A stretch of 35,092 bases of DNA from Alphaproteobacteria bacterium (lineage in GTDB: Bacteria; Pseudomonadota; Alphaproteobacteria; Rickettsiales; JABCZZ01), in assembly GCA_013288985.1 (NCBI GenBank), contig JABDAT010000015.1, forward strand, positions 1 to 35,092, read 5' to 3'. Position numbers and translations under genes: made by a program. This document shows, one piece after another, positions 1-35,092 of the stretch (the first letter of the stretch is position 1; each line of letters begins with the position of its first letter). The notes beneath the pieces were generated by a model. It did no database searches, was not told the DNA's origin, and worked only from the letters and a program-made list of their open reading frames with translations.

Positions 1-1
1 A

Positions 2-982
2 GAGCGCATGGCAAAAGCAATTACCCTGGCGCGCGATCTCATCAATACGCCTGCCAATGATATGGGACCGGCCGAGCTGGCGCAGGCCTGCAGGCAAGTC
101 GCCATCGCCCATAAGGCGGAATATAGCGAAATTGTGGGAGAGGCGCTCCTCAAACATAATTACCCTGCAATATATGAAGTAGGCAAAGCCAGCAGCCGCG
201 CGCCGCGCCTTATCGATATACGCTGGGGCAACAAGAAACATCCGAAAGTAACCCTGGTAGGCAAAGGCGTGTGTTTTGATTCCGGCGGCCTCGACATCAA
301 GCCATCCTCCGGCATGAAGCTTATGAAGAAAGATATGGGCGGCGCTGCATGTGTGCTTGCATTAGCGCAAGTCATTATGGCTTCCAATCTTCCCATTCGC
401 CTGCGCGTATTAATCCCGGCAGTGGAAAATAGCATTTCCGGCAATGCTTACCGCCCGTCCGATATTATCAACACGCGCAAAGGCATTACCGTGGAAGTGG
501 GCAATACCGATGCCGAGGGCCGCCTGATTCTGGCCGACGCATTGGCCGAAGCCGATAAGGAAACCCCTGACCTGCTCATTGATTGCGCTACCCTCACCGG
601 CGCCGCGCGCACTGCGCTTGGCACCGAAGTGCCTGCGCTTTTTACCAATGATGATACATTGGCCAATAATCTCCTGCGCCATAGCGTAAGCGAACAGGAT
701 GCGCTCTGGCGACTGCCGCTATGGAAAAATTACCGTGAGATGCTGAGTAGCCCTATTGCCGACATCAATAGCGCTCCCGATAGCGGCTATGGCGGCGCCA
801 TTACGGCTGCGTTATTTCTTAAGGAGTTTGTCGAGAAAACAAAATCCTGGGCACATATCGACATGATGGCCTGGAATCTCTCCAAACGCGCAGGCAGGCC
901 CATAGGCGGTGAAGCGATGGCTGTGCGCACGTTATATGCTACCATTCTTGAGCGTTTCTCCATCAAACCTAATAAGCGGTAA
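2..982 (+). CDS. pepA: Leucyl aminopeptidase (M17 family), 5' end cut off by window
   Basis: This is the C-terminal catalytic part of an M17 cytosolic aminopeptidase, a two-metal enzyme that removes N-terminal residues from peptides. The reading frame is open to the window edge, and the ATG at 8 is internal: the protein starts directly at the RDLINTPAND segment that in this family follows an N-terminal domain of roughly 150 residues. Visible family marks are the GKGVCFDSGGLD metal-binding loop, the MKKDMGGAA stretch and the signature NTDAEGRL. The C-terminus (AHIDMMAWN, then GRPIGGEA) is complete and ends at a TAA. The next gene lies 63 bp downstream on the same strand. Family assignment is certain; substrate range cannot be read from sequence. 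Confidence 0.95.
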   Translation, partial: ERMAKAITLARDLINTPANDMGPAELAQACRQVAIAHKAEYSEIVGEALLKHNYPAIYEVGKASSRAPRLIDIRWGNKKHPKVTLVGKGVCFDSGGLDIKPSSGMKLMKKDMGGAACVLALAQVIMASNLPIRLRVLIPAVENSISGNAYRPSDIINTRKGITVEVGNTDAEGRLILADALAEADKETPDLLIDCATLTGAARTALGTEVPALFTNDDTLANNLLRHSVSEQDALWRLPLWKNYREMLSSPIADINSAPDSGYGGAITAALFLKEFVEKTKSWAHIDMMAWNLSKRAGRPIGGEAMAVRTLYATILERFSIKPNKR

Positions 983-1009
983 AATACTGGATTATGGCGC
1001 AAATATGAG

Positions 1010-1015
1010 TATAAT
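1010..1015 (+). promoter_or_regulatory. Possible -10 box upstream of the MarR-type gene
   Basis: A consensus TATAAT lies 31 bp before the ATG at 1046, in the short gap after pepA. No good -35 hexamer is present at 16-18 bp, so this is only a candidate. A weak purine-rich stretch (GAGAC) precedes the start codon. Confidence 0.3.
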
Positions 1016-1045
1016 GCGCAGCTTAAAATAGCAAAGAGACAGAAA

Positions 1046-1420
1046 ATGCAATCAAGTCCAGGTCTTACCATGCGCGAAGCGCTTACCTTGTGGCGGGATA
1101 TTGTTGTGCGCGGCCTCCAAAACAACGCCTATGACCTTTCAACGCGCCAGACAGGTATTCTGCTGACCATATACCTGTCGCCTCCTCCGCATACGATAAA
1201 ATTATTGTCCGATACGCTGCTTATCTCAAAGCCCGCCGTCTGCCGCGCAGTGGATATGCTCGTGCGTTTGGGTCTGGTTAAACGCAAGAGGGATGAAAAG
1301 GACAGCCGCATTGTCCATATTCAACGCACTGTAAAGGGGTCGGTTTACTTAAGCGAATTCGCTGAGATCATCAATACGGTATCGGGCAACAACCAGCCTT
1401 TGGAAGTACTGTCTGCATGA
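1046..1420 (+). CDS. MarR-family transcriptional regulator
   Basis: A 124-residue winged-helix protein. The recognition-helix region (about residues 52-72, SDTLLISKPAVCRAVDMLVR) is followed by LGLVKRKRDEKDSR, the typical MarR wing with its conserved D-x-R element, and a beta strand VHIQ. It is a little shorter than most MarR proteins (about 140 residues), mainly at the C-terminal dimerisation helix. Its stop overlaps the start of the next gene in an ATGA, so the two are translationally coupled and the regulator may control or respond through the membrane partner. No ligand can be inferred. It could also be classed as a generic helix-turn-helix regulator of the same fold. Confidence 0.8.
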   Translation: MQSSPGLTMREALTLWRDIVVRGLQNNAYDLSTRQTGILLTIYLSPPPHTIKLLSDTLLISKPAVCRAVDMLVRLGLVKRKRDEKDSRIVHIQRTVKGSVYLSEFAEIINTVSGNNQPLEVLSA

Positions 1421-2280
1421 TACAGTATAATATCATTACCGGCAAAACCAAGACGGGCCCCTACGATATTGTCATGATTGTAAGGAAAATCCGCAATGGA
1501 TCCGTTACGGGTGACACCTTAATACAGACCTCTGATAGTGACATAATAAAACCTGCCATTGAATGGGCACAACTGGCGGAATTCTTTACGGAAACAAAAG
1601 ACGAATGGACTGAAAGCGTTGCCGAAGGCCATCTGCATCACCATAACCTGCTTAGAACCTTGTCAGGTGGGTGGCGTTTCTTACAGCGCAACCATATTTC
1701 AAGCGTATTTTCAGGATTACTCGTTCTGGCGCTTATCTTTATGGTAGCCGCCATTCATTTGACCATGACTCCCGCGTTTCGTATATTTGCTTATATGGCG
1801 AGTGTCATGGTGGGACATTTCTTATTCTCTTGCTACATGCTGGTAATATTGCGGACGGTGCGCGGGCAACCTGTTGACGGGCCGTATCTGCAAAGTAAAA
1901 TTCTCCCTGTAATAGGCCAGCTTCTGATTTCATCCCTGCTGATTTCTTTTATTGCCATCATCGGATTGGCGCTTCTGGTTACCAGTAATGTGGTGGAAGT
2001 GTCTGTGGTGGGCCTGGTCATTATAACGATTGGCCTTTTTGTCTTAACTATATATGCGTTTGCCCCCCTGCTCATCCTCGATCAGCAGTATGATTTCTGG
2101 GATGCGATGGAAGCCAGCCGCAAATCGGTTATGAAAAGCGGTGCAGAAAATATCGGGGTCCTGTTTGGATTGTTCGTTATCAATTTTATTGCCGGACTCG
2201 CAATACTTTTGCCCATGGCCCTTACCTTGCCTATTACTACAGGCGCGCTTGCAGAAATTTATGATGAAATGTTCAGTTAG
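1417..2280 (+). CDS. GYF-domain multi-pass membrane protein
   Basis: A 287-residue protein in two parts. Residues 1-57 look like a bacterial GYF_2 domain: YNIITGKTKTGPYD, then a predicted helix, then a short strand with DTLIQ and a late W-A-Q-L-A-E-F end, the usual order in this small peptide-binding fold. From about residue 88 onward there are five or six hydrophobic segments (around 95-118, 122-146, 165-187, 190-220 and 245-272). A cytoplasmic-type loop FWDAMEASRKS resembles the loop of DUF975-like integral membrane proteins. The ATG overlaps the MarR-type stop by 4 bp. Function is unknown; GYF domain plus membrane part suggests a membrane adaptor. No enzyme motif is visible. Confidence 0.7.
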   Translation: MIQYNIITGKTKTGPYDIVMIVRKIRNGSVTGDTLIQTSDSDIIKPAIEWAQLAEFFTETKDEWTESVAEGHLHHHNLLRTLSGGWRFLQRNHISSVFSGLLVLALIFMVAAIHLTMTPAFRIFAYMASVMVGHFLFSCYMLVILRTVRGQPVDGPYLQSKILPVIGQLLISSLLISFIAIIGLALLVTSNVVEVSVVGLVIITIGLFVLTIYAFAPLLILDQQYDFWDAMEASRKSVMKSGAENIGVLFGLFVINFIAGLAILLPMALTLPITTGALAEIYDEMFS

Positions 2281-2303
2281 CGCAAGATGCGTCTGAGGTA
2301 TAT

Positions 2304-2713
2304 ATGCCCAAAACTGACCCAGAGATATTATTGCGTCTATATCATTCCATACTGCTTATAAGGCGGGTGGAGGAACATATTTGTGCGGGATCTATCATAC
2401 CGACGCGATTAAAAGCCCTGTGCATCTTTCCATCGGTCAGGAATCCATTGCTGCAGGCATTTGCGATCCCTTAAATCCGGACGATATCGTATCCAATACC
2501 TATCGTTGTCATGCCACCTATATTACCAAAGGCGGCGATCTCAAACAGATGAGGGCCAAACTGTATGGCAAAGAAGCAGGATGCGCAGCCGGCAAAGCCG
2601 GTTCCATGCATCTCATTGATATGAATCACGGTGTCATGGGCGCCTCGGCGGTGGTAGGCATCACTATACCGGTCGCTGCAGGCTATGCGCTGGCGCTTAA
2701 GAACGACGCCAAA
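2304..2713 (+). pseudogene. Broken E1-alpha subunit gene (ThDP-dependent 2-oxo acid/acetoin dehydrogenase type)
   Basis: The first frame (ATG at 2304) gives a normal E1-alpha N-terminus with LIRRVEEHI and then breaks. Homology resumes at about 2381 in a frame one base off with YHTDAIKSPVHLSIGQES, CHATYITKGGDLKQM, AGKAGSMHL and MGASAVVGITIPVAAGYALALK. The shift lies between about 2374 and 2383 and equals one missing base. Reading stops matching the family at about 2713, before the GDG...N thiamine-diphosphate motif, so about two thirds of a normal 320-residue subunit is absent. It joins head-on an epimerase fragment from the other strand. The relative is the E1-alpha type found in pyruvate/acetoin dehydrogenases and in some surface-sugar clusters. 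It cannot make an active enzyme as sequenced. Confidence 0.85.
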
Positions 2714-3135
2714 ATAACGCGGGTGCAGAGGTTTGTTGGCATCAAAATCCGATTCTTTAAGCGCCTTATCGCTCGATGGATACATCACCGTGCAGCTGAA
2801 AAATATCACATGCTTCACCTTCGCTTCAAAGGCGGCGCGAAACAGCAGCGAATTCATCACCGCGTTATCGGTATGGATAAAGGGGCGCGTCACGATATCC
2901 TTGGCGCCCGACGTAGTCGCCGCCGCCTGAACAATAACATCCACACCTTGGAGCAATTTTTTGACCGTCTGCTCATCGCGCAGATCGGCTTTGTGCCAGG
3001 TTACGCCTTTGCATACATAAGGTGGGCGGTTAAACCCCACCGCATGCACGTCGTATTTCCCTTGGCGGCAAAATACTCCGTCATATTGCGCCCAACAAAT
3101 CCTGTGGCGCCGCAGACAAGCAATTTAGGTTTCAT
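2702..3135 (-). pseudogene. Broken NAD-dependent sugar epimerase/dehydratase gene
   Basis: The start is clear: ATG at 3135 with an AAGGA ribosome site 8 bases upstream, then LVCGATGFVGRNM, the Rossmann GxxGxxG loop of extended short-chain dehydrogenases. After AAKG the frame breaks at the CCC run 3059-3061. One added base would restore KGKYDVHAVGFN and continue through VIVQAAATTSG, FFSCTVMYP and NKPLHPRYFG. Homology ends around 2702-2713, so only about 140 of an expected 300 or more residues remain. The catalytic YxxxK region, which should follow HPRYFG, is lost. Family resemblance is to GDP-fucose-synthase-like and other nucleotide-sugar epimerases. It is non-functional as sequenced. Either decay or assembly error could explain it. 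Confidence 0.85.
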
Positions 3136-3194
3136 GAAATTTATCCTTCTTTCAAACTTTATAACTGCGTCGCACCCGGGCTGGCTTCGATCTC

Positions 3195-4301
3195 TTAAGG
3201 GTGTATTATTTGTGATGCGTAAAATGCACCGCCGGTAACGGCGCGATTTGTTCCGGTCGTGGTGGGCAGCGTCAACGGCAAACGCTTGATGGAACGAACC
3301 GCCAGATATGCAAAAGCCTGCGCTTCGAGTGCGTCGCCAAACCAGCCCAGCGTCTCCACCGGCCGCACATAGGTCAGCCGCTCGGTAATGGCCTGCATGA
3401 GCGCGGGGTTATGCCGACCACCGCCTGCCACATACCAATGTTTGGCGCTTACCGGAAAATAATGCTGCGCTGCCTCAATCGCCGCTGCCGTAAAAGCAGT
3501 AAGCGTCGCTGCGCCATCTTCCTTGGAGAGATTTTCTACCAGATTGAGGGTAAAATAATTGCGATCGAGCGATTTAGGCGGGTGCACCGAGAAAAATGGA
3601 TCCGCCAGATAGCGTTTTACTATATCGGGATGCGCCTTGCCCGCAAAGGCCAGCTTGCCGTCGCGATCCAGGCTTTCACCCGTATGACGCAATGCCCATT
3701 CATTGATCAGCACATTGCCGGGGCTGGTATCAAACGCCATAATATCGAGCGCCATGATATCTTCGCCAGTATTTTCCGAGCGTCCAATCCAGGTGATATT
3801 GGCGATTCCGCCTAAATTGAGTACCACGACCGGCAGTTCCATATGTTTCACCAAACTCGCATGGAAAAGCGGCACCAACGGCGCACCCTGCCCACCTGCG
3901 GCCACGTCATGCCTGCGGAAATCGCACACCACGTCAATGCCGGTTTTCTCCGCCAGAAGCGCACCATTTCCCATCTGCCAGGTAAGCCCTTCATGAGGCC
4001 GGTGGGCAATGGTCTGACCGTGAAACCCGATGACATGGACATCGCGCGGCTTTAAATTAACCTTTTTAAGCAATGCCTTAACCGCGTCAGCATGCGCGAG
4101 CGTCATATCCTGCTCTATTTTGGCCAGATCCCCGCGCATATAGACGGATTCACGGATACGTGTGCGCAGCGCATCATCAAACGGCAGGGTTAAAGACGCC
4201 CCGATTTCGAATATTTCATTGCCGTCCGTGCGGATCAGCGCGGCATCCACGCCGTCAAGCGACGTCCCGCTCATCAAACCCAGCGCCCATTGTGTATTCA
4301 T
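3195..4301 (-). CDS. anmK: Anhydro-N-acetylmuramic acid kinase
   Basis: AnmK converts 1,6-anhydro-MurNAc from cell-wall turnover to MurNAc-6-phosphate using ATP, in the cytoplasm, as part of peptidoglycan recycling. The 368-residue length is normal. Family marks are GLMSGTSLDGVDAA at residues 8-21 (phosphate-binding loop), GFHGQTIAH, LNLGGIANIT, FDTSPGNVLI and the late GGGRHNPALM. The start ATG at 4301 fits the family N-terminus exactly. The gene points away from the M48 peptidase gene, sharing the 91-bp gap 4302-4392. MurQ and other recycling enzymes are not in this window. Confidence 0.96.
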   Translation of the reverse strand: MNTQWALGLMSGTSLDGVDAALIRTDGNEIFEIGASLTLPFDDALRTRIRESVYMRGDLAKIEQDMTLAHADAVKALLKKVNLKPRDVHVIGFHGQTIAHRPHEGLTWQMGNGALLAEKTGIDVVCDFRRHDVAAGGQGAPLVPLFHASLVKHMELPVVVLNLGGIANITWIGRSENTGEDIMALDIMAFDTSPGNVLINEWALRHTGESLDRDGKLAFAGKAHPDIVKRYLADPFFSVHPPKSLDRNYFTLNLVENLSKEDGAATLTAFTAAAIEAAQHYFPVSAKHWYVAGGGRHNPALMQAITERLTYVRPVETLGWFGDALEAQAFAYLAVRSIKRLPLTLPTTTGTNRAVTGGAFYASQIIHP

Positions 4302-4392
4302 ATGCTCCCCAGAACCCGGTTATGTCATCAAATCTTCACATTTTTATAGCTTTTTTCTTGGTAAGATACACAAGAATCTTATTGGGTTAGCT

Positions 4393-5205
4393 ATGCCAGC
4401 CGCACCTGTTATAAAAACCGCGCCGACACATTGGAATATTCCGCCTAAAGAGCAATCGGGGAATATCGAATTGCGCGATCGCAATACCGCCAGGGCCAAA
4501 GGTGCAACCGCGCTTTGGGTAGCGCGCCCTACCGAGCCTAAAGAAAGAGAACTCATTAAGATTCTTCATGAAACCTGCGCGCAGATGCAGATTCCCATTC
4601 CCAAGCTGCTCATATACGCCAGCTCCAAACCCAATGCTTTCAGCGCAACGTACACAGGCAGCCTGATGTTTGGCACGAACCTGCTCGACATCATGACCCA
4701 TGACGAAGTGAAAGCCATTATGGGGCACGAGCTGACGCACCATATTAACCGCAAACAGGATTTCATACATGATTTTATAGAAGGTTCTGTACTGCTAGCA
4801 GGTTATTTACTGATTCGTGATCAATTGAGTAAGCTGGCCACCAAACCTTGGGTTAAAACAACCATAAAAATTGTCGGCGATACTGCGGCAATGATTGGAG
4901 ATATTGCACTGACTTTGTGGCACAAACGCGCGCGCGAATACCGCTCTGACCTGGGAGGCGCGCAGGTAGCAGGAACAGAAGCCATGATCAGCGGACTTAA
5001 TACATTGGAACATCGCATACGTGAAATTCAGCAACAGGAAAAACATCAGGGGAAAAAGCACCGGCCATTGCCCGCATTTCTCCGCGACCACCCCGACAAT
5101 CGTCACCGCATCGCCAATCTGATTGCGCATCCATCTTCATCGTTTGCCAACAAGCACCAGATGGAATCTGCGGCCAATGTCTCCGCACCTGCGATTGCGC
5201 GCTGA
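4393..5205 (+). CDS. M48-family zinc metalloprotease
   Basis: A 270-residue peptidase of the M48 (HtpX/Ste24) family. It shows NAFSATYTG at residues 81-89, the zinc motif HELTH at 112-116, and the third-ligand region REYRSD with Glu182. The loss of an N-terminal signal and of the strong HtpX transmembrane pairs suggests a cytoplasmic or peripherally attached enzyme; residues 131-141 and 155-176 are only moderately hydrophobic. The open frame extends to 4162, but that portion overlaps anmK antisense and has no family match, so I chose ATG 4393. It sits between anmK and tyrS, with tyrS 73 bp downstream on the same strand. Its substrate is unknown; quality control of membrane proteins would be the family default. 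Confidence 0.85.
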   Translation: MPAAPVIKTAPTHWNIPPKEQSGNIELRDRNTARAKGATALWVARPTEPKERELIKILHETCAQMQIPIPKLLIYASSKPNAFSATYTGSLMFGTNLLDIMTHDEVKAIMGHELTHHINRKQDFIHDFIEGSVLLAGYLLIRDQLSKLATKPWVKTTIKIVGDTAAMIGDIALTLWHKRAREYRSDLGGAQVAGTEAMISGLNTLEHRIREIQQQEKHQGKKHRPLPAFLRDHPDNRHRIANLIAHPSSSFANKHQMESAANVSAPAIAR

Positions 5206-5278
5206 GCGTCTCTTTCTTGCCATTATGCGGCATCCATGCCATATCTAGGCGCAAATCATCAGTAAAACCAAGGACAAT

Positions 5279-6604
5279 ATGACATCGCCTGATTTGAATT
5301 TTCTGCAGATCATGAAGGAACGCGGATTTCTGCATCAATGTACCGATCTTGAAGGACTGGGCAAACTTATGGCGCAGCAGAAAATCACCGCCTATATCGG
5401 CTTTGATTGCACCGCCTCCAGCCTGCATGTGGGCAGCCTCATGCAAATTATGATCCTGCGCTGGCTGCAAAAATGTGGCCATAAACCGATTGTTCTTATG
5501 GGCGGCGGTACCACTAAAGTAGGTGATCCTTCCGGCAAGGACGAATCGCGCAAATTGCTAGACGACGCGCAAATCAACGCCAACTTGCAGGGTATCAAGG
5601 CGGTCTTTAAGCAATATCTGAACTTTAAAGAAAACGGCGGCAATGCGCTCATGGTCAATAATGATGATTGGCTAAAAAATTTGAATTACGTCAGCTTCCT
5701 GCGCGACTATGGCCGCCATTTTTCCGTCAACCGCATGCTCAGCATGGATAGTGTGAAGCTTCGATTAGAGCGTGAACAGGAACTTACCTTCCTGGAATTC
5801 AATTACATGATCTTGCAAGCCTACGATTTTGTAGAACTGCATAATAGATTTGGCTGCCGTTTACAATTCGGTGGCAGCGATCAATGGGGCAATATTATTA
5901 ATGGCGTTGAATTACATCGCCGCCTGATGGCAGAGAAAAATCAGGGAAAACAAAATAAATTTGACGAAATTTTTGGTCTCACCACACCGCTTATCACTAC
6001 TTCATCGGGCGCAAAAATGGGCAAGACGGCTAACGGCGCCGTCTGGCTTAATGCCGATATACTCTCACCCTTTGATTACTGGCAATTCTGGCGTAATACG
6101 GAAGACGGCGACGTCGGCCGTTTCCTGCGTTTCTTTACTGAGCTTCCCATAGCCGAAATTGAAGAGCTGGAAAAATTGCAAGGCGCAGGTATCAACGAAG
6201 CCAAGAAAATCCTCGCCAATGAAGCCACCAAACTTTGCCACGGCCCAGAAGCCGCCCTTGCCGCCGCTGAGACTGCGCGCAAAACATTTGAAGAAGGCAG
6301 CGCGGGCGATGCACTGCTAGAAATAATAATTGAAGAAAATGAAGTCGTATTAGATCAAAACGATCGTACAGCAGAGTCAATTTCTGTACGTGAGTTACTT
6401 ATAAGGGCTCGTTTTGCCGACAGCGGAAGTGAAGCAAAAAAACTAATTTTGGGTGGAGGCGTAAAAATAAACGATCGCACAGTGTCAGATATTAATATGA
6501 AGGTTATCTTTTCTGACTTTGACGCAAATAGATGTCTTAAACTATCAAAAGGCAAGAAACATCATGCCCTCGTAAAAATAAGAGATAAGGGCTATAAACC
6601 TTAA
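5279..6604 (+). CDS. tyrS: Tyrosyl-tRNA synthetase
   Basis: Class I aminoacyl-tRNA synthetase that charges tRNA-Tyr. The HIGH-type motif is HVGS at residues 50-53, [10 protein letters not shown] follows at 82-91, FGGSDQWGN binds tyrosine at 197-205, and the KMSKS-type motif is KMGKT at 246-250. An S4 RNA-binding domain covers about 365-430. At 441 residues it is slightly longer than typical (about 415-420). AAGGA at 5270-5274, four bases before the ATG, supports the start. The last 280 bp, including the S4 domain, are clearly AT-richer (about 38% GC by my count over 6361-6600, against 50% in a sampled 5' stretch), with many ATA, TTA and AGA codons. This suggests the 3' part has a different history, although the domain looks intact. 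Confidence 0.97.
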
Positions 6605-6628
6605 GACGTTTTTATTTCAAATATACGT

Positions 6629-6830
6629 GTCATCCCGGAAGGTGAGCCAGCAGGCGAACCTATCCGGGATCTATGTTACGCATGCTTATAGCCTGATAAG
6701 GCAAGTCAGCAGACTTGCCGTGCGCGTGGCCTCTCACACGGCAGGCCTCCTTGCCTGCCTGCTGTTCTTCCCAGCGCATGGCAGATGGATCCCGTGTCGC
6801 ACAGCCTATTGGCTGCTTGCACGGGATGAC
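6629..6830. repeat. 202-bp palindromic element with terminal inverted repeats (MITE-like)
   Basis: Ends are GTCATCCCG (6629-6637) and CGGGATGAC (6822-6830), an exact 9-bp inverted repeat. Inside lie stacked perfect hairpins: ATCCCGG/CCGGGAT (6632-6638 with 6664-6670), GGCAAGTC/GACTTGCC (6700-6707 with 6712-6719), GGCAGGC/GCCTGCC (6740-6746 with 6753-6759) and ATCCCGTG/CACGGGAT (6789-6796 with 6820-6827), the last enclosing CAGCC/GGCTG. It fills the gap between converging tyrS and the AsmA-like gene, so it can also act as a two-way terminator. No target-site duplication is evident. The open frame through it looks non-coding. Confidence 0.75.
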
Positions 6831-6838
6831 AAATTCTC

Positions 6839-9800
6839 CTAAGGAGTCGGAGAAACGGGTGCCGGAGCATTACTGACAGGTGCAGAACTAATAGGCGCAA
6901 CAGCGTTAGCAGGAGGTGCCGCCTCTTTCTCTTCCGCCTTCTTGCGGTCGGCGGCTATTTTGTCCAGGTCCGGTGTAGGCTCATCAAATACATTAAATAC
7001 GCCACGCAGGAAGCCGGGAGTAAGGGCCGACAATGGATTGACCGTGATGGAGGGGTCATTCATATCGCCCTTCACAGTGTAATTAAGCGCGATGAGCCCC
7101 TTGCCTGTGCCACCCATAAGCAAATCGCCAATCAACGGAACATTTCCCACTAGCGAGTTCAGCGTATAAGACGGCACCAAGGTTCCCTGCAGGTCAAATA
7201 TATTGTTGCGGATATCAATCGTGCCTTCTGCCGTAACACCCAGCGCCGATCCGTGCGTCTTAGCGTCTTTGAGTATCAGCATGTCATGGGCGAAGGTGAA
7301 GGGAGCGGAAAGCCTGCTAAAATAAATTCCCTTGCCCGTCAGCGTATCAAGAATACCGCTGAGTGATGCGATGGTGAATGCTTTTGTGAGCACCGGCGCA
7401 TTCTTAAGCGTATAATCCGTCATCTCAAGATTGCCTTCAAGCTTGTTGCCCGCATAGTTTCCGGTAAGCACCATTTTACCGCCGTCAATCGTATCAAACA
7501 GCCCAAGCGTACGCAGAAGCTCGCCCGCGTTATTACAGGTAGAATTCAGTTTTCCGTCGCTGATGGAATAGTTAAATGGGGTATTGTCCGCCAGCTTGGC
7601 AGCAATGGTTGCAGAGCGGCATTGCTCCTTGCAATCACCCGCTATTGTTGCATTGCTGAATTCATGTTTTTCTCCCAATATCAGGCGATCAACCTTAACG
7701 TCGATACTATAATCCTGCTCAGGGGATTTACCTTTGCCTCTTTGCATGTAAGGCGACACGTCAAATGCACGCCCCCTGGCGGTAAGCTTGATACCTCCCG
7801 GTACTTTCTCATATTGCAGTGAATCCAGATCGGTCTTTCCCATGCGCAGCGCATCGAAACTAAAAGACCGGAAGTCATTAATGGCTTTATCGAACTCCGC
7901 CTTGCCTGACGCGTTAGTCTCTGGTCCGCTAAGCGCAAAGGATTTAATGACCGTATTGCCTTCTCCCATGCCTTCTGTCGCAAGCGCAAGCACAGCTTTA
8001 TCGCCCATTTTCTTACTGAACCCATGTTCAGGCAAATCAATGGAAGTGCGCGTAAGATCTATCTTCGCGTCCGCCTTATCCACCGTATCGGATTCTATGA
8101 ATGTCGCATTGACGCCCATCACGCCTTTGGCAAAATCCAGCTTAGGCAGGCCAAAATCAGGCAGGCTCGCCACGGGCATGTCAAGCTTCACCGCATAATT
8201 GGTTTCACTGCCGCGGGCAAAATTATTAGTCAGGTCAATCGTCATGGGCAGCTGATTAATCGTTGCCGTACCTGCGGCTTTGATGCCTTTATTATTAAGA
8301 TTGATTTTCATATTGGCGTCGCTTACGTCGCGGTTACCGAGAAACCCTTGTTGCGAGACGCCGATTAAATCGGCAGCAACGGCGTAATTAATATGGCCTT
8401 CGGCGGCGGAATTTTCTTTTTCATTCTCGGAGAACGCGATGAAATCAAGCTTCACATTGCCTTTTGCCTTGCCGCTGATTGCATCGGTTAAATGAAGCTT
8501 GGCGGCTTTATTGAGTTCCGGCAGCGTCAGGAAATCCTTCACATCCTTGGCGGATGTTTCCAAATCCATATCCATAAACAACCGCACATCTGCGGGATTG
8601 AGATCGGGGAACCGCAGCGCAGCGAATGTTACATGCGTATCGGTCATATAATTCGCATGCGTGATTTTAGCGTCCATCGTGTCGCCGGTGAATTTTATTT
8701 CACCGTTTACTTCACTCACCACCGGATGTTTGGGCATATATTTGACGGTGGCGTCTTTAACGTCAATTGTAGCATCAATAGCGGCTCTGGGCGTATCTTT
8801 CAGCTTAAGCTCGCCAGGCTTAAAATGCGCGGAGACACTGCCCTTAGTCATGACCCCATGCGTAATGCGCGATGTCACCCATCCGCGTGAATGCGGTGAA
8901 AGCGTCAGTGGCCAATAACGATGCACTTCATCAACAGGAACATTGGCAGTTTCTGCGAAACCGTCCAGGCTATACTCCTCGCCCTGTTTATGCACCGTCC
9001 CGTTAAAGGTGATATTGAATTTCTTAAAATCCAGTAATCCCTCTTTAACCGTAAGTGTGCTCAGCTTATCGGTAAGGCTGCCAGCCACATGGATGCGGTT
9101 CAGCTCAAGCGGTTCCTCAAATTGCGAAGGGTACGTGATAGTCCCCGCTCCTGCTTCCGCCATAAAATCTAATGCATCCACGTTGCCGTCAAAATCCGAT
9201 ATCAGATGCGCCCAGCCGGTAAGGGGGATTTTTGCGGCATCCATCCATTGCTGCGCCGGGAACAGCGCATGCAAAGCAGTTGAAGGGATGTCCGTATAGA
9301 TAACTTCGGCGATAACGTTTTTATCTTTTTTGCTCAAACTGAATTCAGCGTTTATCTCACCGTTCTTATCATCAAACTGCAGTGGCATGACCAATGTGCC
9401 TTTGACATTCCCATGCTTGCGGGTGACTTCAAGGGAGGCCTTGGGCGATTGTAAAAATATTCCCGAATGCAGCTTCTTAACCGACACTCGCGCATCGCGG
9501 ATGATAAGGGAGGTGAGATGGGTCACCGGGTTGTCGCCTTCATCGGCAACAAGCAGGGATAGAATGGATGAAAGCGAAGTATCGGCTGTATTTTCCTGCT
9601 GGCTGAACCCAAAAGACAATTCTCCGTTGTCACCCTGCACCAGAAGCACCACCGGCGATAACACCTCCAGCGACTTCAAATCTACTTTCCCCACTAACAG
9701 CTTATAAAAATACAAGCGTATTCCCACCTCGGGGAACACTGCGATAACCGCGCCTTTATCGTTTAACACGGCAACATTTTTTACATGAATGCCAATAGGG

Positions 9801-10015
9801 TGCTCCCAACCATCCCAGATAAGCTGGGTATTGCCGATGCTGACACGGTAGGCATTGCCTTCAGGCGCAAGAGCTGATTCGATATAAGGGGTAATCGCAT
9901 CCAGCGAGCGCGGCCCGGTAATCACCCAGGCAAGCACGCCGTTAAAGACAAGCAGCACAAGGGCTGCTACGGCAAAAAATGCGCTTATGAATCGCTTAGA
10001 CGTCCTTTTAGACAT
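6839..10015 (-). CDS. AsmA-like (YhdP/DUF3971-type) inner-membrane-anchored envelope protein
   Basis: A 1058-residue protein with one N-terminal membrane anchor (about residues 9-31) and a very long periplasmic body of repeated short beta strands, the pattern of the AsmA/TamB/YhdP bridge-like proteins thought to move phospholipids between inner and outer membrane. The region GKGIYFSRLSAPFTF through NPLSALTPGFLRGVF is the recognisable AsmA-like C-terminal domain. After about residue 1010 the protein becomes charged and then Ala/Pro-rich with repeated APVS-like units, probably a disordered tail. Length and layout fit the DUF3971-containing proteins of alphaproteobacteria. It diverges from glnE across 58 bp and converges on tyrS across the palindromic element. 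A second AsmA-type protein occurs at 27727. Confidence 0.85.
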   Translation of the reverse strand: MSKRTSKRFISAFFAVAALVLLVFNGVLAWVITGPRSLDAITPYIESALAPEGNAYRVSIGNTQLIWDGWEHPIGIHVKNVAVLNDKGAVIAVFPEVGIRLYFYKLLVGKVDLKSLEVLSPVVLLVQGDNGELSFGFSQQENTADTSLSSILSLLVADEGDNPVTHLTSLIIRDARVSVKKLHSGIFLQSPKASLEVTRKHGNVKGTLVMPLQFDDKNGEINAEFSLSKKDKNVIAEVIYTDIPSTALHALFPAQQWMDAAKIPLTGWAHLISDFDGNVDALDFMAEAGAGTITYPSQFEEPLELNRIHVAGSLTDKLSTLTVKEGLLDFKKFNITFNGTVHKQGEEYSLDGFAETANVPVDEVHRYWPLTLSPHSRGWVTSRITHGVMTKGSVSAHFKPGELKLKDTPRAAIDATIDVKDATVKYMPKHPVVSEVNGEIKFTGDTMDAKITHANYMTDTHVTFAALRFPDLNPADVRLFMDMDLETSAKDVKDFLTLPELNKAAKLHLTDAISGKAKGNVKLDFIAFSENEKENSAAEGHINYAVAADLIGVSQQGFLGNRDVSDANMKINLNNKGIKAAGTATINQLPMTIDLTNNFARGSETNYAVKLDMPVASLPDFGLPKLDFAKGVMGVNATFIESDTVDKADAKIDLTRTSIDLPEHGFSKKMGDKAVLALATEGMGEGNTVIKSFALSGPETNASGKAEFDKAINDFRSFSFDALRMGKTDLDSLQYEKVPGGIKLTARGRAFDVSPYMQRGKGKSPEQDYSIDVKVDRLILGEKHEFSNATIAGDCKEQCRSATIAAKLADNTPFNYSISDGKLNSTCNNAGELLRTLGLFDTIDGGKMVLTGNYAGNKLEGNLEMTDYTLKNAPVLTKAFTIASLSGILDTLTGKGIYFSRLSAPFTFAHDMLILKDAKTHGSALGVTAEGTIDIRNNIFDLQGTLVPSYTLNSLVGNVPLIGDLLMGGTGKGLIALNYTVKGDMNDPSITVNPLSALTPGFLRGVFNVFDEPTPDLDKIAADRKKAEEKEAAPPANAVAPISSAPVSNAPAPVSPTP

Positions 10016-10073
10016 TCTCTTTTTCCTGCCCGGTATGTATAGCTTTTCATAACAATCCTGATACGTTTAGGCA

Positions 10074-12995
10074 ATGACGCTCACATTTCCTTTTCTTGAC
10101 GCCATCCATACCCTGCCCGCGCTCCCCCGTAAAGACGCGAGTGAAAGAGGCTTCAGCTCGCTCGCCGGCAAAATCAGGCAAATGGAAAATACTGATATTG
10201 CCGGGCAATGGGAAGCAATTACTGCCCACCCTCAGGGCAAAGCATTGCTCGATTGTATTTTTGCCTACTCGCCCTTTCTTTCACGCCTTATCGGGCAGCA
10301 TACCGCATTCTTTATTGATTATTGCACGCGCGGAGTTGACGCATGTTTCACAGAACTCAAAATGTCTCTGGTAACCTGCCCTTCTTCTTCCACTTCTGAA
10401 TTGATGAAAGCGCTGCGCATTGCAAAGAGCAAAGCCTCGCTCCTTATCGCCAGTGCCGATCTGGGGCATATCTGGTCGCTGGAGCAGGTCACACTGGCCA
10501 TGTCAGAGATCGCTGAATTATGCGTGCATCGCACCGTGGAGTTCCTGCTGACGCAAGCCCATAAAAAAGGCGATATCACGCTTCCCCACCCGGAAAATCC
10601 GGAGCAGGAATCGGGGCTTTTTGTATTGGCCATGGGCAAGCTTGGCTCGCGGGCGCTTAATTACTCCAGCGATATTGATCTCATCGTTTTCTTCGACAGC
10701 GACCGCACAACCTATACCGGCGCGCAGAACAGCCAGAAGTGTTTTTCCAAAATGGCGCAGGAGATGATGCATATATTGCAGGAACGCACCGCAGACGGCT
10801 ATGTATTTCGCGTCGATCTAAGGCTGCGCCCGGATCCGGCTTCAACGCCTTTGGCCATGTCTGTTGCCGGCGCCATCACATACTATGAAACCGTAGGCCA
10901 GAACTGGGAACGCGCAGCACTTATCAAAGCGCGCCCCATAGCGGGCGACACCGAGGCGGGCTATCAGTTTTTAAATCAGATAAGGCCTTTTATATGGCGC
11001 AAGCATCTTGATTTTGCCGCCATTGAGGATATCCAGTCAATCAAGCGCCAAATGGATGCGCGCACTGGCACCACCATCGATTTACCGGGCCATAATATCA
11101 AAACCGGCATCGGCGGCATACGCGAAATTGAGTTTTTTGCCCAGATTCACCAACTCATCTGGGGCGGGCGCATGCCAACGCTTCGGCTTGCGGGTACATG
11201 CAAAACCCTCAAGGTCCTGGCGGAAATGGGGCTTATCTCCGCTGAACTCGCTGAGCAACTGAGCATAAGCTATCGGTTTCTGCGCAGCGTTGAGCATCAT
11301 TTGCAGATGATCGACGACCAGCAGACTCACAGCATTCCAACCTCCCCTGAGGCAATTGTGCAACTGGCGGCATTCATGGGCTTTACAGAAGCGTCATTTA
11401 TGCAAACGCTGCTTGGCCATCTGCATTTTGTCCATGAACAATTCTCTAGTTCTTTTCGTGGAAAAAACAGTCTCAGCAGCGATGAAGGCAAACTTTCTTT
11501 TACCGGCGTGGAGAATGATCCGCAAACACTCGAAACCATTCGCAAAATGGGTTACCAGAACCCCGCTTCCGTATCGGAAATCATTCAGGCATGGCATCAT
11601 GGATCGCGCAGGGCAACGCGCACCAAGCGCGCGCGTGAATTGATTACCGAACTCACGCCGACGCTGCTCAAAGCGCTTGCCGCCACCAGCCAGCCCGATC
11701 AGGCGTTCATCCATTTTGATGAATTTCTTACCCGGCTTCCCGCAGGCATACAGTTATTTTCCTTATTTTCCGCCAATCCCCAACTGCTTGATCTCATTGC
11801 CATCATTATGGGATCGGCGCCCGCCATGGCTGAGAGCTTAAGCAAGAATCCTCTCCTGCTGGATACATTGCTTACCGCAGATTTTCTTGATCTCGCCTGG
11901 GATGAGGAATCATTATTCAATGAGCTGGCCAATATATTATTGCTTACGCGCGATTTTGAAGATGAGATGGATGCAATAAGGCGCTTTAAAAATGAAAAGC
12001 AGTTCGAGACCGGCGTGCAATTACTGCGCCAGCAAATATCGCTGGAAACCGCAAGCCAACGCTTAAGCGACATCGCCCAGGCCTGCATCATTGCGCTGCT
12101 GCACCGGGTGGAAGTTGAATTGGCTAAAAAACAGCCTGAATTGCATCAAGGCGGGCTTGCGATTATAGCATTGGGCCGCTTAGGCGCACGCACACTGACC
12201 TTTGGTTCGGATATTGATCTGGTGTTTATTTATGACACCCCACCAGCAGAAACTGCTCTTACAGGAGATCACAGTCTTTATAATAAATTATGCCAGCGTT
12301 TCATCACATCACTTACGACCCTGACGCGCGAAGGCAGACTCTATGAGGTGGATACGCGCCTTCGCCCTTCCGGATTGGACGGAGCGTTGGCGGTAAGCGT
12401 AAGCGCGTTTGATAAATATTTTTCCGAAGCTGCATGGACATTTGAATTCATGGCGCTTACCCGCGCGCGCGTTATCGCAGGCCCTCCAGCCACCCAGCAG
12501 CAGCTGAATCATATCATCAACCGGCATCTCACCCAACCGCGCGATCCGCAAAAGCTCAAACATGACATAGTTGAACTGCGCAGCAAGATTACCAAGGAAT
12601 TTGGCAGCAACGATCCCTGGAATCTGAAATACGCCCATGGCGGGCTGATGGATATCGATTTTCTGGCGCAGTATTTTATTCTGCTTCATGCCCCCATGCA
12701 TGCGGACATTATCACCTCATCTACCGAACAGGCATTCCATACGCTCATCAACAAGGGGTTGATTGCACCTGAAACGGGCCATGAGCTCGTGAATAGCTAT
12801 CATTTCCTCAATGCATTATTTGCATTGCTGCGCCTGTGCGGCGGCGGCATTATCAATGAAACCACTGCGCCGCACGGCCTCAAACAGCTGATTGCCAAAA
12901 CGCTTGATAAGCCAGACTTCGATACGGTAAAAACCACTTTGATTACCACGCTTGCCAGTGTGCAGAAACATTTTAAATATTTCATTCATTCGTAG
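10074..12995 (+). CDS. glnE: Bifunctional glutamine synthetase adenylyltransferase / adenylyl-removing enzyme
   Basis: GlnE adds AMP to, and removes it from, a tyrosine of glutamine synthetase, setting its activity according to nitrogen status signalled by PII. The 973-residue length is normal. Two nucleotidyltransferase halves are visible: GKLGSRALNYSSDIDLIVF near residues 187-205 (N-terminal, adenylyl removal) and GRLGARTLTFGSDIDLVFI near 700-718 (C-terminal, adenylylation). Each carries the D-x-D metal pair, and a helical linker lies between. RVDLRLRPDP and VDTRLRPSG are the matching later motifs. The start ATG at 10074 lacks a clear Shine-Dalgarno sequence. glnA and glnB/glnK are not in the window. 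Two DUF192 genes follow on the same strand 26 bp later. Confidence 0.97.
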   Translation: MTLTFPFLDAIHTLPALPRKDASERGFSSLAGKIRQMENTDIAGQWEAITAHPQGKALLDCIFAYSPFLSRLIGQHTAFFIDYCTRGVDACFTELKMSLVTCPSSSTSELMKALRIAKSKASLLIASADLGHIWSLEQVTLAMSEIAELCVHRTVEFLLTQAHKKGDITLPHPENPEQESGLFVLAMGKLGSRALNYSSDIDLIVFFDSDRTTYTGAQNSQKCFSKMAQEMMHILQERTADGYVFRVDLRLRPDPASTPLAMSVAGAITYYETVGQNWERAALIKARPIAGDTEAGYQFLNQIRPFIWRKHLDFAAIEDIQSIKRQMDARTGTTIDLPGHNIKTGIGGIREIEFFAQIHQLIWGGRMPTLRLAGTCKTLKVLAEMGLISAELAEQLSISYRFLRSVEHHLQMIDDQQTHSIPTSPEAIVQLAAFMGFTEASFMQTLLGHLHFVHEQFSSSFRGKNSLSSDEGKLSFTGVENDPQTLETIRKMGYQNPASVSEIIQAWHHGSRRATRTKRARELITELTPTLLKALAATSQPDQAFIHFDEFLTRLPAGIQLFSLFSANPQLLDLIAIIMGSAPAMAESLSKNPLLLDTLLTADFLDLAWDEESLFNELANILLLTRDFEDEMDAIRRFKNEKQFETGVQLLRQQISLETASQRLSDIAQACIIALLHRVEVELAKKQPELHQGGLAIIALGRLGARTLTFGSDIDLVFIYDTPPAETALTGDHSLYNKLCQRFITSLTTLTREGRLYEVDTRLRPSGLDGALAVSVSAFDKYFSEAAWTFEFMALTRARVIAGPPATQQQLNHIINRHLTQPRDPQKLKHDIVELRSKITKEFGSNDPWNLKYAHGGLMDIDFLAQYFILLHAPMHADIITSSTEQAFHTLINKGLIAPETGHELVNSYHFLNALFALLRLCGGGIINETTAPHGLKQLIAKTLDKPDFDTVKTTLITTLASVQKHFKYFIHS

Positions 12996-13021
12996 CAAAC
13001 TATCCGGGAGTTGAAATTTCT

Positions 13022-13480
13022 ATGCGGTTATACAAATTTTTATTTCTCACCGTATGTTTATGGCATGCGCTATTTCTGAATGCCTGCGCAGAAGACATTA
13101 CCTTTTCCACTGCTCCGCTCACCATCATCACCCAGCAGGAAAACCTGCATTTCACCGTTGAAGTCGCCACTACGCCGCAGCAGGAAGAACTGGGCCTGAT
13201 GTTTCGCAAAAATTTGGCCGAACTGCACGGCATGCTGTTTGATTTTGGCAAACCTCGCCATGTCGATATGTGGATGAAAAACACCCTGATTCCGCTCGAT
13301 ATGCTGTTTATCGACGATAAGGGAATCGTTACTCAGATTGTCGCAAACGCCAAACCTGAATCCACCGATATTATTGCCTCCACTGAAGATGCGGCGGAAG
13401 TACTGGAGCTCGCAGGCGGCGCTGCCGCACGTTATCATATTGCCAAAGGCGACAAGGTCCTTTATTCACTAGCACCATGA
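13022..13480 (+). CDS. DUF192 family exported protein
   Basis: A 152-residue protein with an N-terminal signal (about residues 1-22, MRLYKF then a hydrophobic stretch ending LNAC-AED). The cysteine could make it a lipoprotein, though the N before AC is not ideal for a lipobox. The remainder is a full DUF192 domain: FTVEVATTPQQEELGLMFR, then GMLFDFGKPRHVDMWMKNT, PLDMLFIDDKGIV and the closing YHIAKGDKVLY. GGGAG precedes the start codon in the 26-bp gap after glnE, so it is probably cotranscribed. DUF192 is a small, widespread beta-rich domain of unresolved function. The gene overlaps the next one by 4 bp (ATGA). Confidence 0.88.
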   Translation: MRLYKFLFLTVCLWHALFLNACAEDITFSTAPLTIITQQENLHFTVEVATTPQQEELGLMFRKNLAELHGMLFDFGKPRHVDMWMKNTLIPLDMLFIDDKGIVTQIVANAKPESTDIIASTEDAAEVLELAGGAAARYHIAKGDKVLYSLAP

Positions 13481-14058
13481 GATTCATTCCGCTGATTCTG
13501 GCTTTCCTTGTAATCATTCCTGCGGCTTTTGCCGACGAGGCCGCGCCGGTCATTTATACCAAAACGACCATCAAGATTATTCCCAAAGCTGACAAAACCA
13601 AAGTCGAACTGCAGCCAGCTGAGAAAAAAGACGAGAAGGAAGAAAGCAAGCCTACTGAGGTGCTGCCGGTGCTGCCACGCGTAACCAAGGAGTTTACCGT
13701 AGAAGTGCGCCCCATTGAATTCCTGGGCCAGCATGACTTTATCTCTCATCAGCCCTTTACCGATAAGGAAGGCATGATGATTCTCATCACCCCGCCGCAG
13801 ATTGTCGCGCTTAAATCAGCCAACCTGCTTGCTAAGGTCGATGTATTGTTTGTGATGGAAGACGGTCTCATTTCCCAGATAGCTCCCAACCTGTCGCTTC
13901 CCGGCCTTGCGGAACCTATTGAAACCGAAAAATCCGTACACGCATTCGTGTTTCTCAAAGCAGGCACGGCGAAAGAAAGTGATATTGCGCCCGGCGACAC
14001 GCTGGAAAGCCCGTTATTCAAAACGCATCCCATCATGCTCGAAGATAAGAATAAGTAA
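13477..14058 (+). CDS. Diverged DUF192-like exported protein, paralogue of the preceding gene
   Basis: A 193-residue protein with a clean signal peptide (about residues 1-19, cut after AFA) and a low-complexity charged linker rich in K and E (about 45-60). Its second half follows its neighbour: FTVEV, EGMMILITPPQIVAL, KVDVLFVMEDGLISQI and SDIAPGDTL align in order with FTVEV, HGMLFDFGKPRHVDM, PLDMLFIDDKGIVTQI and YHIAKGDKVL. The WMKNT core motif of DUF192 is replaced by LKSANLLA, so the conserved surface is lost even though the fold probably remains. It is coupled to the upstream gene by an ATGA overlap. The most likely history is tandem duplication and divergence. Function is unknown. Confidence 0.75.
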   Translation: MRFIPLILAFLVIIPAAFADEAAPVIYTKTTIKIIPKADKTKVELQPAEKKDEKEESKPTEVLPVLPRVTKEFTVEVRPIEFLGQHDFISHQPFTDKEGMMILITPPQIVALKSANLLAKVDVLFVMEDGLISQIAPNLSLPGLAEPIETEKSVHAFVFLKAGTAKESDIAPGDTLESPLFKTHPIMLEDKNK

Positions 14059-14123
14059 AAAATTGAGTGTTATTTTCTAGTATCACCCTGCACTCGTTGC
14101 GGGGTCTCCTCCAGTAGCGGAAG

Positions 14124-14144
14124 ATGCCGCAACAAGTGCGGCAT
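14124..14144. terminator. Hairpin between converging DUF192 and acpS genes
   Basis: Perfect 8-bp stem ATGCCGCA (14124-14131) and TGCGGCAT (14137-14144) with a 5-base loop, followed by GGCAAAAATTT. It lies in the 110-bp gap where two operons meet, so it can end transcription from both sides. The left arm can alternatively pair with GTTGCGG at 14096-14102. Confidence 0.55.
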
Positions 14145-14168
14145 GGCAAAAATTTAAGAGTAACTATA

Positions 14169-14582
14169 TTAAGAGTTAACGGCGGAAATAATAACAATCG
14201 CCTGCGCGTGGGGATAATCGTCCGTCATCGTCAGATCAATCTGGGCTTTCATGCCAGCAGGCGTGAGTTTCTGCAGATGCAGCGCCGCCTGCCCGCTTAA
14301 GCGTAGCGTGGGTTTGCCAGACGGCAGGTTGGTCACCGCCAAATCTTTCCAATAGACTCCCTGCCTGAACCCCGTGCCAAGCGCCTTTGAACAGGCCTCC
14401 TTGGCAGCGAAGCGTTTAGCAAGCGTTGCGGCCCTTACGCGCGGGCCGGCGCCGCCCCGGCTGTCGGCTTTCCCAATTTCCGCAGCAGTAAAAATGCGTT
14501 CTTCAAAACGCTTGCCAAAACGCTGCAGCGTTTTTTCAATGCGGCTTATATCAATAATATCGCTACCAATGCCCAGAATCAT
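14169..14582 (-). CDS. acpS: Holo-[acyl-carrier-protein] synthase
   Basis: AcpS transfers 4'-phosphopantetheine from CoA to acyl carrier protein, enabling fatty-acid synthesis. The protein has 137 residues, normal for the family. [13 protein letters not shown] at the N-terminus carries the metal ligand Asp8. [18 protein letters not shown] contains Glu62, the second ligand, and the family signature. The start codon lies inside the 3' end of pdxJ (20-bp overlap), so the pair is translationally coupled, the same order known from enterobacteria. A hairpin follows the stop. Confidence 0.95.
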
Positions 14583-15321
14583 CGCGTGCTCCCTGCATCA
14601 GTCTTTTCATACGTTCAATCGCTTCTTTAAGACTCAAGAAAATAGCCTCGCCAATCAGGAAGTGCCCTATATTGAGTTCAACGATTTCAGCAATGGCGGC
14701 AACGGGCCCGACATCGGCAAAGGAAAGCCCATGCCCCGCATGGCACTCAAGGCCAAGCTTATTAGCGTTCTGCGCACCGGCAACCAGGGCAGCCAGTTCT
14801 TTTTTCCAGGCAATCGTTCCGCTTTGCGTCTTGCAATACTGCCCGGTATGGAGTTCCACAATATCTGCGCCTGCCGCTTTGGCGGCTTCGATTTGCAAGG
14901 TATCGGGATCAATGAATAACGATACGCGAATACCGGCATTTTTTAATGCAAGGATTTTAGGTTTCAAGAATTCGATATTACCTGCAACATTGAGGCCACC
15001 TTCTGTCGTAATCTCTGTGCGCTTTTCCGGCACAACACACACAGCATGCGGTTTGGTTTTGAGCGCAATGGCAATCATCTCATCGGCAGCTGCCATCTCA
15101 AGATTAAGCGGCAATTTGCTTTCCTGGCGAAGGCGCGCAATATCGTCGTCAGTGATGTGACGCCTGTCTTCACGCAGATGCGCGGTAATGCCGTCCGCGC
15201 CTGCTTCTGCTGCAATGATCGCCGCACGTATGGGGTCAGGATGTACACCGCCGCGTGCATTGCGCAACGTCGCCACGTGATCGATATTGACGCCTAAACG
15301 CAATGAAAGTTTCTCTGCCAT
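14563..15321 (-). CDS. pdxJ: Pyridoxine 5'-phosphate synthase
   Basis: PdxJ condenses 1-deoxyxylulose 5-phosphate with 3-amino-2-oxopropyl phosphate to make pyridoxine 5'-phosphate, the last ring-forming step of the DXP-dependent vitamin B6 pathway. The 252 residues include [15 protein letters not shown] at 11-25, [25 protein letters not shown]-type glycine and tyrosine motifs and [10 protein letters not shown]. All are hallmarks of this TIM barrel. SerC in this window also serves the B6 route in many bacteria (3-hydroxy-4-phosphohydroxy-threonine step). Transcription continues into acpS. A small palindromic repeat separates its start from the end of serA, 98 bp upstream. Confidence 0.96.
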
Positions 15322-15341
15322 ATACTCCTTTAACCCCAGCC

Positions 15342-15405
15342 GTCATCCCCGCGAAAGCAGGGATCTCCATCATTTGCGCGAGATTCCAGCTTTTGCTGGA
15401 ATGAC
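15342..15405. repeat. Short palindromic repeat related in its ends to the 6.6-kb element
   Basis: Begins GTCATCCCC (15342-15350) and ends GGAATGAC (15398-15405). It has a CCCGC-GAAA-GCAGGG arm pair and a perfect 7-bp hairpin TTCCAGC-TTTT-GCTGGAA. It lies between the serA stop and the pdxJ start. Such GTCATCCC/GTCATTCC palindromes recur between genes in many proteobacteria. It could end serA transcripts, but no U-tract follows on that strand. Confidence 0.65.
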
Positions 15406-15419
15406 AAAGAAAAAAGATC

Positions 15420-16994
15420 TTAGAACTGCAATGTTTTTGCCTGCTTGACGCTCGGCAGCTTGTTGATCTGTGCAATCAATTCCGCTGAAACCGGCTGATC
15501 CACTTCCAGCAACGCCACTGCCATGCTATGCGAATCATTGCGGCCCAAATGGAAATTGGCGATGTTGATTTTTGCTTCTCCCAGCAATTTGCCGAGATTG
15601 CCAATCAGGCCTGGCTTGTCCTCATTGCTTACATAGAGCATGCGCGCACCGAGACCGGCTTCGAGTTTGATATTGTTGATGTCAACAAGGCGCGGTTTGG
15701 AGCCAAACAACGTGCCCGCTACTTCAAAAGTGCCTTTTTCGGTCGTAAGCGTGATGCGCACCAGCGTCTGGTAATCGCTCGCGCGGTCATGCTTCACTTC
15801 GCTCACATCAATATTGCGTTCCTTGGCAATCACCGGAGCGTTGATCATGTTGACCGTTTCCACCTGCGGCGCCAGCAAGCCTTCCAAAGCCACAGCGGTG
15901 AGCGGCTTGGTGTTCATTTTTGCCACCGCGCCTTCATATTCAATCTTCACGGATTTGATGCCCGCTTCAGCAAGCTGGCCAGCAAGACTGCCCAATTGGC
16001 CAGAAAGCGTGATATAGGGCTTAAGCTTCTGCGCGTCTTCTGCCGATACCGACGGCATATTCACAGCATTAGTCACCGTGCCCACCGTCAGATATTCCGA
16101 CATTTGCTCGGCCACCTGCACGGCTACGTTTTCCTGCGCTTCAGAAGTGGAAGCGCCCAGATGCGGTGTGCAGATAAACTGTTCCATGCCAAAAAGAATA
16201 TTGTCTTTGGCAGGCTCCACTTCAAACACGTCGAACGCAGCGCCAGCCACCTGACCGGAATCAAGTGCAGCTTTAAGATCGGCTTCATTGACCAGCCCGC
16301 CGCGCGCGCAGTTAACAATACGAACGCCTTTTTTGGTTTTAGCGAGCGAATCCTTGTTGAGGATGTTGCGGGTGGAATCGGTAAGCGGCGTGTGCAGCGA
16401 AATGAAATCGGCGCGCTTTAACAGCTCATCGAGTTCCACTTTTTCCACCTGGATAGAGGCGGCTTTTTCGGTAGAGAGGAAAGGATCGTAAGCGACGACT
16501 TTCATTTTAAGCCCCTGCGCACGGTCAGCCACGATGGAGCCGATATTGCCGCAGCCAATAAGGCCCAGCGTTTTGCCTGACATTTCCACGCCCATGAATT
16601 TATTCTTTTCCCATTTGCTTGCGTGGGTTGACGCATTGGCGGCGGGAATCTGGCGCGCCATCGACATCATCAGTGAAATCGCATGTTCCGCCGTCGTCAC
16701 CGAATTGCCAAACGGCGTATTCATCACCACTACGCCCGCTGCGGTCGCAGACTTTACATCAACATTATCGACGCCAATGCCGGCGCGGCCCACGACTTTG
16801 AGTTTTTTGCCTTTTTCAAGCACTTTAGCTGTGACCTTGGTGGCGGAGCGGATGGCAATGCCGTCATACTCGGCAATGCAGGCTTCCAGCTCTTCCGGCG
16901 TCATGCCGGTTTTAACGTCAACATCGACTTTATTCTGCTTGAACACGTCAATCGCTTGCGGGCTTAATTTGTCGGCAATCAATACTTTAGGCAT
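15420..16994 (-). CDS. serA: D-3-phosphoglycerate dehydrogenase (long form)
   Basis: Catalyses the first step of serine synthesis, oxidising 3-phosphoglycerate with NAD+. The 524-residue protein is the long type: a D-2-hydroxyacid dehydrogenase core, an intervening domain (about 320-445) and a C-terminal ACT regulatory domain beginning near MLYVSNEDKPGLIGNLG. The nucleotide loop is GLIGCGNIG (144-152). The catalytic trio is Arg231 (NCARGG), Glu260 (FEVEP) and His278 (TPHLG). The ACT domain implies possible feedback by serine. serC lies upstream on the same strand, but the two are separated by a gene on the opposite strand, so they do not form a simple operon here. Confidence 0.97.
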   Translation of the reverse strand: MPKVLIADKLSPQAIDVFKQNKVDVDVKTGMTPEELEACIAEYDGIAIRSATKVTAKVLEKGKKLKVVGRAGIGVDNVDVKSATAAGVVVMNTPFGNSVTTAEHAISLMMSMARQIPAANASTHASKWEKNKFMGVEMSGKTLGLIGCGNIGSIVADRAQGLKMKVVAYDPFLSTEKAASIQVEKVELDELLKRADFISLHTPLTDSTRNILNKDSLAKTKKGVRIVNCARGGLVNEADLKAALDSGQVAGAAFDVFEVEPAKDNILFGMEQFICTPHLGASTSEAQENVAVQVAEQMSEYLTVGTVTNAVNMPSVSAEDAQKLKPYITLSGQLGSLAGQLAEAGIKSVKIEYEGAVAKMNTKPLTAVALEGLLAPQVETVNMINAPVIAKERNIDVSEVKHDRASDYQTLVRITLTTEKGTFEVAGTLFGSKPRLVDINNIKLEAGLGARMLYVSNEDKPGLIGNLGKLLGEAKINIANFHLGRNDSHSMAVALLEVDQPVSAELIAQINKLPSVKQAKTLQF

Positions 16995-17175
16995 AATGCA
17001 TCCATCCGGTGGTTTTCAATGAGGCCTAGGATATGACAGGCGGCAAAACGCTTGTAAAGAGGACAAGCCAAAAAAAATGCTTTATTCTCCCTAATAAATC
17101 GTTTTTCGTAATAAAACCTTAACAATATTATGCTATCTTACGTTATGAAAATTAACCACTTAGCGTAGTATTCAT

Positions 17176-17967
17176 ATGTCCGAAGCTGATAAGCCCGTCT
17201 TTGTCGATGAAATGCCTGATTTTCAGGATGCTTTGCAGAAAGTTACGGCGCTCACGCAAAATCCCGCTGCATTTGAAAAAATAGTGCACGAGCTTGAAAT
17301 TACGGGTGAACTCAAAGCCATGCAGGCGGCACAGGCGCAGTTGCAGCCTCAGATAGAGGCAATCAATGCTGAAGGGCAAAAATTAAATGCACGGCCCGCG
17401 GAGATTGAACAGAATATCCAACAGAAAGCCATACTTTGGAGAAGCATAGCGGGAGGAATATCGGCATTTGCAGGCGGTATTGCCGCCTATTTTGCTCAAA
17501 AAAAATGGGCAACAAAAGGTGGTATTATTGCAGCCATTACAACAACGCTCGTTGCAGGCATGGCGTTTTTATTCGGCGTCAATAGCTCATTGGAATCCGA
17601 GAAGCAAAAAGCTTCCCAGGCTTTGCAAAATGATGCACAGGCACTCCAACAAAAAGAACAGCAGCTGATGAGTCAATTTGCCGCCATTGAGGAGCCATTC
17701 CTGAAATCGATGGCGACGCGCATGCTGTCGGAACAAAAAACCATCGTCACTGACGGTAATGAAATAAAATTAGTGTCCACCGCAAAAGAGCAAAATTCGC
17801 AGGATTTTGCCAAGACATTGGCCCATACTCCAACCGATGCGCCAGTCGTGGCTGAACCGCCATCTGCAACGGAGCGCTATAATCTTAAACCCCCTGCGTC
17901 CACGCATCTGTCAGGCGCCGAACATTCCAAAATCGCTGCGAATGCTGCAGCTGTAGTGGGTGGATAA
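17176..17967 (+). CDS. Hypothetical protein: coiled coil, membrane hairpin, coiled coil
   Basis: I do not recognise this 263-residue protein. It starts with an acidic stretch. About residues 50-85 form a Q/A/E-rich helix (repeated AQAQLQPQIEAI-type heptads). Two hydrophobic, glycine-rich segments follow (about 93-110, AGGISAFAGGIAAYF, and 116-137, GGIIAAITTTLVAGMAFLF), separated by a basic loop QKKWATK. A second Q-rich helix (about 141-175) comes next, and the tail is Pro/Ala-rich. There is no signal peptide and no enzymatic motif. The pattern is a membrane hairpin with both ends in the same compartment. The ATG has no Shine-Dalgarno site. It is inserted between serA and serC on the opposite strand and is probably a later arrival. 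Confidence 0.65.
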   Translation: MSEADKPVFVDEMPDFQDALQKVTALTQNPAAFEKIVHELEITGELKAMQAAQAQLQPQIEAINAEGQKLNARPAEIEQNIQQKAILWRSIAGGISAFAGGIAAYFAQKKWATKGGIIAAITTTLVAGMAFLFGVNSSLESEKQKASQALQNDAQALQQKEQQLMSQFAAIEEPFLKSMATRMLSEQKTIVTDGNEIKLVSTAKEQNSQDFAKTLAHTPTDAPVVAEPPSATERYNLKPPASTHLSGAEHSKIAANAAAVVGG

Positions 17968-18040
17968 GAAGAATCCAAGAGTACAAGAATCCGGAATTCA
18001 GTTTTTCTGAACTCTTAGACTCTGAACTCTCAAACTCTAT
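17968..18040. repeat. Short direct and inverted repeats between converging genes
   Basis: AAGAATCC occurs twice (17968-17975 and 17985-17992), and ACTCT recurs four times in the next 30 bp. TTCAG-TTTTT-CTGAA forms a weak hairpin flanked by AAGAGT/ACTCTT. The stretch lies between the hypothetical gene's stop and the serC stop, so it may act as a weak two-way terminator. Confidence 0.35.
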
Positions 18041-18044
18041 TTCT

Positions 18045-19208
18045 TTACGCTGCCTTCGCAGCAGCAGCCTTCACCTCATTCCACGCCCAATCCAGCCAAG
18101 GCAGCAACGCTTCTAAGTCACTGGTTTCAACCGTTGCCCCGCCCCAGATGCGTAGGCCCGCAGGCGCGTCGCGGTAGGAACCGATGTCATAAGCAACACC
18201 TTCGGCTTCAAGCAGGCTGGCGATTTTCTTGGCGCCTTTTTCCTGTTCTTCCGGTGAAAGCGATGCATACCAGGAATCGGTGATTTTAAAGCATATTGAT
18301 GTGTTGGAACGAATCTCCGGCGATTCAGCAAGGAACCCAATCCAGCTTGATCCCGCCACCCATTTTTCCATTGTTTTCAGGTTGGCATTGGAACGCGCAA
18401 GCAATCCTTTCAAACCACCTGCCTGTTCGCCCCAAGTAAGACCGTCGAGCGCATCTTCCACGCAGAGCATGGAGGGCGTGTTAATCGTTTCGCCTTTGAA
18501 TATACCGTCAATCAATTTTCCGCCTTTGCTCATCTGAAAAATCTTGGGCAGCGGCCATGCAGGCGTATAGGTTTCAAGGCGTTTTACCGCGCGCGGGCTG
18601 AGCGCAATCATGCCATGCGCACCTTCTCCGCCCATCACTTTTTGCCATGACCAGGTGACAACATCGAGCTTGTCCCACGGCATCTCCATAGCGAATACGG
18701 CAGACGTCGCATCGCAGATGGCAAGCCCTTCGCGGTCCGCGGCAATCCAATCGCCGTTAGGTACTTTTACGCCTGATGTTGTGCCGTTCCAGGTGAAAAC
18801 CACATCGCGCTTCCAGTCCACCTGTTTTAGGTCGGGCAGTTTGCCGTAATCGGCTTTGAATACGCGCACGTCTTTAAGCTTGAGTTGTTTCTGGCAATCG
18901 GTTGCCCAGCCGGAACCGAAGCTTTCCCATGCCAGCACATCCACCCCGCGCTCGCCCAGAAGCGACCACATGGCCATTTCAATGGCGCCGGTGTCAGAAG
19001 CAGGCACAATCCCAAGTACATAATCCTTAGGCATCTGCAACATGGCCTTGCTGCGCTCAATCACATCGGCCAGTTTGGTTTTGCCGATTTTGGCGCGGTG
19101 CGAGCGGCCAAGCGCTGCGCCTTTTAACGCATCCAGCGTCCAGCCGGGACGTTTGGCGCAGGGACCAGAGGAAAAATAAGGATTTTTAGGTTTTTGGGTG
19201 GGTTTCAT
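18045..19208 (-). CDS. serC: Phosphoserine aminotransferase (alphaproteobacterial type)
   Basis: A PLP enzyme that converts 3-phosphohydroxypyruvate to phosphoserine and, in B6 synthesis, makes 4-phosphohydroxy-threonine. The 387 residues begin with the characteristic [30 protein letters not shown] is the substrate and cofactor loop, [10 protein letters not shown] gives the PLP-ring aspartate, and [14 protein letters not shown] contains the PLP-binding Lys190. This N-terminus and the HRAK segment are typical of the alphaproteobacterial and related lineage rather than the enterobacterial SerC. The C-terminus is Ala/Lys-rich. It precedes serA in transcription direction, with a reversed gene in between. 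Confidence 0.95.
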
Positions 19209-19315
19209 ATGCTCAATACTTACGGGTTAAACAGGCGGCAAGATTTACCCGATCTATCAAGGAATGCAACGAATTTAGTAAAATATTAATAGTATTCTGC
19301 TATAACTTTAACCCT

Positions 19316-20560
19316 ATGAACTCAGCCTCAGAAAAAATTATACATGTAGTGGATGCGTTGCTTCCTCACATTTTTATCAAGGATGAAAAGAATGAAAAAG
19401 CTATTCATGCGCCGGAGCGTAATGCAGCTATCGTTCTATTGGAATCTTACCCAACCCTTATTGAATCCGATGATAAAGAAGCCTACTTGCATTCGTTGGG
19501 CCATTTAAGCTCTGCCAATCTGGCTTTGGTTTTACAAAAGATAAATGTGTTCTTTTATGCGTATCCTGATTTACTGTCTCCAGAGACATTAGATGCGCTT
19601 ATTCATATTACCAATAGATCCAATTCCACATTAAGTGACGGCATGGAATCTTTAAAGGAACTCTTACAAGAAGTTCCTGCGCTGCAATCAGCAGAATATA
19701 TGAATTACCTGGCATATATCAGTGAAGGAGTTGGGAAACCTCTTGATGAGAACGTTGCGTTTGTTTCCCAAGCATTCAATGCATTAAGAAAAGTTTTTCA
19801 GGGCGATACAGAAAAAACACATCCCCGTGCTATTTTGCAGTCTTTTTTAAGCATGCTTGGGACGCAAGAAGGAGATTTGGGTTACGAGTTAGAATTTAAT
19901 GAAGACGATAATCATGAAGTGCGCTGCGGCCCTTTCAGTCATCCCGATAAAATAATGGCATCCTTGCGCTGTGCACAAACGCTCACAGAAATAAGTGATG
20001 TCAGAAGCTCATTACATTTAAATTTTGGCCTAACCAAAGAGCAGCTGCAAAATATTATGAAAAATGAAAAAACATATAAAGCAATTGCGCGTAAAGTAGC
20101 TTACCTGGCCAATTCTGCCGACCGCAACCTTTATCTGGAAAATAATTTTGGTGATAAATACAGGGCAATCGAGCTGCATGGAAGCGTTGACAACGATGAT
20201 ACAGATAACACTTTAAGACGGCTTGAATGCAGAGAATTCTGCATCGATAAAGGTGCGGATTTTACAATACTGCGCCCCTTTATCGATGCTATGCGCATAG
20301 CAATCAATGATCCTGAAAAAGCGCAGGAGCTAAACCAATCATTAAATGTAATATTTAAAGAAAATCATTTAAAGACACTCACCAAGAAATTTGCCGATGA
20401 GACTGAAAGACTTGAATGGAAAGCCGACTTTGAAACCCGCCAGATTCAGTATCGCGGTGAGGCAAGAGAATGTCTGGAACATTTTGCAATTATGCATGGC
20501 AAATCACGTACTAGTTCTGCACAAAGAAATAGAGATCAGGACGAGACTGAACGTTTCTAA
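19316..20560 (+). CDS. Orphan protein with motifs resembling the amidoligase/GCS (carboxylate-amine ligase) fold
   Basis: No family is certain for this 414-residue protein. The first 180 residues look helical and unrelated to anything I know. The middle carries, in order, YELEF (Glu191, Glu193), SSLHLNFG (His234), DKYRAIELH (Arg283) and TLRRLECREF (Glu304, Arg306). The glutamate-cysteine-ligase and amidoligase families have E-x-E, then H-x-H/H-x-N, then R-Y-x-A-x-N-L, then T-x-E-x-R with similar spacing, so an ATP-dependent amide-bond-forming fold is a reasonable inference. The C-terminal 100 residues are again helical and charged. Codon use is AT-rich (a sampled 60 bp near the start is under 40% GC), unlike neighbours. 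There is no Shine-Dalgarno site; a TATAAC box ends 9 bp before the ATG, which fits a leaderless message. The stop overlaps the converging hydrolase gene by 4 bp. Confidence 0.55.
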   Translation: MNSASEKIIHVVDALLPHIFIKDEKNEKAIHAPERNAAIVLLESYPTLIESDDKEAYLHSLGHLSSANLALVLQKINVFFYAYPDLLSPETLDALIHITNRSNSTLSDGMESLKELLQEVPALQSAEYMNYLAYISEGVGKPLDENVAFVSQAFNALRKVFQGDTEKTHPRAILQSFLSMLGTQEGDLGYELEFNEDDNHEVRCGPFSHPDKIMASLRCAQTLTEISDVRSSLHLNFGLTKEQLQNIMKNEKTYKAIARKVAYLANSADRNLYLENNFGDKYRAIELHGSVDNDDTDNTLRRLECREFCIDKGADFTILRPFIDAMRIAINDPEKAQELNQSLNVIFKENHLKTLTKKFADETERLEWKADFETRQIQYRGEARECLEHFAIMHGKSRTSSAQRNRDQDETERF

Positions 20561-21312
20561 CCTCTTCCTGAAATATCAAGCATCTTGCCCACAATGCGCA
20601 GTATCTTCTCAATATCGGCAGGTTCCGATAACCGGTGATCGCCGTTTTCAACAAGGATGGTTTTTACATCCTGCGAGGCGAGTTTCTCATTGATAGAAAA
20701 TGACACTTCCCACGGCACATCCTCATCTTTCATGCCGTGCAGCAATCGCACCGGACAATTCACAGGGATTTCCTGGTGCAGCAGCAGATGCTCGCGCGCT
20801 TCTTCAATAAACTGGCGCGTAATCGCATAAGGCTCGCCAAAATCCGACGGCACCATAACCTTGCCTTTGGTTTGCAGCTCTTTTTGCTGTTTAGGCGTAA
20901 GCTTTTCCCATAACAGCGTTTCGGTAAAATCGGGAGCCGCTGCAATGCCCACAATTCCCGCCACACGCCGCGGCTTGGCGATGGCCAGCAGCAGGGCAAG
21001 CCAGCCGCCCATGGAAGAGCCCACAAGAATCTGCGGGCCTTCGGTCAGCTTGGTAAGCACCTGCAGCGCATCGTCTCTCCACCTTCCCAGCGTACAATCC
21101 TCAAAAGCCCTACTTGATTGCCCGTGTCCTTCATAGTCAAAGCGCACGAATGCATGGCTGCGTTCTTTGCAGAAAGCCTCCAGCGCCATGGCCTTCACGC
21201 CTGTCATATCGGAGCGAAACCCGCCCAGGAAGATTATTCCCGGCGTTTTACCTTCGGTTTTATGGTAGGCAATTTTGTCGCTTCCTGATTTTAAATACGA
21301 ACTATTCGTCAT
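20557..21312 (-). CDS. Alpha/beta hydrolase
   Basis: A 251-residue serine hydrolase. The oxyanion region is IIFLGGFRSDMTG. GSSMG holds the nucleophile Ser100, HGMKDEDVP holds the likely Asp196, and ENGDHRLSE holds the catalytic His226. Layout and motifs are close to the ABHD10-like alphaproteobacterial esterases (FDYEGHGQS follows the first strands). The frame extends upstream to 21369, but those extra 19 residues are encoded by a repeat-rich intergenic stretch and precede no family match, so I use the ATG at 21312. The gene converges on the amidoligase-like gene with a 4-bp overlap and diverges from the GT4 gene. Substrate is unknown, probably an ester or thioester. Confidence 0.85.
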   Translation of the reverse strand: MTNSSYLKSGSDKIAYHKTEGKTPGIIFLGGFRSDMTGVKAMALEAFCKERSHAFVRFDYEGHGQSSRAFEDCTLGRWRDDALQVLTKLTEGPQILVGSSMGGWLALLLAIAKPRRVAGIVGIAAAPDFTETLLWEKLTPKQQKELQTKGKVMVPSDFGEPYAITRQFIEEAREHLLLHQEIPVNCPVRLLHGMKDEDVPWEVSFSINEKLASQDVKTILVENGDHRLSEPADIEKILRIVGKMLDISGRG

Positions 21313-21324
21313 AATAATAGTGGC

Positions 21325-21392
21325 AAGTGGTAAGTTATAAGTGCTAAGTAGTAAAAAATTATTTATCACCTATTGCTTGACTCTTACCACTT
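21325..21392. repeat. 10-bp inverted repeat in the divergent gap between hydrolase and GT4 genes
   Basis: AAGTGGTAAG (21325-21334) is exactly repeated in inverted form as CTTACCACTT (21383-21392), 48 bp apart. Partial further copies flank both arms (AAGTGCTAAG, CTTACCACC). The stretch also contains the spacer for both divergent starts, so it could be an operator pair or a degenerate repeat. Confidence 0.45.
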
Positions 21393-21413
21393 AATTCTTA
21401 CCACCTCTTACTC

Positions 21414-22556
21414 ATGAAACAACCCGTCGTATTACAAGTGCTGCCCGCTTTGCGTACAGGCGGCGTTGAACGCGGCACGATTGAGATTGCAGGCGCCATA
21501 GCGCGGGCAAAGTGGAAGCCGCTCGTTGCTTCGTCGGGCGGCGCCATGGTATCAAGCGTCGCTTACGTCGGCGGCGAGCATATTACCCTGCCCCTGGCAG
21601 CCAAAAATCCCTGGACCATATGGAAGAACGCCCGCAAGCTTGAAAAAATTATCCGCGATTATAAGGTGGATATCATCCACGCCCGCTCACGCGCGCCCGC
21701 ATGGAGCGCCTATATCGCCGCCAAACGCACCGGCATTCCTTTTGTCACCACGTTTCACGGCGTGTATGGCCTGAACCCGGCGATAAAAAAGATATACAAT
21801 GCGGTCATGACCAAGGGCAAACGCGTGATCGCCATTTCCCATTTCGTAGCCGGACATATTGCGGAACATTACCACGTTGACCCGGCGATTGTGCGTATCA
21901 TCCATCGCGGAGTTGATTTGAATGCGTTTGATCCCGCGCGCATATTGCCACCGCGCATGATAGAGCTGGTCAGCAAATGGCGTGTCCCTGACGACCTGCC
22001 TATCATCATTATGCCCGGCCGCATCACCCGATGGAAAGGCCAGCATGTGCTGATAGAAGCGCTCGCGCAAATCCCCCACCGCAAATTTTTCTGCCTGCTC
22101 GTGGGTGATGATATGGGCCACCCCAATTACCGCAAAGAAATCGAAGCGCGGATTTCGGAATTGGGGCTGGAAGGCCATATACGCATTGCCGGCAATACTC
22201 CTTATATGGCGGAAGCCTATATGCTGGCCGATATTATCGTTGCCCCCTCCATTGAACCCGAAGCGTTTGGCCGCGTGCCGGTGGAAGCGCAAGCCATGGG
22301 CAGGGCCGTTATCGCCACCAGCCACGGCGGCGCCTGCGAAACCGTAATCGACGGGCAGACAGGCTGGCTTGTTGATCCGGATAATGCAGAGGATTTATCA
22401 CACACGATTGACCGCGTATTACAGCTTTCCAAGCCGGAAAAAGAGCGTATAGGGGCCCAGGCAATGGCGCATGTGCGCACTCATTTTTCGGCCGATATCA
22501 TGTGCAGCAAAACCCTGGAGGTCTATTGGGAGTTGATTGGCAGCCGCTATACCTGA
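21414..22556 (+). CDS. Glycosyltransferase family 4
   Basis: A 380-residue retaining GT-B glycosyltransferase. The N-terminal domain opens with LQVLPALRTGGVERG (the glycine-rich loop of family 4). HARSRAPAW and FHGVYG follow, and the C-terminal domain has PGRITRWKGQHVLIEAL plus EPEAFGRVPVEAQAMGRAVI, the E-x7-E donor-binding motif (about residues 281-290). It most likely adds a sugar to a surface glycan such as lipopolysaccharide core. The GT9 gene follows 70 bp later on the same strand. Donor and acceptor cannot be read from sequence. Confidence 0.93.
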   Translation: MKQPVVLQVLPALRTGGVERGTIEIAGAIARAKWKPLVASSGGAMVSSVAYVGGEHITLPLAAKNPWTIWKNARKLEKIIRDYKVDIIHARSRAPAWSAYIAAKRTGIPFVTTFHGVYGLNPAIKKIYNAVMTKGKRVIAISHFVAGHIAEHYHVDPAIVRIIHRGVDLNAFDPARILPPRMIELVSKWRVPDDLPIIIMPGRITRWKGQHVLIEALAQIPHRKFFCLLVGDDMGHPNYRKEIEARISELGLEGHIRIAGNTPYMAEAYMLADIIVAPSIEPEAFGRVPVEAQAMGRAVIATSHGGACETVIDGQTGWLVDPDNAEDLSHTIDRVLQLSKPEKERIGAQAMAHVRTHFSADIMCSKTLEVYWELIGSRYT

Positions 22557-22626
22557 ATAACAAATCATATAAGGCATATATCCTTTATACCGCGAGCGTA
22601 TATGCTATGGAGTTTTGAGAAATACT

Positions 22627-23559
22627 ATGGATAAAATTCTGGTCATCAAACATGGGGCGCTTGGGGACGTGGTGTTAGCCACCGGCCCTTTTGCCGCTAT
22701 ACGAAACCATCACCCCGATGCCCACATCACGCTTCTTACCACTCCTGCCTATGCCTGTATGTTGAAAGAAAGCGGATATTTTAATGATATCTGGATCGAC
22801 ACCCGCCCTAAAATTTACAATATATTTGCTTTTCTAGGTCTCATTCAGAAAATCCGCCGCGGCCATTTCTCCCGCATTTATGATTTGCAAACGTCTGAGC
22901 GCACCGGCTGGTATTTCTCACTCCTTAATACTCCCAAGCCTGAATGGGTAGGCATTGCCAAGGGCGCGTCCCATCCCCACGATACCGAAACACGCACCTT
23001 CATGCACACCGTCGAGCGCCAGAAAGAACAGCTGGCAGTTGCCGGCATCGCTGAACTGCCCAAACCCAACCTGGACTGGCTTACAGCTGATATCAGCCGG
23101 TTCAACGCGCCTAAACCTTATGCATTGATCGCTGCCGGCGGCTCATCACACCGCCCCGGCAAACGCTGGCCTGCGAGTCATTACGGCATTGTCTGCGCAT
23201 GGCTTTCTAAGAATGGTGTGACGCCTCTGTTAATCGGCACAAAAGCCGAAGAATCGGTGCTAACGACAATTGAAGCTTTGTGCCCTGAGGCAATAAACCT
23301 ACTCGGAAAAACCAATTTTAATGAGATTGCCGAACTCGCGCGCGGCGCATTATGCGCCATCGGTAATGACACCGGCCCCATACATCTGATCGCAACAACT
23401 GGCTGCCCTTCGCTGGTGCTTTTTTCCCAATTTTCCGATCCGGCCTTGTGCGCCCCGCGCGGCAGCAATGTTACAATTATGAGCAAACCGCGCCTTGCTG
23501 AGCTGTTGCCTGAAACGGTGATTGAGCAGGTGACAAAGTTTTTGCATCAGGTGCGTTAA
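22627..23559 (+). CDS. Glycosyltransferase family 9 (heptosyltransferase-like)
   Basis: A 310-residue GT-B enzyme of the ADP-heptose:LPS heptosyltransferase family. The start ILVIKHGALGDVVLATGPFAAIR, the middle GGSSHRPGKRWP and the late GNDTGPIHLIAT are family hallmarks. It probably acts on the cytoplasmic face of the inner membrane in building the lipopolysaccharide inner core or a related glycan. A TTG at 22615 would add four residues, but the ATG at 22627 matches the family N-terminus. Its neighbour on the same strand is a GT4 enzyme, supporting a joint role. Donor identity (heptose or other) is an inference from the family only. Confidence 0.92.
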   Translation: MDKILVIKHGALGDVVLATGPFAAIRNHHPDAHITLLTTPAYACMLKESGYFNDIWIDTRPKIYNIFAFLGLIQKIRRGHFSRIYDLQTSERTGWYFSLLNTPKPEWVGIAKGASHPHDTETRTFMHTVERQKEQLAVAGIAELPKPNLDWLTADISRFNAPKPYALIAAGGSSHRPGKRWPASHYGIVCAWLSKNGVTPLLIGTKAEESVLTTIEALCPEAINLLGKTNFNEIAELARGALCAIGNDTGPIHLIATTGCPSLVLFSQFSDPALCAPRGSNVTIMSKPRLAELLPETVIEQVTKFLHQVR

Positions 23560-23601
23560 GCTGGTAGCTTACTCGTTCTATTCATTCTGCTGGAGGCCAT
23601 C

Positions 23602-24099
23602 ATGACTTCATCTGCCGCAAAACTCTCTCCCCAAAACCTCAATGTCGGCGATAAAGCGCCTGATTTTACATTGGCGACCGACGGCAATGGCAGCGTGAGC
23701 CTCGCAAAGCTTGCGGGCAAAAATGTTGTCCTCTATTTCTATCCTAAAGACGATACGCCCGGCTGCACTATTGAAGCCAAGGACTTTCGCGATTTGATGC
23801 CGGAATTTGAGAAAAGCAACACCGTGATTATCGGTCTTTCCAAAGACGACGTAAAAAGCCACGACAAATTCAAGACCAAGTTCTGCTTGCCCTTTACGCT
23901 AGCATCCGATACGGATGGCGCCGTGTGCGAAGCTTACGGCGTATGGGTGGAGAAAAGCATGTACGGCAAAAAATATATGGGCATCGAGCGCACCACCTTG
24001 CTCATCGGCAAGCAGGGTAAAATCGCGCAAATCTGGCCCAAAGTAAAAGTCGAAGGCCACGCCAGGGAAGTATTGGAAGCGGCGAAAGGGTTGAAGTAA
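23602..24099 (+). CDS. bcp: Thioredoxin-dependent peroxiredoxin (Bcp/PrxQ type)
   Basis: Reduces hydrogen peroxide and organic peroxides using thioredoxin. The 165 residues show VGDKAPDFTL, then FYPKDDTPGCT with the peroxidatic Cys55. The resolving cysteine that many PrxQ proteins have five residues later is Lys60 here; Cys95 (FCLPF) and Cys109 are the only other candidates, so the enzyme is of the one-Cys or alternative-resolving kind. TGGAGG at 23591-23596, five bases before the ATG, is the best ribosome site in this part of the window. The stop abuts the stop of the converging lipoprotein gene with no gap. Confidence 0.95.
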   Translation: MTSSAAKLSPQNLNVGDKAPDFTLATDGNGSVSLAKLAGKNVVLYFYPKDDTPGCTIEAKDFRDLMPEFEKSNTVIIGLSKDDVKSHDKFKTKFCLPFTLASDTDGAVCEAYGVWVEKSMYGKKYMGIERTTLLIGKQGKIAQIWPKVKVEGHAREVLEAAKGLK

Positions 24100-24807
24100 T
24101 CAGCCTAGCGACCAGCTGCTGGATTTGCCGGAAGCAATTGTATACTTGGATGTAAATGTATCGCTTACATTTAGTGAGGTTTTTGGATCAGCAGGGCTTT
24201 GATACTGAATAATGCTTTCGTTCAGTTTCTTCCGAATTGCCGCCAGTGTGGCAACATCTGCTTTTAATATGCTAAAAGTATCTGACGGTATATATTGCAG
24301 TCCCTGTTCATCTTCCTGACCCTTGATATTCTTCCGTGGTTGATACGCACCTTTTTTCTCTAGCGAATCTAAAGTGCTTTTTAATCCGATATCATAAAGA
24401 AAACTAACTGCATTCGTAGTAAGCAAAAGGGTTTGATCAGAATAGTTGTATTTTTTGCGATTATTTAACTCTATACTCAACTGCGAGGTGGCACCCGTTA
24501 TACCCTCATCCATATATTTCAAAGCAGTATTTAAATCCTGCACAACCTTACCAGTAGCATGCCCCTTCACAGCATTGTCGATAACGGCTTGCTGTTCCTG
24601 TAGACTGTTTTGCACTGCTTCCAGCTTTTTAATATTTTCATTTATATCATTGTCTCTAAGAGTGCTAATTTCTGCCGTTACCTGAGCAGGTGCATTACTT
24701 ACAGCGGGCACAGCATTTCGCACCGTGGGATGGGAAGGCGCGCATCCCGCCAATGAAGTGCCAGCCAATAAAGCTAACGCTGTTGCTTTCTTATGTGATT
24801 GTGCCAT
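24100..24807 (-). CDS. Hypothetical lipoprotein
   Basis: A 235-residue protein with a lipoprotein signal peptide: basic start, hydrophobic stretch, then LAGC with Cys22 as the lipidation site. The mature part starts with a Pro/Ala-rich linker, then a Q/N/E-rich helical section (about 45-85) that may form a coiled coil. The rest has no motif I recognise. Ser/Gly-rich residues close the protein. AAGGGG about seven bases upstream supports the ATG. Codon use is AT-rich relative to bcp and cobB. The gene is flanked by converging bcp and by the sirtuin gene upstream on the same strand. Function is unknown; attachment to a membrane is the only safe inference. Confidence 0.75.
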   Translation of the reverse strand: MAQSHKKATALALLAGTSLAGCAPSHPTVRNAVPAVSNAPAQVTAEISTLRDNDINENIKKLEAVQNSLQEQQAVIDNAVKGHATGKVVQDLNTALKYMDEGITGATSQLSIELNNRKKYNYSDQTLLLTTNAVSFLYDIGLKSTLDSLEKKGAYQPRKNIKGQEDEQGLQYIPSDTFSILKADVATLAAIRKKLNESIIQYQSPADPKTSLNVSDTFTSKYTIASGKSSSWSLG

Positions 24808-24933
24808 TTACCACCCCTTATTTATGCTTAAATCCAGCTCCTATAATACCATGGAACCGGTCATAGGAAGAGTTGATAAATATGAATATTTTATGACTTC
24901 GTAAGTTTAATATACAAATATTATTATTTATAT

Positions 24934-25668
24934 TCAAATAGTTGTATTAATAAGCTCATCTATAAACTTAGGCACCAACTGAGTCGCCGGTCCATAGATT
25001 CTCTCGTCAAACAAGGAATGCCCCTGCGACGGCTCAAGATTGAGCTCCACCGTTTTACCATGCCCTGCCCGTTTCACCTCCTGCACGAACCCGGCTGCGG
25101 GATAGACATTGCCCGACGTGCCGATGGAAATAAACAAGTCGCATGCCTGCAAGGCCCTCATAATCTTGTTCATATAAAGCGGCATTTCGCCAAACCATAC
25201 GATATGCGGTCTGAGCGTCCCCGTTTCATAGCAACAGGCACATTGCGATTGCGGCGTGATGTCGCCCTGCCAGTTGACAATCTTTTCCGTTTCGCTGCAG
25301 CGCACCTTGGTAAGTTCGCCGTGCATAGGCAGCAACTCAAAATGTGAACGAAGTGTTCTTCCAGCCAACGCCCGCGCATGCAGATTATCCACATTCTGCG
25401 TCACCAGTGTAAAACTTCCTTGAAAACGTTCCGCCAACTGGGCAAGCGCAATATGGGCGGCATTGGGCTCTACGCTTGCAAGCTGGGCGCGGCGCATATT
25501 ATAAAAATCCTGCACCAGCTTGGGATTGCGTGCAAACGCCTGCGGCGTCGCCACATCTTCGATGCGGTGGTCGCACCATAATCCGTTATTATCGCGAAAG
25601 GTAGAAAGACCCGATTCCGCCGAAATTCCGGCGCCGGTGAGCACGACTATGGAGGATACAGGTTTCAT
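24934..25668 (-). CDS. cobB: NAD-dependent protein deacylase, sirtuin (CobB type)
   Basis: A 244-residue sirtuin that removes acyl groups from lysines while cleaving NAD+. The motifs are GAGISAESG at 12-20, TQNVDNLH at 90-97, catalytic His116 (MHGEL), zinc-site cysteines Cys124 and Cys143/145/146, and GTSGNVYPAAGF. FYNMRR includes Tyr56 and Arg59. This Y-x-x-R pair marks the class III sirtuins (human SIRT5, bacterial CobB) that favour negatively charged acyl groups such as succinyl and glutaryl. Sequence around LRPHIVWFGEMPL is very close to enterobacterial CobB. It diverges from a small gene and glutaryl-CoA dehydrogenase across 66 bp. Confidence 0.95.
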   Translation of the reverse strand: MKPVSSIVVLTGAGISAESGLSTFRDNNGLWCDHRIEDVATPQAFARNPKLVQDFYNMRRAQLASVEPNAAHIALAQLAERFQGSFTLVTQNVDNLHARALAGRTLRSHFELLPMHGELTKVRCSETEKIVNWQGDITPQSQCACCYETGTLRPHIVWFGEMPLYMNKIMRALQACDLFISIGTSGNVYPAAGFVQEVKRAGHGKTVELNLEPSQGHSLFDERIYGPATQLVPKFIDELINTTI

Positions 25669-25734
25669 AATTGAGCTTTAACCTCAGGTAGTGTACAGTA
25701 TCTCTCATTATAGAAACAATACGGGCATAAAGTC

Positions 25735-25977
25735 ATGGCTGAATTTATTCCAACCGGCATCGGTGGCCTTCGGGCACGGCCCACCGCGCGCAAGGTTACG
25801 CCGGACAAGCCGGGCACAAGGTCCTACGAACGCCATGAGCTTATTCCTCCTCCCAAACCGCCGCGCAACTACACTCCTACCCAGGAAGATATTGACGCGC
25901 TGCTCGATCGCGCCATTGCCGCGCTGGCCCGCGGCATGTACTGGGATCGCGGCTCCATCATCAATCTGGTATTATGA
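25735..25977 (+). CDS. Small conserved-looking hypothetical protein
   Basis: An 80-residue, Pro/Arg-rich protein. Residues 1-50 are probably disordered ([14 protein letters not shown], then PPPKPPRN). The end is a likely helix, [19 protein letters not shown], and a short hydrophobic tail. Its stop TGA lies inside the start of the glutaryl-CoA dehydrogenase gene (ATGA overlap), which is the strongest sign that it is real, since such coupling is rare by chance. I do not recognise a family. It may be a small partner of the dehydrogenase or simply an upstream coupled gene. No Shine-Dalgarno site precedes its ATG. Confidence 0.6.
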
Positions 25978-27158
25978 AGAACAGTTTTCAGTGGGACGAT
26001 GCGCTCCTCTTAAGCGATCAATTAAGCGAAGAAGAAAAACTGGTGGGCGATGCCGCACGGAAATTTGCCCGCGATGCGCTTTTTCCCGGCATCGTTGAAG
26101 CCAACCGCCATGAAAAATTTGATCCCGCGATCATGCGCGAAATGGGCAAGCTTGGTTTTCTGGGCGCCACCATTGAAGGCTATGGCTGCGCCGGTGTCAA
26201 TCATGTTTGCTACGGCCTTATTGCCCGCGAAATCGAATGGGTGGATAGCGGCTACCGCTCAGCGCTTTCCGTGCAATCCAGCCTGGTGATGCATCCTATT
26301 TATACTTTCGGTACTGAAGCCCAGAAGCAGAAATATTTGCCGCGTCTGGCAACCGGCGAACTCATCGGCTGCTTTGGCCTTACCGAACCCAATCACGGTT
26401 CCGATCCGGGCAGCATGATCACACGCGCGACTAAAGTGAGCGGCGGGTTTAAACTGAGCGGTTCCAAAACCTGGATTACCAATGCGCCGATTGCCGATGT
26501 GTTTGTTGTATGGGCAAAACTTTACGGCGACAAAGCCATTCCCGACGGCACCATCCGCGGGTTTATCCTAGAGCGCAGCATGAAGGGCATCGCCACGCCG
26601 CATATTGAAGGCAAGATGTCGCTCAAAGCCTCCACCACCGGCAGCATCATGCTTGATGAAGTTATGGTGCCCGACGAAAACGCCCTCGATGTTTCAGGGC
26701 TTAAAGGCCCGTTTAGCTGTCTCAACAAAGCGCGTTACGGCATTGGCTGGGGTGCGCTGGGTGCTGCTGAATTTTGTTATCAGGCCGCGCGCAATTATAC
26801 GCTGGAGCGCAAGCAATTTGATCGCCCGCTTGCCGCCAACCAGCTTGTTCAGAAAAAACTCGCCGACATGCTGACCGATATTACGCTGGGCCTGCAGGCC
26901 TGCCTGCGCGTAGGACGACTGCTCGATGAAGACAAAGCCGCACCGGAAATGATCTCGCTCATCAAACGCAATTCTGCCGGCAAGGCGCTTGATATAGCCC
27001 GCACGGCGCGCGACATGCACGGCGGCAACGGCATCGCCGACGAATACCATATCATCCGCCATCTGGTGAATCTCGAAAGCGTGAACACGTATGAAGGCAC
27101 GCATGACATCCACGCCCTCATCATGGGCCGCGCCATCACCGGCATCGCTGCGTTTTAA
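25974..27158 (+). CDS. gcdH: Glutaryl-CoA dehydrogenase
   Basis: An FAD enzyme of the acyl-CoA dehydrogenase family, 394 residues. It oxidises and decarboxylates glutaryl-CoA to crotonyl-CoA in lysine, tryptophan or glutarate breakdown. Evidence: [15 protein letters not shown] and [20 protein letters not shown] (FAD and substrate segments), [35 protein letters not shown], and the C-terminal [19 protein letters not shown] with catalytic Glu374. These residues distinguish it from short-chain dehydrogenases. It is coupled to a small upstream gene, and a class III sirtuin sits divergently on the other side. Electron transfer flavoprotein genes are not in the window. Confidence 0.93.
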
Positions 27159-27164
27159 ATAAAT

Positions 27165-27659
27165 TTAGACGGATACCACTTCCGCCTTCAGCAAGGCTCT
27201 CTTAGTATCAAGCCCAGCCGAACCATACCCGCCGATGCCATTGGCCGACACCACGCGGTGACACGGCACAATGTAGGCGAGAAGGTTATTGCCGCATGCC
27301 GTACCTACCGCGCGCGCAGCTTTTGTCATGCCTGTGCGCTGTGCAATTTCACCATAACTGGCAACCTGCCCGCGTGGAATGCGCATGATTTCCCGCCAGA
27401 CATTCTTTTGAAACTCGGTGCCAATCATAAGCAGCGGCAATTGCATGAAATCCTTTGGCGCGCTGCCCGCTGTAAAAACAGTGCGTTTCCATTCCGCCTG
27501 CCATTCTTCGACAACTTCGATTGCCTTGCGTTTACGCAGGAACGATACGCGGCAGACCTCGCCTTTATCCGTCAGACCAACGACCACCTTGCCAACTGGC
27601 GTTGACGCTGCCGCCCACGAAACATGCTTGGGCGGGATCTTCTGCGCTCTACTCTTCAT
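27165..27659 (-). CDS. ogt: Methylated-DNA--protein-cysteine methyltransferase
   Basis: A 164-residue suicide DNA repair protein that takes alkyl groups from O6-methylguanine onto its own cysteine. PCHRV holds the acceptor Cys133. IPRGQVASYGEIAQRTG is the DNA-binding helix region and AARAVGTACGNN the family stretch before it. The N-terminal 80 residues form the usual degenerate domain. GAAGG about nine bases upstream of ATG 27659 supports the start. It converges on gcdH with six bases between stops. Whether it is induced by alkylation (Ada type) cannot be seen; no Ada zinc domain is present. Confidence 0.92.
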   Translation of the reverse strand: MKSRAQKIPPKHVSWAAASTPVGKVVVGLTDKGEVCRVSFLRKRKAIEVVEEWQAEWKRTVFTAGSAPKDFMQLPLLMIGTEFQKNVWREIMRIPRGQVASYGEIAQRTGMTKAARAVGTACGNNLLAYIVPCHRVVSANGIGGYGSAGLDTKRALLKAEVVSV

Positions 27660-27726
27660 CCCGCATCACCTTCAAGATTGTAAATCCTTATAGAAACATT
27701 ATGCCCTTTTATTGACTATACGGCAT

Positions 27727-28809
27727 ATGAAATATATGTCCTTCAGATACGCCATTATCGGCGGCGGCGTGTTATTATTGCTTATATTGCTCCTGACCGC
27801 ACGGCTATATCTCAATATATGGCTGCTGGATTATGTTAACGATACCCTGGCCAATATTAAAGGCTATCAAGGCTCGGTAGAGGATATTAATATTGATTTG
27901 TACCGCAGCGCATACCGCATTCACAATCTGAAAATATTCAAGAAGACGGGCAACATCCCCACGCCTTTCATCGCCATTCTTGATGCGGATTTATCTATTC
28001 AATGGAGTGCTCTTTTCCATGGGCGTATTGTATCCGATGTTAATCTCACCAAACCCGTCATCAATTTTGCCGTAGCAGGGTCAGACAAACAAACAGGGGT
28101 GGAAGCAGATTGGACTAATACTATTAAAGCGTTGACGCCGATTGACATCAACCACGTTACGTTCAGGCAGGGTAAGCTCACCTATCAGGATTTTTCAAGC
28201 AATCCCAGGGTCAATATCTATATCCATAATATGGAAGGTGAAGTTCGCAACCTGCGCAATGTGGTGGATAAGTCGCACCCCCTGCCTTCAGAGTTGCGCC
28301 TTAGCGGAGATTCCATAGGTAACGGAAAACTGCAGGTTCAGGGAAGGCTCAATATATTAAAGCCCGTGCCCGATATGGATTTGGATATCAAATTGGAAAA
28401 TGTATCGCTACCGGCCTTAAATGACTATAGCGAGGCTTATGCCGCCATTGATATCCGAAAGGGAGATTTGAGCGTTTACTCTCAGTTCATCATTAAAAAC
28501 AATAATGTCTCCGGCTATATTAAACCCATCGCAAGCCATATCGCGCTGATTGATTTGAACAAGAGCAGCAATCCCATCAAGGTGGCGTGGGAGTCAGTTG
28601 TTTCAGTCATTATTGAAATATTCACCAACCATCCCAAAGATCAATTCGCCACCAAAATAAAACTTGAGGGCCGCCTGGATAATATCAGTACCGATACATG
28701 GTCTGCCATCAGCGGCATAGTGCGTAATGCCTTTATCAGCGCATTCAAAAAGGGATTTGACAAAGATGACAGCGCCTCATCCGCAGAGCCTGCGCATTCA
28801 GGCAATTGA
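27727..28809 (+). CDS. DUF748/AsmA-like membrane-anchored protein
   Basis: A 360-residue protein with an N-terminal membrane anchor (about residues 7-29) followed by a periplasmic part of repeated short strands (VEDINIDLYRSAYRIHNLKI, then DADLSIQWSALFHGRIVSDVNLTKP). This is the usual opening of DUF748 proteins in the AsmA superfamily. A C-terminal tail is charged and Ser-rich. ATG 27727 is preferred to the TTG 15 bp upstream because the hydrophobic anchor starts right after it. The protein converges on pqiC with three bases between stops. Both are envelope lipid-transport-type proteins. Function in this organism is unknown. Confidence 0.75.
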   Translation: MKYMSFRYAIIGGGVLLLLILLLTARLYLNIWLLDYVNDTLANIKGYQGSVEDINIDLYRSAYRIHNLKIFKKTGNIPTPFIAILDADLSIQWSALFHGRIVSDVNLTKPVINFAVAGSDKQTGVEADWTNTIKALTPIDINHVTFRQGKLTYQDFSSNPRVNIYIHNMEGEVRNLRNVVDKSHPLPSELRLSGDSIGNGKLQVQGRLNILKPVPDMDLDIKLENVSLPALNDYSEAYAAIDIRKGDLSVYSQFIIKNNNVSGYIKPIASHIALIDLNKSSNPIKVAWESVVSVIIEIFTNHPKDQFATKIKLEGRLDNISTDTWSAISGIVRNAFISAFKKGFDKDDSASSAEPAHSGN

Positions 28810-28812
28810 TTG

Positions 28813-29358
28813 CTACCCACCTGCGATCGCGTCCGCTAAATTGCCCAGCAGACGGCTCATAGCGGCGGCGATGGAAGCAAAATCATTGGCGCTTGATTTT
28901 TCACTATGCTGAAAAATATGGCTTGTCGTGGTTTCATCCTTTTGAACAGTCCAGGTCGCTGTTAAAAAGACATTCCCGTCAGCATCAGCGTCAAACTCAT
29001 CAATAGCCACCGCAATCCGCTGTTCTGTCGTTTGGGACGCTGAACCAGCGCTCATGCCCATTCTTGCGGTCAAATCATCTGCGAGGGTACGATATATCAT
29101 GCTGTCCATTGGCTCCGCCCAGCGATCATATTCGAGAATATCAATCTTATTGGCTCCTGATTTACGGATAATCTGCGGCCGGTTTAACACTTCAGGAATC
29201 GTAAGCGGGGCCAGCGTCCAGTTTTCAGCCACGGGTTTGGCTGGTGACGCTTGCGGTGCAGGAATGGACGGCGACAAGGTATAATAGCTATTGGAACGCG
29301 CCGACGCACAGGCCGTAAGCGTTATAAGCATTACCGTGCATATCATTTGATTTTTCAT
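28813..29358 (-). CDS. pqiC: Outer-membrane lipoprotein of the Pqi lipid transport system
   Basis: A 181-residue lipoprotein of the PqiC family (ABC-type transport auxiliary component). The lipidation signal is LTAC with Cys17. SYYTLSPS and LAPLTIPEVLNRPQIIRKSG then follow the family order, and YDRWAEPMDSMIYRTLADDL continues it. It would sit at the inner leaflet of the outer membrane and receive substrate or dock the PqiB tube. The start overlaps the pqiB stop by 4 bp (ATGA), so translation is coupled. The three pqi genes lie in the order A-B-C on the minus strand. Confidence 0.88.
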   Translation of the reverse strand: MKNQMICTVMLITLTACASARSNSYYTLSPSIPAPQASPAKPVAENWTLAPLTIPEVLNRPQIIRKSGANKIDILEYDRWAEPMDSMIYRTLADDLTARMGMSAGSASQTTEQRIAVAIDEFDADADGNVFLTATWTVQKDETTTSHIFQHSEKSSANDFASIAAAMSRLLGNLADAIAGG

Positions 29359-31004
29359 TGTGCTGCATTCCCCGGTTTGCCCCGAAGCAATGCTTCAGGA
29401 TGGCTTTCAAGATAATCCGTTAACACGCGCACCGAGCGCGCGGCGTTTTTAAGCTCATGCAACGTGCCAGCCAGATCGCCGCCCCCTGCCCCGCCTGCAA
29501 GTGCGGAATTGGTTTGCTTCAAGGCCTCGTCCGCCGAAGTTGCAACTGATTGAAGCGATTGCAGAAGCGGGCCTACACGGGTGCTGGCATCCTGCGTGAT
29601 GCGGTCGAGATTGGCGAGTGATTCATTGAGCGAATGCATGGATTGTTGCATTTGAGGAGACGTAACGGCTTTGTTAAGCGCCGATACGGTAATCTGCAGG
29701 CTGCTCAGCACTGTTTTTGCCGAATGAATGACGGAATCAAAATCGTCCGCCTCAAGTGTTGGTATCTCTGGGTAGGGCTTGCCTTCAATCATTGCGGCAG
29801 CTTGGGTATCCGCCACGAAATCAAGATTGATGACATTCTGCCCTGTCAGCAGATTGCCTGACCCCAGGCGCGCGCGCAAACCGTGGGATATCAGTTTGCG
29901 GAATCCTTCATAAACATTCGCCTCAAAATCAGCCGGATCCTGATCGCCGCCGTGCAATAAGGTAACACGGTCCGCTTCCACTTCGATGGTGATAGGTACG
30001 GCTATAAGGCCTGTATCGTTATCATATTCAATATGCACATCGCTCACCTGCCCTATTTTCAAGCCCTGCATCCGCACTTCCGATCCAATGGCAAGGCCGG
30101 GGACGGGACCCGGAAAATGCAGCAGAAAATGTATCTTGCGGGTATAGACAGCGTCATGCGCAGCCGTTGCATCCGGATAAAGCGTAAAAAGCGTTTTGGG
30201 ATCGGCTATTCCCCCCGCTTCGGCATTCTGGGGCACGCCAAATGCAACACCGCCTGCAAGCAAGCTCTGAATGGACTCAATTTGCAACTTCATGCCTTCG
30301 CTGCCGACAACTGCCGTGATGCCGGAAGCATTCCAGAAACGCGTGCCAGTGCGTACTAATTTATTATGCGGCGCATGCACAAAAAGATGCACGGTCGCGC
30401 TGCCGTCTGTGTCAGAAAGCTCATAGCCCAACACCTGCCCCACTTTTATGCCGCGGAAATACACAGGCGTTCCCTGGTTAATCGATCCTAATTGCGTAGC
30501 GTGCAGCGTATAGGTTTCCCCCGGTTCATTGGCGGCAACAATGGGGGGAGATTCTTCACCGGTAAAACTGCGCGCAGCATCGCCCTTGCTGGGATCAAGT
30601 TCAATGTACGCGCCTGAGATCAATGTGCCGACATCGGAAATGCCTTCTGCGGAAAGGCGCGGACGCACCACCCAGAAACGCGTGCCCGTGGTTAAATGCG
30701 GCTCCGCAAGCCTGCTCATGCGCGCCGTGACTATCACATGCGAAAGATCGGGCGTGGGCTCCACGCGCTCGACAATGCCCAGATCGGTATCTTTATGTTT
30801 GATTTTTGTTTTGCCCGCTTCAAGCCCTTCAGCCGATTCAAACGTAATAGTGATCGCCGGGCCATGCACGGCATAGCTGCGCCATCCCAGCCATCCCGCC
30901 ACTAGCGCCGCCACTATGGGGATAATCCAGATAATGGAAAAACGATTATGCACTACCAGGGCGGAGTGTTGCGGCGGAGCATATGCATTCTGTTCTTCAA
31001 CCAT
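29355..31004 (-). CDS. pqiB: MCE-domain intermembrane transport protein PqiB
   Basis: A 549-residue protein with one transmembrane helix (about residues 23-42) and three MCE domains in series: ITFESAEGLEAGKTKIKHKDTDLG, LGSINQGTPVYFRGIKVGQVLG and FPGPVPGLAIGSEVRMQGLKIGQVSD. A long helical C-terminus (about 425-510) follows. In Escherichia coli PqiB forms a hexameric tube across the periplasm for lipid transport. The start is ATG 31004, set by AGAGGA at 31010-31015; the GTG-type extension to 31022 is less likely. It overlaps the pqiA stop by eight bases. The three-MCE count matches PqiB, not the single-MCE MlaD or seven-MCE LetB. Confidence 0.92.
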   Translation of the reverse strand: MVEEQNAYAPPQHSALVVHNRFSIIWIIPIVAALVAGWLGWRSYAVHGPAITITFESAEGLEAGKTKIKHKDTDLGIVERVEPTPDLSHVIVTARMSRLAEPHLTTGTRFWVVRPRLSAEGISDVGTLISGAYIELDPSKGDAARSFTGEESPPIVAANEPGETYTLHATQLGSINQGTPVYFRGIKVGQVLGYELSDTDGSATVHLFVHAPHNKLVRTGTRFWNASGITAVVGSEGMKLQIESIQSLLAGGVAFGVPQNAEAGGIADPKTLFTLYPDATAAHDAVYTRKIHFLLHFPGPVPGLAIGSEVRMQGLKIGQVSDVHIEYDNDTGLIAVPITIEVEADRVTLLHGGDQDPADFEANVYEGFRKLISHGLRARLGSGNLLTGQNVINLDFVADTQAAAMIEGKPYPEIPTLEADDFDSVIHSAKTVLSSLQITVSALNKAVTSPQMQQSMHSLNESLANLDRITQDASTRVGPLLQSLQSVATSADEALKQTNSALAGGAGGGDLAGTLHELKNAARSVRVLTDYLESHPEALLRGKPGNAAQ

Positions 31005-32262
31005 TATTTTCCTCTGCCGCATCCCATATCAATCTGGGGTCAAAACTTTCCGATGCCAGCATCGTGAGAACCACGACAGCGCCGAAAGCAAACGCTCCGT
31101 TGCCCGGATACACCGTCGCAATATTGCCTAATGTTACAAGCGCGGTGAGCAGCGCCGCCACAAAAATATCGATAATAGACCAGCGGCCCACAAATTCAAT
31201 AATCCGGTAAAGATGCGTGCGATCCGCCAGGCATAGGCGCGATCTCTGCTGCACCGAAACCATCAAATATATGAGGCCCAGCAGTTTCAATAACGGAAAG
31301 ACGATGCTGGCGGTAAATACGATGAGCGCCAGAGGCCAATCATTGCCATTAAACAACTCAATCACTCCGCCCATAATGGTGGAAGGGTCGCCCCTGCCGA
31401 ATGAAATGATCGTCAGAACAGGATAGATATTGGCGGGAATATAAAGAATAAGGCCGGCTATGACGAGCGCCCAGGTTCTGCTCAGGCTATTGGGCTTACG
31501 GGTATGAAGCGCCGCGCCGCAGCGTGTGCAGCTGCAATTATAAGATGTGTGGGGCTTGCTGATTTTCTGCAGTAATTCACATGTATGGCAGCTTATCCAG
31601 CCATTCCTGTCCGGCGGCATGCCTTCTAGCAAAACAGGCGGGCTCAGCATATCCCATATCGCGCGCCGGTCAAACGTTACGTCAAGGGCTGCCAAAGCCA
31701 GTACGACAAGCGCCAATCCCCAGAATCCGATTCCGATATCAATCTGCGCCAGATTATGCAGCTTGGTAAGCGCCACAAGCGCGCCCAGCAAAAAAACATC
31801 CAGCATCGCCCAAGCGCGCAGCCGTTCAGAACTCCTGAAAATACGCGTCAGATAAGGCGATGGATATCGTAAATACAGGCAGCCAAGCACATAGGTCACG
31901 GCGAGTATTCGCCATAAAGGCGCTGCAATCGCCACACCCAGCACTAAAATTGCAAGGAATGAAAAATCATGATCAGCCAGACCCACAATACCCGATGCGA
32001 TATGGGCTGAGTTGCTCAAACCATTCATTTCAATGCTCATAATGGGATAGAACTGCGCTATGATATACAGGAAAAGAGCCGTTATTGCGAAGGCAAGCGC
32101 AACATGCGGCACAGCCACTCCACTGCCCAAAGACGTATAACAACGGCAGCATATTCTCTTACATTCCCTTGCCGGAAGCGGCAACAGCTGCAGCAAGCCA
32201 CAGCAACGGCAAGCTGACCATTGTGACGTTAATTGCGGGCGCGGATGGAAATAAGAAAACAT
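30997..32262 (-). CDS. pqiA: Inner-membrane protein PqiA with paired zinc-ribbon modules
   Basis: A 421-residue multi-pass membrane protein made of two similar halves, each opening with a cysteine cluster (CRCCG...CCRC and CHTC...CTRCG) followed by about four transmembrane helices. PANIYPVLTI in the second half is a PqiA hallmark. With this start the length equals E. coli PqiA (417). An alternative GTG at 32304 would add 14 residues; neither start has a strong ribosome site. The gene is first in a pqiABC operon, preceded by an AT-rich perfect palindrome at 32318-32347. In enterobacteria pqi is a redox-stress gene; no SoxS-type site is visible here. Confidence 0.9.
   Translation of the reverse strand: MFSYFHPRPQLTSQWSACRCCGLLQLLPLPARECKRICCRCYTSLGSGVAVPHVALAFAITALFLYIIAQFYPIMSIEMNGLSNSAHIASGIVGLADHDFSFLAILVLGVAIAAPLWRILAVTYVLGCLYLRYPSPYLTRIFRSSERLRAWAMLDVFLLGALVALTKLHNLAQIDIGIGFWGLALVVLALAALDVTFDRRAIWDMLSPPVLLEGMPPDRNGWISCHTCELLQKISKPHTSYNCSCTRCGAALHTRKPNSLSRTWALVIAGLILYIPANIYPVLTIISFGRGDPSTIMGGVIELFNGNDWPLALIVFTASIVFPLLKLLGLIYLMVSVQQRSRLCLADRTHLYRIIEFVGRWSIIDIFVAALLTALVTLGNIATVYPGNGAFAFGAVVVLTMLASESFDPRLIWDAAEENNG
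31010..31015 (-). promoter_or_regulatory. Ribosome-binding site that fixes the pqiB start
   Basis: AGAGGA on the minus strand, five bases before ATG 31004 and inside the pqiA coding end, makes 31004 the likely start rather than the upstream in-frame codon at 31022. Confidence 0.55.
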
Positions 32263-32317
32263 GCCAATGCTATTGAATACGAATGTAAAGGAAATATATT
32301 TCACTTTTTCAGTTACC

Positions 32318-32347
32318 TAGATAATTTATATACACATAAATTATCTA
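32318..32347. repeat. Perfect 12-bp AT-rich inverted repeat upstream of pqiA
   Basis: TAGATAATTTAT (32318-32329) and ATAAATTATCTA (32336-32347) with a 6-base spacer ATACAC. It lies just upstream of the pqiA start region. It could be an operator for a dimeric regulator or a stem in the leader. No U-tract follows, so a terminator role is unlikely. Confidence 0.5.
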
Positions 32348-32621
32348 TTGGTTAACACTTTCATTATGTAAAATTAATAACTAGCAGGGTATATCTCATC
32401 ATGCGTAGAGAAATATAGGATTGGTTCTTGCTACCTTCCTTGCAGTTCAGAGCCTATATTGCAAAGACTTAAAGGACTTCTCTAAGATTGACTCTGGTAA
32501 GAACACAGTGCTACGTATAGTGCCCGCGACAACGCATGTAATGTGCGCTACATAAAAAAATTATAATATGGCAATTACAGACTGCCCATGCTGTGGATTA
32601 ACGTAATGACGTTATAGATGA
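32348..32621. other. AT-rich intergenic stretch with no intact gene
   Basis: No supported gene lies between the palindrome and the fusion gene. On the plus strand about 32409-32553 reads without a stop and includes GKNTVLRIV, which faintly recalls the helix-turn-helix of IS1-like InsA proteins. A 12-codon frame with CPCCG follows at 32568-32606. Both are too short or degenerate to be called. The stretch may hold promoters for pqiA, or be the remains of an element. Confidence 0.35.
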
Positions 32622-34193
32622 CTATGCAGCACGGGCTTTCTTGCGAACAAGCCTTAAAGGTTGAGCTGCTGCCATTGCAAACGCATTCACGGCCTGCGCC
32701 ACATGCTCAACCTGCGCGCGGGTCATATGGGGACCTATGGGCAGGCTTAGCTCCGTAGCAGCCAGATGCTCTGCATTGGGATAGTGCGCCCCATTAACCT
32801 GCAGTGACGAAAACGCCTTCTGATTGCCTGGGGTAACCGGATAATGCACCAGTGACTGAACATCCTGAGCCTTTAAATGGGCTTGCAATGCATCCCTGTC
32901 AGCGCATAGCACGGGGAAAATATGCCAGGCCGAAACACAATTCTCATCGATGCTGGGCAACAGAATATCGGGATGATTGATATGTTCGAGATAATATTCC
33001 GCTATCTTCTGGCGCTCCGTATTCCATGCATCCAGCTGCGGCAATTTTACTTTGAGGAATGCGGCCTGTAATTCATCCAGACGGCTGTTAGTGCCCTGCA
33101 AATCGTCATGGATATATTTTACCGAAGAGCCATAATTGCGCAAGCTGCGTAGTTTTTTAGCGAGTTTGGCATCCTGCGTGGTAATCGCGCCGCCATCGCC
33201 AAATGCGCCAAGGTTTTTACCCGGATAGAAACTGAACCCGGCAGCGTCGCCCAATGTGCCCACGCGCTCCTCTTTGTATAAAGCGCCATGCGCCTGCGCC
33301 GCATCTTCGAGCACTTTGAGAGAGTGTTTTTTAGCCAACGCCATAATCGGGTCCATATCAGAGGGCTGGCCGTACAGATGCACCGGCATAATCGCTTTAG
33401 TGCGCGAAGTAATCGCCGCTTCAATACGGGCCGGATCAATATTATAGGTGTTCTCATTTAAATCGACCGGCACAGGCGTCGCCCCCACCGCAGTCACGGC
33501 AAGCCAGGTCGCAACAAAAGTGTGGGCGGGCACAATCACTTCATCACCCGGTCCGATATCCCATGCGCGCAGGCAAAGGGTCAACGCATCAAGGCCGTTG
33601 CCCACCCCTATAGCGTGCCTTGCGCCGCAATAGCGCGCAAAGGCCTGCTCAAAACTCTCGAGCTCAGGGCCCATAATATATTGGCCAGCCTCCCCGACGC
33701 GCGTAAACGCCTGCTGCATCTGGGGCGCAAGCGTTCGGTACGTCGATACAACATCTAGGAACGGCACCGTTACTTTGGGCTTTTCCTGTTCCTGGCGCCA
33801 GACAAGAAAATCATCATAATCGCGGATATAATCATCTTCATCATAAAGCTCTGAAGCGAGCACCAGGCATACGGCGCCCGAGGTAAAATTATCGAGCAGC
33901 CGCCAATATCCCGGCGGCACCAGCAGACCGCGATTGGCGCGGTTCATCGAATAGTGATAGGTTTCCTTGCCGTCTTTAAGGGTAAGGTCAAAACTGCCGG
34001 CCAGCGGAATGATAAGCTGTTTAAGATTTTTATGCGCATGCGCTCCGCGATCTTCACCGCCTGGCACATCGTAAAGATAATAAATTCTTTTGATGGGAAA
34101 AGGAACATTCACATGTTCTTCAATAAAGGAAAGATTGCCGCGCACATCGGCTACTTTCGGAATATCTATAATGCATGGCTTGGTGGAATTCAT
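32622..34193 (-). CDS. Fused nucleotide-sugar 3,4-ketoisomerase and DegT/DnrJ-type aminotransferase
   Basis: A 523-residue fusion of two enzymes that act in succession on dTDP-4-keto-6-deoxyglucose. Residues 1-134 form a cupin ketoisomerase (FdtA/QdtA/WxcM type): [23 protein letters not shown], the catalytic HAH at 52-54 and [13 protein letters not shown]. About 143-515 form a sugar aminotransferase (FdtB/QdtB type): VGNGLDAL, Asp297 (LEDAAQAHG) and PLP-binding Lys326 ([10 protein letters not shown]). Together they would give a dTDP-3-amino-3,6-dideoxyhexose for surface glycan. The frame runs to 34298, but ATG 34193 (or 34202) fits the family N-terminus. rmlA/rmlB and the acyltransferase are not in the window. 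It diverges from the ABC transporter gene. Confidence 0.9.
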
Positions 34194-34442
34194 AAAGAAC
34201 ATCGTGTGAAGGTTATAAATACGAGCCTTTGTAAACGCACGCCTATTTAGGCCAGGAACATACATGTTTTTACCCGTTCGTGCAAGGCATGAGTACATAG
34301 CGCCGCCAATAATTAAGAATTTGATTTTCTTGTGTATTATATTGATTACGCCCTAAACCTATACCTATAAAAAACCAATATGATTTGATTGACGGGCGCT
34401 TGCCGCCATCCTATGACTGAGCCTCATTTAAAGGAAAATCCG
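34194..34442. other. Divergent intergenic region between the sugar fusion gene and the ABC transporter gene
   Basis: The stretch holds the upstream in-frame extension of the fusion gene (34194-34298) and AT-rich sequence likely to contain both divergent promoters. AAGGA at 34431-34435 serves the transporter gene. I see no RNA gene, no clear -35/-10 pair and no repeat. Confidence 0.4.
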
Positions 34443-35092
34443 ATGCAATTCATCCGCGAATGCTGGGAACTGATACGGCCCTACTGGAAATCCTCCGAGC
34501 GCTGGATGGCAGGAGGATTGCTCGCGGTCATCGTGGCGTTGAGCCTGGGCGAAGTCTATATCAATGTATTGCTTAATAAATGGAATAACGATTTTTACAA
34601 TTCCCTGCAGAATGTTGACAAGGACGCGTTTATCGCCGCACTTATCCGTTTTTCCTATCTGGCATTCTCCTTCATCGTCGTCGTGGTCTATAAAATTTAC
34701 TTAAACCAGATGCTGCGCATCAAATGGCGGCGCTGGCTGACCGGCCACTATCTTTCCAGCTGGCTTAACCACCAGAGTTATTACCGCATGCAGCTATTCG
34801 GGCAGCACGCCGACAACCCCGACCAGCGTATCAGCGAAGATATCGGGCAATTCATTCAATCCACGCTCGATCTGTCGCTGGGGCTGCTGAGCTCCGTTGT
34901 CACTCTGTTTTCCTTCCTTGCCATTCTCTGGCAGCTTTCCGGCCCGCTTGATTTCACGCTGGGCGGCACCATTATCCATATCCCCGGCTATATGGTATGG
35001 GTGGCGCTGGCTTACGCCATCATTGGCACATGGTTTACCATGCGCATCGGGCGGCCGCTGGTGAAGCTGAATTTCGACCAGCAGCGCTACGA
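34443..35092 (+). CDS. SbmA/BacA-like ABC transporter, 3' end outside window
   Basis: The first 216 residues of a membrane-plus-ATPase ABC protein. It begins QFIRECWELIRPYW and carries transmembrane segments around residues 22-42, 64-84, 141-160 and 180-200. NKWNNDFYNSLQN, LTGHYLSSWL and the signature NPDQRISEDI are typical of the SbmA/BacA/YddA group. Members import peptides or move long-chain lipids and vitamin B12-like cargo. Many also have a C-terminal nucleotide-binding domain that would lie beyond the window, so whether this one does cannot be said. AAGGA seven bases before ATG 34443 supports the start. Confidence 0.9.
   Translation, partial: MQFIRECWELIRPYWKSSERWMAGGLLAVIVALSLGEVYINVLLNKWNNDFYNSLQNVDKDAFIAALIRFSYLAFSFIVVVVYKIYLNQMLRIKWRRWLTGHYLSSWLNHQSYYRMQLFGQHADNPDQRISEDIGQFIQSTLDLSLGLLSSVVTLFSFLAILWQLSGPLDFTLGGTIIHIPGYMVWVALAYAIIGTWFTMRIGRPLVKLNFDQQRY

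Follow-up and report, generated by a model that had tools for sequence, protein, structure and literature searches.

The question raised by this locus is what the AT-rich gene of P0001, a protein of no recognized family, encodes, and in particular whether a set of short motifs in its sequence marks it as a carboxylate-amine ligase. The gene lies in a 35,092-nucleotide stretch of DNA, the whole of which is referred to here as the window; its features are collected in Table 1. On the evidence of its motifs and a modeled core, we favor, at a probability of roughly 0.55, the reading that in P0001 helical ends flank a divergent, minimal core of the carboxylate-amine ligase kind, which may be active.

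Table 1. Features of the P0001 gene and protein (window coordinates)
Feature	Residues	Coordinates	Strand	Description
P0001 gene		19316..20560	+	414 aa; ATG start, TAA stop
N-terminal region	1-185	19316..19870	+	predicted all-helical, low confidence, without relatives
GYELE	189-193	19880..19894	+	GhExE signature on core strand 1, with E191 and E193 as proposed Mg/ATP ligands
HEVRCGP	200-206	19913..19933	+	strand with E201; weak
SLHLNFG	232-238	20009..20029	+	H234-x-N236, corresponding to [HD]x[NH] on core strand 4
KYRAIELHGS	281-290	20156..20185	+	strand bearing R283, the proposed arginine of core strand 5
RLECREF	302-308	20219..20239	+	E304-x-R306, Ex[RK] motif of core strand 6
Helix after strand 6	317-331	20264..20308	+	predicted
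C-terminal tail	336-414	20321..20557	+	hydrophilic, helical

The open reading frame is a real gene, since 414 codons would stay open at its own base composition with a chance of only about 4e-13, and each of the other five frames of the region contains 17-40 stops. Its coordinates and open frame were exactly as originally predicted, and it is indeed AT-rich: GC is 0.398 and GC3 0.349, versus about 0.50 and 0.55 in most neighbors, the lowest GC among the window ORFs checked, and the gene was probably acquired from elsewhere. Its stop codon overlaps that of a convergent alpha/beta hydrolase gene (20557-21369, minus strand). In G003, a complete genome from the same family, serC directly adjoins serA and a different contig carries the hydrolase; thus, the P0001 gene stands outside any conserved neighborhood. 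Within the coding sequence, directly after LECREF, there is an inverted repeat (20241-20289) of two 17-nt arms, 16/17 complementary with 13 bp perfect, predicted to fold as RNA into a hairpin at -25 kcal/mol (z -6.6); it is the sole close, non-overlapping inverted repeat of that kind in the 35-kb window, and may reflect a regulatory structure, the insertion of a palindrome or chance.

Elsewhere in the window, a gene at 17176-17967 (plus strand) encodes an unrecognized 263-residue protein with a possible coiled coil and two hydrophobic stretches. It is located between serA and serC, on the opposite strand to both, and these two genes are neighbors in the complete genome of a relative (in L047, 99 bp separate them); the weak PADLOC match of its product to LeoBC (E 5e-6) is probably caused by low-complexity helices. 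A second AT-rich orphan (24100-24807, minus strand; GC3 0.36) encodes 235 residues with a lipoprotein-like N-terminus, and a single ORF at 32622-34298 (minus strand) fuses an FdtA/WxcM-like sugar isomerase domain to a DegT/DnrJ/EryC1 aminotransferase.

P0001 is a true singleton, and its description as an orphan held in every library tried. No match above noise was found among Pfam, NCBIfam, PHROGs, PADLOC and PDB sequences, nor did any family match at relaxed thresholds, the Pfam matches to RNR_N and HRDC (E 0.04-0.16) being noise. Neither the records of phages and plasmids nor the viral and genome contigs searched contained a relative, and the approximately 1,100 whole genomes, searched as order-level (344), class-level (385, with the core only) and phylum-level (398) sets, returned chance matches only. 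Genome and viral contigs also yielded no homolog to queries with the entire protein, with parts of it, or with motif-degenerate bait alignments, whose rows are synthetic and served as search patterns only. Weak matches in related genomes looked like chance after inspection; by eye, they resembled an MgtE-like transporter (L002), GMP synthase (L003), NusA (L041), a pyruvate dehydrogenase subunit (L038), Lon (L036), an NHL/thioredoxin-like protein (L042), an OmpA-like protein (L070) and a DNA polymerase (L069). No ortholog was found that could show the motif residues to be conserved, which counts against the ligase reading. The failure of every homolog search, together with the negative hhalign and Foldseek results presented below, favors an alternative that we consider possible, although at less than even odds, namely, that P0001 is an unrelated ORFan, an alpha/beta protein of unrecognized fold acquired from a mobile element, in which the motif-like peptides are coincidental.

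Evidence on coincidence comes from the motifs themselves. In the carboxylate-amine/ammonia ligase superfamily, the core has six strands in the order 231465, with helices after strands 3 and 6; strand 1 carries GhExE (Ex[EH]), strand 4 carries [HD]x[NH], strand 5 an arginine, with another in the preceding loop, and strand 6 Ex[RK]x2D (PMC2588565). The motif positions of the original prediction (YELEF 190-194, LHLNFG 233-238, KYRAIEL 281-287, LECREF 303-308) and its catalytic candidates (E191, E193, H234, R283, E304, R306) were all exact, and GhExE, HxN, R and ExR indeed follow the superfamily order. G189-Y190-E191-L192-E193 conforms to GhExE and falls on a predicted strand (190-194), H234-L-N236 conforms to [HD]x[NH] on another (232-236), and R283 is on a third (282-290), with R270 or R259 as candidates for the second arginine before it. 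On strand 6, E304-C-R306 is present and C309 occupies the place of the aspartate, which is likewise missing from the Amidoligase_2 members aligned. E201 of HEVRCGP could be aligned by eye, weakly, to the strand-3 acidic motif of GAT-linked amidoligases (EIVTPP).

The ordered signature (GhExE...[HDQ]x[NH]...R...Ex[RK]) occurred in 2.2% of P0001 shuffles, and in 0.9% when the histidine was required; with about 30 proteins per window and many possible families, a frequency of 1-2% is what a coincidental resemblance in an ORFan could produce. Against such coincidence stand the motif profiles, built for four motifs from seven real amidoligases. With four blocks, 23 of 20,000 shuffles attained the P0001 score (z=3.8, p ~0.001), and with five, 98 of 20,000 did so, although these p-values are not clean, since the blocks and spacing limits were chosen with knowledge of P0001, and the score is for the same reason a strong suggestion rather than proof. 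As controls, 18 PF12224 members of the GAT type, all genuine and none used for the profiles, scored z 1.3-6.7 (median ~3.2), a range that includes P0001, whereas 23 other window proteins reached 1.8 at most. Overall, the motif match appears moderately beyond chance, and the score, which resembles that of distant true members, is strongly suggestive. When long blocks were scored whole, P0001 showed no signal, because the tails following the motifs do not match.

AlphaFold2 was run without an alignment, which makes it a weak predictor here. The full-length model had a pLDDT of 45, at which a fold search is meaningless; the core-only model (178-345) reached a pLDDT of 64 and a pTM of 0.63, and only the best of its five models was passable. 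This core has strands at 190-194, 200-204, 232-236, 271-277, 282-290 and 302-309, and helices at 210-225 and 320-331, in agreement with the helices that follow strands 3 and 6 in the published fold. Every motif lies on a strand, in the published order, which again speaks against an unrelated ORFan. At the level of secondary structure, the core is thus mixed alpha/beta, with its motifs on strands rather than scattered over an all-helical protein, and the extra helical ends of the original prediction were also predicted by the model, the N-terminal one at low confidence. It is to be noted that, although six strands and both helices were predicted, two strands precede the first helix versus three in the superfamily: strand 1 and the helix are separated by a single strand (200-204, which contains E201), and an additional strand (271-277) precedes strand 5. 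Foldseek against PDB and BFVD returned no significant match, and no GCS or GS structure was among the 50 best of either model, so that the suggested structural comparison yielded no link; this negative is weak, since Amidoligase_2 profiles found no convincing solved relative in the PDB, and only very remote folds could be reached.

The strand count is paralleled by the spacing of the motifs, which had been described as approximately that of the superfamily. This was borne out for two segments, H to R/K (47 residues versus 54-116 in members, 54-55 in the phage type) and R/K to E (23 versus 12-34, 16 in the phage type), but not for ExE to H, which measures 43 residues versus 79-144 and is about 36 shorter than in any compared member. 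The length deficit is therefore mainly in one segment. In the phage-type L066, the extra stretch comprises, by eye, a helix and strand 2 (KVHVKDDGSL), and it appears from sequence and model that P0001 has lost edge strand 2, its preceding helix and its acidic residue. In the 231465 sheet, strand 2 is an edge strand beside strand 3, which is beside strand 1; deletion of strand 2 and the preceding helix would leave strands 1 and 3 as a tight antiparallel hairpin, which the predicted strands 190-194 and 200-204 fit. A fuller proposal is doubtful: P0001 would be the first minimal carboxylate-amine ligase to lack edge strand 2, its strands 1 and 3 being joined in a hairpin, and would remain catalytic, as the product of a lineage-specific gene in which flanking helical domains select the substrate, a protein or peptide. 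The same shortened segment, with the apparent loss of an acidic residue, the strong divergence and the patchy singleton distribution, would also suit a degenerate amidoligase that descends from the superfamily but has exchanged catalysis for a binding or scaffold role; we regard this as improbable, since none of the named catalytic residues (E, E, H, N, R, E, R) is missing, which is unexpected if catalysis was lost long ago.

Profile tests did not place P0001 in a family. The core had no hmmscan match to Amidoligase_2 (PF12224; curated cut-off 22 bits) even at E 10, nor was one found in a six-frame genome search, and membership by profile is thus not supported. GCS2 (PF04107), also proposed originally, gave no profile match either, the only weak match of the own-genome search lying elsewhere. 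In hhalign, amidoligase profiles gave P0001 a probability of 0.1-0.3%, and the anticipated profile-profile link to Amidoligase_2 was not found. Left-out phage-type and long members scored 93-99% in the same test, and genuine GAT-type members only 0.24-4.5%, a range at or below which P0001 falls; hhalign is therefore not decisive at this distance.

Nonetheless, the divergent-ligase reading retains the superfamily signature, a score like that of distant members and a mixed alpha/beta core, set against the lack of any link by sequence, profile or fold search and one missing strand. We infer its fold, activity and deletion scenario as follows. The core (~186-335) would lie between the helical ends; E191 and E193 of GhExE, with E201, would hold Mg-ATP, H234 and N236 would bind a metal and the phosphorylated intermediate, R283 and R306 would hold the negative charge, and E304 the metal. 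A carboxylate would be phosphorylated with ATP and then attacked by an amine, forming an amide bond. The neighbors suggest no substrate, since no glutamine amidotransferase-like, cyclotransferase or precursor-peptide gene was recognized adjoining P0001. Two VirB4-type ATPases in its genome (G000:C10:41044-41652 and G000:C6:28674-29285) mean that P0001 may be exported, and relatives also carry them (two in G003, one each in G001 and G002). With the singleton status, atypical GC and hydrophilic C-terminal tail, they fit an AT-rich, lineage-specific type IV secreted effector that would be delivered into another cell, with or without a ligase core and compatible with the other readings; this is unlikely, as no effector family matches P0001. 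If the ligase fold holds, P0001 shows how small a glutamine-synthetase-fold ligase core can become with its catalytic residues kept, and that profile searches miss such members; a small profile made from the other types hardly picks up even genuine GAT-type members. If true, it also adds a predicted peptide- or amide-forming activity to a bacterium with type IV secretion genes.

Among known systems, GCS2/YbdK (PF04107) shares GhExE and the superfamily motif order with P0001 (PMC2588565), but is absent from its profile and best fold matches. The Pup ligase PafA likewise carries GhExE in its strand 1 and [HQ]x[NH] in its strand 4 (PMC2588565), whereas the family libraries gave no sequence relation and no Pup or proteasome genes were recognized in the window. 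The GAT-linked Amidoligase_2 proteins of the same order (L012-L018) differ in having 225-255 residues from ExE to the strand-6 motif, and at least one copy (L018) adjoins a class I glutamine amidotransferase-like gene, a neighbor that P0001 lacks; they nevertheless share with it H-x-N on strand 4, R-A-[LI]-[DE] on strand 5 and E-[IV] before the helix. The genome of the phage-type forms L065 and L066 (G929:C114, another family) has at least three Amidoligase_2 genes within ~5 kb, beside other unrecognized ORFs, in what looks like a mobile-element or peptide-modification cluster. The same-order L020, L021 and L024 are Amidoligase_2 proteins of 504-631 residues with unrecognized N-terminal extensions of ~200 residues, L021 and L024 being paralogs within one genome. 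Compared with the phage-type and long Amidoligase_2 forms, P0001 has no profile match, a shorter distance from ExE to ExR (113 residues versus 150-233), HxN in place of HxH, no G-T after ExR, and no helix and strand 2 segment (D-x-S). These forms (L065, L066, L020, L025) have, however, the same ordered ExE, HxH/N, R/K-Y and ExR as P0001, and the same-order L020, L021 and L024 and phage-type L066 also share its long extension before the core.
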